A stretch of 48,774 nt of DNA from a virus. The notes under the pieces are model-generated. The model saw only the letters and a program-made list of their open reading frames with translations. It was not told the DNA's origin and searched no databases. Shown here piece after piece: positions 1 to 48,774 of this stretch (its first letter is position 1; the number at the start of each line of letters is the position of its first letter). Both the position numbers and the translations under genes were made by a program. The DNA is taken from the IMG/VR virus record IMGVR_UViG_3300032087_003179, positions 1 to 48,774 of that record. One strand, 5' to 3'.

Positions 1-317
1 CCACTATAGCTATTGTTAAAAAGTCTTTTCCAATATACGATTTGACTTTTTAGTGGATTGCATATCTCTCCTGTATACAGATATATCTCTCTTAGATTAA
101 AAACATTTGTAGGTAGCTTTATTCTACAGTCTTCTGGAATCTCATAGTCTAAAAGCTCCTTTCTCCAAAACGTATCGAAAGAAAGCTCCTGCATGGCATC
201 CTGAATTCTAGATGTATACCATCCTTCAGAAAATCCCTTATTGTATTCTGGATCATTAACAGTAGTTGATACTTCTGCTAATATATGGTCTACTGATACA
301 AAGTCGTTTGATGTCAT
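1..317 (-). CDS. Neck/head-tail connector-type protein, cut by the left edge
   Basis: Only the first 105 or so residues are inside the window; the frame is open to base 1. It starts at an ATG (315-317) that overlaps the TGA stop of the gene before it in an ATGA, which argues for translational coupling. The visible part reads like a tail-tube or ring protein of a short-tailed phage: a helical stretch containing SRIQDAMQELSF followed by beta-type sequence with LPTNVFNLREIYLY. The call rests on position (third of three similar-sized genes after the capsid gene) and on general appearance, not on a named motif. Confidence 0.55.
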   Translation of the reverse strand, partial: MTSNDFVSVDHILAEVSTTVNDPEYNKGFSEGWYTSRIQDAMQELSFDTFWRKELLDYEIPEDCRIKLPTNVFNLREIYLYTGEICNPLKSQIVYWKRLFNNSYS

Positions 318-1036
318 TGTTCTTGAGTTTGAGTTTTAGGCAGGTTAACAGCTCTGTTAGCATACATTCTAGTATCTGGATTAGAGTCATCTTCTCCTTC
401 GTTTGTATTCTCTTTAGGCATCATCATGATGTATTTACCTAACTGAAGAACTTGCATTACTAAATCTTGTATAAGCTCGTCAGGCAAAGGTATATTCGCA
501 TCTAAATCACAAACATCTCCTGGGTTTAGTGTGGTTTTTATTGCTATCTCCACATCCTCAACTGGAACACACTCTAAACCAAGTAAGTATACTCTGTTTA
601 CAGAAACTTTATCAACTTCTTGACCTATCCTGTAAAAGAATGGATTTTTTGCAGATGGCTTAGTATACTCATCCATATACAAGGTCTTTACTGCTCCAAC
701 GCTTGTTGGGTGAAAATGAACCTGAGCGAAAGCTGGACCTTCGCATTTGCATGTTTCTACATTGTATGTTATATATACAATCCCCTCGTTATATGGTAAG
801 TCCATAATCTGAGAAGGTAAGTCTATATACTTCCTTCCGTTTGCATCTTCCTGTACTGCTACAGAACTAAATGTAGATGTAAAAAGGTCTGTGTTTGTTA
901 ATGCTGTCTGCTGTATTCTAAGCTTATTTGTTACAACTAATACCCAATAAAGTATTTGATTGAATGTAAAGTCAGCATCATCAAATGAGGCATTAAAACT
1001 CTTTTGTAAGTCATATACTACGTATCTATAAGTCAT
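314..1036 (-). CDS. Putative neck (ring/stopper) protein, 240 aa
   Basis: A soluble protein with no signal peptide or membrane segment. The N-terminal third is helical, the middle is beta-rich with a proline-centred turn, and the C-terminal 35 residues are a charged, probably disordered tail (EGEDDSNPDTR). It lies two genes downstream of the capsid gene and overlaps the next neck gene by 4 bases, the usual place for proteins that join the portal vertex to the tail in podoviruses. I recognise no diagnostic motif; head-completion or tail-tube function is inferred from gene order. Confidence 0.5.
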   Translation of the reverse strand: MTYRYVVYDLQKSFNASFDDADFTFNQILYWVLVVTNKLRIQQTALTNTDLFTSTFSSVAVQEDANGRKYIDLPSQIMDLPYNEGIVYITYNVETCKCEGPAFAQVHFHPTSVGAVKTLYMDEYTKPSAKNPFFYRIGQEVDKVSVNRVYLLGLECVPVEDVEIAIKTTLNPGDVCDLDANIPLPDELIQDLVMQVLQLGKYIMMMPKENTNEGEDDSNPDTRMYANRAVNLPKTQTQEQ

Positions 1037-1037
1037 A

Positions 1038-1796
1038 CTACAATATACTAATTAATTGTTGAACATCATTTGCAGACACACCGTATATGTTTGTCTGATC
1101 ACCTTGCTTGTAAGCAATGTAATTTAACGCCTTATCAAATAAAAGTTGAAACACACTATTTGGAAAATTTATGGTATCTGCCAAGGTTGTTATCTCGTCT
1201 GGCTTTTTTGTCCAAAATATTGTTATGTCTTTATTTATTAAAAAAGGTCTTACCTCAAGTTCTTGAGTCAAGAATGATGTTCCGTCACCTTGATAGTTTA
1301 TTGGGTTTAGATATGCGTATTCTTTTAAATCATCACAAAGCTGATCACCATCGTATCCAGCTTCAAATGGATTGTCTCTATTTATTGCCCACTCTTCTAT
1401 ACTAAGTCTCTTGCAAGAGTCGTATGCAGAAACATGGAGAAGATTATTCATAAAATAACTTCTAGTAGTATCTGTAGTTGTTGGAGGAACCTGTCCCTGA
1501 ATATCAGACGTAGTGGGATTTACATAAACCGCCTGTATTGTCCAAACTTCACTTGGAAAGATGTCTAGAGATACCCTGGAGGTATTACTGGTTTTGAATA
1601 CCCCAGAGTATGATAATTCTCTAAAAAACTCTTCACCGATTTTGTTTTGGCCATACGCAGAGTTAATTACGGATGTAAGCCACTTCATTGCAGCATTTAT
1701 AGATGGTATAATATCCAAATCATCTCTATAGTAATCTGAATTCTCTGCATCTAGTGCAAATACCATTTGATCCCTTAACTCTTGCGCTGTAAACAT
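1038..1796 (-). CDS. Putative head-tail connector (neck) protein, 252 aa
   Basis: Starts with a helical N-terminus (MFTAQELRDQMVFALDAE) followed by beta-rich sequence and a helical C-terminus (FPNSVFQLLFDKALNYIA). Head-tail adaptor proteins of tailed phages often start with a similar helix that docks on the portal. Only one base separates its stop from the next gene, and two bases lie between it and the gene before, so it is co-transcribed and probably coupled. Function is inferred from location and general fold. Confidence 0.5.
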   Translation of the reverse strand: MFTAQELRDQMVFALDAENSDYYRDDLDIIPSINAAMKWLTSVINSAYGQNKIGEEFFRELSYSGVFKTSNTSRVSLDIFPSEVWTIQAVYVNPTTSDIQGQVPPTTTDTTRSYFMNNLLHVSAYDSCKRLSIEEWAINRDNPFEAGYDGDQLCDDLKEYAYLNPINYQGDGTSFLTQELEVRPFLINKDITIFWTKKPDEITTLADTINFPNSVFQLLFDKALNYIAYKQGDQTNIYGVSANDVQQLISIL

Positions 1797-1798
1797 TT

Positions 1799-2572
1799 CT
1801 ATCCAATTGTTTTTTCTACGATAGCTCTATCGGTGTTCTTGTCTATTTTAGCAGCCTTTAAACTACCGTAAAGCATTCTATCGTGCTGTTTTATTGCTCT
1901 TTTAGCTGTAAGCTCAACAAGTTGTCTTCTCATAGCTTCTGGCTTGTCTGTTATTGCAATACCTTCTGCTTTTGCTCTTTGTATCATTTGCATATCAGAA
2001 AGTCTAGAAATAGACTGCTGAGCCTCAATCATTTTTTGAGCCCACATAGAATCAATGTTTAATGCAGATTCCATGTTTTCATAGAATGCTATATTATATT
2101 GACTGTGATTTCTAAGGTAATCAACCTCAGCTTTTGACTGAACTTTAACAGATGATACAGAAACAACTTCTGTCTGCTTTCCCTTTTTCCTTTTAGTTCT
2201 AATCAATGGCTTGAACTTCACTGCTCCATGTGGAGGCGTTGTAAGCTCTCCCCTCTTCTTATCTCCATGAATAGAGAAATTAAATGAATAAGCAAAGAAT
2301 ACGACAGGTTGATCTAACCAATCGTCTTCCATTTCTTGCATATAAGACTCATCTTCATTTAATTCAACAGGTGAAGAAGATTTAGCTATTTGATTTTTAA
2401 ACTTGTTTGTAAGTCTTTCCTCTATGTCAGATATCATTTTCTGAACCATAGACAATGGTAGAGACTCTTCTTTAGGTTCGTTTTTAACCTCTTGAGTTTT
2501 TGCATTATCCTCATTAGTTACTGTTTCTTCAGTCTTTTGAGTAACGTCTTTATTTACTTTTTTGATTGCCAT
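1799..2572 (-). CDS. Virion-region protein of unknown function, 257 aa
   Basis: Follows the capsid gene. The first 60 residues are lysine/glutamate-rich and probably disordered, then comes a predicted amphipathic helix (MVQKMISDIEERLTNKF), a compact central part with VVFFAYSFNFSIHG and a long helical C-terminus. The start sits in an A-rich context (ACAAATTAAAATGGC) shared with the gene at 8868, typical of well-translated Bacteroidota genes that lack a Shine-Dalgarno box. A head-completion or minor capsid role is possible, but I do not recognise the family. Confidence 0.5.
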   Translation of the reverse strand: MAIKKVNKDVTQKTEETVTNEDNAKTQEVKNEPKEESLPLSMVQKMISDIEERLTNKFKNQIAKSSSPVELNEDESYMQEMEDDWLDQPVVFFAYSFNFSIHGDKKRGELTTPPHGAVKFKPLIRTKRKKGKQTEVVSVSSVKVQSKAEVDYLRNHSQYNIAFYENMESALNIDSMWAQKMIEAQQSISRLSDMQMIQRAKAEGIAITDKPEAMRRQLVELTAKRAIKQHDRMLYGSLKAAKIDKNTDRAIVEKTIG

Positions 2573-2595
2573 TTTAATTTGTTTTATTTAATAAA

Positions 2596-2613
2596 GGGGG
2601 AGTTGCCTCCCCC
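2596..2613 (-). terminator. GC-rich hairpin after the capsid gene
   Basis: A perfect 7-bp stem (GGGGGAG with CTCCCCC) and a 4-base loop lie between the capsid gene stop and the next start. On the minus strand the stem is followed by the T-rich TTTATTAAAT rather than a clean run of T, so it is a weak terminator or an mRNA 3' stabiliser. It would make capsid mRNA more abundant than the downstream neck genes. Confidence 0.55.
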
Positions 2614-2632
2614 ATTAATTTATCTAGATTGA

Positions 2633-3871
2633 TTATGATTGTAAATCTAACCAAGCACAAGCTAGTGGATTGTGGAATTTAACTCCCATGTTACAGTCAA
2701 CCCATACATCACCGTAACGCTTAGGAATACCATCTTCCAACTTCAACGTATCACCTGAACGCTCACCCCATAATTGAGTTCTCTTGATGTTTTTCATATC
2801 AAGGATAACAATTCTGTCAGCGAATGAACCAGGGAATGAAGCAGCATCCTCAAATCTCTTGAATGGTACAAGTACAATTCGAGAAGAACCAAGGTTAACT
2901 TCTTTCAAGTTCAACAATGCGATATCGTCATTTGGTTGGTATCGAGTCAATTCTTCTTTGTAAGCCAAAGATAAAGCTCTATGTACTCGTGGAGTCATGA
3001 AAGCCATACGTGCTTGACCGTAGTCACCATATTCAGAAGACAATACTATATCTTCGAATGCATCTACCAATGTAGCAGAGTTAGCTAAAGCATTAGGAGA
3101 ACCAGCTTCCAACATAGATGTAAATACACCACCAGTTGTTTTAGCTACAGTACCATCAGCAGTAACGATTTCTCCTTTTTGTCCTGTCCAGAACGCATTA
3201 GAGATATCAATTCTGTGTTGGTTGAACATAGCGTTTCTTTCCATTTCTAGGAAGTTAGCTGTAGTTCCCATGTTTTTCAACTTGTGTAACTCAACTTCTG
3301 AGTAACGGATAGCTTTGTTAAACAACTGTACGTAGTTGTTTCTTTCGATAGTTGAAGCTCGGAAGTACTGAGCAAAACCATCAGAACCATCGTGGTCTAC
3401 AGAAGATACATTAGCCAATACATCATCAGCAGCAACTGCAGGTAGAGTATCACCATTGTAAGGAGAAACAGTAATTGTCAACAAAGAAGTGTCAACAGCT
3501 ACAACGCTACCTTTCTGACCGTTAGGGTAAGAAATGATTGTGTTAGTTGAAATGTTATCTGTAGAAGTTACAGAAATAGTTTGAGTTGTAGGGAATGAAA
3601 CACCTCCAGCTGCAGCAGTAGCTACAACAGGCTCACGCTGATAACCCATCTCCTGATAGAAGAATTCATCAGAGTTGATTTGTTCCGCTGGAACCATGTT
3701 CATTAATTTTAGGTCCATGAACTGCTGTGGAGCAGAATCAAAGATAGCCCTGTTAGTTAGCTTCTGGATCAACAACGAAATGTCGTGACCGTACAATGAA
3801 GCATATTCTGAACCTACGGAGTTATAATCCTGGTTTAGAAATTTTGAATTTGGATCGTTATACAATGCCAT
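2633..3871 (-). CDS. Major capsid protein, 412 aa
   Basis: Forms the icosahedral shell. Length, position directly after an acidic scaffold-like gene and portal, and composition fit a HK97-fold capsid protein: a helical N-arm rich in polar residues, a long central helix region with LLIQKLTNRAIFD near residue 33, and a C-terminal part with the DIALLNLKEVNLGSSRIVLVPFK-type pattern of beta strands. A threonine/valine-rich beta insertion at about residues 90-160 may be a surface domain. The gene has its own promoter in the end of the upstream gene and a hairpin behind it, so it is set up for high expression. No signature motif exists for this fold; the call is by context and general fold. Confidence 0.85.
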   Translation of the reverse strand: MALYNDPNSKFLNQDYNSVGSEYASLYGHDISLLIQKLTNRAIFDSAPQQFMDLKLMNMVPAEQINSDEFFYQEMGYQREPVVATAAAGGVSFPTTQTISVTSTDNISTNTIISYPNGQKGSVVAVDTSLLTITVSPYNGDTLPAVAADDVLANVSSVDHDGSDGFAQYFRASTIERNNYVQLFNKAIRYSEVELHKLKNMGTTANFLEMERNAMFNQHRIDISNAFWTGQKGEIVTADGTVAKTTGGVFTSMLEAGSPNALANSATLVDAFEDIVLSSEYGDYGQARMAFMTPRVHRALSLAYKEELTRYQPNDDIALLNLKEVNLGSSRIVLVPFKRFEDAASFPGSFADRIVILDMKNIKRTQLWGERSGDTLKLEDGIPKRYGDVWVDCNMGVKFHNPLACAWLDLQS

Positions 3872-3893
3872 TTTTATCGATTTTTAAAGTTTA

Positions 3894-3925
3894 CAAATTT
3901 ACGCATAAGGGTCCCCTTTAAACAA
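3894..3925 (-). promoter_or_regulatory. Bacteroidota-type promoter for the capsid gene
   Basis: On the minus strand TAAATTTG (3901-3894) matches the -7 consensus TAnnTTTG perfectly, and a TTG (3925-3923) stands 21 bases upstream as the -33 box. The -7 box overlaps the stop codon of the scaffold gene. Transcription would begin about 20 bases before the capsid ATG. The same TAAATTTGTAA word occurs before the tail gene at 43370. Confidence 0.6.
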
Positions 3926-5191
3926 TCCACTCAAATGTCCTATAGCTTTTTGGTTTGCATTTGTCGGTGATGCCGATTTCTGCTTCCTCATGCTCTTTGG
4001 ACTTGAGTCTACTATTTTTTGGTTCGCCTCTGTTTCGCCTTTTCTCTTAGCGACCTTCTTTACAGACTCCATCATTTTTTTCCCATACATTGCGTAAGCA
4101 ACAAGTTCTGCTGCATCCTCATTGTACGTTCCATCAGAATTTACAAACAAATCTTCAACCTTCCCCTCGACCAAGATATTCCTAATCTTATTGACTTCGG
4201 ACTTACTGAAATCAGGATAAGCCTTACTTAGATTTTCCACGGAAACGAGTGCCGTCTTCTTCATATTCTGAAATTCAGAATTTTGTCGATTCAAGTACTC
4301 CTCACGCTCATTCTCTAATGCTTTTTTGTCTTCAGCGAACATTCGCTTTGTTGAGTTTGATAAGAACTTTATTCTGCTTTCATACTCCTTATCTGTTAAA
4401 TCTCCATCCTCATACTCCTCTAACAGATCTTTGTATTCATCACCAAAATAATGCTGAACAAGGCTCTCAGTGTCTTGATCTTTAAAATCACCTGAGAAGT
4501 CCAGTCTTCCGTTGTTTGCGCCAAATGCCTGAGAATAATCATCTCCATTGGCCCACATTTGTATTCCAAGTCTAAGCTCGTAAGGCATTGCGTTTAAATC
4601 ATTTGTCAACGCATCGTATTCCTTTTTCGTTTCAGACCCCTCTTGAGCTTGAGTCCTCCATGTGTCTACAGAGTTAAAAAACTTTCCTGGGTCTTCAACA
4701 CCAAACTTTGAAGATATAAAATCAACCATCTCATCTGGAACGTCAAAGTCAATATCCATTCTCTTAGACTTTTTAGCACTAGACATAACGCCAAAAATAT
4801 CATCAATATCATCTTCCTCTGACTCAGACTCTTCCGAGTCTTCACTATCATTTGCATAGCCTTTTTCCTCAAGCTCGTTTAGCAAGTCTTTAAACTCTTT
4901 AGAATCTCTAAACTCTTGATTCTTTTCAGCAAAATCAAGAAGCTCCATTATTTGTTCTTCTTCGCCTTCTTCTGAATGCTCTTCTTCTTTTTGTGCTTGA
5001 CCACTTTCTTCCACGAAAGAGCCCATCAAGTCTTTGTACTCGTCAGAGTTTGCAAAAGATGGATCCATTCCAGCTAATGCTTCAATTTGTCTTAGTTGAT
5101 CCTGCGCTTCAGGAGCTAACTCTTGCGATTTTTCTTCGCTAGATAAACTCTCTACAGCTGATTCAACTTCTTTTTCAAAGTTATCACTCAT
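3899..5191 (-). CDS. Scaffold/prohead core-like protein, 430 aa
   Basis: Highly acidic and helical, lying between portal and capsid genes where tailed phages encode the scaffold that guides shell assembly. The N-terminal 140 residues are dominated by Glu, Asp and Ser. A short motif is repeated: FANSDEYKDLMGSF near residue 45 and FRDSKEFKDLLNEL near residue 95. The C-terminal third is coiled-coil-like (FAEDKKALENEREEYLNRQN) with a basic end (RKQKSASP), as expected if the C-terminus touches the capsid protein. No protease motif is visible. Confidence 0.75.
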   Translation of the reverse strand: MSDNFEKEVESAVESLSSEEKSQELAPEAQDQLRQIEALAGMDPSFANSDEYKDLMGSFVEESGQAQKEEEHSEEGEEEQIMELLDFAEKNQEFRDSKEFKDLLNELEEKGYANDSEDSEESESEEDDIDDIFGVMSSAKKSKRMDIDFDVPDEMVDFISSKFGVEDPGKFFNSVDTWRTQAQEGSETKKEYDALTNDLNAMPYELRLGIQMWANGDDYSQAFGANNGRLDFSGDFKDQDTESLVQHYFGDEYKDLLEEYEDGDLTDKEYESRIKFLSNSTKRMFAEDKKALENEREEYLNRQNSEFQNMKKTALVSVENLSKAYPDFSKSEVNKIRNILVEGKVEDLFVNSDGTYNEDAAELVAYAMYGKKMMESVKKVAKRKGETEANQKIVDSSPKSMRKQKSASPTNANQKAIGHLSGLFKGDPYA

Positions 5192-5219
5192 ATTTATTTA
5201 TTTTCTCAAAATTAATAAT

Positions 5220-7424
5220 TTATTGCTTTAGTTCATTTTTAATGATGTCTCTTTCTGTCTTAGCGTCTTCTTTCATTGCTATTTTTTCCATTTCTTGCTC
5301 GTGAGTGGCATCTTGAACAGCAGCAGCTTGAAGTTGTTGTTGTTGCTGAGCAGCAGCCATTTGATCCACTGCTTGTTCTTGCTGCATCTTGCCTTGAACC
5401 ATTCCTTGAGTTGAAGCCTGGTCTGCTTTCATTTGAGCCATTAATTTATCTGCGTTAAAGTTTCTTAACTCTTTAGCAACCAATTCTGGTGTAGCTCTAT
5501 TGAATAGATTAGCGAACACATTATTGTCAATAAGTCCTGCTTGAAGCAATGTAAATAGTAATTGATTAGCAGCATTTCTTCCTTGCTCTGGAGTTTCTGC
5601 TCTATCTATAAATATTCTGTAATCTTGAAGAAGATGGTCTTCAGTTATATTTATTCTTTTCATTCCTTCATCTCCAACAATCATCGCTAGTCTTCTTGGA
5701 TTATCATGGTATATTGCTTTACCAACTGTTGCCATGTGTTGAAATGCTTGTTTTAATATAGATGTTAATGCCCAATAGAACGGCTCCTGAACCAATGACC
5801 CTCTTTGTATTTGAGCCTCTATTACTCCTACAAGCATATCAGAACCACCTTGAGTTCCTGTCATAGCCTCGTTCACCCCTGTTACATCTTGTATAGATTG
5901 CTGAACAGATTGAATTACTTGGAACATCTGTAAGGTTCCTCCTCCTATGTTTGTTCCATAAGTTCCTATAGCATTCCCAACCGAACCAACTCTATCTGTG
6001 TCTACAAATATTGGTTTAGATGAGTTGATGTTTCTTACTATATCTGCTTCTCCATCCCTATCATCAACTGCTGATTTAGAGACAACAGTACCTGTTCCTC
6101 TCATGTTTGCCATATGTGATTCAACAACAGACAATGTTCTATTCAAGAATCTCTGTGGATCAATAACATCATCAAGTGGAGTTAAAACCTCTCCTCTGTC
6201 ATATACCCACGTATAGCACTTGTATGGAAATTTTACATTTGCAGGATTCCCAAGTTCTTTTTCTTGGTAAGGAACTATGCCATGTTCTAACACTATATCC
6301 TCAAATCCTATTTCTTCTTTTGGAATCATGATGCAATATCGAAGAACGTCAACATATATTGTATGCTTCTTCTTCTTGCCCATTTCCTTTTTATGCTTTT
6401 CTGTTTGAGGCTCTATCAAATCTTTATCCGTATAGTTCGAGTCCTCATCATTAATCATAGTATAGTATGGGTAATCATGCTCATCTTTTACCCAACCATA
6501 TTCTCTTTTCTCTACATCTTTCCAATAAACCTCATATACAGGAACTTTTCCACCAGGGATTGTGTATACTTCATTTACTATCTTGTGCATAGAGTTTTGA
6601 CTACTTTTGTTTGAGTAGTTTTCAATAGCCTCTCTTTGTTCTTTTGATAGGTTTTGATACTTCTCGAAAATACTAGGAGAATCCATATAGTACCACTCTC
6701 CCATGTATTCAGCATCTGTTAAGTCTGGTTTTTTAGCAGACATGTCCCAAACAAAAAACAATGGATTTACAGACTCAGCCATGTACAACTCTCCAGATTC
6801 AAATCCTTTGTATATGCCAAGTCCACACAAAGCAAGGTTTCTTGTTATTTGTGTTTTAAGCTCACTCATGTTTACGTCATTTGCAACGTATTCAAGTAAG
6901 TTGTTTATATCTGTTTCGTAATTATCAACGAAAGTATTGATGAATAGCTCTTCTGTTTCTACTGGATCTTCTTCTAGGTTGAACTGTTCTTTTATCGTGT
7001 CTCCAAAAAATGGTATAGCATCAGCAAGTTGATGCATGGTTTTTATTTTCTTTAATTCTTGCTCTCTTTGGTTTATAACAAAGTCAGATACACAATTTGC
7101 TTTTGCATTGTAAGAAAGCCTAATAGCATTACCAACATATTGCTGCACCATTGGCTTAATAACATTCTTTGTCCACTTCAGTCTGTTTCTTACATCTCCA
7201 GATTCGTCTAAGAAGAAAGCTTCGATATCTTCATCAAATATCCATTGTCCATCTTGACCTTTGAAGAATGACCAATTTATTAGGCATTTATTGATGTATC
7301 TGCGATATATGTAGTTATTCATTACAGATAAACAGTACTTCGCATATTTTTTGTGGTAGTCTTTGTCTTTTTTGCCCTGGAGTTTGTTTGGGCGAATGTT
7401 ACCATTATCGAAAATAAAACTCAT
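5220..7424 (-). CDS. Portal protein, 734 aa
   Basis: Forms the dodecameric ring through which DNA is packaged and ejected. The length suits a large podovirus portal of the P22 type. The N-terminal part is helical with aromatic-rich segments (INWSFFKGQDGQWIFD), the core has FLNRTLSVVESHMANMRGTG and VTGVNEAMTGTQGGSD, typical of portal stems and clip regions, and the C-terminal 90 residues are a glutamine/alanine-rich coiled coil (AAAQQQQQLQAAAVQD) resembling a portal barrel. It is followed directly by the scaffold gene. The terminase is not adjacent but lies 3 kb away behind an opposite-strand island. Confidence 0.85.
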   Translation of the reverse strand: MSFIFDNGNIRPNKLQGKKDKDYHKKYAKYCLSVMNNYIYRRYINKCLINWSFFKGQDGQWIFDEDIEAFFLDESGDVRNRLKWTKNVIKPMVQQYVGNAIRLSYNAKANCVSDFVINQREQELKKIKTMHQLADAIPFFGDTIKEQFNLEEDPVETEELFINTFVDNYETDINNLLEYVANDVNMSELKTQITRNLALCGLGIYKGFESGELYMAESVNPLFFVWDMSAKKPDLTDAEYMGEWYYMDSPSIFEKYQNLSKEQREAIENYSNKSSQNSMHKIVNEVYTIPGGKVPVYEVYWKDVEKREYGWVKDEHDYPYYTMINDEDSNYTDKDLIEPQTEKHKKEMGKKKKHTIYVDVLRYCIMIPKEEIGFEDIVLEHGIVPYQEKELGNPANVKFPYKCYTWVYDRGEVLTPLDDVIDPQRFLNRTLSVVESHMANMRGTGTVVSKSAVDDRDGEADIVRNINSSKPIFVDTDRVGSVGNAIGTYGTNIGGGTLQMFQVIQSVQQSIQDVTGVNEAMTGTQGGSDMLVGVIEAQIQRGSLVQEPFYWALTSILKQAFQHMATVGKAIYHDNPRRLAMIVGDEGMKRINITEDHLLQDYRIFIDRAETPEQGRNAANQLLFTLLQAGLIDNNVFANLFNRATPELVAKELRNFNADKLMAQMKADQASTQGMVQGKMQQEQAVDQMAAAQQQQQLQAAAVQDATHEQEMEKIAMKEDAKTERDIIKNELKQ

Positions 7425-7425
7425 A

Positions 7426-8001
7426 TCACTTCAGTATATCGTTAATTTTAACTAGAACTTCTTTCTTGGTCTTTTTCTCTTTTGTTTTAGCACCATAAGA
7501 AGACTCTAATGTCCTAACCATTTTTGGTAGCTCGTCATAAACTTTTACTACCAAATCAGTGTATTTCTTTTTATCGTCTATGTCCATGGTTTTCATTGTT
7601 ACTTGATCTATTAGAATCATGTCGTTTAAAACCTCAAACATGTATTGACTCATAAGTTTCGCCCGAAGCCTGTACTCAGGATTAAATGTCTCCATCTTTC
7701 TTATCCCAAGAACTATTTCTTGCGGTATATCACCATTGGATATGTCCTCTAGGTCTTTTCTAAGGTAGTACTCTTTACCGTAAGTTAATTCAAGCCCTTT
7801 TTTGAGTCTTTCTCCTTTGTTGCTTATACTGTATATTGGACTCGTTCTGTTTCCAACAAACCAGCAAAGTCTTACTTCTTTTGCTTTTAGGTTTTTGAAT
7901 TCGTCTATTTCTGATAATTCTGGGTAATCTATTCTTAAATCACCCTCTCTTTCCATTCCAAAAATAACGAGCTCAACTTCCTTTTGCTCTTTGTCTGCCA
8001 T
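7426..8001 (-). CDS. Unknown protein upstream of portal, 191 aa
   Basis: I place the start at the ATG giving MADKEQKEVELVIFG; a start 27 bases further upstream would lie inside a terminator hairpin. The protein is mixed alpha/beta and soluble, with a lysine-rich C-terminal tail (GAKTKEKKTKKEV). The stop is one base before the portal start, so the two are coupled. Position would suit a portal-associated or packaging accessory protein, but no family is recognised. Confidence 0.55.
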   Translation of the reverse strand: MADKEQKEVELVIFGMEREGDLRIDYPELSEIDEFKNLKAKEVRLCWFVGNRTSPIYSISNKGERLKKGLELTYGKEYYLRKDLEDISNGDIPQEIVLGIRKMETFNPEYRLRAKLMSQYMFEVLNDMILIDQVTMKTMDIDDKKKYTDLVVKVYDELPKMVRTLESSYGAKTKEKKTKKEVLVKINDILK

Positions 8002-8010
8002 AAAAGTATA

Positions 8011-8044
8011 AAAAAATAGGGTAGGCACTTTTATACCTACCCTA
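8011..8044 (-). terminator. Rho-independent terminator after the 267-aa virion-region gene
   Basis: A perfect 9-bp stem (TAGGGTAGG with CCTACCCTA) and 10-base loop, followed on the minus strand by six T. It ends the transcript of the gene at 8065-8868 ten bases before the next start codon, so downstream genes need readthrough or another promoter. Confidence 0.85.
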
Positions 8045-8064
8045 CAAAGATAATTAAATTTTAA

Positions 8065-8868
8065 TTAGACAGCTGGGCAACCTAAGTAGTCAGCAGCAGT
8101 TGCAACAGTTGTTGCGTATGATCCATCAAAGATGTCTTCTAGCAATGTAATTGCAGTAGTATCAGTTGAATCAATGTAAATAACAGCTTTAGCTGGCTTA
8201 ATTACTTGCAATCCGTTAACAATGTTAGTTCTTATTGCTTTTCTGTGACGAAGAACAAATCGGCTGTAAGAAGCTGATCCTAAAGTAGAACCTGGGAAGT
8301 ACTCTTGAACTTCGCTCAATGTTCCAACTGGCTCAACCCACGCTGTGTCATCAGCAACAGTAGCACCTGCAGGAGCAGTAATAGTCAAAGGACCAAATCC
8401 AGCATCATCAGCAGTAATTCGTACAATGTCTCCAGCTACAGCAGCAGCAGAGAAATAAGCATTAACATCTCCGTTGATTCGAGCAACAAAAGCAGCTTGT
8501 AATTCAGCAACAGTAGCAGTACCATCTGTAGAAACTAAATAAGTTCTAGCAGTATAAACCGCACCTGTTTCTTGACCTCCTCCAAAGAAGTTAACTGCAT
8601 ATGGAGCAGAAACAGTTAAAGAATAAGTACCGTTGTTAACCATTGTTACAGAAGTTAAATCAACGTCTACAATGTTAGCAGTACCAGCAGCATATGCTTT
8701 TTTCTCAAAATCTAAAAAGTCACTAGCTCGAACAACTAAAGCTACGTTTCCAGCTTCGTCTTTTACAGTTAACACACCGTTAGAAAGGTCCGTGTCTCCT
8801 GCTACTGGAGTGTCTAGGAATAATGCAGAGTCTGCATCGATTTTTGGTAATTTAAATGAAATAGCCAT
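8065..8868 (-). CDS. Probable virion structural protein, 267 aa
   Basis: The start is set at the ATG giving MAISFKLPKID, in the A-rich context AACAAATTAAAATGGC shared with the gene at 2572. The sequence is almost entirely beta-type, rich in Ala, Thr, Val, Asp and Gly and poor in Cys and Lys, as in decoration, head-fibre or tail proteins. It has its own promoter, a leader hairpin and a strong terminator, forming a single-gene unit for abundant expression. Which virion part it forms cannot be told from sequence alone. Confidence 0.65.
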   Translation of the reverse strand: MAISFKLPKIDADSALFLDTPVAGDTDLSNGVLTVKDEAGNVALVVRASDFLDFEKKAYAAGTANIVDVDLTSVTMVNNGTYSLTVSAPYAVNFFGGGQETGAVYTARTYLVSTDGTATVAELQAAFVARINGDVNAYFSAAAVAGDIVRITADDAGFGPLTITAPAGATVADDTAWVEPVGTLSEVQEYFPGSTLGSASYSRFVLRHRKAIRTNIVNGLQVIKPAKAVIYIDSTDTTAITLLEDIFDGSYATTVATAADYLGCPAV

Positions 8869-8883
8869 TTTAATTTGTTTTTG

Positions 8884-8906
8884 CACCGAGGTTTATAGCC
8901 TCCGTG
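8884..8906 (-). promoter_or_regulatory. Leader hairpin before the 267-aa virion-region gene
   Basis: CACGGAGG and CCTCGGTG on the minus strand pair at 7 of 8 positions around a 7-base loop, ending about 15 bases before the start codon. It may stabilise the mRNA or present the start. Confidence 0.4.
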
Positions 8907-8942
8907 TTAGTTAATAATAAAACACCGTGTCAAAACACAATG

Positions 8943-8950
8943 CAAATGTA
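8943..8950 (-). promoter_or_regulatory. Minus-strand promoter -7 box before the virion operon
   Basis: TACATTTG on the minus strand matches TAnnTTTG. It lies about 75 bases before the start at 8868, in the divergent gap between the virion operon and the plus-strand island. No clear -33 TTTG is seen at 19-21 bases, so strength is uncertain. Confidence 0.45.
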
Positions 8951-9106
8951 ACAATTATTTTTTATGAAAATTTTTCTTTTTGGTGTTATATATATTATTT
9001 ATAATAAATTTATTTATTATTAATGATATAGATAATAATAGTTTTTCTTTTATAAAGTATAATATTTTTTCTTTTTGTTTCTTTTTCTTTTTTAAAAAAA
9101 GTTTTA

Positions 9107-9114
9107 TATATTTG
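9107..9114 (+). promoter_or_regulatory. Plus-strand promoter -7 box for the three-gene island
   Basis: TATATTTG matches the Bacteroidota -7 consensus. The preceding AAAAAAGTTTTA is shared almost exactly with the promoter at 15527, which suggests a phage-specific extended promoter motif. The leader would be about 100 bases. No good -33 box is at the usual distance. Confidence 0.5.
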
Positions 9115-9154
9115 TTTCAGAAATTGGTTCTTATGATTTTTCATTCACACTTAG

Positions 9155-9208
9155 TCCCCTGCTACCTACCTCCTTTCCAATTTCTATTTGGTAGTGGGGG
9201 ATCTTTTA
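9155..9208 (+). promoter_or_regulatory. Leader hairpin with attenuator-like appearance
   Basis: Bases 9155-9166 can pair with 9190-9201 over 12 pairs (ten Watson-Crick, two G-U), loop 23 bases, followed by TCTTTTAAAA. It sits between the promoter at 9107 and the start codon at 9221 and looks like a terminator or stabilising leader stem. Confidence 0.5.
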
Positions 9209-9220
9209 AAATATTTAATT

Positions 9221-9502
9221 ATGGATGCATTTAAAGTGATTTGCGTAAACGACAGAAACAAACCAGAAGGTTTCTTTGGAACATGGGTTGAAAAAAACAA
9301 AATATATACCGTTATTGATTGTAAAAGACTTGCAAATCATGGCATGCAAATGGGCTACAAACTTGAAGAAGCTCCAATAAATGAGAATTGTAATTACAAG
9401 TTTTTCCTTTCAAACAGGTTCAGGCTAGCTGATGACTCTGATTTTGCACAAGAGGCTTTTGATAAGTTAATGGAGGAGGTAGCTGAGGTTTCCTATGTTT
9501 GA
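9221..9502 (+). CDS. Small unknown early protein, 93 aa
   Basis: I use the ATG giving MDAFKVICVNDRNKP; an upstream in-frame start would fall in the leader hairpin. The sequence has the pattern of small phage proteins with KIYTVIDCKRL and a C-terminal acidic helix (QEAFDKLMEEVAEV). Its last 8 bases overlap the start of the exonuclease gene, so the two are co-translated. Function unknown. Confidence 0.6.
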   Translation: MDAFKVICVNDRNKPEGFFGTWVEKNKIYTVIDCKRLANHGMQMGYKLEEAPINENCNYKFFLSNRFRLADDSDFAQEAFDKLMEEVAEVSYV

Positions 9503-10223
9503 TATCTTTATAGAATTAGACAAGTTTAGAGATATAGTTTTTTACGAGAATACGCATGAGTATTTTTTTGAAGATGAGCAATGTACTTCAGTTACCTCTG
9601 TTATAAATAGCTATAAAAAAGAATTTGAGGCCGAGAAGATGGCTTTCTTTTATGGTAAAAAACACAATATGTCTAAAGAAGATGTGCTTGAAATGTGGGA
9701 GCAGAAAAAGAATGAAGCAGCAGAAGCTGGAACACATGTACACAAGTATCTTGAAATGGCGATATCGTGCAAGCAGTATGAAGATGCATATATGATTCCT
9801 GAGGAGATGGTAAAGCCTTCTATTGAATTTATGTCTATGATAAAAGACAAGTTGATACCTGTTCGATCTGAATTGGTTGTTGGTCATAAGAAGAAGCTTG
9901 TTTGTGGTATGATAGATCAGTTGTTCTATAATAAGAAAGCCGATGAGCTTCAGATATGGGATTATAAAACAAATAAAAAGTTTAGAAAAAAGAGCGAATA
10001 CAAAAATAAAATGATTAATGGCTTAGGTCATTTAGAAGAATGTGAGATGAATACATACTCCTTGCAATTAGGTCTTTATAAAAAGATTATACAAGAAACT
10101 ACCAACATTAAGCTAGGAGATTCATATATTTGTTGGATAAATAGAGAAAAGGAGAGGCCACAAATGATCAAAACAAAGCCTTTGGAGGAAGAAGTCAATT
10201 TAATATGGAATAACTTGGACTGA
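9495..10223 (+). CDS. PD-(D/E)XK exonuclease (Cas4/RecB-like), 242 aa
   Basis: A predicted metal-dependent DNA exonuclease. The motifs of the family appear in order: GTHVHK near residue 79, Glu126, GMID at 138-141, DYKTN at 156-160 with the catalytic Asp-x-Lys, and QLGLY at 191-195, matching RecB/lambda-exonuclease-type active sites. With the Rad52-like annealing protein at 25422 and SSB at 31348 it would complete a phage recombination system, resecting ends for strand annealing. It lies in an island between terminase and portal. Family membership is clear; the pairing is inference. Confidence 0.85.
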   Translation: MFDIFIELDKFRDIVFYENTHEYFFEDEQCTSVTSVINSYKKEFEAEKMAFFYGKKHNMSKEDVLEMWEQKKNEAAEAGTHVHKYLEMAISCKQYEDAYMIPEEMVKPSIEFMSMIKDKLIPVRSELVVGHKKKLVCGMIDQLFYNKKADELQIWDYKTNKKFRKKSEYKNKMINGLGHLEECEMNTYSLQLGLYKKIIQETTNIKLGDSYICWINREKERPQMIKTKPLEEEVNLIWNNLD

Positions 10224-10573
10224 TGAGCACAACTTCTTCGTATTCTAAGAACAAATTAAAAGAAGTTATAAAAAACGGCACTCAACATTTCATCACCAAG
10301 TCATATATAAAGGCAGCATTCGATTACGATAGACACATCACAGAGTATCATTTGTATTGGGTAAATAAAAACAAAGGAGTCTTTGAAGATTGCAACAAAT
10401 ACCATTGCATGTCATTTAAAGAAATGAATAAAAGAGAGAAAAAACATTTCATGTCTATATTAGACGATTATCAAAAGTCTCTAGAAAATAAGCACGGCTG
10501 TATATGGGAAAACAAACATATAGGCTTTGATAAAAACAAGGTACTAACTAAACAACTAGAAATTACTTTATAA
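10223..10573 (+). CDS. Unknown protein, 116 aa
   Basis: Starts in a TGATG overlap with the stop of the exonuclease gene, so probably acts in the same unit. Basic, with many Lys, His and Tyr, no membrane segment and no motif I recognise. Its last 11 bases overlap the 3' end of the terminase gene on the other strand; no terminator separates the two converging transcripts. Confidence 0.55.
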   Translation: MSTTSSYSKNKLKEVIKNGTQHFITKSYIKAAFDYDRHITEYHLYWVNKNKGVFEDCNKYHCMSFKEMNKREKKHFMSILDDYQKSLENKHGCIWENKHIGFDKNKVLTKQLEITL

Positions 10574-12611
10574 TTTTTAAGAGCTTGCCTGTTTTAGCGT
10601 CTACTTTGGCGAGTCTCATCCTGTAGTTTGTCTCTTTTGACTGCACGTATCTTGTGACTACATTTGGCTTTGAATCATCCCCTTTTACATTCATGGGTTC
10701 ATATCGTGCATGTGCCTGAGCATTTATATATGCAAATGTCATAGCAAATATCGTATCATCATAATCATACCTAGTATCTGCTGCCTGATATCTAGTTTGC
10801 CTATGGCTTGTAGTGCTTTTTAAATCTTTTTCAACAAATGTCTTTAACTGCTCCCATAGCCACGGCACATCTATCTGTTCTCCGTAGCCATCAATCATCT
10901 CTTCTGTCTTTGCTATAATACGTGGAGCTGTGTTGGCCTTGTTTGAAAGCCCAAACCACTTACCTCCATATGTCTGAAAGTAATCTGGTAGCTGTGCATT
11001 TGCTGTAAACTTACTTTTAAATCCGTGTACCTCTTGGAAGTCTACATGCATATCTCCGATATTGTTTTCAACAAGTTCTTTTACCCCTCCCTTTTTTTGC
11101 TGATCGTAATATAGGCTTTGTAGCAGTACCTGCAGGTAGGTATATTTAAATTTCTTATCCCTATGGAACACTACAGAAGAAACTGTATTTGTAAGCGCAT
11201 CCCATATTGCACTACACATCATAGAGTGTCCTGTTTCTGAGTTTACGGGGTCAGTTCCTTGATACCACCTATTTTTCCATAGTTCGTCATGTGGTGGGTG
11301 GTGTACAATCATTGCTGTTGTGGATATATCTTCTCTACCTGATGTAGGTATCCATCTAGCTCCTGTAATCCTGTATTCTGTAATTAGGTCAGGTGTTGGC
11401 TGACTCATATCCATTATTGGATCAAAGAATCCGTATTCTATGGGTGAGTCTTTACCGTATATCTCGTTTAGTCTTCTATTACAAGTGTGTACTGGTATAA
11501 GTGTTCTTGACTTTCGAAGGAACATGTCATCGATGGTAATTGGATAATGTTGGTGGAACTGCACTTTGGCAATTTCTCCTTTTCTTGTTCCTTCAAGTGC
11601 CAAATAGGCTTTCCGCTCGTTGCTGATGTGGTTGTCGGTAACTCCTCTTCGTGCGTATGCGTTGAAAAATAGTGGTATAATTCCATAGTCATAGTTTTTT
11701 TCTTTCCATTGTTTGTTACACATTTTAAATTCTGATTCAAATACAGAACCACCCTTATCCATCTCTCCTCCTGTTCCCCAGGCTATAAACTGCTGCTGCA
11801 TGGTCATCTTCCCTGTATCTGGATTGTATTTAAATAAGGCAGGTCTACCTTCACGCATCATTTCACCAAATATCTCAAATAGACCAATCTCATCTATGAA
11901 TACAGCAGATGGTGAGCCACCGTTAATAGCATCTACCTGTGGGCTATCTACCTGGAATCGTGATGCCCCACCTTCATCTCTACCCTTTCTTCCTCCTTTT
12001 TTATCAAATGACATAATCTGATCGGTCCAGTTCTTGACTTCCTGAGCCATGTACTCTGGAACCTTTGTATATGTCCACTTAACTTTATCTCGGAATATCT
12101 CCACCCCCTTGTCCTTAGAGTGTGTGACAAATTTTATGAAATAAGATTTGTTAAAATTTACTCGTTTCATTCCTGCAAGGCACATTGTCGTTGTAAATCC
12201 AATTTGTCGCGCCTTTCCAATCATCATTGAATATCCACAGTCAAATAAATACAGTAAAACTTTCTGTGCTTCCCACGCTTGGTATCGCAACATACCATTT
12301 TCGGCCTTATCTTCCTTTATCCAACCGTATTTATTGCAGAAGTAAAGTGTATTGTCATTACACTTTTTTATTTCTTGCGCCAACCAATTGTATTGGTCTT
12401 CTTCGTTTTCAAAGTCTGTTATGAGGGTATTGTCTTCAAGCCACTGCATTGCTTGCTTGCAGTATAGCTCAAATGATTTGTATTTTGCTTTATTTTGCCA
12501 GCCTGAATTTATGCTGTCTATCCAATCTACGAATTCTTTTGGATATTCAAACTCTGGATGCGATGGATACCAGTCTTCAGTTCGAACACCTCTTACTCTT
12601 GTTTCTCCCAT
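10563..12611 (-). CDS. terL: Terminase large subunit, 682 aa
   Basis: The ATP-driven motor and nuclease that packages DNA through the portal. The ATPase domain shows a Walker A-like IGKARQIGFTT at residues 131-141 and a Walker B AVFIDE at 236-241 with catalytic Glu. The C-terminal nuclease of RNase H fold is marked by GTDPVNSETG near 452-461 (first metal-binding Asp) and DYDDTIFAMTFAY near 615-628. The full length is larger than many TerL proteins. No separate small subunit is recognised; one of the small basic genes upstream or the RepL-like gene could supply it. Confidence 0.95.
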   Translation of the reverse strand: MGETRVRGVRTEDWYPSHPEFEYPKEFVDWIDSINSGWQNKAKYKSFELYCKQAMQWLEDNTLITDFENEEDQYNWLAQEIKKCNDNTLYFCNKYGWIKEDKAENGMLRYQAWEAQKVLLYLFDCGYSMMIGKARQIGFTTTMCLAGMKRVNFNKSYFIKFVTHSKDKGVEIFRDKVKWTYTKVPEYMAQEVKNWTDQIMSFDKKGGRKGRDEGGASRFQVDSPQVDAINGGSPSAVFIDEIGLFEIFGEMMREGRPALFKYNPDTGKMTMQQQFIAWGTGGEMDKGGSVFESEFKMCNKQWKEKNYDYGIIPLFFNAYARRGVTDNHISNERKAYLALEGTRKGEIAKVQFHQHYPITIDDMFLRKSRTLIPVHTCNRRLNEIYGKDSPIEYGFFDPIMDMSQPTPDLITEYRITGARWIPTSGREDISTTAMIVHHPPHDELWKNRWYQGTDPVNSETGHSMMCSAIWDALTNTVSSVVFHRDKKFKYTYLQVLLQSLYYDQQKKGGVKELVENNIGDMHVDFQEVHGFKSKFTANAQLPDYFQTYGGKWFGLSNKANTAPRIIAKTEEMIDGYGEQIDVPWLWEQLKTFVEKDLKSTTSHRQTRYQAADTRYDYDDTIFAMTFAYINAQAHARYEPMNVKGDDSKPNVVTRYVQSKETNYRMRLAKVDAKTGKLLKIIK

Positions 12612-12624
12612 AAATTATATAATA

Positions 12625-12647
12625 AGGGCTACCTTACTGATAGCCCT
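12625..12647 (-). terminator. Hairpin between a 50-aa gene and the terminase
   Basis: A perfect 7-bp stem (AGGGCTA with TAGCCCT), 9-base loop, followed on the minus strand by TTATTATATAATTT. It overlaps the stop codon of the 50-residue gene and lies 14 bases before the terminase start, so it is either a weak terminator lowering terminase expression or a leader structure. Confidence 0.5.
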
Positions 12648-12798
12648 ATCCTTTGTGCGAATCACCTTTCATTAAGCTCCCATCGGGCATCCTATGATAC
12701 CCTTTTGGAACTTTTTTCTTTTTTATAGCTTTAGCTTTATCGCCAACTCTTTTAAGAAGCTTTGGATCTACGCCTGATTTTTTATCTAGGTAGGCCAT
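12646..12798 (-). CDS. Small basic protein with a GYHRMPDGSLM motif, 50 aa
   Basis: Reads from an ATG that overlaps the stop of the upstream gene (TAATG) to a TAG inside the hairpin before terL. The C-terminal half, KVPKGYHRMPDGSLMKGD, is a pattern I have seen in small proteins of many tailed phages, which supports a real gene. The N-terminal half is lysine-rich. No function is known to me; the location in the packaging block suggests a virion or DNA-binding role. Confidence 0.6.
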   Translation of the reverse strand: MAYLDKKSGVDPKLLKRVGDKAKAIKKKKVPKGYHRMPDGSLMKGDSHKG

Positions 12799-12983
12799 TA
12801 CCTAATTGGCATCTTCTTTGCATACCTCGCCTTTGCACTCTTCACTGAATCAATTATATTATCTGGTGCAAACTTACCTTTTTCTTTTCCGCCTTTTTTA
12901 CCTTTTTTACCTTTATCCCCTTTATCCATACCGTCTTTCATTTCTTTAAGTTTTTTGATCTTCATCATCATTTTGCTTTTCAT
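12798..12983 (-). CDS. Lysine-rich small protein, 61 aa
   Basis: Composed largely of Lys, Gly and Met (for example KGDKGKKGKKGGKEKGK) with a short helical C-terminus (IIDSVKSAKARYAKK). Probably a nucleic-acid-binding protein; it may be packaged with the DNA. It lies in a run of five small basic genes, all on the minus strand with little or no space between them. Confidence 0.55.
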   Translation of the reverse strand: MKSKMMMKIKKLKEMKDGMDKGDKGKKGKKGGKEKGKFAPDNIIDSVKSAKARYAKKMPIR

Positions 12984-12985
12984 AA

Positions 12986-13234
12986 CTATTTATTTTTTAT
13001 TTTATTCATTTTTTCTGAAGCTTTTTTTGCAGCTTTTCCTAATGCAATTCCTCCTATATATCCTTGAGTCGCTACTTTTCCTGCAGCTTTTCCTGCAGCT
13101 TTTCCTATGTAAAGAGGAGTTCCATCTTTATTTATAGGTCCAACTCTGTACTGAGTTTTTACTGGAGCAATTTTTCCTTCACCAGTTTTTAACTTTTTTG
13201 CTAAAGCTTTTTTTAACTTTTTAGGCTTGTCCAT
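12986..13234 (-). CDS. Basic Gly/Ala-repeat protein, 82 aa
   Basis: A lysine-rich N-terminus precedes a repeated GKAAGKAAGK segment (about residues 44-55) and GYIGGIALGKAAKKA, giving an amphipathic, possibly membrane-active helix. The protein ends in a basic tail. Such proteins are frequent in virion gene blocks but the role is unknown. It may contact DNA or the inner membrane. Confidence 0.55.
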   Translation of the reverse strand: MDKPKKLKKALAKKLKTGEGKIAPVKTQYRVGPINKDGTPLYIGKAAGKAAGKVATQGYIGGIALGKAAKKASEKMNKIKNK

Positions 13235-13251
13235 AACTATTTATTTATTTA

Positions 13252-13566
13252 TTATATTATACCTTTTTTTATTTTTCTTAATTGATTTTTGTAATACCAT
13301 TTTGTATACCTAGGATTTTTTCCATCTATGTATGTTGGCTGTGAAGCCCTTTTATATAAGATTTGTTGTTCCTCTTCTGAAATTGGGCCATCATAATCGA
13401 AAGCTGCTTTCTTTTTTAAATCAGGGGGTAATGGTTTTTTATCAGGGTTTACTATAAGCCGACCCATTCTCTTTTTATTTTTTAGATCTTCAATCTTTTT
13501 GCGCTTTTCTTTATTGCGAGCCAACTTAGCCTTAATCTTTTTAATTATGTTATCCCTGTTTTCCAT
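13252..13566 (-). CDS. Basic unknown protein, 104 aa
   Basis: Strongly basic N-terminal 45 residues, predicted helical (IIKKIKAKLARNKEKRKK), followed by a region with AFDYDGPISEEEQQILYKRA and a basic aromatic end. Hydrophilic throughout. It is the second of five small basic genes between the RepL-like gene and terL. I do not recognise the family. Confidence 0.55.
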   Translation of the reverse strand: MENRDNIIKKIKAKLARNKEKRKKIEDLKNKKRMGRLIVNPDKKPLPPDLKKKAAFDYDGPISEEEQQILYKRASQPTYIDGKNPRYTKWYYKNQLRKIKKGII

Positions 13567-13570
13567 AGGA

Positions 13571-13747
13571 TTAAAGTCTGTAATTCTTGTCCTTTGTATT
13601 TTGGTACATTACTTCAAACTTTCCAGTACACTTAGTCATTTCATCTTTAAGTGTATTTGGCGCAGGCTTATTACCTTCTACTCGTGCCTTATCGACATAG
13701 CTGCCATTTTTCTTTGGGTTAGATGCCCAGTACTTGTCTTGTTTCAT
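13571..13747 (-). CDS. Small basic protein, 58 aa
   Basis: An ATG-to-TAA frame fills the gap between the RepL-like gene and the 104-residue gene. The product starts MKQDKYWASNPKKNGSY and ends YQNTKDKNYRL; basic, no membrane segment. Tight packing on both sides (4 and 20 bases) and composition like the neighbours support it. Function unknown. Confidence 0.5.
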   Translation of the reverse strand: MKQDKYWASNPKKNGSYVDKARVEGNKPAPNTLKDEMTKCTGKFEVMYQNTKDKNYRL

Positions 13748-13767
13748 AGAGACAAATATACAAATAA

Positions 13768-14337
13768 TTATATATCTAAATTTGGCTCATACAATTCCTC
13801 AAGGTCCTCATTCCTCCTTGGCAGCCTATCAAAACTCTTTGTACAATAAAACATTTTCTTGATCGTTCCCTTATAAAAGAAAGATGGATTCACCATATAT
13901 ATCCTCCTGTTCTTCTCCATCTCAAAACGAATAACATCATTGGCGCACAACTCCGATATGCTCGAAATCACATATCTCATGTTCATGCCAGTGGCCTGCT
14001 GCAGATCCCTAAGGCTATAATTCCGTAACACATTCCCATAGTTCATACATTTCACCATTAGCCTAAGTATCTTATTACTAGAGGGTTTGATGTCATTAAG
14101 TAAATCTATAGTTTCATTAAAAGATATCATGTACCTCATTTTCCGCCTCTTAAGTAAATTGTCAATTAAGACAGTTACCTCAGCATCATATGGCTCCGCA
14201 ATAGGAACCAGCTCCCCACTGTAATCCTTGTAATACAACTCTAAGTTTTTTTGATTGTGAGCAATAACCCTATCTGCCTCCAGCAGTATCAAATCATATA
14301 CAATGTTATTTACTCTTTTTTTTATCAGATCGCTCAT
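13768..14337 (-). CDS. RepL-like winged-helix protein, 189 aa
   Basis: A helical N-terminus precedes a predicted winged helix at about residues 105-165: NYSLRDLQQATGMNMRYVIS forms the helix-turn-helix and RIYMVNPSFFYKGT the wing. The NP-x(5)-KG ending of the wing is characteristic of RepL-type plasmid initiators. It starts inside the HNH gene with a 32-base overlap, so it is read as part of the packaging operon and not with the replication genes. It could be a terminase-associated DNA-recognition protein, a late regulator, or an initiator acting on the neighbouring gene-free region. Confidence 0.6.
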   Translation of the reverse strand: MSDLIKKRVNNIVYDLILLEADRVIAHNQKNLELYYKDYSGELVPIAEPYDAEVTVLIDNLLKRRKMRYMISFNETIDLLNDIKPSSNKILRLMVKCMNYGNVLRNYSLRDLQQATGMNMRYVISSISELCANDVIRFEMEKNRRIYMVNPSFFYKGTIKKMFYCTKSFDRLPRRNEDLEELYEPNLDI

Positions 14338-14623
14338 TGATTAAATTTTGCACGTTTAACTTTATTTTTTTTAATTGCGCCAGATTCTCCTTGTGGCGAG
14401 CGTGCTCATAAAATATCAATCCATTCAATGCTTTAGAAAATTCCCATAAACTTAAATCACCCTTCATCTTATTACAGTCCCCACAAGACGGAACCTTGTT
14501 CTTATTACTCAACTTACCACCCCTGCTCTTAGGATATAAATGATCTATAGTTCTAGAGTATTCATCTAAAGTCTTTTTGCAATAAGCACACACATTTAAA
14601 TCAACACCACTCTTTGTAATCAT
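14306..14623 (-). CDS. HNH endonuclease, 105 aa
   Basis: A small nuclease with a zinc-stabilised HNH fold: Cys12-x2-Cys15, the catalytic pair Asp27-His28 in RTIDHLYPKSRGG, and Cys47-x2-Cys50 followed by Asn51 in CGDCNKMKG. Many phages encode such an enzyme close to the terminase, where it assists DNA cleavage during packaging; here a RepL-like gene and small basic genes lie in between. A basic C-terminal tail follows the domain. A homing role is the alternative. Confidence 0.85.
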   Translation of the reverse strand: MITKSGVDLNVCAYCKKTLDEYSRTIDHLYPKSRGGKLSNKNKVPSCGDCNKMKGDLSLWEFSKALNGLIFYEHARHKENLAQLKKIKLNVQNLINERSDKKKSK

Positions 14624-14630
14624 AGCTAAG

Positions 14631-14638
14631 CAAAGATA
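14631..14638 (-). promoter_or_regulatory. Candidate promoter -7 box before the HNH gene
   Basis: TATCTTTG on the minus strand matches TAnnTTTG. Transcription would begin only a few bases before the HNH start codon, giving a nearly leaderless message. No -33 box is visible, so it is a weak call. Confidence 0.35.
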
Positions 14639-14951
14639 TATATTATTTTTCTGCTACCACTAATGTAATACAAAAAGTTACCACAAACGTAAACAAGAAA
14701 CCTAGGCCCAGTAAGGCTTTCAGAGAAAAATCCTTTATACTGTTTATCTCTAAAGATGCTCATAAAATATCATTGATGCCTTGAAACATTATAAATCTTT
14801 GAATGTAATGATAAGATTTGTTGTGTCCGAAAGGATCGGCATGTCCTTATATCCCCATGTCAGAACCCTAACTAGTACTACTATCCCTATACCTTATTTA
14901 AACCATTACTTTAAGTAACTCTAGTTAAGTATTGGTGTTCCAGAAAAAAAC

Positions 14952-14999
14952 CATCTCTATTTTTGTGGGTCTCTATTTTTCATCTCTATTTTTGTGGGT
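14952..14999 (+). repeat. Two 19-base direct repeats with a partial third copy
   Basis: CATCTCTATTTTTGTGGGT occurs at 14952-14970 and 14981-14999, with the core CTCTATTTTT repeated between them (14971-14980). The three cores are 16 and 13 bases apart. Likely protein-binding sites. Confidence 0.75.
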
Positions 15000-15313
15000 A
15001 ATATACATATACATACGTCCCGTGCGCGTGTAGGGGAAAACGCAAAGTCAATTTCAGTCATGTCTAGTCTATCTAACTATCTTTATTTCAGCCGTTTACA
15101 TTGGTTACTTAAACCTTTACTTCATGTATAAACTGCCCTTATACACTATCATGTACTAATATAGCTTACTGAAAATCAGTTAGTTAAACTATTTCATAGG
15201 AAAATTTACTTTAAATAGATCTATCTAACTTGTTTAAATCCAAGATAATAGCATTATTTACTTAAAGCTTTACTTTAGCTGGAATATGATAAACTATTGA
15301 CTCTTAATACGTT

Positions 15314-15321
15314 TATATTTG
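15314..15321 (+). promoter_or_regulatory. Possible upstream promoter -7 box
   Basis: A second TATATTTG, 213 bases before the stronger promoter at 15502. The nearest TTG is only 14 bases upstream, too close for a standard -33 box. Confidence 0.3.
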
Positions 15322-15501
15322 TTACTTAGGAAAATATACAAAGCTTTTTTAATCCCATTTTTTGGTCATTTGTGCCAACTTTTATTCCGTTTTTTTGGTG
15401 CTTTTTTCGTTATTTTTGGGCAATTTCCAGAATTTTATCAATTTTTTTTCGTGTTATAAATCATTGATTATCAGTGAGTTATACATTATTTTAAAATTTT
15501 A

Positions 15502-15534
15502 TTTGCATTATTCAAAAAAGTTTTACTATATTTG
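15502..15534 (+). promoter_or_regulatory. Complete Bacteroidota-type promoter
   Basis: TTTG (15502-15505), a 21-base spacer and TATATTTG (15527-15534) match both promoter boxes of Bacteroidota. The spacer end AAAAAAGTTTTA is shared with the promoter at 9107. It drives the two genes at 15609 and 15926. Confidence 0.75.
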
Positions 15535-15545
15535 TTGCAATTCTT

Positions 15546-15590
15546 GTTCGTTCCTATACTATATAAAGGTTAAAGTATAAAGGGGCGAAC
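15546..15590 (+). promoter_or_regulatory. 5'-proximal leader hairpin of the two-gene unit
   Basis: Bases 15546-15554 pair with 15582-15590 (nine pairs, two of them G-U) and, inside, 15555-15560 with 15574-15579 (six pairs), leaving a two-base bulge and a 13-base loop. It begins about five bases after the predicted transcription start, as in stems that protect messages from 5' decay. Confidence 0.6.
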
Positions 15591-15608
15591 TATATATAAA
15601 AATTAGAT

Positions 15609-15899
15609 ATGAGAAAACGCACACGAAACACGATTCAAAACGTTACAATTGTAACACGTAACGAAGACGGCAATTTAAAACAAGTTCATGAGAACGGATT
15701 TACAACGATTCATAAAGGGGGTTTAGTTCAAAAGACTTCTTTAAATATGGATTTGAAATGTAAAACTAACAAAGCCAATAAAGAAATTAGAACGCGTTTA
15801 AATATCGAGAATCAAATTAACGGAATTTCAAAACGTGTTGAAATTTCAAAAATGACTAATAAACAAAGACGCAAATATTATGCGCAATTAAATAAGTAA
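15609..15899 (+). CDS. Basic unknown protein, first gene of a foreign-looking unit, 96 aa
   Basis: Rich in Arg, Lys, Asn and Thr, hydrophilic, with a C-terminal helical end (MTNKQRRKYYAQLNK); likely binds nucleic acid. Six of nine Arg codons are CGN, and Ile codons are nearly all ATT, while the surrounding phage genes favour AGA and ATA. It is led by a complete promoter and hairpin leader. Such a gene could be a recent acquisition or a highly expressed early protein adapted to host tRNAs. No known family is recognised. Confidence 0.65.
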   Translation: MRKRTRNTIQNVTIVTRNEDGNLKQVHENGFTTIHKGGLVQKTSLNMDLKCKTNKANKEIRTRLNIENQINGISKRVEISKMTNKQRRKYYAQLNK

Positions 15900-15925
15900 T
15901 AATTAATAATTTAAATTTAAAAATC

Positions 15926-16363
15926 ATGAAAATTTCTGTAATTTTTAACAATGAAAAACAAAGCTTGACTACTAACTCGCAAAGCTTTAAGAAAAACCAA
16001 TCAAGCGAATCAATCGCGTATCAATTAACCTACGCAATCGCCGAAGCTAGAGCTTTAATGCTTACCAATGGGGGACGAATGAAAAACGGCTTCAACTTTT
16101 CAAGACGTTTTGAAATTCAACTCGATATAGACGGCAAAATTCAAACACTACCTAACAGCGATTTTGTTGATTATTCCAAGACGTTCAGAGCAACGGAGCG
16201 CAAAGATAAAAACGGAAACGTGAAGCAAACATCTAAACAATGTTTTGAGAAATGTGCGAACGGAATCTACAAAGACATATTCGTAATCATTGAAAAGTCT
16301 TTGAATAGGTCTAAAGGTTTGAGCATTGAGTCAGTAACTGACAACGTAAAGTTTTTGAATTAA
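15926..16363 (+). CDS. Unknown protein, second gene of the unit, 145 aa
   Basis: A mixed alpha/beta protein with AYQLTYAIAEARALML helix near residue 32 and a beta pair FSRRFEIQLDIDGKI near 55-70. Again CGN and ATT/ATC codons are more common than in the neighbours. It is followed 23 bases later by a strong terminator, closing the unit. I recognise no family. Counter-defence or host-takeover roles are common for early phage genes in such positions but nothing here proves one. Confidence 0.65.
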   Translation: MKISVIFNNEKQSLTTNSQSFKKNQSSESIAYQLTYAIAEARALMLTNGGRMKNGFNFSRRFEIQLDIDGKIQTLPNSDFVDYSKTFRATERKDKNGNVKQTSKQCFEKCANGIYKDIFVIIEKSLNRSKGLSIESVTDNVKFLN

Positions 16364-16386
16364 GATAGCACACACCAAATAAATTG

Positions 16387-16412
16387 AGGGGAGTTTTTGC
16401 TCCCCTTTTTTT
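16387..16412 (+). terminator. Strong rho-independent terminator
   Basis: AGGGGAG and CTCCCCT form a perfect 7-bp stem with a 6-base loop, followed by seven T. It ends the two-gene transcript. Confidence 0.9.
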
Positions 16413-16455
16413 ATGGGCGACACTATCACAAATAGATGTAACAAAGGGTACGAAA

Positions 16456-16710
16456 ATGAAAAAGAACACACTTACAAAATTTGTCGTAACGTATGAAAGC
16501 AAACGCACGGCAAACAGAACAAGCATAGTAAAGGCAAGTGGACCAATCTCAATAGATCGGTTCGTTCCTATATCAAAGCTTAAGAGAATGTATAAAGACA
16601 TACATGAAGTAATTTATTTAGAGTTAAAAACAGATGGAGAAGAAATACCTACGCACGTATACACAAGCAAGGTAAATGATTGTCCAAGTAAAAGTAAAGG
16701 AGGGAAATAA
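16456..16710 (+). CDS. Unknown basic protein, 84 aa
   Basis: The ATG giving MKKNTLTKFVVTYESK is used because the upstream part of the frame runs through the terminator. Beta-rich start, then KLKRMYKDIHEVIYLELKTD. No motif recognised. It is the first gene of a long run of small accessory genes and is separated by one base from a membrane protein gene. Confidence 0.55.
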   Translation: MKKNTLTKFVVTYESKRTANRTSIVKASGPISIDRFVPISKLKRMYKDIHEVIYLELKTDGEEIPTHVYTSKVNDCPSKSKGGK

Positions 16711-16711
16711 A

Positions 16712-16897
16712 ATGAAACAATTTATATACCTATTAACGGCAATGATATTAACTATCGTTGCAACATTAATACCAAAAGAAGAAACAGCACTAACGATATT
16801 GTGCATAGTATTAATAGGAGTATTTGTAGTTCTCCATACAATAAAGACAACCAAGATACGAAAACAACTAAACGAAATGGAAGATGACAACGTTTAA
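16712..16897 (+). CDS. Small membrane protein with two helices, 61 aa
   Basis: The start at 16712 is preceded at 8 bases by AAAGGAGG, one of the few real Shine-Dalgarno boxes here. Two hydrophobic segments follow, FIYLLTAMILTIVATLI and ALTILCIVLIGVFVVLHTI, with a charged C-terminus (KIRKQLNEMEDD). An inner-membrane protein; superinfection exclusion is a possible role but unproven. Confidence 0.6.
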   Translation: MKQFIYLLTAMILTIVATLIPKEETALTILCIVLIGVFVVLHTIKTTKIRKQLNEMEDDNV

Positions 16898-17099
16898 TCT
16901 ATACAAATACAATGTAGTAGTTCGCTGGAAATACGACAACGAATACGAAACAATAGTACTGCATTCAATACAAGAGTATAAAAGCATTGAAGAGTTATCC
17001 TTTATGAACTATAACGGGCAAAGGGTAATACTTGGGTTTGAACTAATCGAGCCAACACTTAGAAAAGTAATAAATGAAAACCATTTAAATTGGAACTAA
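16884..17099 (+). CDS. Unknown protein, 71 aa
   Basis: Overlaps the membrane protein gene by 14 bases. Short, mostly beta-strand (YNVVVRWKYDNEYETIVLH), with a second half NGQRVILGFELIEPTLRK. Soluble. No family recognised; supported by its overlaps with both neighbours. Confidence 0.55.
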   Translation: MTTFNLYKYNVVVRWKYDNEYETIVLHSIQEYKSIEELSFMNYNGQRVILGFELIEPTLRKVINENHLNWN

Positions 17100-17314
17100 T
17101 GTTTATAGAAAGTACAACAGATACGACAAGAAAAGTATTACACAGAGAACTTGTCAATGCCTGGCACAGGATGAACAATGCAAAAGATAGAGGAGATAAG
17201 GAAGGAGAGAAGATAGCTCGACATACGTGGGGCGTACTGCATAACATCTGCCGAGACTTAAACATAGAAGCAAGTATAACTAAATTAGAAATCAGCCACG
17301 AAGCAGGGGCATAA
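17099..17314 (+). CDS. Helical unknown protein, 71 aa
   Basis: The ATG shares its first base with the last base of the previous stop (TAATG), which decides the start over an in-frame TTG nine bases upstream. Helical and charged throughout, with HRELVNAWHRMNNAKDRGDK. No function recognised. Confidence 0.5.
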   Translation: MFIESTTDTTRKVLHRELVNAWHRMNNAKDRGDKEGEKIARHTWGVLHNICRDLNIEASITKLEISHEAGA

Positions 17315-17327
17315 ATTACTATCACGA

Positions 17328-17483
17328 ATGAAACAATATAAGTTTACAGGATTCGCACACGATAAAAGCGTAATTGACTACGCCATAATAAATGCATACA
17401 GCTACAAAGAAGCATTGCAACACGCAAGATTCTTCATTGGATTTAGTATAGTAAAAAGTTACACCTTAAAAATGGTAAGATGA
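17328..17483 (+). CDS. Small unknown protein, 51 aa
   Basis: An ATG-to-TGA frame whose stop overlaps the next start in ATGA. The product begins MKQYKFTGFAHDKSV and contains AYSYKEALQHARFFIGF, a pattern found in small proteins that fold as a beta-alpha unit. Function unknown. Confidence 0.55.
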   Translation: MKQYKFTGFAHDKSVIDYAIINAYSYKEALQHARFFIGFSIVKSYTLKMVR

Positions 17484-18151
17484 AAACAAAACAGTTAATC
17501 TACGAAATGCTAACCGAGAACACAGGCAGACATATGCTTGACTCAGGTGGAGCGTATGGTCGCAATTGGGAACGCAACCAGAAGAAAACAATCGAAGACT
17601 TTGAGAATGAAGAAGAGGAGACATTTACTTTCGATGGCGATTACATTGAGAGAACGGTATCCGTATTCCATTACCTCAGCCAATTGGAGTTAGACGATAT
17701 ATGCGAAGAGTTCAATAGCTTAAACACCAATCCAGACGATTGGGAAGGAGATATACATGGCAAAGATTCGGTATATGGGGTGAGCAGACAAGCAGCTGAA
17801 TACTTGAACGAAAACTTCGAGGTAGAGGTAGATAGAACGTGGAACACATACAATGGAGAGTCAGACCTATCTCAAATCTTACAGGGAAGTAACCTAACGA
17901 TATTTGATGAACACTACATCTTAATTCAGATACATGGAGGATGTGATGCGAGGGGAGGGTACACCGATGCGAAGTTATTTAAGTTACAGGATGAATACTA
18001 TATCCATGAGTACCTGCAAGAGTTAAAGTATCAAGACGAGATAATTGAGGAGTTGGAGCATTGGGATGAAGATGAAATCATCAAGCACCCATACAAAGAC
18101 AAAGAGTATAAAGTAAAAGAAGTATTACAAATTCTAAATCAAGAAGCATGA
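17480..18151 (+). CDS. Conserved phage protein with TGRHMLDSGGAYGRNWERN motif, 223 aa
   Basis: The N-terminal motif at residues 15-33 is one I have met in accessory regions of unrelated phages, so this is a travelling phage gene. The rest is acidic, with a central SVYGVSRQAAEYLNENF and an aromatic C-terminal part rich in Glu, Tyr and Asp. It starts in ATGA overlap with the gene before and ends in ATGA overlap with the next. No enzymatic motif is apparent; function unknown. Confidence 0.65.
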   Translation: MKTKQLIYEMLTENTGRHMLDSGGAYGRNWERNQKKTIEDFENEEEETFTFDGDYIERTVSVFHYLSQLELDDICEEFNSLNTNPDDWEGDIHGKDSVYGVSRQAAEYLNENFEVEVDRTWNTYNGESDLSQILQGSNLTIFDEHYILIQIHGGCDARGGYTDAKLFKLQDEYYIHEYLQELKYQDEIIEELEHWDEDEIIKHPYKDKEYKVKEVLQILNQEA

Positions 18152-18360
18152 CAAAGAAAGAAAGAGCAATCATCATTGATTTCGAAGAAGACCTTTGGAC
18201 AAGATTTCGGCAGTATGAACAAGAATTAAAAGAACTATTAGAGAAAAAAGAAACGAAAGAAGAACAATTAGAAGCTACTAAATGGCTAGCTAACAACTGT
18301 AGAGCTAAATGGGTTGCAGTAAACGATCTAAAGCACAAGCTAAAAGTATACAGGAAATGA
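18148..18360 (+). CDS. Helical coiled-coil protein, 70 aa
   Basis: Begins in an ATGA overlap. A single long charged helix pair with RQYEQELKELLEKKETKEEQ in the middle, so probably oligomeric. No family recognised. Confidence 0.5.
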   Translation: MTKKERAIIIDFEEDLWTRFRQYEQELKELLEKKETKEEQLEATKWLANNCRAKWVAVNDLKHKLKVYRK

Positions 18361-18617
18361 GAAAGAAAAGTATAAAAACCAATGAAGACTTAGTAAGGGA
18401 CTTAATGAATTACTCACCTTACGGAGCACTATGTCAACCATTCATCATACAAGCAATACGAGAGTATGCAAAGGAAGTAGTAGACGATGAAGAAAACCTA
18501 CTAAAGAAAGAGAAAGAAGACGAATCAAATGGTAGAATATCAATCATATCTACAAGTGCATGGATAGGCATAGCCAAAGATATCATAGAAAGAATGGATA
18601 AATTTTACGAAAGATGA
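18357..18617 (+). CDS. Unknown protein, 86 aa
   Basis: The start at 18357 overlaps the previous stop in ATGA; a longer frame upstream is rejected. The protein starts MRKKSIKTNEDLVRDLMNYS, contains SPYGALCQPFIIQAIREYA near residue 19 and ends helical. The SPyGaL-x-q-F-ii-Ai pattern occurs in small phage proteins of unknown function. Confidence 0.6.
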   Translation: MRKKSIKTNEDLVRDLMNYSPYGALCQPFIIQAIREYAKEVVDDEENLLKKEKEDESNGRISIISTSAWIGIAKDIIERMDKFYER

Positions 18618-18775
18618 GTGAAGAAGAATTAAATCAGTATGCTAATTGGTTGTTACAAGAGTGTAATAGTCCAGTAAGTGAAATAGAATGGTTAGTTTCA
18701 CAATTGCCACCAAATATTCAGAATGAAATTAGAGATAATGTATTAAAGTTTTTAGACCAAAACAAAGATGAGTAA
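18614..18775 (+). CDS. Small helical protein, 53 aa
   Basis: ATG overlaps the previous stop in ATGA and its stop overlaps the next start by 8 bases. The product MSEEELNQYANWLLQECN and on is acidic and helical. Function unknown. Confidence 0.55.
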   Translation: MSEEELNQYANWLLQECNSPVSEIEWLVSQLPPNIQNEIRDNVLKFLDQNKDE

Positions 18776-19481
18776 AATAAAATTACTGAGTCATGGTAGC
18801 ACCAACTATAAGACTGCCAAGAATCAACACATTACAGAGTCTTACATATTGTACCTTAGCCCATACAAACAAAACAGCTTCGGCAAAAATGTATGTGGCA
18901 ACGCTACAAAAGGATGCATAGAGTCCTGCTTGTATACTGCAGGTAGGGGCGCATTCTCAAATGTACAAAAGGCTAGGCAAAGAAGGACAGACTTCTTCTT
19001 TAGTGACATGCCAGGATTCCTTACACAACTATACAAGGAACTATACCTTATCAATGCAGAGGCAATGCTTGAGAACCGAGCAGTAGCCATACGGCTAAAC
19101 GGAACGTCTGACCTAGACTTCTTCTCCTTGTTTAACATTAAGGATATTACAACTGATTCACTGTCACGCTTTTCCAACCTCGTGTTCTACGATTACACAA
19201 AGAATCTAAAACGTGCGTTAAAATATCTAGGCACGAACTACCATCTCACATTATCAAAGTCAGAATCAAACAAAGAAGAGTGTGTAGAATACCTAAAACA
19301 GGGTGGTAATGTGGCAATGGTATTCGATAAAATACCCGATATGTGGTGGGGATATGAAGTAGTAAACGGAGATGAAAGTGATCTACGATATATGGATAGA
19401 CAAAACGTCATCATAGGATTAAAAGCAAAAGGTAAGGCTAGAAAAGATACCTCAGGATTCGTAATTAAAACATATGAGTAA
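18768..19481 (+). CDS. Gp88-like cysteine-motif protein, 237 aa
   Basis: The region CGNATKGCIESCLYTAGRG (residues 43-61) with Cys43, Cys50 and Cys54, followed by VQKARQRRTDFFF, is the signature of the phage Gp88 family (related domains are seen in mycobacteriophage and other phage accessory regions). The three cysteines could hold an iron-sulfur cluster or zinc. Later strands contain AVAIRLNGTSDLDFF and FYDYTKNLKRAL, suggesting a barrel-like fold. The biochemical function of the family is not known to me. Confidence 0.7.
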   Translation: MSKIKLLSHGSTNYKTAKNQHITESYILYLSPYKQNSFGKNVCGNATKGCIESCLYTAGRGAFSNVQKARQRRTDFFFSDMPGFLTQLYKELYLINAEAMLENRAVAIRLNGTSDLDFFSLFNIKDITTDSLSRFSNLVFYDYTKNLKRALKYLGTNYHLTLSKSESNKEECVEYLKQGGNVAMVFDKIPDMWWGYEVVNGDESDLRYMDRQNVIIGLKAKGKARKDTSGFVIKTYE

Positions 19482-20032
19482 TGGCAAATAATTGTTACAA
19501 CCATGCAACAGTGTATGGTAAAAAAGAAGTGTTAGACGAGATAGAAGAAAAGTTTAACAAATACACGGACTACGATTACCTAGTCCTTTGGGGAGACATG
19601 GTACTCAATAAGGAAGTAGAGAGAAATATTAAAGATGATTACTACTACTATGACACTAGGTGGTGGGACTTTGATATACAAAGATACGATGACAGCATGA
19701 TGATTTCAGGAGATAGTGCATGGGGTCCACCACTAAAACTACTTCAAGAACTAACAGAAGTATACGATGTAGTAGTAGAAGGAAGCTATGACGAACCAGG
19801 CATGGACATAGCAGGTGAGTTCAAGTGTGAGAAAGGAGAAATAGAAGACATCGAAATGACTTGTTGGGAATTGAAATTAAAAGACGATAGACAATATGCA
19901 ATCGAATGCTTACTAGAAGACCTTGAGTGTTGTGATTGGGAATTCGATACAAAAGACTATCCAGGACTAACAAGTAAAGAGATTGAATACATAGAAGAAC
20001 AAATAAAAATAAGTAAAGATGAACGACTATAA
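19481..20032 (+). CDS. Api92/YubB-like ferredoxin-fold protein, 183 aa
   Basis: The start MANNCYNHATVYGKKEVL and the motif SGDSAWGPPLKLL near residue 76, followed by DEPGMDIAGEF, match the Api92-like/YubB family (formerly DUF1281), small proteins with a ferredoxin-like fold encoded on plasmids and phages. The first codon overlaps the previous stop (TAATG). The C-terminal part is acidic. Role in the phage unknown; possibly nucleic-acid or protein binding. Confidence 0.7.
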   Translation: MANNCYNHATVYGKKEVLDEIEEKFNKYTDYDYLVLWGDMVLNKEVERNIKDDYYYYDTRWWDFDIQRYDDSMMISGDSAWGPPLKLLQELTEVYDVVVEGSYDEPGMDIAGEFKCEKGEIEDIEMTCWELKLKDDRQYAIECLLEDLECCDWEFDTKDYPGLTSKEIEYIEEQIKISKDERL

Positions 20033-20192
20033 AGCAGTAGGTCTAGCGGAAGGCTGGATACACACAAACGATGAAGATGAAATAATAGATGCATGGCAGT
20101 ACTTACATGACACAGGGTTAGCATACAAGCTACAAGGATGGTTCGGAAGGACTGCAAAGAATTTATTAGAACAAGGAATAATAACCAATTAA
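20019..20192 (+). CDS. Small phage protein with TGLAYKLQGWFGRTA motif, 57 aa
   Basis: An ATG-to-TAA frame overlapping the previous gene by 14 bases. The core LHDTGLAYKLQGWFGRTA is widespread in small proteins of unrelated phages, which makes the gene certain although the role is unknown. Acidic N-terminus (HTNDEDEIIDAWQ). Confidence 0.7.
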   Translation: MNDYKAVGLAEGWIHTNDEDEIIDAWQYLHDTGLAYKLQGWFGRTAKNLLEQGIITN

Positions 20193-20202
20193 AAAAATAG
20201 AT

Positions 20203-20514
20203 ATGTCAAAGTACAAAGAATTAAGATTAAACCCACCAAAACTAAATATAAAGAAAGGTGCAAGAGAAGTGATATTCACAACGATATCAGTTATGTGTGA
20301 CAACAAGCACACCATAAGTTTTAGAAAGAATGACAACGGTGATTTTAAAATGAGTGGAATGGGATACGCCCTATCTAATTGGCAGTTTGGATATAGAGAG
20401 GGTGGAATTGAACCATATCAAATAGAATGGGAAGCAGACAATGAGAATTGGGTTGACGTAATAGATATGATAAACTCAGGAACAGAAGTAATTAAAGAAG
20501 TAGTAAGCAGATAA
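20203..20514 (+). CDS. Unknown protein, 103 aa
   Basis: Basic N-terminus then beta strands (VIFTTISVMCDNKHTISF) and a tryptophan-containing C-terminal helix. Soluble. No family recognised; supported by tight spacing and coding-like composition. Confidence 0.6.
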   Translation: MSKYKELRLNPPKLNIKKGAREVIFTTISVMCDNKHTISFRKNDNGDFKMSGMGYALSNWQFGYREGGIEPYQIEWEADNENWVDVIDMINSGTEVIKEVVSR

Positions 20515-20524
20515 ATAAATAGTT

Positions 20525-20782
20525 ATGAACACTAAAGACAAAAACGGATACAAAACAGAATGGTCCGTAAAAATAGGTAAGAGACTAAAAGGAAGAAAGA
20601 TAGTTAATGTTAGATGGATGGATGACCAAGAAGTAGAGGATATGGGTTGGTATGGATCAGCAGTAGTCATACAACTAGACGATGGGACATTACTGTTTCC
20701 TTCTCGAGACGATGAAGGTAACGATGCTGGGTCATTGTTCGGAGCCAAAGGAGATGAATTCTTTGTAGTACCTGTGATATGA
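20525..20782 (+). CDS. Conserved small phage protein, 85 aa
   Basis: Contains DMGWYGSAVVIQLDDGTLLF followed by PSRDDEGNDAGSLFGA, a pattern common to a family of small phage proteins that I know only as conserved hypotheticals. Beta-rich, perhaps a small barrel. Its stop overlaps the next start in ATGA. Confidence 0.7.
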   Translation: MNTKDKNGYKTEWSVKIGKRLKGRKIVNVRWMDDQEVEDMGWYGSAVVIQLDDGTLLFPSRDDEGNDAGSLFGAKGDEFFVVPVI

Positions 20783-21159
20783 AAAGAAAGTATAAGATAA
20801 GGTATCACCTCGGAGCAGGTGAGAACTACATGAAGTGGAGAGTTGAAGACACAACCTCCAAAGAAGTAAAGTTTTTAGACACTGAAGACTTTGAAATGTC
20901 ATTGAAAAATGCTAAATTGTATAACCAAAAAGGAGCAGCAGAGAAGATATACAATGGCTCAAGCAAGACCGTTTGTGCATGGATAATGGCTGAAGAAATA
21001 TTTCCAAACCCCGACTATATGTTTGTAGCATTCGATAAGATTATATCTTATAATCCACGAGTTGCTCCACACTGGCGAGACCATAACGGTAAGAACGTAG
21101 ACAAGCAGGAGTTTGAAGAGATATACATAGATAAAAAAGAAATATTCACATTAAAATAA
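20779..21159 (+). CDS. Conserved phage protein, 126 aa
   Basis: Begins with a beta-rich KIRYHLGAGENYMKWRVED and contains KTVCAWIMAEEIF near residue 63; this combination recurs in phage hypothetical proteins that accompany the 85-residue family before it. The last third is basic and aromatic (HWRDHNGKNVD). Function unknown. Confidence 0.65.
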   Translation: MKRKYKIRYHLGAGENYMKWRVEDTTSKEVKFLDTEDFEMSLKNAKLYNQKGAAEKIYNGSSKTVCAWIMAEEIFPNPDYMFVAFDKIISYNPRVAPHWRDHNGKNVDKQEFEEIYIDKKEIFTLK

Positions 21160-21164
21160 ACAAC

Positions 21165-21521
21165 ATGGGATTCTTTAGTTGGAAAACAACGGACACAAAA
21201 AGAAGCATATGTAATGCGTTTTCAGGTAAGAGAACATTTACAGTTTATATGACATCCTCTGATGGCACAACGTATATAGAGGATAAATATCAAGGATACG
21301 GAGAGTTTGATGGTAAAGACTTTCATGTACTACTTGCCGAAATGAATAAAGATATTATAAACAATGTCGATGGCAAGGAACTTAGAGATAAAGGTATAGA
21401 ATTATATTTTGGAGACTATAAGAATGTAAAGTTTCCATTATTAACTGAAAACAAACCTAAAGAGTATAAGAACATAAAGCCTAAGGATTGTAAGTATCAA
21501 GGGTATTTTTATAACTGGTAA
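21165..21521 (+). CDS. Conserved phage protein MGFFSWKTTDT family, 118 aa
   Basis: The N-terminus MGFFSWKTTDTKRSI and the central YQGYGEFDGKDFHVLLAEMN mark a phage protein family found in many accessory regions. It looks beta-rich and is soluble. A leader of 19 bases including the start is repeated exactly before the next gene. Function unknown. Confidence 0.7.
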   Translation: MGFFSWKTTDTKRSICNAFSGKRTFTVYMTSSDGTTYIEDKYQGYGEFDGKDFHVLLAEMNKDIINNVDGKELRDKGIELYFGDYKNVKFPLLTENKPKEYKNIKPKDCKYQGYFYNW

Positions 21522-21530
21522 ATAAACAAC

Positions 21531-21692
21531 ATGGGATTTTTTCAAGAAAACTACGAAAGAAAATCAAAAGAGGTTTTCAACATGTCCTATAAAAAACTAT
21601 CGGACAACCAAAAGAAACAAGTTAAAGATGAGGTACATAAAACATTATCTGATCTACTTAATTTCACAGAACAAGTATTTAAAATAAAGTAA
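21531..21692 (+). CDS. Small protein sharing the start of its neighbour, 53 aa
   Basis: The leader and first codons (AAATAAACAACATGGGATT) are identical to those of the gene at 21165, so the start was probably copied by a local duplication. After MGFF the sequence is unrelated: charged and helical (ENYERKSKEVFNMSYKKL). Function unknown. Confidence 0.6.
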   Translation: MGFFQENYERKSKEVFNMSYKKLSDNQKKQVKDEVHKTLSDLLNFTEQVFKIK

Positions 21693-21693
21693 C

Positions 21694-21939
21694 ATGAAAG
21701 AAGAAATTGAATACTTCATCGGTATGATGGAAAGCGCATACACGTATGGCAACATGGAGAAAGACTCATATGCTTTCAAGAAATACCTTCTTCCGTATAA
21801 GGAGAGGCTTGGAGATAGATTGTTCAATGCATTATACGATGCATACTATAAAGAACTTAGAGATAACTATGAAGTGATATATAACGTAGGCACTGATTCA
21901 GAAGGAGGAACTTATAATAGTTTAAAAAGAAAGTCATGA
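21694..21939 (+). CDS. Helical acidic protein, 81 aa
   Basis: Follows the previous stop by one base. Helical with many Tyr (FIGMMESAYTYGNMEKDSYA). The stop overlaps the next start in ATGA. No family recognised. Confidence 0.6.
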   Translation: MKEEIEYFIGMMESAYTYGNMEKDSYAFKKYLLPYKERLGDRLFNALYDAYYKELRDNYEVIYNVGTDSEGGTYNSLKRKS

Positions 21940-22319
21940 AAGAAATGGAATGGTACGATGGTGGCGATGGTGTCACCTATGAAACATGGAAAGACGAAGA
22001 TGGTGACCTATATCTTGTTCCAATAGAAATTGTCAGAGACTTTGACAATGCAGAAAAAATAGAAAAATTTGCAAGACGTTGCGATGCCACAGGATTTGGC
22101 ATAAAAAAAGGATACGTAGTAGGTGATGGAGAACTACACTTCTCTGAAATAAAATTCGTAATCAATTGGCTGAGAAGTCGTGGTGGCATGGAAGGTCTAT
22201 CTGACGAATTCATACTAGAAGAGGCATATAATAACGAGGAGTACTACTATACCGAATGGGAAGAATTAGATGATGACCATCACTACCTTTATGATGGTAC
22301 ATATGTAGAAACAATTTAA
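21936..22319 (+). CDS. Acidic unknown protein, 127 aa
   Basis: Strongly acidic, with beta-type start (YDGGDGVTYETWKDEDGDLY) and a very acidic, Tyr-rich C-terminus (EEYYYTEWEELDDDHHY). Possibly a DNA-mimic-type protein by charge alone, but no family is recognised. Confidence 0.6.
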   Translation: MKEMEWYDGGDGVTYETWKDEDGDLYLVPIEIVRDFDNAEKIEKFARRCDATGFGIKKGYVVGDGELHFSEIKFVINWLRSRGGMEGLSDEFILEEAYNNEEYYYTEWEELDDDHHYLYDGTYVETI

Positions 22320-22334
22320 TAATAACCAATAATT

Positions 22335-22613
22335 ATGAAAACAAAGCTTAAGATTAAATCACAAGATTTTATTGATTGGTATTTCAATAGTAGCTCAGAC
22401 CAAGAGCAAGAAGATATTAGGATGTCTTTCGGTAAAGAACTAGCAGAAACATTATTCTTAGATGGTAAATACACTATCACTTCTAGAGAAATATTACATC
22501 GCGTAAACACAGATGTTATACCTGTAAGGCTAGTAAAAGGATTTGAAGACTCAGATCCTGATTTAGAGATAGGAGATTTAGATATTGGTAATTACGAAAT
22601 ACAATTGATATGA
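22335..22613 (+). CDS. Unknown protein, 92 aa
   Basis: Mixed helix/strand, acidic C-terminus (DSDPDLEIGDLDIGNYE). Its stop overlaps the methyltransferase start in ATGA, so it may work with it. No family recognised. Confidence 0.6.
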   Translation: MKTKLKIKSQDFIDWYFNSSSDQEQEDIRMSFGKELAETLFLDGKYTITSREILHRVNTDVIPVRLVKGFEDSDPDLEIGDLDIGNYEIQLI

Positions 22614-23239
22614 GAATATTAGTAGCATGCGAAGAGAGTCAAGCAATAACAAAAGAGTTAAGACAACTCGGACACGAAGCATACTCATGCGATATACTAC
22701 CATGTAGTGGTGGGCATCCAGAGTGGCACATCCAAGGAGACGTATTAGAGCAATTAGATAAAGGTTGGGACATGATGATTGCACATCCTCCATGTACGTA
22801 CTTAGCGGTAAGTGGTGCTAGGTGGATGTATAATAAAGATGGAAGTGTTAATGAAGAAAGACACAAGAACCAACAAGAAGCACTTGACTTCGTTCAGAAG
22901 CTCATGGATGCACCAATAGAAAAAATAGCTGTAGAAAATCCTATTAGCGTTATAAGTAGCAGAATCAGAAAACCTGATCAAATAATACAGCCATGGATGT
23001 TTGGCGATGAAGCAACCAAGTCAACCTGCTTGTGGCTAAAGAACTTACCACATATACAGCCAACCAAAGTAGTTGGTAAAGGAGAAAAGGTTGTATTCAA
23101 GTCAGGCAAATCACATCCTAAATGGTATGCAGACGCATTATCAAAAGCAAAGACTGCTGAGGAAAGAAGAAGTTTAAGAAGCAAGACGTTTCCTGGAATG
23201 GCTAAAGCAATAGCAAAACAATTTACACAAAGCATATGA
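22610..23239 (+). CDS. Cytosine-5 DNA methyltransferase-like protein, 209 aa
   Basis: The start MRILVACEESQAITKELRQL with YSCDILPCSGG gives the SAM-binding motif I and the acidic loop. HPPCT at 59-63 holds the catalytic Pro-Cys of motif IV, and VENP near 108-111 matches the motif VI Glu. The protein is shorter than full Dcm-type enzymes and lacks an obvious target-recognition domain. Such orphan phage enzymes may protect DNA from host restriction. No restriction partner is encoded nearby. Activity and target are unproven. Confidence 0.75.
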   Translation: MRILVACEESQAITKELRQLGHEAYSCDILPCSGGHPEWHIQGDVLEQLDKGWDMMIAHPPCTYLAVSGARWMYNKDGSVNEERHKNQQEALDFVQKLMDAPIEKIAVENPISVISSRIRKPDQIIQPWMFGDEATKSTCLWLKNLPHIQPTKVVGKGEKVVFKSGKSHPKWYADALSKAKTAEERRSLRSKTFPGMAKAIAKQFTQSI

Positions 23240-23406
23240 ACACATTTCACATTTGCTACCTACTAGGTAGAGACCTTTGCACAGGAGTTAATATTAAAGC
23301 AGACACTTATATTAACGCAATAAAAGAATTCAAGCATAATTACTCAGCAGAATCCACAATAGTTTACGTAACAAGATTAAAAGAATACATTGACACTACT
23401 TTTTGA
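23236..23406 (+). CDS. Small unknown protein, 56 aa
   Basis: ATG overlaps the methyltransferase stop in ATGA; ends at a TGA. The product MNTFHICYLLGRDLCTGVN has a short beta-alpha pattern and a C-terminal part ending in LKEYIDTTF. Function unknown. Confidence 0.55.
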   Translation: MNTFHICYLLGRDLCTGVNIKADTYINAIKEFKHNYSAESTIVYVTRLKEYIDTTF

Positions 23407-23572
23407 CATAATAGTATTATTGTTTTTTATTTCCTTGTACATTTTGTCAGTTATATTACTATTTACTGACCATGGACACTTATTTGTAGACCTAATAACA
23501 GCATGGTATGTATACTTATTCACACAAGTGTTTTATGCATTAATAGTAGAAAAGATTAATAAATCAAAATAA
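23390..23572 (+). CDS. Two-helix membrane protein with TTG start, 60 aa
   Basis: The only in-frame start is TTG at 23390, inside the previous gene. Hydrophobic segments are LLFDIIVLLFFISLYILSVI and LITAWYVYLFTQVFYALIV, with a basic C-terminus (EKINKSK). An inner-membrane protein of unknown role; the alternative start lowers certainty. Confidence 0.5.
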   Translation: MTLLFDIIVLLFFISLYILSVILLFTDHGHLFVDLITAWYVYLFTQVFYALIVEKINKSK

Positions 23573-23582
23573 CTAACTTAGT

Positions 23583-23972
23583 ATGGAAATGACAATATTA
23601 CAATCTCTTCTTGACAAACTACCAAAAGAGTACGTTGATTGTGTTGTAAATAACTTACAAGACATAAGTATTCTTCAAGATAACTCTTTATCACTAGAGG
23701 TTGACTTGATGAATCTATTCGACTGGAATGATTCAAGAGAGGGATATGAGTTTTGGGATCAGGTATTCCAATACTTACTCGGGAAAAATGACTTACCCGA
23801 ACTTCCAATAGAAATTAAATACGAACCATCCATGATTATTGTTGCAGATAGAAATCTATACATGATGAATACAGGAGCAACAGGATTAAACATTAGCTAT
23901 GAGCTAGGATGGAAAGAGTTTCACAAAGCACCAACAGAAGTAAAAGAAAAAATATTAGGTTGGTTAAATTAA
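23583..23972 (+). CDS. Acidic unknown protein, 129 aa
   Basis: The central DWNDSREGYEFWDQVFQYLL is typical of small phage proteins. Soluble, mixed fold. It is the last gene of the accessory run: the stop lies directly before a promoter and a non-coding RNA locus. Function unknown. Confidence 0.6.
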   Translation: MEMTILQSLLDKLPKEYVDCVVNNLQDISILQDNSLSLEVDLMNLFDWNDSREGYEFWDQVFQYLLGKNDLPELPIEIKYEPSMIIVADRNLYMMNTGATGLNISYELGWKEFHKAPTEVKEKILGWLN

Positions 23973-23977
23973 TTTTG

Positions 23978-23985
23978 TATATTTG
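23978..23985 (+). promoter_or_regulatory. Promoter -7 box of the non-coding RNA
   Basis: TATATTTG is a perfect match to TAnnTTTG. The nearest TTG (23960-23962) is 15 bases upstream, shorter than the usual spacing. Transcription would begin near 23992. Confidence 0.6.
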
Positions 23986-23991
23986 TAATAA

Positions 23992-24083
23992 TTACGGAAG
24001 GAAAAGATATTTATTGGTTAAGATTATCTTCTAGATAGTAGCCCTGGTCATCCTTCCGTACATTAGATCAGGGCTTTTTTATT
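23992..24083 (+). ncRNA. Short structured RNA with interleaved stems and terminator
   Basis: The predicted transcript begins at the 5' arm of a perfect 10-bp stem (23993-24002 with 24051-24060), encloses a small hairpin (TATCT/AGATA, 24025-24037), then the 5' arm of a second 10-bp stem with one G-U pair (24040-24049 with 24066-24075), which is followed by six T. The first stem's 3' arm lies in the loop of the second, so the two interleave as a pseudoknot or as alternative states. No open reading frame longer than a few codons fits. It could be a free small RNA or a switch for the downstream gene. The stems are seen; function is inference. Confidence 0.6.
24040..24083 (+). terminator. Terminator of the small RNA
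   Basis: AGCCCTGGTC pairs with GATCAGGGCT over ten positions (one G-U) around a 16-base loop and is followed by six T. The loop holds the partner of an upstream segment, so it might be disabled when that pairing forms. Confidence 0.7.
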
Positions 24084-24084
24084 T

Positions 24085-24360
24085 TATAGATGTTGTATGC
24101 GGTTGAACATCTTAACAAAAACAACCACTCATAGTGAATGCTTATTATAAATTAAAAATCCTGCTCTGTTTAAACGCTTAACAACAGGTACTGCATACCG
24201 AAAGGTTCAATAATAAGTAAACCAAAATGCCTAAGTCTATTGACTGAATACATAAGAAAAGGTCGCAGAGGGAAGTTTCACTAGCTGGGTATATCTATAA
24301 TAACTATAGATTAAATGCTGTAAATTATCTATGCAGTATAAAAGCGTAGCTATAAATAAT
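24085..24360 (+). ncRNA. Gene-free structured stretch before the secreted protein
   Basis: About 280 bases without a gene. Three pairs of segments can pair in crossing order: GTATGC with GCATAC, TTGAAC with GTTCAA, and CTTATTAT with ATAATAAG. A CCGAAAGG tetraloop-like element occurs near 24199, a perfect 7-bp hairpin ATCTATA/TATAGAT at 24293-24311, and a 6-bp hairpin at 24329-24349 with one G-U. No promoter box is visible. It may be a structured RNA or leader of the gene at 24369. I cannot assign it to a known RNA class. Confidence 0.4.
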
Positions 24361-24368
24361 AATTAATT

Positions 24369-24788
24369 ATGAGAAAATTTATTTTAACAATCGGTTTAAG
24401 TATACTATCGTTAAAGGCTAATAGCCAGATAGTTGTAAGAGAAGAAGCAAAAGATAGCGTGGTTTGGTATAGTAAATTAGCTGGCCTTCCAAAGCTTGTT
24501 CACTTTTACGGTGAAGAGTATTCTAGTTACACATTGTATTACAAAAACTCTAAGTATCAACACATAACAGATATAAAATACCTATCACTAGGTGACAAAG
24601 AATCTGCACAACAGTTTTTTAATATAGTTAAGAAGACAATACAGAATGGCAACAAGATATCACTAGAGATTAATGGAGAGTTATTCATTGTATCAAAATC
24701 ATTTAACACGGCTTTTGTTTATGGAAGTAGTTCGTCTTTTATGATTAGTAAGAAGCAAATTGAAAATGTATTAAAAGCACTAAACTAA
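24369..24788 (+). CDS. Secreted (periplasmic) protein of unknown function, 139 aa
   Basis: The N-terminus MRKFILTIGLSILSLKANSQ is a classic signal peptide of the Bacteroidota type, with cleavage likely near Ser19-Gln20. The mature part is about 120 residues, mostly beta then helix (FNIVKKTIQNGNKISLEING), without cysteine and without a lipobox. Phage-encoded secreted proteins of this size often block superinfection or alter the envelope, but this is inference. The stop overlaps the next start (TAATG). Confidence 0.65.
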   Translation: MRKFILTIGLSILSLKANSQIVVREEAKDSVVWYSKLAGLPKLVHFYGEEYSSYTLYYKNSKYQHITDIKYLSLGDKESAQQFFNIVKKTIQNGNKISLEINGELFIVSKSFNTAFVYGSSSSFMISKKQIENVLKALN

Positions 24789-25093
24789 TGGAAAAGAAAA
24801 CAACACTTACAGAAAGAATGATCATGCTCATAGACACGGAGATAGAAAGAGTATTGCTGACTAGCCAACAGACATCTAGTGTATCGGTTTTAGATCTAGA
24901 AACAAAAGGCTACCTTCAAGGACTGAATGAAGCCAAGAAGATGATAGGCTATAATGTATATGACATTGAGATACAAAACCTTAAGCACTCTTATGACGAG
25001 GGATACTTTCAAGGGGCAGAGCTAACTGAGCAAACGTCAGACGAATTCATAGAAGAATCGTTCAAAACTATAAATAATAATATAATTTTATAA
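24788..25093 (+). CDS. Helical acidic protein, 101 aa
   Basis: Begins at the stop of the secreted protein gene. Long helical stretches (TERMIMLIDTEIERVLLTSQ and KGYLQGLNEAKKMIG) suggest a coiled coil. No membrane segment. Function unknown. Confidence 0.6.
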   Translation: MEKKTTLTERMIMLIDTEIERVLLTSQQTSSVSVLDLETKGYLQGLNEAKKMIGYNVYDIEIQNLKHSYDEGYFQGAELTEQTSDEFIEESFKTINNNIIL

Positions 25094-25123
25094 AAAAATT
25101 ACTTTTAATTAAAATAGTTTTAT

Positions 25124-25131
25124 TAATTTAG
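25124..25131 (+). promoter_or_regulatory. Candidate promoter before the replication block
   Basis: TAATTTAG differs from TAnnTTTG at one position and is preceded by AAATAGTTTTAT, similar to the spacer ends at 9107 and 15527. It lies 19 bases before the regulator gene at 25150. Confidence 0.4.
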
Positions 25132-25149
25132 CAACATAATAATACAGTT

Positions 25150-25416
25150 ATGAACAATTTTATTGGTATAAAAGACTTATGCAAGCAGAATAGGTACTCA
25201 GGTAAGCACCTTCAAGAAGAACTTAAGAAGAGAAATGCTCCTGGATCTTGGGACTCAATACAAAACGTATACAATCTAATGCACGGAACAGTAGCTCCAA
25301 AAGATGCATATGTTTTTATTGTGTTGTCTGATATACTATTTGTAGATATCAAGACGATACTACACAGGTATTCAAGTGTAAAACAAAAGAAAGAGAAAGA
25401 TAATTTTAATTGGTAA
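25150..25416 (+). CDS. Putative XRE-like DNA-binding protein, 88 aa
   Basis: The pattern GSWDSIQNVYNLMHGTVAPK followed by AYVFIVLSDIL resembles the C-terminal helices of XRE-type repressors, where a short N-terminal helix-turn-helix is followed by an N-x-x-x-G-turn and a helix ending in vLsdiL. The N-terminal GIKDLCKQNRYSGKHLQEEL could be the recognition helices. It opens the replication block and follows a candidate promoter, a normal place for an early regulator. Assignment is by pattern, not by a firm match. Confidence 0.5.
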   Translation: MNNFIGIKDLCKQNRYSGKHLQEELKKRNAPGSWDSIQNVYNLMHGTVAPKDAYVFIVLSDILFVDIKTILHRYSSVKQKKEKDNFNW

Positions 25417-25421
25417 ATAAT

Positions 25422-26375
25422 ATGAATATGAATAATCCGTTAACAAGACCACTAGATATTTCTGAGATTGACTTCAGAATTCAATCTATAAATAATGGTG
25501 GCTACGCTACAATACTAGCGTATAAAGATGCTCGTACTGACATGAGCAGATTAGATGAAGCCTTCGGTCCATTTGGATGGCAGAAAGCATACTCAGAAAT
25601 AAACGGCAACTTATTCTGTGGAGTTGGTATACTTGACAGAGAGAGTGCAGCGTGGGTATGGAAGTGGGATGTAGGAACTGAGTCTAATACAGAGAAAGAA
25701 AAAGGCCAGGCTTCCGATGCATTTAAACGTGCATGCTTCAACCTTGGTATTGGTAGAGAACTTTACGAATATCCAGTAATCAGCGTTAAGTTATTTGACA
25801 ATGAGTATACCAAAGATGGAGGCAGACCAAAGCAAACGTGGAATCTTAAGCTTAGAGAGTGGACATGGTATTCAGAGTTTACTGATGGGAAGATATCTTT
25901 TCTAGCAGCCAAAGACGAGAACGGCAAGGTTAGGTTTCAGTGGGGTAAGCTTGCAGAGAAGAAAGAAAAACCTGTTGAAGTAAAAGATGAGGCCAATGTA
26001 AAAGGCATATTGAAGAAGAAGAAAGACGAAGAGGACCCAGAAAGAGATGCAGCTATATCAGAATATAAGGCTATCTTTGGTAAGTCTCCTCACGGAAGAA
26101 TGTCAACAGAGAACATACAGAAAGCTATAGACGAAGAATTATCAAAAGAGTTGTCTGAAGATAAGGAAGATGATTACATAGATTTCTCCATAGAAGAAAC
26201 AGATAAGAATTCTGAATACAAAGAATACTTAGACAAGATAGAAACATTTGATGATCCAAATGACTTTAGTGAATGGGCAAGAGAAGTGCTAGGAGAGGTC
26301 ATGGATTCTTGGGATGAGGATATGGTTGATGAATTCAAAGACAAGTGTAACAAGTATTATAAGAAGATAACGTAA
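25422..26375 (+). CDS. Rad52/Rad22-family single-strand annealing protein, 317 aa
   Basis: The ATG giving MNMNNPLTRPLDIS is preferred to a TTG twelve bases upstream. Residues 10-145 show the family pattern: DFRIQSINNGGYATILAYKD, FGPFGWQKAYSE, and the GQASDAFKRACFNLGIGREL segment that is diagnostic for Rad52-like annealing proteins. The C-terminal half is acidic and probably disordered, then helical. It would anneal complementary strands for replication or repair together with the exonuclease at 9495 and SSB at 31348. Confidence 0.85.
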   Translation: MNMNNPLTRPLDISEIDFRIQSINNGGYATILAYKDARTDMSRLDEAFGPFGWQKAYSEINGNLFCGVGILDRESAAWVWKWDVGTESNTEKEKGQASDAFKRACFNLGIGRELYEYPVISVKLFDNEYTKDGGRPKQTWNLKLREWTWYSEFTDGKISFLAAKDENGKVRFQWGKLAEKKEKPVEVKDEANVKGILKKKKDEEDPERDAAISEYKAIFGKSPHGRMSTENIQKAIDEELSKELSEDKEDDYIDFSIEETDKNSEYKEYLDKIETFDDPNDFSEWAREVLGEVMDSWDEDMVDEFKDKCNKYYKKIT

Positions 26376-26860
26376 TGGATATTTTTGAGACAAAGAAAAA
26401 CAATATAGCAGACGTTGTATTGGCTATGAAAAGTGTTAGCAAAGAGAACATAGACTCAATAGCCCAGCAAGTATGCAAGTCCGTATTAGATGGAAATGAG
26501 TATGCGATAACCACATACATTAAAGCAAAAGCCCTAGAAGAAATATCTTCTTCTGTTCAGTCAAAGATAAAGCAATACGCTATTGACGAAGCAGAGACGC
26601 ACGGAAAGGAGAGCAAGATATTTGGCTGTGGAGTAAGCGTTAAGTCTACCGCCAACAAGTATGACTATTCTAACTGTGAAGAGTGGGTTCAGTTAACCGA
26701 TCAGATAAAAGAACTTACTGAAAAGAAAAAGGCTTTAGAAAAACAAATGGTATTGGCTATGGGGTATTCTGAAATGGTAGACGAAGATGGCGTTGTTATT
26801 ACTCCAGCTGTCATGCAGAAAGAGGGGTCAACTACAATAGCAATTAAAATACCTAAGTAA
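26375..26860 (+). CDS. Recombination-associated helical protein, 161 aa
   Basis: Follows the annealing protein with a one-base overlap (TAATG). Helical N-terminal half, then GVSVKSTANKYDYSNCEEWV, a pattern I know from small phage proteins next to recombination genes, then a coiled coil (LTDQIKELTEKKKALEKQM). Function unknown; the partnership with the annealing protein is inferred from conserved adjacency. Confidence 0.6.
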   Translation: MDIFETKKNNIADVVLAMKSVSKENIDSIAQQVCKSVLDGNEYAITTYIKAKALEEISSSVQSKIKQYAIDEAETHGKESKIFGCGVSVKSTANKYDYSNCEEWVQLTDQIKELTEKKKALEKQMVLAMGYSEMVDEDGVVITPAVMQKEGSTTIAIKIPK

Positions 26861-26861
26861 T

Positions 26862-27404
26862 ATGTCAGAAGAAATAAAGAATAAAGGGGAGTCTAGTGCT
26901 CCCCATTCTGAAGATACTGGAATGCTTATAGTGTCAGTAATTAAAATCTCTGCTTCTTTTGTATACCTAGATGAAGTTATAGACAGTGGAAGGTATTATA
27001 AGCATGATTTTAAGAAGAAGGCTAGTCATTGGCTAAACCTTATGGAGAAACATACCAAGCCCCTGCTGTTGTCTTTATCAGAAGAAAACCCTGATACATT
27101 AAACAAAATATACAACGTAATAGCAGACTCATTAAATAAGGTACAGGTTGGGGATACTCAGAAGACTTCTTTAATTTGTTTCTATGCTTTTATAAAAAGT
27201 GCACTCAGTGATTTAAATAAGATGAAAGAGAACAAAGACTCTTTGTATACGATTTTTATGAGGAAGCCTACAGAAGAATTAATAAAGGTAATAGAGACAA
27301 AGTATAAGTTTATATCTGAGATAGTTGACTCCAATGGAGACAATGTGAATTCCTTAATTATATTCTTAGATGGTCTTGGCGAAAAAATATTAAATGTAAA
27401 ATAA
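26862..27404 (+). CDS. Helical unknown protein, 180 aa
   Basis: One base after the previous stop. All-helical, with VSVIKISASFVYLDEVIDSG near the start and HKPLLL-like helix caps further on. Hydrophilic N-terminus of 25 residues. No family recognised; position suggests a replication accessory role. Confidence 0.55.
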   Translation: MSEEIKNKGESSAPHSEDTGMLIVSVIKISASFVYLDEVIDSGRYYKHDFKKKASHWLNLMEKHTKPLLLSLSEENPDTLNKIYNVIADSLNKVQVGDTQKTSLICFYAFIKSALSDLNKMKENKDSLYTIFMRKPTEELIKVIETKYKFISEIVDSNGDNVNSLIIFLDGLGEKILNVK

Positions 27405-27409
27405 TTATC

Positions 27410-27727
27410 ATGAGTTGGGAGAATTGGATAATGAGGAATGATGGTGATGGCCCAATAACAAACTATGACTTTATATTAGATCTGGCTGTGCAAAATTACA
27501 AGTTGTCAGAGAAAAGCAGGAAGCAAGAATTAATAGACATGAGACATTGCCTTATAAAATGGTGGAAGAAAAACAAGATGAAGTTTAGAAAATATAACTC
27601 TTTTACGGCAGTTGGTAAGTCCATGAATCTTACCCACTGTACTGTGATTCATTACGTAAAACACAGGAAGAAGAGCCATGACTATAAGGAAAATACAAGT
27701 TGTATTTATGATTTTTTAACAAGCTAA
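27410..27727 (+). CDS. DnaA domain IV-like DNA-binding protein, 105 aa
   Basis: Residues 62-85 read SFTAVGKSMNLTHCTVIHYV, closely resembling the DnaA signature helix in which a conserved iGk-x-x-x-D-H-T-T-V-x-H segment contacts DnaA boxes; here the Asp-His-Thr-Thr core is Thr-His-Cys-Thr. No ATPase domain precedes it. The gene lies before a helicase-loader candidate and the helicase, as expected for a protein that marks an origin. Binding to DnaA-box-like DNA is an inference. Confidence 0.65.
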   Translation: MSWENWIMRNDGDGPITNYDFILDLAVQNYKLSEKSRKQELIDMRHCLIKWWKKNKMKFRKYNSFTAVGKSMNLTHCTVIHYVKHRKKSHDYKENTSCIYDFLTS

Positions 27728-27729
27728 TT

Positions 27730-28146
27730 ATGAAGTTAAAGAACTTAGAAAAAGTTTTAGATGATTTATTTGGTCCATTCGGAGAAGAAAAGGACTTAAT
27801 AGTAGATGCAGCCATGAAAGACTTAGAGGCTGTAAACAAGGTCGATTCATCATCAAATAAAAACATACTGGACATGTTTAACAAGGTGTTTAACAAGAGG
27901 TCTAGAGTTGTAAGCAAGAAGGTAGCTAACAGATATAAAGAGATACTGAAGTACTACGACATGAAAGAAATAAAGCAAGCTATGATAAACGCAAGCAAGG
28001 ATGACTTTCATATAGAATCAAACTTCAAATATTGCACCCTTGAGTATTTCTCTAGACTAGAACAAATAGATAAATGGACATCAGTAAAAACAAATAAGGA
28101 AGAGAAAAATAAATTTATTATGCCAAAATTTAATACTAGGAAATAA
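27730..28146 (+). CDS. Putative helicase loader / replication accessory protein, 138 aa
   Basis: Small helical protein between the DnaA-like and DnaB-like genes, ending DFHIESNFKYCTLEYFSRLE followed by QIDKW. That ending resembles the C-terminal motif of DnaD-like and phage replisome-organiser proteins (a conserved Y-C-T-x-E-x-x-x-R helix). Basic tail after that. The stop is one base before the helicase start. No ATPase motif, so it would be a DnaD-type rather than DnaC-type loader. Confidence 0.55.
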   Translation: MKLKNLEKVLDDLFGPFGEEKDLIVDAAMKDLEAVNKVDSSSNKNILDMFNKVFNKRSRVVSKKVANRYKEILKYYDMKEIKQAMINASKDDFHIESNFKYCTLEYFSRLEQIDKWTSVKTNKEEKNKFIMPKFNTRK

Positions 28147-28147
28147 T

Positions 28148-29545
28148 ATGGACAAAGCAAGACTAAGAGCAGAGCAGCTTATTATAAATGGTCTAGTATC
28201 TGAGCCAGCAATAGTTCACGATATAATGAAGAGCATATCTGCTGATATGTTTGAGTATGCTCCACATAAGATAATACTTGAGTCTATATCAAAGATTTAC
28301 ATGGAGCAGGAGCCTGTAAACCTAATCACATGCTACAAGGAGATAAAAAAGGCAAAGTCTATACATAAGCAAAAGGCACTAGAAGACTTAACAAACATTC
28401 ACACAATGTTCAACTATCTAGAAAAGCAAGACATTGCTAGTGCTCAAGCTTTATTGCTTTCAGAAAGCATAAGAAACGAACACGTAAATCTTGGAGAGAA
28501 GATAACCAAGCTGTCTTCTTCTGATAGCTATGACCCTAAAGACGTATTGAATATAATACAGGGCCACATAGTAGACAATAGATTCAAGTCAATACTCAAC
28601 AAGAAGGAGCAGAGTAACTCAGAACTACTTGTAGAACTTGACGAGAAGATGAAGTTAGCCTCGGAGACGCAAGGGATAAGTGGCATAAAGACAGGGTACA
28701 ATAGAATAGATTCAATAACATCAGGGATGCAGCCAACGAACCTTATAATAGTAGCAGCTAGACCAGCGATGGGTAAGACACAATTCGCACTAGGAATAAT
28801 AAAAGCAGCTTCTATTAGAAATACTCACAAAGGATTGTTCATATCTTGTGAGATGGATGAGGTTCAGGTAATGAAAAGAATTGTAAGTGTTGATAGTGAT
28901 ATTCCTGGATACTCGATTAAAAGGGGTCAGCTTCAACGCAATGAAATACTTCGCTACGATCACGCAAAGAAGCGCATATCAGAAGCTTCATTTAAGATTG
29001 TTGCAGGTTCTTTTACAATTACAGAAGTTATGTCTATGGTTTATAAGCTTAAATATTCCGAGGGCCTTGACTATGTTGTGATTGATTACATACAGAAAAT
29101 CACATCTCCAGGAACACAGAATAGAACCAATGAAGTTGGTGATGTTTCAAGAAAGCTTAAAGATATGGCTAACGAACTAAAGATACCTGTAGTTGCCTTG
29201 GCTCAATTATCAAGAGCGGTAGAACACCGAAATGATAAGAAGCCAATACTATCTGACTTAAGAGAATCAGGAGATATAGAGCAAGATGCTGACATAGTTA
29301 TGTTCCTGTATAGGGCAGGATATTACATGGACATTGAAGAAAAGAGAGACAACCCTCTTGCTGACGATGGATATGTGGTTATAGCTAAGCATAGAGATGG
29401 AGAACTTGAAGATGTGCATCTGAAGTTTGACTCTAATGTTCCAGCTTGGAAAGACCCAAATCAAAGAGATGAATACGAACCACCTACACAATCAGTGCTA
29501 AAACCAAATAAAGAGTTTGATTGGCAAGGCTCACAACCTTTTTAA
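28148..29545 (+). CDS. dnaB: Replicative DNA helicase, DnaB family, 465 aa
   Basis: Unwinds DNA at the phage replication fork. An N-terminal helical DnaB domain (1-110) is followed by the RecA-type motor: Walker A ARPAMGKT at 204-211, Walker B VVIDYI at 310-315, ALAQLSR at 350-356 (sensor motif H3), and SDLRESGDIEQDADIVMF near 369-386, all typical of DnaB. Length matches the family. It follows loader and DnaA-like genes. The start ATG is two bases after the previous stop. Confidence 0.95.
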   Translation: MDKARLRAEQLIINGLVSEPAIVHDIMKSISADMFEYAPHKIILESISKIYMEQEPVNLITCYKEIKKAKSIHKQKALEDLTNIHTMFNYLEKQDIASAQALLLSESIRNEHVNLGEKITKLSSSDSYDPKDVLNIIQGHIVDNRFKSILNKKEQSNSELLVELDEKMKLASETQGISGIKTGYNRIDSITSGMQPTNLIIVAARPAMGKTQFALGIIKAASIRNTHKGLFISCEMDEVQVMKRIVSVDSDIPGYSIKRGQLQRNEILRYDHAKKRISEASFKIVAGSFTITEVMSMVYKLKYSEGLDYVVIDYIQKITSPGTQNRTNEVGDVSRKLKDMANELKIPVVALAQLSRAVEHRNDKKPILSDLRESGDIEQDADIVMFLYRAGYYMDIEEKRDNPLADDGYVVIAKHRDGELEDVHLKFDSNVPAWKDPNQRDEYEPPTQSVLKPNKEFDWQGSQPF

Positions 29546-29547
29546 TT

Positions 29548-30021
29548 ATGTATAAAGAGAATCATATAAAGTTTCAGGAGATAGAAAAGAAGTTTGCAGA
29601 ATCTGTTAAGATATTTTCTAAAGTTGAATACTCAACAAAGGATCAGGATATTTATGAACACTGGGATGTTAAAATGAGCATCAAAGTAGATGTCAAGGCC
29701 ATGAAGAAAATAAATAGATCAGATGAAGAATCAAACGAAAACATACACTATGTCGAGTTGAAGAACGTACACGGAAATGATGGATGGCTGTATGGTGATG
29801 CTGACTATTTTGCTTTTGAGACAGAGGACTATTTCGTTATGGCATCTAAAGTAAAGCTTCAAGAGTTTATAGCTAACAAGTGCAGAAACAAGCAGTTATG
29901 TGACTCTCCAGAGTTGTATAAGCTGTATACTAGGAAAGGTAGAATGGATGTTATTACCCTAGTGAAGACCATTGACTTGTTGTACTTGTCAGATAAAATA
30001 GTTAAAAAAGATGGAAACTGA
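29548..30021 (+). CDS. Unknown protein, 157 aa
   Basis: The ATG giving MYKENHIKFQEIEKKF directly follows the helicase stop; an upstream TTG in the helicase gene is rejected. Mixed fold with YADAYYF-like aromatic beta strands (DGWLYGDADYFAFETEDYFV) and a C-terminal helix. The central part with VMASKVKLQEFIANKC recalls hypothetical proteins next to phage replication genes. Function unknown. Confidence 0.6.
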   Translation: MYKENHIKFQEIEKKFAESVKIFSKVEYSTKDQDIYEHWDVKMSIKVDVKAMKKINRSDEESNENIHYVELKNVHGNDGWLYGDADYFAFETEDYFVMASKVKLQEFIANKCRNKQLCDSPELYKLYTRKGRMDVITLVKTIDLLYLSDKIVKKDGN

Positions 30022-30322
30022 TTTATTTAAGGATTTTAAGCCTCAACCAAAGATATACGCTGCAGACATTGAAATAGTAGCTATCATCCCAGCTAGAGGC
30101 AACAAGACAGAAGAAAGGAAGTTCTATCTTGAAAAGCATCCAGTAGTAATGCATGGGACTGAGATAGCAACAAAGAGGCAACAGGATAAGTTATTTAGAT
30201 CTATATACGAAAGTAAAATTAAAAAGTCTGATTTTGATAAAATAAAGTTTAAGATTTTAAGTATAAAGAACATCAAGTTTCTATCTAGAATCATGTATAA
30301 ATTCGACTATAATCAGCACTAA
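30011..30322 (+). CDS. Small basic protein, 103 aa
   Basis: Overlaps the previous gene by 11 bases. Starts METDLFKDFKPQPK, with VAIIPARGNKTEERKFYLEK and a lysine-rich end. No domain recognised. Composition fits a nucleic-acid-associated accessory protein. Confidence 0.55.
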   Translation: METDLFKDFKPQPKIYAADIEIVAIIPARGNKTEERKFYLEKHPVVMHGTEIATKRQQDKLFRSIYESKIKKSDFDKIKFKILSIKNIKFLSRIMYKFDYNQH

Positions 30323-30340
30323 ACTATAAACAAAAAACAC

Positions 30341-30348
30341 TATATTTA
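30341..30348 (+). promoter_or_regulatory. Candidate promoter before the MazG-like gene
   Basis: TATATTTA differs from TAnnTTTG at the last base only and is preceded by AAAAAACAC. It lies 17 bases before the next start. No -33 box is evident. Confidence 0.35.
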
Positions 30349-30364
30349 CAATAAATTAATTCAA

Positions 30365-30985
30365 ATGGAGAGACAAATACTACAAGTTGTTAGTTTTCAG
30401 GAGGCATTCGGAATTAAGACACCAACAGAGCCTGGTATGCTAAGCAAGAAAAGAACTATTCTAAGACAAAAGCTTCTAGAAGAGGAAGTAAAAGAACTTA
30501 GGGAAGCCAAGAATATATTAGAGGTATCAGATGCGCTATGTGACATAACGTACATAGTTCTAGGAACTGTTCAAGAGTATGGACTGTCTGATCGTTTTGT
30601 AATGTTGTTTGATGAAGTTCATTCTTCTAACATGTCGAAGCTCGGACCTGATGGTAAAGCAATATTCAGAAAGGATGGTAAAGTAATGAAACCTGAAACA
30701 TATAGGCAGCCTAAACTTATGCCAATACTTGAGAGAGACTTTAGCCTTTATAAAAACAATGAAATAATGAAGGAGATAGCAGAGAACGAGAAGTATAAAA
30801 CTATATCCAAGATAGAAGGCAAAATAAAGCATAAATTAAACTGGTTTGACAAGATAGTTTACTGGCTCAGTAATAAGCTCGATAAGAGACTTAAATCTAA
30901 AATAGAGGTAAAGTATCCACAAACTATTTATGGGCCTATTACGGTCAAAGTATATGGCAAAGAATACCACATACAGAACACGTAG
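30365..30985 (+). CDS. MazG-like NTP pyrophosphohydrolase, 206 aa
   Basis: An all-alpha NTP pyrophosphatase: the metal-binding EEEVKEL at 39-45 and the second helix SDALCDITYIVLG at 55-67 carry the expected Glu and Asp residues. VHSSNMSKLGPDGKAIFRKD (about 92-111) is the recurring C-terminal motif of phage versions. It would hydrolyse excess or modified nucleotides during infection. The last 70 residues are an extra basic domain (KIKHKLNWFDKIVYWL) with unknown role. Its 3' end overlaps the next gene by 32 bases. Confidence 0.8.
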   Translation: MERQILQVVSFQEAFGIKTPTEPGMLSKKRTILRQKLLEEEVKELREAKNILEVSDALCDITYIVLGTVQEYGLSDRFVMLFDEVHSSNMSKLGPDGKAIFRKDGKVMKPETYRQPKLMPILERDFSLYKNNEIMKEIAENEKYKTISKIEGKIKHKLNWFDKIVYWLSNKLDKRLKSKIEVKYPQTIYGPITVKVYGKEYHIQNT

Positions 30986-31346
30986 TAAATACGGAAATAA
31001 GAAAATAGAAATTGATGGCAAGAAATTCGATTCAAAACTAGAATTATATTGCTACAATATGTTAAAACAATTGAAGATACCATTTGAATTTCAACAGAAA
31101 GAAGTATTGATGGAGTCATTTAGATACAACGGAAAAGCAGTCAGACAAATTACATTGACAGTAGATTTTGTAGCAGAATACAAAGGAATTAAATACTACA
31201 TAGACACAAAAGGATTTGCAACAGACGTATCAAAAATGAAATACAAAATGCTTAAACAATCATTGAAAGACGATATGTATACAGATGTTGTTTGGTTGAA
31301 GAACCAAAAAGAAGTACAAAGTTTTATTAACAAATTAATTAATTAA
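30954..31346 (+). CDS. DUF1064-type PD-(D/E)XK nuclease, 130 aa
   Basis: The ATG giving MAKNTTYRTRSKYGNKK is used; a longer frame from 30930 is less likely. KFDSKLELYCYNML carries the first Glu of the fold, TVDFVAEYKG the acidic residue and YIDTKGFATDVSKMK the catalytic Asp-x-Lys. The family (DUF1064) comprises small phage nucleases of the Holliday-resolvase type. It would cut branched DNA or help resolve replication intermediates. Located directly before SSB. Confidence 0.8.
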   Translation: MAKNTTYRTRSKYGNKKIEIDGKKFDSKLELYCYNMLKQLKIPFEFQQKEVLMESFRYNGKAVRQITLTVDFVAEYKGIKYYIDTKGFATDVSKMKYKMLKQSLKDDMYTDVVWLKNQKEVQSFINKLIN

Positions 31347-31347
31347 A

Positions 31348-31755
31348 ATGGCAACAATTAACAGAGTAACATTATTAGGAAATGTAGGATCAGCAGAGAC
31401 TAAAGAGTTTGGAGAAGGAAGAAAACTAGTTCAAGTTTCTTTAGCAACAAGCGATGGATACAAAAAAGATGGAGAATGGGTAAACAAAACAGAGTGGCAT
31501 AAGCTCGTGTTTGCAATTCCAGCTCTAGCAGAAAGAGCTACAGCTATTCAAAAAGGAGATTCTATATATGTAGAGGGAAGCATAAGCACTAACTCTTGGA
31601 CTACTAAAGATGGTGAAAAGAAAGAATATAAAGAGATTTCTTATACTATGTTTAAGAAGATGGCTAATGCTAAAACTGCATCAGAAAAAGAATACAATCA
31701 ACCTAAAACAACTGTAACTGAAAAGGCTACAGCTGATGATGATTTACCATTCTAA
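31348..31755 (+). CDS. ssb: Single-stranded DNA-binding protein, 135 aa
   Basis: An OB-fold SSB: the N-terminal strand MATINRVTLLGNVGSAETKE and TEWHKLVFAIPALAERA are characteristic, and the acidic C-terminus ADDDLPF is the canonical tip that recruits partner proteins such as helicase and nucleases. It coats exposed DNA at forks and recombination sites. A leader ATTAATTAAAATGGC has the A-rich context of other well-translated genes here. Confidence 0.95.
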   Translation: MATINRVTLLGNVGSAETKEFGEGRKLVQVSLATSDGYKKDGEWVNKTEWHKLVFAIPALAERATAIQKGDSIYVEGSISTNSWTTKDGEKKEYKEISYTMFKKMANAKTASEKEYNQPKTTVTEKATADDDLPF

Positions 31756-31757
31756 TT

Positions 31758-31991
31758 ATGGATCAGTACGAATTAGATATAACGTCAGAAGACATAGGTG
31801 ACATTATTGAAATGATAAGGGTTCAGCATCTTAAATTGCATGCTGAGCCTTTCGCTAAAAAAATAGGTGTCAAAGAATCACTGCTGTTAACCGTTGAAGA
31901 GGGCAAAGGCCCTCACGGTTTTCTAGTATTAAAAAAGATTAATGACGCTTACAAAAACGTGAATGTAACCATAAAAGTAGAGGTGAAATAA
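31758..31991 (+). CDS. Short XRE-like helix-turn-helix protein, 77 aa
   Basis: FAKKIGVKESLLLTVEEGKG (about residues 33-52) resembles the recognition part of XRE-type DNA-binding proteins. There is an N-terminal acidic helix and a beta-type tail. It ends the plus-strand block; the next base begins the converging minus-strand genes. A regulator of late expression is possible but unproven. Confidence 0.6.
   Translation: MDQYELDITSEDIGDIIEMIRVQHLKLHAEPFAKKIGVKESLLLTVEEGKGPHGFLVLKKINDAYKNVNVTIKVEVK
31890..31919 (+). other. Stable hairpin inside the XRE-like gene
   Basis: GAGGGC and GCCCTC pair around AAAG, extended after a four-base bulge by ACCGT and ACGGT, and followed by TTTTCT. It resembles a terminator but lies within the coding sequence, 72 bases before the stop. 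Confidence 0.4.
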
Positions 31992-32117
31992 TCACCCCTG
32001 CTTATTATATGGCTTCTTATATTTTTTAGATGTTTTAATCTTAGAAGATTTAGACTTGGCATGAACGCCAGGTCTTTTTCTTTTAGGCTTACTTATCTTG
32101 CTTTCAGCTATTCGCAT
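31992..32117 (-). CDS. Very small basic protein, 41 aa
   Basis: An ATG-to-TGA frame overlapping the next gene by 10 bases. MRIAESKISKPKRKRPGVHA and then KSKSSKIKTSKKYKK follow a pattern (KRPGVHAKsKtSk...sKnYKK) known to me from small proteins of many phages, so it is real despite its size. Probably nucleic-acid-binding by charge. Confidence 0.65.
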   Translation of the reverse strand: MRIAESKISKPKRKRPGVHAKSKSSKIKTSKKYKKPYNKQG

Positions 32118-32374
32118 GATTTCTTACCAAAGAAAAATTTAGTTTTCCTTCCTCTATTCTTTGAGGCTTTCTCTTTTTTAGTTTTTGTCTTAGATACATG
32201 AGACTCATCCATACCATCACCGTTACCATATGTACCTTTCTTTCTATTTATAGCGTTCAATAAAGACCTGTAACGCCTTCTCTCTGGGGTTTTATGGTAC
32301 TCAGTGTCATAGGCTTTTTTCTTGTCTCTAGCAGCCTTATTTGATTGGTAATATTTAGCCGATTTACTTGCCAT
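32108..32374 (-). CDS. Conserved basic phage protein MASKSAKYYQSN family, 88 aa
   Basis: MASKSAKYYQSNKAARDKKK and LNAINRKKGTYGNGDGMDES are hallmarks of a widespread small phage protein that I know only as conserved hypothetical. Very basic, likely binds nucleic acid. It overlaps the neighbouring genes by 10-11 bases on both sides. Confidence 0.7.
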   Translation of the reverse strand: MASKSAKYYQSNKAARDKKKAYDTEYHKTPERRRYRSLLNAINRKKGTYGNGDGMDESHVSKTKTKKEKASKNRGRKTKFFFGKKSCE

Positions 32375-32720
32375 TTCTTTTTCTCCAGCTTACATAGCCG
32401 TTATCCTTCTTTCCCTTTGGTTTTCTTTTGAAGTTTCTAGTGAACCTTCTAACCAAAGCTTTACCGATTGCTCTTAAGAATTTATTCTCTGCTTTAACGT
32501 CAGCCTTTATTTCACCGTTCTCTTCTGTTACAGTGACATCTAGCTTTTGTCCGTCATAGATGAATTCCTTCTTGTTCTCATCTTTGTGTAGCTCGACATC
32601 AACCTTTGGGGTGTCAACAACTACATCTAACTTCTTGCCTTTTTTCTTGGCACTAATTTTTACTTTTTTTGTTTTTACGTCTACTTCAAAATCTTCGACT
32701 TTCTTTTTCTTCTTTGCCAT
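32364..32720 (-). CDS. Basic beta-rich unknown protein, 118 aa
   Basis: Begins with MAKKKKKVEDFEVDVKTKKV, contains alternating Val/Lys/Asp beta strands to about residue 75, and ends in a very basic tail (RRFTRNFKRKPKGKK). The first part could be a small barrel, the tail a DNA-binding arm. Family unknown. Tightly packed between the endolysin and the 88-residue gene. Confidence 0.6.
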   Translation of the reverse strand: MAKKKKKVEDFEVDVKTKKVKISAKKKGKKLDVVVDTPKVDVELHKDENKKEFIYDGQKLDVTVTEENGEIKADVKAENKFLRAIGKALVRRFTRNFKRKPKGKKDNGYVSWRKRNGK

Positions 32721-32722
32721 AA

Positions 32723-33598
32723 TTATAAACTTAATAACATATCTATTAACTCTTGCTGAGGAAACATATCAACCTTATCTTTTCTTACATTGGTATGATT
32801 CCAAAGACCTTTTTTCATCTGAACCTTATACGGATCATAATAATCAAAAGCATCAGCTCCTTTGGTGTGTATTAACTCAACAAGCCCTTTTCTTGGGTCT
32901 ATGCCGTCTCTTTTAGAGATATGTAAAATTAATTCTTTTAACGATTCTATTTGCTTGTCCGAATATCTATGCCAAAACTTATTACCTCTGAATGGTTTGC
33001 TTAGCTCTACAATTTGAGATTCGTGAGCTGTAACTCCAGCCCAAGTCTTGCCATTTTTAATACTTCCGAAGTTACACACCTCAATTCCTACTGATTTCTT
33101 ATGAGTATCTCTATTACAAGCTCCTAGATGCCATGCAAAACATCCATCAGGAAACGCCTGAACAACCTCCCCATCAAATTTATCGTTATTTCCTTTAACT
33201 GATTGCCCACCTAACACAAATTCGGTGGCTATCCTGCCTGCTTTATCCTTAGCCCATATATTTATCGTCTGATATGGATCCTGCCATCCAGCAGTATGAT
33301 GTAAGAACAACCACTCTTTTTTAGTGTTTTTAGCGAAATATTCTCCATCTGGAAGATAGTGCTTGTAGATTTTTAATCCTTCACTATCATTGTTTATTTC
33401 CTCTATATCTGTAGACAACATGCCGAGCTTACGCATGGTATTAGGCCCGACAATGCCGTCAACAGTTAATTTTTTATCTTGTTGAAATTTTTTTACAGCC
33501 TTTTCTGTTTGAGGACCAAAGATGCCATCAGCAGGAATACCAAGCATAAATTGAAGAATCTTTACTTCTTCTCCTTTACTTCCCTTCCTTAGTAGCAT
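32723..33598 (-). CDS. Endolysin: N-acetylmuramoyl-L-alanine amidase, 291 aa
   Basis: Cuts the cell-wall peptide from the glycan at lysis. Residues 3-58 form a peptidoglycan-binding domain (GSKGEEVKILQFMLGIPADG, then GPQTEKAV and VDGIVGPNTM). Residues 95-291 are an amidase_2 domain: LFLHHTAGW near 97-105 contributes a zinc His, KKSVGIEVCNFG near 167-178 the conserved Glu, and WNHTNVRKDKVDMFP near 266-280 the second zinc His and a third ligand. No signal peptide, so release depends on a holin, several candidates for which lie just upstream. Confidence 0.9.
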   Translation of the reverse strand: MLLRKGSKGEEVKILQFMLGIPADGIFGPQTEKAVKKFQQDKKLTVDGIVGPNTMRKLGMLSTDIEEINNDSEGLKIYKHYLPDGEYFAKNTKKEWLFLHHTAGWQDPYQTINIWAKDKAGRIATEFVLGGQSVKGNNDKFDGEVVQAFPDGCFAWHLGACNRDTHKKSVGIEVCNFGSIKNGKTWAGVTAHESQIVELSKPFRGNKFWHRYSDKQIESLKELILHISKRDGIDPRKGLVELIHTKGADAFDYYDPYKVQMKKGLWNHTNVRKDKVDMFPQQELIDMLLSL

Positions 33599-33815
33599 CC
33601 TCTTCTAGTTTAGACAAATCTTCTACAGTCATCTGAGACATGGTAGCCATAACTCCACCTGTAGCAATCATATACCCTGCAGCTGTAACAACAGCAGCTG
33701 GTAAAGTTACTGGAGCAGTCATAATAGCCCCACCTATTGCGCCTAAAACTATTCCTACTTTCTGTACTTTTTTCCAGAATTTAGGGGTTTTTGCGCTCCA
33801 TCTTTTCTTTAACAT
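33576..33815 (-). CDS. Holin-like membrane protein, 79 aa
   Basis: The start is set at the ATG giving MLKKRWSAKTPKFWKKVQKV; a longer frame from 33890 is rejected. The basic aromatic N-terminus is followed by two hydrophobic segments rich in Gly and Ala (VGIVLGAIGGAIMTAPVTLP and AAVVTAAGYMIATGGVMATM). This protein type, with TPKFWKKvQk before a Gly/Ala-rich pair of helices, recurs next to lysis genes in Bacteroidota phages. Holin function is inferred. Its end overlaps the endolysin start. Confidence 0.6.
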   Translation of the reverse strand: MLKKRWSAKTPKFWKKVQKVGIVLGAIGGAIMTAPVTLPAAVVTAAGYMIATGGVMATMSQMTVEDLSKLEEDATKEGK

Positions 33816-34026
33816 ATTTTTCTTTTTTTGGTAATACAGCATATAAAGATTGATTTCCTGCAAAGGAAGATGCTGGTTTATTAAATTCATAAGTATTATC
33901 GTAACACTTATATAATTCAGATTCTACTTTAGACAACCTTTCATTGGTCCACATAAGCCATATAGCTAGGAATCCGCTGATCCCATATTGTTTTCCTATT
34001 CTTAACAACCAATTAGTGTCTTTCAT
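33781..34026 (-). CDS. Single-helix membrane protein, 81 aa
   Basis: A short membrane segment near the N-terminus (ISGFLAIWLMWTNERLSKVE) is followed by a helical linker and a Ser/Ala-rich tail. Overlaps the holin-like gene by 35 bases. The topology suits a spanin-like or lysis accessory protein, but no lipobox or coiled coil of a standard spanin is clear. Confidence 0.55.
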   Translation of the reverse strand: MKDTNWLLRIGKQYGISGFLAIWLMWTNERLSKVESELYKCYDNTYEFNKPASSFAGNQSLYAVLPKKEKYVKEKMERKNP

Positions 34027-34058
34027 TTTTCAAAAATACGTATTTTTTCGTAATAATT

Positions 34059-34949
34059 TTATAGAGGAAATTTAAAACTATCTACTTGTTTAATATAAAT
34101 ATCTTTTTTATTAGCTTGTTTTCTTTTATAATTTATTTGTAAGATTCGCCCTCCTGTTGGTTTTATGGGTGCTCCCCGTTCTACGTGCCAACCTTTAGAG
34201 CCTTTGCCGTATTCCTCTTTATATGTTCCTGTCAGCATTAAATGAAGCTGCTTTTGAACGTGTCTATATGAAGTACCGCCTAATAAAACAACGTCTCTAA
34301 CGTCATTTCTAGCAGCGTTTTCGTGTATGTGCCCCATAGTAAAAACGTCAAAGTCTTCGTACATTTCTAAAGCCCTAGTTAAATTTAACGCTCCTTTTGT
34401 AACTACACCACCACCGCCTGATCCGTGAAAATACTTGATCTTGCAGTTTCTAGTTTCTGTTTTGCCACAGGGTTTAGTACGCAGTACGCTATTAACTATA
34501 ACCCAGCCACCATAACCCCCAGCATAAACTTTTGTGTGGTTTTTTATATTAAGAAGTTTTACAAATCTTTTTAATATATCTGTTTCTTGGTACTTAATTA
34601 TAGCCGTCTCGTGATTTCCGTAACCTATTACAGTAAGTAAATGTGCATAAGGAGACCACCATTCTACAGCTGTATCTACAATAGAATCTAAGTATTTTGA
34701 ATTATTATGTTCTGGTCGTATTGCTGATTTACTTCTTCTTTTATCTCCTCTGCCTTGCATTAAACAAAACATGTCCCCATTAATCATTATTGGAATGCTT
34801 TCTTTTACGCAGTAGTCTAAATCTTTTTTTAGTAGTTCCCAATCGCATTTAGGATTGTCCCAATGAATGTCTGATAGCATTGCTACCTTAGTTTTAGTTC
34901 CTGTTAGTTTTAATTCATGGATATTTTCAGCATGTTCTATTACGTGCAT
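34059..34949 (-). CDS. Metallophosphoesterase, 296 aa
   Basis: Calcineurin-like fold with all metal-binding motifs: LSDIHWD (Asp27, His29), NGDM (Asp59), GYGNHET (Asn112, His113), FHGSGGG and GHIHEN. Two-metal hydrolase, possibly a nuclease or phosphatase for host nucleic acids. It lies within the lysis block, between tiny membrane protein genes. Substrate unknown. Confidence 0.85.
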   Translation of the reverse strand: MHVIEHAENIHELKLTGTKTKVAMLSDIHWDNPKCDWELLKKDLDYCVKESIPIMINGDMFCLMQGRGDKRRSKSAIRPEHNNSKYLDSIVDTAVEWWSPYAHLLTVIGYGNHETAIIKYQETDILKRFVKLLNIKNHTKVYAGGYGGWVIVNSVLRTKPCGKTETRNCKIKYFHGSGGGGVVTKGALNLTRALEMYEDFDVFTMGHIHENAARNDVRDVVLLGGTSYRHVQKQLHLMLTGTYKEEYGKGSKGWHVERGAPIKPTGGRILQINYKRKQANKKDIYIKQVDSFKFPL

Positions 34950-34950
34950 T

Positions 34951-35154
34951 TTATTTCTTTTTTATTAAATCCCTGATGTATTCTCCAATTATAGTTGTCA
35001 TAGATCCTAATAGAAATGCAATTAATTCCTCTAGTCTTCCTGACTCTTCATCAAAAAATACTACACCAATCATGGCTATAATACTGATAGAAGAAACTGT
35101 CAATGCTAATAATAACACGGCATAATCTTTTGGTTCCCAATTATCCCAAAACAT
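34951..35154 (-). CDS. Small membrane protein, 67 aa
   Basis: Two hydrophobic segments: YAVLLLALTVSSISIIAMIG and LIAFLLGSMTTIIGEYI, joined by an acidic loop and ending in RDLIKKK. Topology of a class II holin. Stop and start overlap those of neighbouring genes by one base. It may act with the holin-like proteins nearby. Confidence 0.6.
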   Translation of the reverse strand: MFWDNWEPKDYAVLLLALTVSSISIIAMIGVVFFDEESGRLEELIAFLLGSMTTIIGEYIRDLIKKK

Positions 35155-35342
35155 TACTCTTCGTCTTCTATTTCCTTATTCCTTGAGTCCAATTGAGTAA
35201 CTAGATTGTATGTTATATACGTTCCGATAAGCATTCCAAAAGCCCTCAAGTATAACTCCTGATGCATTATCATAAGCATAGCTGTAGCATATCCAGACAA
35301 GTAATAAATAATCGCTATTATATTGTGGTGTAAATTACTCAT
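35154..35342 (-). CDS. Small two-helix membrane protein, 62 aa
   Basis: Hydrophobic IIAIIYYLSGYATAMLMIMH and YLRAFGMLIGTYITYNLVTQ with an acidic tail (NKEIEDEE). Together with the genes on each side it forms a run of membrane proteins in the lysis block. Function inferred by topology and position only. Confidence 0.6.
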   Translation of the reverse strand: MSNLHHNIIAIIYYLSGYATAMLMIMHQELYLRAFGMLIGTYITYNLVTQLDSRNKEIEDEE

Positions 35343-35415
35343 TTTTTAAAAATTTTACTATAATGTTTAATACCACAACAAAACTAATTAAGTAAAGTGT
35401 GATAAATAAACCCAT
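35335..35415 (-). CDS. Tiny single-helix membrane peptide, 26 aa
   Basis: A frame starting at an ATG that shares one base with the stop of the tail-spike gene (TGATG) and ending TAA inside the next gene's first codons. The product is one hydrophobic helix (MGLFITLYLISFVVVLNIIV) with a short charged tail FLKNE. Its size and coupling on both sides suggest a real small lysis-related peptide, but 26 codons could arise by chance. Confidence 0.45.
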   Translation of the reverse strand: MGLFITLYLISFVVVLNIIVKFLKNE

Positions 35416-37703
35416 CAGATGCTTTGTCCATCTTGATGAGCTACCCCAAATAGTTCTAAGCTCCAAAGGTTAATATCCATTGCTTCATCGTTGTTTGTAA
35501 AATCTATTTGAAGAAGTAATATATCATTTTCGTATATATCTGATATATCTATATTTCCAGATAATTCAACTTCATGTATTTTATCTACTAAAGTATCATA
35601 TGTTGTAACTCCTTCAGTAGCTCCTTCAGGAACTAAATCAGCTATATTTGTAATAGGTACTACTGTTGTTAAATCAGTAGAATCTCCGAACAATCTTTTT
35701 GTAGGAACTAGTCCTCCTGCAGAATCTGCAATTAATGTTCCTGTTGCTTTTATTTTAGTTACTCTACATGTTAATTGATTTGGAGATCCTGCAGTTATTG
35801 GGTTAGTGCTAGGACCTTCCATAGAATAATATAATCTAAAACTAACTGGGAAAGCCGTGCATGTTCCTAAAGGTATATTTACCTGTATAGTTGCAGTATC
35901 GTTTACAGTATCTAATTGTGAATCTGATATATAATGAGTATACACTGGCCCTGCGCCTATATCTTGTTGTACATCTGCCAATGCTCCTGCTCCTGCTATT
36001 GCTCTACCTGTCCAAATTGGACCACTTAATGCAATATTCTTCTTAAACATAGCTAAACCTATTCCAGCAGGAATACCGTCTCTAGATGTATAGGAAGAAC
36101 TTTCTAATAATCTTATTCTTTCTATCGCAGGATTAGAAGCTGCAGGAGTAATAATCCTAAACCTCATCCATCTAGCAAAAACAGTATTTATAGTTTTAGC
36201 TGCCCAAGTAGTATTTAAATCAATCTCTACTCTTACATGTTCTGCATCAGCAGTTCTCCAAAATAAACTATCTCCATAAGAAAATCCTCTATCTTCTTGA
36301 ACCGTATGAAAGTTAACTTGTACCCAAGCTGCTCCATCCCATATTTCACATACCATATCTGACAAAGGTGCTCCTGTAGCCGTTACTGACTCTATTCCAA
36401 AAAACTTTAATGGAGTGCCTGCTATATCTCTTCTAGATGTGCCTATAAGTATTGTTTCATTTGCTACATTAGTTTGAAATCCAAAAGTACTTCCTGTTCT
36501 ACTTGTAGCTTCATCAGTAACATCTACAAAAACTGTCCCATCATCAATACTAGGAGTTACTAAAGCATCTGTTGTAAAAACAGTCATTCCTGTTATATAT
36601 GGAGCTCCTTTTCCTACATACATGTCTGAACCTCTTTCAGAAAAACCTACTGATATTTGATCTGCTCCAAATATATTATAAGAACTTGTAAACTTATCTG
36701 TCTGCTCTTGTGTAAAGTTTAATGAAAATTCTGATAAAGCTGCGTTTAATTGATTGTATGAATATACAGGTTGATGATTAGCAGATATTCTGTATACTGT
36801 CTCTTGTGCATTACCTAATAAATCTAAAGTAACAGAAAATCCTGAAAGATTTTCAAATCTACCTCCAAGAATTTCTATTCTTTCATATTGACCTGTTCCA
36901 GCTACAGCATTTGTAGAGTTAAAAAAGTTTGCTGTAAATACTAAACATGTTGGTATAACTCCTGAAGCCCCACCTTCTGTTCTAACTATATTTAAAACAC
37001 CATTACCTGCTCCAAAAGGACCGTTATCACCTTTACCACAGTTAAATCCTAAAAACTGAGCTCTACCAGCGACATTAGGAGCTGCTCCTGTAGGATCATC
37101 TGTTGTTACAAGTAATACGTCTTGTATATCTCCAAGAGATTGTGGTACATGTATTCCTTCTAATGCAAGAACACCTGCTATGTTTTTAAATACTGTATTT
37201 ATACCTCCGCCTTCAACTCTAATATTAGCTCCAATAGTTTTACCTCCACCTTGTCTAATAATACCTATACCTGACGAAGTTCCTGTTCCACCATCTCCAT
37301 AAAAAGATATATCATATATTGAATTCGTTCCACCAGGCTGTATACAATTTATAGCAGCAAAAGCTGTTTGTGGAACATTCATCCCAAATCCTTGTATATA
37401 AGAATCTGCGTTTAATGTGATAATATGAGTAGTAGCAGAAACAGATGGAACTCCTAAAACAGTATGTTCCCATCCTCCTACGCCTATCAATGATCTACCT
37501 GCTAAAGTTAATCCTTCTTCTTCATATGTACCTGGAGAAACAAATATTACATCTCCAGCCAATGAAGCTGCTATAGCTGCTCCTATTGTTAGAAATGGTT
37601 TACCTGAATCATTTCTTAATCCATATGTATCGTTTCCGTTTTTTGCAACGTAAACTGAATTATCTAATTCTGTTAAACTTTTTAATTTTATTTCTGTTGA
37701 CAT
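35415..37703 (-). CDS. Tail spike with parallel beta-helix, 762 aa
   Basis: Residues 15-330 resemble a pectin-lyase-like beta-helix: VYVAKNGNDTYGLRNDSGKP and TIGAAIAASLAGDVIFVSPG are typical of the start of such a domain, and repeated NG/GG turns follow. The C-terminal half is beta-rich and holds WAAKTINTVFARWMRFRIIT and other receptor-binding-like strands. No catalytic residues are obvious, so it binds or cleaves polysaccharide in an unknown way. Lies with other tail and fibre genes. Confidence 0.75.
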   Translation of the reverse strand: MSTEIKLKSLTELDNSVYVAKNGNDTYGLRNDSGKPFLTIGAAIAASLAGDVIFVSPGTYEEEGLTLAGRSLIGVGGWEHTVLGVPSVSATTHIITLNADSYIQGFGMNVPQTAFAAINCIQPGGTNSIYDISFYGDGGTGTSSGIGIIRQGGGKTIGANIRVEGGGINTVFKNIAGVLALEGIHVPQSLGDIQDVLLVTTDDPTGAAPNVAGRAQFLGFNCGKGDNGPFGAGNGVLNIVRTEGGASGVIPTCLVFTANFFNSTNAVAGTGQYERIEILGGRFENLSGFSVTLDLLGNAQETVYRISANHQPVYSYNQLNAALSEFSLNFTQEQTDKFTSSYNIFGADQISVGFSERGSDMYVGKGAPYITGMTVFTTDALVTPSIDDGTVFVDVTDEATSRTGSTFGFQTNVANETILIGTSRRDIAGTPLKFFGIESVTATGAPLSDMVCEIWDGAAWVQVNFHTVQEDRGFSYGDSLFWRTADAEHVRVEIDLNTTWAAKTINTVFARWMRFRIITPAASNPAIERIRLLESSSYTSRDGIPAGIGLAMFKKNIALSGPIWTGRAIAGAGALADVQQDIGAGPVYTHYISDSQLDTVNDTATIQVNIPLGTCTAFPVSFRLYYSMEGPSTNPITAGSPNQLTCRVTKIKATGTLIADSAGGLVPTKRLFGDSTDLTTVVPITNIADLVPEGATEGVTTYDTLVDKIHEVELSGNIDISDIYENDILLLQIDFTNNDEAMDINLWSLELFGVAHQDGQSI

Positions 37704-37715
37704 ATCTTTTTATTT

Positions 37716-37973
37716 TTATTCTGGTGAGCTCCATTCTGGAGTGCTCATCAATACCAAACAATCTGAGTGAGATAATATGGATGCTGGAGTGACAGTTCCA
37801 TCAGTGATGAATGATGGCTCATGATCTTGCTCCCATTTGATGACAAACTGACTTGCATCCACTGAATATCTCAAACCACTCTGATCTGTTGGATATACTT
37901 GTGTAAAATCTATATTTGATAAATCACTTGAGTTTGTGATTCCATATTTCCAGTCTTGTGGATATTTGTGCAT
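37716..37973 (-). CDS. Small tail-block protein, 85 aa
   Basis: Begins MHKYPQDWKYGITNSSDLSN and is soluble with many Ser, Asp and Trp. Position between the beta-helix and LamG fibre genes suggests a linker or chaperone of the fibre. No motif is recognised. Confidence 0.55.
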   Translation of the reverse strand: MHKYPQDWKYGITNSSDLSNIDFTQVYPTDQSGLRYSVDASQFVIKWEQDHEPSFITDGTVTPASILSHSDCLVLMSTPEWSSPE

Positions 37974-37991
37974 AATTTCTATTTTTTATTT

Positions 37992-40136
37992 TTATAATAC
38001 ATAAGGTTGATCTCCAGTTTTTGCTTCCTCTGGCAATGTTGATGATGTCCCATCATTGCCTCCACTACCTTGGTCTACAAATGTCCAATTAGCTCCATCC
38101 CATGTTGCTGATTCTCCCATTCTATAATAGTTTAAAGGATTTAAGGAGAGTATATCTGTTGGAACTCCATTCCCATAAATTGTGCTAAAATTAGCAGATT
38201 GATCTGAATCCCAAAAAGCAACTTCATCAATAAGTCCTAGAGCATATCCGTAAACACTTCTACCTATTAATAAACCTGAATAATTAGTGTAGTTAATTGT
38301 TGCACCAACTACTACATCAGAATTAGCTACTCCGTTTGTCATTCTTTTTAAAGTGTTGCCGTCATAAGAAATAACAATATGAGTCCAATTGTTTTGTCCA
38401 CTACCTGCTCCAAGACCATATGACGTGCCGTTTATTCTTACTCTAAATTGATTAAAATTCCAAAAAATTTCAATTCCTTGATTTCCATAACTTGGATGAC
38501 CATTTAAGAAAATTGGATCACTTGCAAAAGCTGTCGGTTTTGCCCATACTGACATTGTTAATGTTTGTACTTGTCTTGAAACATCATTTCCTAAATCAAC
38601 AAAATCATTAATACCATCAAATACAAAACTGCTTTGACTATATGAATTTGCAGTAATTGGTAATCTTGCTGCCTCTGGGAGTGTTGTTGATGTTGCATCA
38701 TTACCACCAGACCCATTGTCAAAGAATGTCCAGTTTGTACTGAACGAATCACCATCTCCCATCCTCCACCAGCTCAATGGATTGAGACAGCTGATATCTA
38801 GAGCTCCAGATGCTGAATATATGCTATTTATATTTGAACTTTCATCACTATCCCAAACAGCTACTTCATCAATTTCTCCTTCAAAAAATCTACCTGCAGC
38901 ACTAGTCAGAGCTCCTATTGTTGCCTCAGTAGCTGTAAAAGAATTAATACCTGTACTTGTTGCAGTTCCTTGAGCATTTAACACCCCATCAATATATAAC
39001 TTCATTCCATTCGCTCCAGTTGTGCCATCATATGTCCCCATGACATGATGCCAAAAACCATCATTTGGAACTATGCCAGTACTGGTAATTGTTTTTGCTG
39101 ACAAATCCGTATGCCAAATTGACCATTGAAAATAATTAAATCCAGTACCTCTCCAAGACAAATTCCAATTTCTTTGACCTCCACTTGTTGTGTCCTCACA
39201 AATTATTGTCTGAATGTTTGTTCCTCCACCTCCAGTGTTGGTTGTTGGTATTTTTACCCATGCAGAAATTGTGATTGCAGATGTGATTCCAAGAGATGAT
39301 GTTCCAGCATATATATAATCAAGACTCCCATCAAACGTCATTGAGTACTCATTGATAAAAGCTACATCAGTCACTCTTGCTCCCACTGGTTGTGTTGTTG
39401 ATGTTAAATCATAACTTCCAACATTATCAGAAAGAGTCCAGTTTGTATTGAAAACATCATTGTCTCCCATACGATACCAGTGATCTGGAGAAGTTCCTAA
39501 AGTTGAAAGGTCAAAAGGCAAACCCCCATTGTATATGTCAGAGACATTTGCACGTTGATCTGAGTTCCACAAAGCAACCTCATCCATTTTTCCAAGAAAT
39601 GGATTTGTGTATCCATTTGCTTCCTCACCTAAATGAATAGGCCCAGTAGATGTGACAAAAGAAGTTCCAAGTCCATTTGATGTATCATAAACATCAACTC
39701 CATTAACAAATGGTCTGATTTTATTTGCAACAGTACCTTGTGATAAATCAAAACAAATAAGAACATGATTCCACACTCCAGGTTGAATTGATCCCACTTG
39801 ACTTCTGCAATACTTACTTGAAACATCAGCACTGATATCTAAAACTCCATTAGTTCTGAGAAACACTAAAACTTGAGATGCAGCAGCAGTTGTGTTTTTT
39901 TGTATGTGAAATAAAACTCTGATAGCATCAAGAGCATCTGGTTTAATCCACATTGACAAACTAAATTGACTTTGACCATCTAACTCACTAAATGTTGAGC
40001 TTCCCTCAAAGTAATCTGAGACTCCATCAAATGTCATTGAGTATTCATTACAAAAAGACGTTAATGTTTGAGCAATAGATATACTGTTTCCTGATAGAAT
40101 TCCAAGATTATTACTGAAATTTATATTTGTAGGCAT
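37992..40136 (-). CDS. Tail fibre with three LamG/lectin-like domains, 714 aa
   Basis: Three tandem units of about 230 residues each start with EYSMTFDGVSDY, EYSMTFDGSLDY and FVFDGINDFVDLG, followed by SMWIKPD, SAWVKIP and SVWAKP, and each ends with DEVALWNSDQRANVSDIYNG or a variant and a YRMGD motif. This is the pattern of concanavalin-like LamG domains that bind glycans, plus a short repeated C-terminal module. Likely a receptor-binding adhesin of the virion. The repeats are also visible at DNA level. The stop lies one base into the next gene. Confidence 0.8.
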   Translation of the reverse strand: MPTNINFSNNLGILSGNSISIAQTLTSFCNEYSMTFDGVSDYFEGSSTFSELDGQSQFSLSMWIKPDALDAIRVLFHIQKNTTAAASQVLVFLRTNGVLDISADVSSKYCRSQVGSIQPGVWNHVLICFDLSQGTVANKIRPFVNGVDVYDTSNGLGTSFVTSTGPIHLGEEANGYTNPFLGKMDEVALWNSDQRANVSDIYNGGLPFDLSTLGTSPDHWYRMGDNDVFNTNWTLSDNVGSYDLTSTTQPVGARVTDVAFINEYSMTFDGSLDYIYAGTSSLGITSAITISAWVKIPTTNTGGGGTNIQTIICEDTTSGGQRNWNLSWRGTGFNYFQWSIWHTDLSAKTITSTGIVPNDGFWHHVMGTYDGTTGANGMKLYIDGVLNAQGTATSTGINSFTATEATIGALTSAAGRFFEGEIDEVAVWDSDESSNINSIYSASGALDISCLNPLSWWRMGDGDSFSTNWTFFDNGSGGNDATSTTLPEAARLPITANSYSQSSFVFDGINDFVDLGNDVSRQVQTLTMSVWAKPTAFASDPIFLNGHPSYGNQGIEIFWNFNQFRVRINGTSYGLGAGSGQNNWTHIVISYDGNTLKRMTNGVANSDVVVGATINYTNYSGLLIGRSVYGYALGLIDEVAFWDSDQSANFSTIYGNGVPTDILSLNPLNYYRMGESATWDGANWTFVDQGSGGNDGTSSTLPEEAKTGDQPYVL

Positions 40137-40753
40137 TAGGTTATATGGATAATAAGCAATTCTGCTCCAGCTGTTGTTGCATCATATGTTATTGCATCCA
40201 AAGTATTGTTTACTGCTCCTGCATCAAAATTAACTGTTTCTCCAGGTTTTAAAGCAACTCCACCTACAGTTGCATCGGCAGTCCCTACACTAGCAAAAGA
40301 AGCTGAAAAAGATCCTGCAGCAATAGTCCCTGAAGCTGTTGTTCTAAGTATGTTGTGATTTCTTTCAAACTCAGCTATTACTAAATTACCAGAAGAGTTT
40401 GTTCTTATAGGTTGGTTGTTTATACCATCATTACCATATACAAGAATACTATCGTTGGCCTCTGATATTTCTACCCCTATTTCTACTCCCATCCACCCTC
40501 TAATATCTGCTATCGCCTGATCAGCTCCTGCTACATCGTTAGTCCATCCTGCAGGACTAGTGACTTGTTCTAATGGAATCCTAAGAGAATTGTTTTTATC
40601 ATTAGACTTGAAGTTTATAGCTATGTAGTAGTTTCCATCTATATCTAGACCTCTACTAACAGATTTTATTGACGTAAAAGAGTAGACATCTAAAACACCA
40701 TTAACGCTTATGTTTAATTGTCTATCTGTGTTGTTTACTATTATATTATTCAT
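40136..40753 (-). CDS. Tail structural protein, 205 aa
   Basis: Beta-rich with IGVEISEANDSILVYGND in the middle and a C-terminal Ala/Gly/Thr-rich beta part (GSFSASFASVGTADATVGG). The start MNNIIVNNTDRQLNISVNGV sits in an AAATTAAAATG context. Between the LamG fibre and the cysteine-rich genes, so a fibre attachment or baseplate-like protein. No known domain recognised. Confidence 0.6.
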   Translation of the reverse strand: MNNIIVNNTDRQLNISVNGVLDVYSFTSIKSVSRGLDIDGNYYIAINFKSNDKNNSLRIPLEQVTSPAGWTNDVAGADQAIADIRGWMGVEIGVEISEANDSILVYGNDGINNQPIRTNSSGNLVIAEFERNHNILRTTASGTIAAGSFSASFASVGTADATVGGVALKPGETVNFDAGAVNNTLDAITYDATTAGAELLIIHIT

Positions 40754-40770
40754 TTTAATTTATTTTAAAT

Positions 40771-41316
40771 TTAAGCAGGAACTAAGAATAAAAATGTAGC
40801 ACTATATTCGCAACCATTAGCATCAGTTACGGTACAAGTAGGTAGAACAGTAATTCCAGAAGTTCCAGTTATATCAACAGAATCTGTATTTGTTGCTCCT
40901 CCAAAAAGAACTCCTGATGCTGCAGCTATATTGTCTTTAAACTCCCAGCTATAAGTATATGGAGCAGCTCCTCCTGAAGCAGTTGCTGTTATTATTTTTG
41001 GGTTTATAGGATCTACACTTATTTCAGCGTGCAGCTGACATTGGCATGCCTTTGCAATTATAGCATCTAATGTTTGTTGAAGTGTATAATTACCTTCTGC
41101 TAATCCTATACAATTTCCAGCCTCGAAGAAGAAACTTAATCCACTAGTAACTAGGGTTGATGCGTACTCTTCTAATAATGCAAGAACATCGTTTAACGAT
41201 GCATCACATGGGACCTCTATACTATTGAATGTTCCATCAAATAATGTTATGTCGGATGTCTTATTAGGACAGTTATCCGAGCAAGAACAATTTGAATTAC
41301 AGTTATTACAGCTCAT
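40771..41316 (-). CDS. Cysteine-rich virion protein with SprB-like Ig module, 181 aa
   Basis: The N-terminus MSCNNCNSNCSCSDNCPN is very rich in Cys and Asn. Residues 105-175 form an Ig/PKD-like unit: TATASGGAAPYTYSWEF and TVTDANGCEYSATF follow the SprB-repeat pattern (G-G-x-x-P-Y-T-Y-x-W then V-T-D-x-x-G-C), first described in the gliding adhesin SprB of Flavobacterium johnsoniae. A helical segment lies in between. It probably forms part of a cell-surface-binding tail structure. Confidence 0.65.
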   Translation of the reverse strand: MSCNNCNSNCSCSDNCPNKTSDITLFDGTFNSIEVPCDASLNDVLALLEEYASTLVTSGLSFFFEAGNCIGLAEGNYTLQQTLDAIIAKACQCQLHAEISVDPINPKIITATASGGAAPYTYSWEFKDNIAAASGVLFGGATNTDSVDITGTSGITVLPTCTVTDANGCEYSATFLFLVPA

Positions 41317-41319
41317 ATT

Positions 41320-42591
41320 TTAACATTTACAGTTTTCACTAAGTTTATTTATTAAACACTGCTCCTCTTCTTCACAAATAACCTGATCAGGTAGATTATG
41401 CAGTGTGTCGAATATCAAATGCTTCTTAAATAAGTCATCCCAACTTGGCCCACATTTTAAGCCAAATATCTCTTGATTTCTTATATCAGCTATTTCTTTA
41501 ACAAAGATAGCTTTCTTTTTCTTTAATAGATTTGAGTTGCTTGGTGCATAGTAGTTACAACAGTCAAAACATTCAGAACCCACTACATTAAATAAATCAA
41601 TGTCATCAAGCCTATATAGTTCATATGGACCAAAAGGACAACTATTCGTTGATGACAACTCAGCATAAATAATTCCAGTTCCATCATCCTTCTCACTTAA
41701 TACCCATGATGTGCCTGTGTAATACAAATAAAAAGTATAAATACTAACAGTGATTAAATAATATTGATAACCATTTAAAGCAATTGAATTACCATACTCA
41801 TCAGTAACTACATTGGATACAACATTAGGGTAATAAACATCGTTAATTGTTATATTTACTACTACTGATTCATCACAACAACCACAATCAATTGCTACTG
41901 ATTGCATATCAAAACCTGTAACACCTAAATCATCAAAAGAAAATCTAGTATCTATCCCACCAAAAGTTGCAATGTAAGTACCATAAGGACATTCATTGTC
42001 ATTAAATAAAAACCCTACAGGTGAAAAAACACCAGGACTAATTTCTTCCTCAAGTATCCATGCAGGAGTACCCAAAGGAGCGTTTGAGCCTGAAACAGAT
42101 ATAGATTCAGGTGTCCAATATATTTTATAATTTATAACAGGACCACTCCAATCACTAGAAAATGTATATGATTTTTTACTATTGACATATTCTCCTTGCC
42201 AAGAAAAGTAAGTATTAAATACTCCCAAATTATTAAAAGCGACAGCATTACAATCTAAGTCCCAGCAATTATTCTCAGGGCAATCTTCAGGGCCCACTCC
42301 GTATAAAACACCAAGCAAGATAGTTAAACTTAAACCTTCGTCGAAGTATGTCATTTCCCATCTCTCTAATTCATAGTTGTAGGAAATGGTTAGTTCATAT
42401 CCAGCAGGAATAACTCCATTAAATGCTGTAGAATTTGTTACAACATAGAAGTAATTGCTCTCTCCTTGAAAAATATCTGCCTTAACAGTCTCTACAAGTG
42501 TTCCTTCAGAATTATATATATTCAATGTCACCCCACAAAGACAATCTTTTGAAGGAGCACATTGATTAGGTTTTGGGCAATTACAACTCAT
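41320..42591 (-). CDS. Cysteine-rich tail protein, 423 aa
   Basis: The first 20 residues (MSCNCPKPNQCAPSKDCLCG) and the last 15 (SENCKC end) are cysteine-rich; internal Cys clusters DCGCCDE and CFDCCNYY separate modules of about 90 residues. Each module carries a W-x-L/E and a C-P-x-G-x-Y strand pattern, suggesting repeated small beta domains. A helical segment (LLKKKKAIFVKEIADIRNQE) follows. It lies between two other Cys-rich genes, with start and stop overlapping by a base or a few bases. Disulfide-stabilised extracellular tail part by inference. Confidence 0.6.
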   Translation of the reverse strand: MSCNCPKPNQCAPSKDCLCGVTLNIYNSEGTLVETVKADIFQGESNYFYVVTNSTAFNGVIPAGYELTISYNYELERWEMTYFDEGLSLTILLGVLYGVGPEDCPENNCWDLDCNAVAFNNLGVFNTYFSWQGEYVNSKKSYTFSSDWSGPVINYKIYWTPESISVSGSNAPLGTPAWILEEEISPGVFSPVGFLFNDNECPYGTYIATFGGIDTRFSFDDLGVTGFDMQSVAIDCGCCDESVVVNITINDVYYPNVVSNVVTDEYGNSIALNGYQYYLITVSIYTFYLYYTGTSWVLSEKDDGTGIIYAELSSTNSCPFGPYELYRLDDIDLFNVVGSECFDCCNYYAPSNSNLLKKKKAIFVKEIADIRNQEIFGLKCGPSWDDLFKKHLIFDTLHNLPDQVICEEEEQCLINKLSENCKC

Positions 42592-43370
42592 TAGTTACAG
42601 CAGCATAAGGTTTTTAAAATATCCATGTGTTTTTCTGCTGTTGTCCAATCATGAGCACATGCAGCAAAATGAAGCCCATCCATAACGACTCTCATTTTCA
42701 TTGCTTTTAAGAACTCACTGTTTTCGCATATATTACTACATGGATTTACTTCTATTCCACAGAACGCCTCAGCAACAGCTTTTCTATAGCAATCATCTAT
42801 AGCTATACATAAAACAACAACTCTTTGAGATGTGCAATATCTAGTGTCACTACAAGTTGATGTCTTGGTATATTCTTCCCAATAATCACTATCAACATCT
42901 AGTAAAGGATCAACTCCTGTAGACGTAGCTTTAGCAATATATGTTTTACCATCTCTAAGTACTATTGGTTTTAGGAACGCAGTGTATTCAACATCTGCTC
43001 TCCAATTTGGATACGTACACAATTCAGCTGCCCATATACCATCTTCATCTGTATCAGTAAAGTTATAGGTAAATAAGTTTGTAGATGTAGCTTGTGGAAG
43101 TATAATTTTATAAGTTTCCCCTTCTTTATCTAGTGGAAAATCTGTAGGATTATTGGTTCTAACATCTTCTGTTATTAGGTAGAAAAGAGAACCATCTCCT
43201 CTTGTTATAGTTATAGTCCTGCTAGTAAAGTCGCTTGGTCCATGACCAGGAAGTGTAGCATCATCATCTCCGTAGTTAGATGTGTCTCTAAATGTGATTT
43301 TCGAACAATCGCATGAAACTTCTAATGAGCTGCACTTATTTTCTAGTAGGGATGCTTTAAATTTACTCAT
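42591..43370 (-). CDS. Cysteine-rich tail protein with CBM5/12-like segment, 259 aa
   Basis: Residues 125-170, with WRADVEYTAFLKPIVLRDGK, TYIAKATSTGVDPLLD and YWEEYT, resemble the short chitin-binding (CBM5/12) pattern of aromatic residues around a V-x-x-x-G-x-x-Y-x-A core. The last 75 residues contain ten or so Cys and end in CCCN. It starts behind a promoter matching TAAATTTG and overlaps the next gene by one base. A carbohydrate-binding part of the tail is likely but unproven. Confidence 0.6.
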   Translation of the reverse strand: MSKFKASLLENKCSSLEVSCDCSKITFRDTSNYGDDDATLPGHGPSDFTSRTITITRGDGSLFYLITEDVRTNNPTDFPLDKEGETYKIILPQATSTNLFTYNFTDTDEDGIWAAELCTYPNWRADVEYTAFLKPIVLRDGKTYIAKATSTGVDPLLDVDSDYWEEYTKTSTCSDTRYCTSQRVVVLCIAIDDCYRKAVAEAFCGIEVNPCSNICENSEFLKAMKMRVVMDGLHFAACAHDWTTAEKHMDILKTLCCCN

Positions 43371-43386
43371 TTTGATATATATGTTA

Positions 43387-43394
43387 CAAATTTA
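43387..43394 (-). promoter_or_regulatory. Late promoter -7 box before the cysteine-rich tail genes
   Basis: On the minus strand TAAATTTG matches TAnnTTTG and, with the following TAAC, resembles the capsid promoter at 3894. It lies 17 bases before the start at 43370. No -33 box is evident. Confidence 0.5.
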
Positions 43395-43424
43395 ACTTTT
43401 TATTCCTTATCTTTTTTATCGTTA

Positions 43425-46400
43425 TTACAGGCCACCAGCAATTCCTTTTCTTGCTTTCCTTTGAAAAAGCCTAGGAACTCCACCAATGGAAGATTTTTTC
43501 CCTTTGATAAATTTTGTAGGTTTACTAGCAACTCTTTCCTCGTAAACATTTTTATCACTTGCTGGTATTGGAATTATAGTACCATTTCTGTTATATCTTA
43601 TTATTGGGCTATAATCATTACTTAAAATAATTCTTCTAAAAAGATCCTTTCTTATATTATATGGTCCCTCCTCTAAAGCTATTCTTACTAAATCATCTGC
43701 TTTCACTTCATCTATTCCATTTCTTACTGAAAATGCTCTCCACTCACCAATAAAATCTCTAGTATCTGATAAGAATTCTGTAGCTCTTTCTCCAAAACTT
43801 TCTAATTGTTTGTCGTATTTATCTTGATATTTATCGAACTCAGATTGACTTATTTCTCCTTCTTCTAGTTCTTTTTTCTGTGCTTCATAGTCTTTTTTAG
43901 CTCTTTTTACATCTGTACTCAATTTACTCTCACGATCTAAAACGTCATTGAACAAATCATATTTAATTTTGGATAATACAGCTTTCTCATACTCTACGTC
44001 TCTTCTTTTCATACCCACAAGTATGTTTGCCATTTCCCATAATCCTTCTTCACTTCCCTTTTCGAATCCATTATAAGCTCTTCTAATTTGTCCAACGATT
44101 GTCGATGAAGCTATGTTGTTGTCTAACATGTATTGAAACTTCTCAAGTGTACTCATATTTTTTATCTCTGGATCATATCTTCCGTATTTATTTTGATTCC
44201 CGAATAAAGTTTTTAGCGCATTTCCGTAAAATATATCCTCAGAGTAATAAGGCTTGGTTATCTCTAACAACATTTCTTTCATTCCCTCTGACGTACTATC
44301 TTGTTCTGAGAATGCCCTCCAATACTTTAAATATAATGATTGTGGATCAAGCCTTCCGATGTCTATATATCTATGTTTTCCAGATGCATCTGAATCCATA
44401 TGTATTAATGGACTGTATTCTCTATATTCTGGTAAAATGCTTCTTATGAATTTATCATCGTCATCGTCTGTAAATCCTCCAAGCATAGCTGATACTAGTT
44501 TATACACGCCGTAACTAACGAACATACTAGATGAGAATGCTGAAAACTTAACTAATGACTGCATCATCATTTTATTTGCCTCTTTTGAGTATCCTTTTTT
44601 TCTAGCATCCATAGAATCTTGTAATAACTTAACAGAGTCTTTTAATACATTAAATCCATTCACTTTAGACTGATAATCAAACTGAACGAAAGGACCTAAT
44701 AGTGGGAATCTAGAAATCATTTTAATAAACATTGGGGATCTGTCATAGCTAGGCATTTGTTCTTTAACCACCATAGAAGCCATCTTTCTCATCTCAGTTT
44801 CTATCTCTTCGCTAGACTTGCCCTCTTTTCTCATTATCTCTCCATAGCTCTCATATCTTTTAGCTTTCTCTTGCATATAAACAATAGCCTTATACATAGA
44901 GTCAGAGAACTGATAAATATCTGCTGCATTGTCAAAAGATGTTTTATATGCGCCCTTGGTTAGATTTCCTATTTTGTTTAATATGTTTTGGCTTTCGGTT
45001 TTTGTTATTTCTCCCTCTAAAGAAGCTCCAAGTAAGTCTCTTATTATCTCAGAGTTTATACCATCTCCAATAGCCCCATATTCCATAAGCTCCTCAAGAA
45101 GAACTTGTGCTTTATCTTGTGTGCTTAACTGGTCATAACTCTCTTCTCCATAAAATTGTTTTTGATCGCTAGTTAACTCAGATATTCCTTTTTTAAATTT
45201 ACCTCTACCGCCTTTAATGGTAAAAGACAAGCCTTTTACTATCTGTGGTATTGTGTTTAAGAATACAGCTTGAGCTTCATATACAGCACCTTTATCTTTT
45301 AGCTTCTGAGCCTTTTGTAGGGCCCTTATAGCAGTTGACATATCTGAAAGAGCGCCTCCAAATGGGTTATTGCCAGTCATATATGTCTGCATAACACCTG
45401 AAGCAAAGTTTGCTGCATTCGATGTTGGAGAGAAAATGGTTGCCATCGCCTTAGTAATACCTGATGGTATTGTGTACATTTTTGCGTATTTATTATCTCC
45501 TATCCTTTTATTAGTTAAAAAGGCATGCATTTCTGGAGAAACATAGTATCCATTCAATAAGCTTCCTGGTTTGTTTATTTTAGTGTTTAAGTCTCCCTTT
45601 TTAAACTTACTTGCTAAGTACCCTGAATCTATTAAAGACTGCTCAAAGTTTCTTTTAAATAGTAAGTCAGATTGCTTATTTACAGTATTCATGAAATTAA
45701 CAGCAGGGTCTTGTATCTCGCCTAAAAACAGTCTGTCTATTTCATCTAATTTCGTTTTCTCACTTAAAGCTTTAATAGCAGATAAAGACTCTAGATTAGT
45801 AGTTTCTATGTCTTGACCAGTTCTTCTTTTTTCTATCTCTCGCTCTCTTTCTGCATTTAACATGTCTATCATCTGTTGGTCATCCATAGAGAATTCACCC
45901 ACATTTGATATATCTAATCCCATTCCAAGGTTATCTATTTTATGTTTTTTGTTTTTAAGATCACTCAATTTATCAAAGCCTCTAAAATTAATCTTAGATG
46001 ACTCTCTTGTTTTAGGATTATATCTTTTAGTTTGAGCTAAATCAGCTTTAAAATCATTCATGCTGTCGTACTCCCTAGTGATGTTTTCACCAAATCCGTT
46101 TGTGTATCTTACAGTTACTTTTCCGTTTTCGTTTATTGTGTATGTAACTTCTTTTGCTGCTTGACTGTCTGCTGGCCTATATGCATCTAGTATTCGTTCT
46201 TTATCATTCTCACTAAATTGATCCATCCATTTACCTTGATAATTCTCGTTGTAGTAAGCATAACTTGTGTTTAGATAAAGATCCATGTTTCCAGTTATAG
46301 TTGCTTCAATGCCATCGCTTAGCGTTCTAGACGCTATAAGATCTTTTGATAAGGAGTCTACTGTCTCTCTCATTTTCTCTATGCTCGGAGATAATAAATC

Positions 46401-48774
46401 CTTAGCTAATTGATCTTCGGATAGCCATTCTTCTCTATAATCAGGGTCTTTTAAAGCTCTATCCACTTGCCTTAGGACCATTATCTTATCAATATTTTCT
46501 TTTATTCCTTTTGACTTATAGTACTCTTCTAAGTTTTTATTTAGCTCATTAATTGTTTTTTTACCTCTGTTTTGGAATGTTCTTATCTTTCCTTTAACAA
46601 AGTCATTCATCTGAGAAATTGACTTGCTTATACCTCTATTTACATGTAGTATCTGTCTTACTTTTGAGGCAAATTTAGTCTGTGAGTCAAATGCAGCTTT
46701 ATTAACCTTTATTTCGCCCTCTCTTATTCTAACTTTTTGATTCTCAGATTGCAATATTTTATCAAGAGATTCTGGATTTATAGAAGATATACTAGAGCCT
46801 CTATACAGGTCTTTTGCCACCTTATTTATATATGACTCAAGAGTATCTTTTTCTGCTCTTATTTTAGCAGTAGGTCTACCACCTCTAAAGATACTTGCTA
46901 TAAAGTTCCATACATCTTTTAAAAAGCTTACCACAGTAGCTTTGCTTTCGCTTTGAGCTATTTTTTCTCCTCTGTCTGCTATCATTTTAGATAAAGCCTC
47001 AAATGCAATGTCATCTGGCTTACCTTTTAAGTAGTCATAATTTGGATCTTCCTCAACTTCTCTGATATACTCTTGCCCTTCTTTTCTAACCAAATTTAAA
47101 CCCATGTCATATAGGTTTCTGTTCTTGTTCTTCATTACAGCTAAGTATACGTGTGCATACTCCTCAAACGCTGTATTTACATTTGCTTTATTTGGATTTA
47201 AGAACACTTCGCCATCTTTAATAAGTGCAGCAGGCAATGACTCTATATCTCCAGTCATTCCTTCTTCTCTAGCTGCAGCTATAAATGCTGTCTCATCAGT
47301 ATGAATGTCTATGTTTTTAAACGCTTTCCCAAGTTTGTTAAGAATCTCAGATGTAAAGCTAGAGGAATCACCTCTTCTTCTTGATGCTAAGAATTTCTTT
47401 TTTCTTCCTTTTTTGTTTACTTTTTTAGGTGGTTTTTCTGCAGTTTCAAATGATTCTATATCAATCATTTCTTGACCTTCCTCCGAGTTTAAAATTTCAT
47501 CTATATTCTCTTCTTCTTTATTAGCTTCTTTAAACTCTTTCTTTGTCTCCTCTACTTGCTGCTCAATTCCATTTTGCATGTTATATTGCATTTGAGCCAT
47601 ATTCTGCATTTCTGGAGAAGATTTCTTAGTTGTTCCATCATTTTCAACAAACTCCCACTCTCCTGTTCTTCTGTTCTTAGCCATTCTAACAGGTGGTACG
47701 TTTGGATTACTTGGATCACGACTAAATCTAACCTCTTGCTTTTGACCTCTAGTATCTTTTTGTTTTGCTTTAGGTTTTTTAGGACCCTCAATCTTTTCAT
47801 CTAAATATACAGTTGTGCCATTAGATGTTTCAACAAACCTTCTTCCATTTATACTTTCTTTTATGGGTAATGTTTCCTGTTTGCCCATTCTCTTGCCTCG
47901 TGTTACATCTGTAGCACTTACAAGAACATCTGCAGCCACTGTAGCTGTATTGTCTTCGGTATTTTCCTCTACTACATTATACTCCACATCTCTACCTCTT
48001 TTGTTTACAGCTTTTACTTTTGTTGGTCCTGTCTTAGTTGGCTTAACTTTTTTCTTTGGAGTTGGTTTAGCCTCTACCTTAGGAGCTGCTTCTGTCTTCT
48101 GCATTTCAGGAACCTTTATTCCTAGTTGTTTAGCAAATGCACGAAACTGTTCTTCTGTGGCTATATTAGAAGAATCTCCTATGATATAACCAGCAGCATC
48201 AGACCATTTAAAAGTTTTTGAAACTACTCCACCTACGGCCTCAGTATTGTATTCTTGCTTAAAATAAGGATCAATATGCTTTCTGTATGCGTTACCAAAC
48301 TTCCTAAATGAGAAATCACCCATAGCCTTTCGTATCATTTCATCTATATATGAAATCTTTAATTTTCCGTCTTTATTAAATACAGAAACTTCTTCGCCAT
48401 CAATTATGAATTTTTCATCTTTAGGAGTTTCCTCTACCTTTTCCTCAACTTTAGCTTCAACTTTAGGTTGTTTAGCTAATTGTTTTTCATTCTCATTTAT
48501 TTGAGCTTTTTCTGATTTTATATCATCTCTATATAGCTCTAGATTGCCTTGGTGTTCATCTCTCAAATCTTGAAGTTCAGCATCTAACTCCTCCAGTCTC
48601 TCTTGCTTCTTTCTCTTAGATAGTTTTGACTTTCTAACTTCTGTCTTCTCTTTACCAATTCTAGACTTTTCTTCTTTAAAGTTATTTTTCTCTATTTTTA
48701 TCTCCTCTTCAATACTTTTTATATTGTCTTTTGATGTCTGTATATTATTATTGAGTGTGTCAGTCTGCTTCTGT
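43425..48774 (-). CDS. Giant polyvalent internal virion protein, over 1780 aa, cut by the right edge
   Basis: The frame continues without a stop to the window edge, so the start is outside; a TTG at 48566 is an internal codon. The edge region is a charged coiled coil (EEEIKIEKNNFKEEKSRIGK). A basic and acidic linker follows, then a segment with FEEYAHVYLAV (about 47150-47180) that resembles a zinc-peptidase helix HExxH with the first His replaced by Glu. The rest is a long helical region containing a hydrophobic stretch (FSPTSNAANFASGVMQTYMT). Such large proteins are carried in the head and injected with the DNA or act in tail assembly. The C-terminal third has more coiled coil. Confidence 0.75.
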   Translation of the reverse strand, partial: QKQTDTLNNNIQTSKDNIKSIEEEIKIEKNNFKEEKSRIGKEKTEVRKSKLSKRKKQERLEELDAELQDLRDEHQGNLELYRDDIKSEKAQINENEKQLAKQPKVEAKVEEKVEETPKDEKFIIDGEEVSVFNKDGKLKISYIDEMIRKAMGDFSFRKFGNAYRKHIDPYFKQEYNTEAVGGVVSKTFKWSDAAGYIIGDSSNIATEEQFRAFAKQLGIKVPEMQKTEAAPKVEAKPTPKKKVKPTKTGPTKVKAVNKRGRDVEYNVVEENTEDNTATVAADVLVSATDVTRGKRMGKQETLPIKESINGRRFVETSNGTTVYLDEKIEGPKKPKAKQKDTRGQKQEVRFSRDPSNPNVPPVRMAKNRRTGEWEFVENDGTTKKSSPEMQNMAQMQYNMQNGIEQQVEETKKEFKEANKEEENIDEILNSEEGQEMIDIESFETAEKPPKKVNKKGRKKKFLASRRRGDSSSFTSEILNKLGKAFKNIDIHTDETAFIAAAREEGMTGDIESLPAALIKDGEVFLNPNKANVNTAFEEYAHVYLAVMKNKNRNLYDMGLNLVRKEGQEYIREVEEDPNYDYLKGKPDDIAFEALSKMIADRGEKIAQSESKATVVSFLKDVWNFIASIFRGGRPTAKIRAEKDTLESYINKVAKDLYRGSSISSINPESLDKILQSENQKVRIREGEIKVNKAAFDSQTKFASKVRQILHVNRGISKSISQMNDFVKGKIRTFQNRGKKTINELNKNLEEYYKSKGIKENIDKIMVLRQVDRALKDPDYREEWLSEDQLAKDLLSPSIEKMRETVDSLSKDLIASRTLSDGIEATITGNMDLYLNTSYAYYNENYQGKWMDQFSENDKERILDAYRPADSQAAKEVTYTINENGKVTVRYTNGFGENITREYDSMNDFKADLAQTKRYNPKTRESSKINFRGFDKLSDLKNKKHKIDNLGMGLDISNVGEFSMDDQQMIDMLNAEREREIEKRRTGQDIETTNLESLSAIKALSEKTKLDEIDRLFLGEIQDPAVNFMNTVNKQSDLLFKRNFEQSLIDSGYLASKFKKGDLNTKINKPGSLLNGYYVSPEMHAFLTNKRIGDNKYAKMYTIPSGITKAMATIFSPTSNAANFASGVMQTYMTGNNPFGGALSDMSTAIRALQKAQKLKDKGAVYEAQAVFLNTIPQIVKGLSFTIKGGRGKFKKGISELTSDQKQFYGEESYDQLSTQDKAQVLLEELMEYGAIGDGINSEIIRDLLGASLEGEITKTESQNILNKIGNLTKGAYKTSFDNAADIYQFSDSMYKAIVYMQEKAKRYESYGEIMRKEGKSSEEIETEMRKMASMVVKEQMPSYDRSPMFIKMISRFPLLGPFVQFDYQSKVNGFNVLKDSVKLLQDSMDARKKGYSKEANKMMMQSLVKFSAFSSSMFVSYGVYKLVSAMLGGFTDDDDDKFIRSILPEYREYSPLIHMDSDASGKHRYIDIGRLDPQSLYLKYWRAFSEQDSTSEGMKEMLLEITKPYYSEDIFYGNALKTLFGNQNKYGRYDPEIKNMSTLEKFQYMLDNNIASSTIVGQIRRAYNGFEKGSEEGLWEMANILVGMKRRDVEYEKAVLSKIKYDLFNDVLDRESKLSTDVKRAKKDYEAQKKELEEGEISQSEFDKYQDKYDKQLESFGERATEFLSDTRDFIGEWRAFSVRNGIDEVKADDLVRIALEEGPYNIRKDLFRRIILSNDYSPIIRYNRNGTIIPIPASDKNVYEERVASKPTKFIKGKKSSIGGVPRLFQRKARKGIAGGL

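Follow-up and report, generated by a model that had tools for sequence, protein, structure and literature searches.

A family of phage leader RNAs with a terminator loop complementary to an upstream segment of the same transcript

The analyzed window, a stretch of viral DNA of 48,774 nucleotides (IMG/VR record IMGVR_UViG_3300032087_003179), contains between two genes a predicted promoter and a terminator hairpin whose loop is complementary to the beginning of the predicted RNA. Is this complementarity meaningful and, if so, what does the RNA do? The initial annotation described a short promoter-driven RNA with its own terminator and two crossing stems, and interpreted it as a two-state switch or attenuator that may regulate the secreted protein downstream or act in trans. 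The parts of the element were identified correctly, to the base. The perfect TAnnTTTG box TATATTTG occupies positions 23978..23985 on the plus strand, as do all features below, and adjoins a second box, TAATTTTG (23970-23977), which starts on the stop codon of the upstream gene (23970-23972). The 5' kissing, or pseudoknot, strand X (TACGGAAGGA, 23993..24002) is a perfect complement of the 10-nt strand Y (TCCTTCCGTA, 24051..24060) in the terminator loop; X is present in the window once per orientation. The linker between X and the terminator (24003..24039) folds with a small local hairpin. The terminator stem is formed by the arms AGCCCTGGTC (24040..24049) and GATCAGGGCT (24066..24075), which make ten pairs, nine Watson-Crick and one G-U; a link of 5 nt (24061-24065) separates Y from the 3' arm, and a T-rich tail (24075..24085) follows the stem. 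Further downstream is a gene (24369..24788) for a 139-aa protein with a signal-like N-terminus, for which no family match was found. As previously noted, the element has no coding explanation, the longest open stretch within 23973-24368 being only 41 codons. The single-sequence fold of the element is mildly better than that of shuffled sequences (z -1.7) and is not decisive. Elsewhere in the window, a small protein encoded at 27410-27727, adjoining the DnaB-like helicase, contains the stretch LTHCTVIHYVKHR that resembles the DnaA DNA-binding signature.

Relatives were sought by scanning DnaB-helicase relatives from IMG/VR for a terminator loop complementary to an upstream stretch, and a dozen phages demonstrated the same layout with wholly different X and Y sequences. 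Two pattern scans of viral contigs enlarged this collection, and the resulting family comprises 34 type I loci with 25 distinct terminator loops (a set that includes L025, later recognized as type II) and 11 type II loci. Cultured members are phi19:1, FCL-2, P12002L, 11b, and morran9-1. They came from the structural detector applied to fetched genomes; blastn provided nothing useful for cultured relatives because the element diverges too fast. The detector found no unit in Flavobacterium phage 6H, and Riemerella phage PT33 has a weak unit without a perfect box. Pattern matches in L048, L052, and L063 were discarded as chance, as were most class B pattern matches. By eye, L040 also shows this layout; its terminator stem has two mismatches, and the script overlooked it. 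The region 30851-31050 of phi19:1 (L002 4001-4200) has AATATTAGGTTGGT...TAATTTTGTA in common with window positions 23938-23979; there it precedes an unannotated region of ~150 nt with its own terminator and four tRNAs. This match was rejected as a unit and represents promoter-proximal AT-rich sequence before tRNAs.

The common layout consists of a TAnnTTTG box, X, a linker of ~40 nt, and an intrinsic terminator with the loop Y complementary to X, which supports the prediction of a short RNA with its own terminator. The box lies 7-10 nt before X in each of the 34 type I units and 8-14 nt before it in the type II units, so that in both types a Bacteroidota TAnnTTTG-type promoter box lies near the predicted start. 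The hairpin and U-tract of an intrinsic terminator are present in the window and in each of the 34 listed units of type I; a T-run follows the stem in every unit, and the stem itself is kept in relatives. The linker sequence is not kept across lineages, and the gap is 32-47 nt in relatives and 22 nt in L025. X typically sits in a 5' hairpin as its loop; L012 (ATCGAA-TCCACAC-TTCGAT) and L044 (ACTAA-GTCGCA-TTAGT) are examples. In most relatives this hairpin is conserved, X is 6-9 nt long, and the kissing contact with Y comprises 6-9 pairs; the terminator loop is 8-14 nt long in most relatives and 19-25 nt in type II.

The complementarity of X and Y is real and far beyond chance. In the 25 distinct type I units, the longest complement of X averages 7.9 nt in its own terminator loop and 3.8 nt when loops are crossed between units; the summed own pairing is 197, compared with a permutation maximum of 130 (0 of 20,000 permutations). 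Own pairing in the 11 type II units likewise exceeds all 20,000 permutations. The initial annotation set compensatory changes in homologous phages as a test of the element, and these were found for the crossing helix: in the 12-unit alignment all seven X:Y pairs are changed on both sides (0 of 500 shuffles), and the flanking stems hardly vary. Sliding the X:Y partners by one column in this alignment reduces the fraction of paired cells from 96% to 40%. The detector, which requires a box, X at a fixed distance, and a terminator, had no matches in two sets of shuffled DNA, of 1.37 Mb and 2.18 Mb (~3.6 Mb together), and its matches in 2.4 Mb of real DNA were all family members. Because the loop letters vary by lineage yet change together, this is a real RNA element. 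It was also previously unlisted: neither the leader nor the class A RNA described below matches any of 4227 Rfam models at the gathering score, and literature searches on flavophage leader RNAs and kissing terminators turned up nothing similar. Low-threshold local Rfam scans yielded weak chance matches, such as freshwater-1 with 16 bits against a cut-off of 72, which were rejected.

In type I units, including the window, a second conserved pseudoknotted RNA, overlooked in the initial annotation, lies directly 3' of the terminator. The window copy of this class A RNA (24089..24354, ~265 nt) was aligned with 23 other loci, yielding 52 modelled pairs. Among them are two crossing helices, 24101-24105 with 24122-24126 and 24189-24197 with 24330-24338; the invariant core GGTCGCAGAGGGAAGT is at 24261-24276. 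In the 24-sequence alignment 93.7% of pair cells are kept and 26 pairs are changed on both sides; the covariation score is reached in 0 of 500 shuffles, and sliding leaves 28-42% paired. The single-sequence fold of 24080-24368 is unremarkable (z -0.5), although the alignment shows structure. At 10-11 loci the class A position is occupied by an alternative cassette, the class B RNA, with its own covarying stems. L012 (class A) and L037 (class B) have near-identical leaders and the same downstream gene with different cassettes. In class B, for example L010 2463-2717 and L037 814-1092, a direct repeat follows GGAAG and AAAAG, and its bases change together between phages. A divergent class A RNA in L061 and a divergent class B RNA near a tRNA-like stretch in L084 have no recognizable kissing unit upstream. 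The class A core motifs gave no exact match among the GTDB species genomes, a result that speaks against class A prophages being common.

The gene behind the cassette encodes the secreted protein in the window, a DNA methyltransferase in L013 and L021, and, as read from translation, a terminase-small-subunit-like protein in the L054 group; in L040 and L051 the sequence reads as a convergent gene. With such varied genes, neither RNA looks like a single-gene regulator. One of the roles initially suggested, regulation of the secreted protein in cis, is unlikely and was dropped, since other phages have other genes in this place. None of the type I units has a TAnnTTTG box between the terminator and the downstream RNA, and the latter would therefore have to be reached from the box promoter by read-through.

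Type II units, in which Y lies in the middle of the large terminator loop, are situated directly upstream of replication-initiator or primosomal genes. They were observed in the IMG/VR contigs L098/L121, L126, L130, L134, L025, and L095 and in cultured phages: Cellulophaga phi19:1 (NC_021799, about 10353), Flavobacterium FCL-2 (NC_027125, about 37475; also in the relative FCOV-F13), Polaribacter P12002L (KR136259, near 34477, minus strand), Flavobacterium 11b (AJ842011, about 33621), and morran9-1 (NC_048836). Phage phi10:1 has the phi19:1 unit with an altered box, TATATTTA, and Nekkels_1 has a related unit by eye. Eight of the ten tested proteins behind type II units match replication-initiation, primosomal, or DnaD-like families, the match of the 11b protein being weak (E 0.0014); for the L025 protein and the small phi19:1 gp030, also among these ten, no replication-family match was found. 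In FCL-2 and P12002L the start codon lies within ~20 nt of the T-run end, and expression from the box promoter therefore needs read-through. In L121, L130, and L137 (phi19:1) a conserved CGGTnATCTTnAAACCG-like hairpin, possibly a translation element, separates the type II terminator from the start codon. L025 contains a third copy of X (CATCTCAC, 713-720) directly 5' of the start codon of the first post-terminator gene, and its terminator loop could, judging by complementarity, also pair with this copy.

The position between a promoter and an operon, combined with an intrinsic terminator, makes a transcription attenuator the simplest reading, and the leader probably controls transcription of the genes behind it. 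Our best explanation, which we hold with some but not full confidence, is a promoter-proximal transcription attenuator yielding an RNA of ~90 nt, in which kissing tunes or fixes termination. RNA polymerase would start a few bases 3' of the TAnnTTTG box, and the nascent RNA would expose X first, typically within the 5' hairpin loop. The terminator hairpin would form ~40 nt later, and its loop Y would pair with X. Most transcripts would presumably stop here, producing the ~90 nt RNA with its ends tied via X:Y, and read-through transcripts would continue into the second structured RNA, as in type I and the window, or into the replication-initiator operon, as in type II. The X:Y contact may act on the terminator during transcription, tuning or locking termination, and may also stabilize the terminated RNA. 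The folding energies alone give no verdict on whether kissing helps or hinders termination. Two observations complicate the attenuator reading: the upstream genes are co-directional with the element, which leaves room for other promoters feeding the operon, and the varying downstream gene of type I means that no cis role for any one gene is conserved.

Among known systems, the leader appears to work most like a pT181-type attenuator, minus the antisense RNA. The pT181 attenuator operates by a kissing-hairpin interaction, and orthogonal matched loop pairs have been made in the laboratory (PMC3753616). In these attenuators (RNAI and the repC leader), as in type II units, a leader terminator with loop-loop complementarity precedes a replication gene; matched loop changes in pT181 give orthogonal regulators, and here matched X/Y alleles occur naturally. 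However, pT181 uses a separate RNA from the opposite strand, whereas here both partners belong to one leader RNA, and reverse TAnnTTTG boxes were found in only 2 of 36 units. The P4 CI and P1/P7 c4 RNAs are short, stable phage RNAs derived from leaders that cause premature termination of an early operon by pairing, with the specificity residing in short paired segments. They repress lytic functions of temperate elements via separate target sites, whereas the leader carries the complement within its own terminator loop; the corresponding Rfam model (C4) had no match over the gathering score in the window, FCL-2, P12002L, or 11b. In the preQ1-I, fluoride, and ZTP riboswitches a 5' segment likewise pairs with a hairpin loop near or overlapping the terminator, but these have conserved ligand-binding nucleotides, whereas the crossing helix of the leader is hypervariable and the rest of the element shows little conservation across lineages. 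The phi29 pRNA, ROOL, and GOLLD are also phage RNAs with matched lineage-specific loop pairs, and multimerization is conceivable here too; however, they differ in size, fold, and location, they have no Rfam match in our element, and here the terminator is a kissing partner. The element also differs from ToxI of type III toxin-antitoxin systems, as only one unit without tandem pseudoknot repeats was found.

Another reading concerns action in trans. Through its complementary loops, the terminated RNA may pair with leaders that are being transcribed from other phage copies or from a superinfecting phage and share its allele, and so restrain replication or gene dosage; the diversification of loops would then set incompatibility or immunity groups, as in plasmid attenuators or the P4 CI RNA. 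We consider this doubtful as the principal function. Dosage feedback by the released RNA is conceivable because the same loops exist on every leader copy, and several observations on the alleles agree with it. In the pairs L021 and L043, L013 and L043, and L012 and L066, X differs at four of seven positions, with Y matching, while the remaining unit differs by ~10% and the downstream RNA by 4-5%; these pairs were picked for differing X, and in the L049-L062 group the X allele is unchanged, so the contrast is suggestive and falls short of a formal test. A few alleles appear on more than one backbone: L012, L043, and L015 share TCCACAC, and L013, L021, and L066 share CTCGTAC. Elsewhere in the same phage sequence, X/Y alleles do not occur beyond chance expectation, with the exception of L025, and the likely partner is therefore the RNA itself or another copy. 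In plasmids, elements of pairing specificity show rapid paired change in stable surroundings. The fast-evolving loops of the leader suggest allele-specific RNA-RNA recognition, although neutral turnover of a helix with a purely structural role could also produce the rapid paired change. The lack of a conserved antisense promoter also argues against action in trans. Lysogenic immunity of the classical kind is an unlikely variant of such action, given that FCL-2 has been described as virulent (PMC8092290), that no PF00589 integrase was found in the window, and that GTDB species genomes contain no exact class A motif.

A stable X:Y helix might be only structural, shielding the RNA from nucleases. 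In its full form this reading states that the kissing loop merely closes a small RNA and protects its ends, and that the RNA acts elsewhere, as a protein decoy or in anti-defence, with termination unregulated. Both helices can coexist in most members, hairpins are present at both ends, and X:Y is kept as pairing and not as sequence, all of which is consistent with such a role. We nevertheless find it unlikely, as the element is placed between promoter box and operon across many unrelated settings, in particular before replication initiators, and beyond the hairpins there is little sequence conserved across lineages for a common protein to bind.

The initial annotation argued that the two stems probably cannot both form in full, and on this ground suggested a two-state switch or attenuator. 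In the corresponding reading, the 10-bp X:Y helix in the window blocks the terminator, causing antitermination. The window is an extreme variant of the family, resembling an H-type pseudoknot, with its 10-bp X:Y, the 5-nt link, and a weak 5' hairpin (+4 kcal/mol); X:Y is similarly long (9-11 bp) in L006, L027, and L051. The energies of X:Y and the terminator in the window are close (-15.2 and -14.6 kcal/mol, respectively), and the non-pseudoknotted minimum-energy fold uses X:Y and not the terminator. However, most relatives have the normal kissing-loop geometry: X, in the loop of the 5' hairpin, makes 6-9 bp with Y in a larger terminator loop. Mutual exclusion is therefore not kept across the family, and a kissing complex topologically leaves the stem unblocked. 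The argument thus fails for the family, an obligatory two-state switch is not supported, and even for the window we regard exclusive states as improbable. Finally, a plain terminator belonging to the upstream gene, with complementarity arising by chance, would fit the location directly 3' of the stop codon and the normal terminator shape, but is refuted by the covariation and by the permutation and shuffle controls, as well as by the promoter box immediately upstream in all members, and has practically no chance of being correct.

In summary, these data add a widespread family of RNA leaders to Bacteroidota phages, where described RNA regulation is scarce; class A and class B bring two more structured RNAs that had not been listed. 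Clean covariation and the availability of cultured phage-host pairs (FCL-2 with F. columnare and phi19:1 with C. baltica) make the family directly testable, and the paired loop swaps provide a ready natural set of alleles that may be orthogonal. If kissing sets termination, the leader would be a natural attenuator with built-in and evolvable specificity. A more speculative view, to which we assign a rather low probability, is that virulent flavobacterial phages use these self-complementary, rapidly diversifying leaders to sense their own gene dosage and to discriminate between self and non-self phages. Were this true, loop-loop kissing at the terminator of a replication operon, with no antisense gene, would constitute an RNA-based system of incompatibility or superinfection control.
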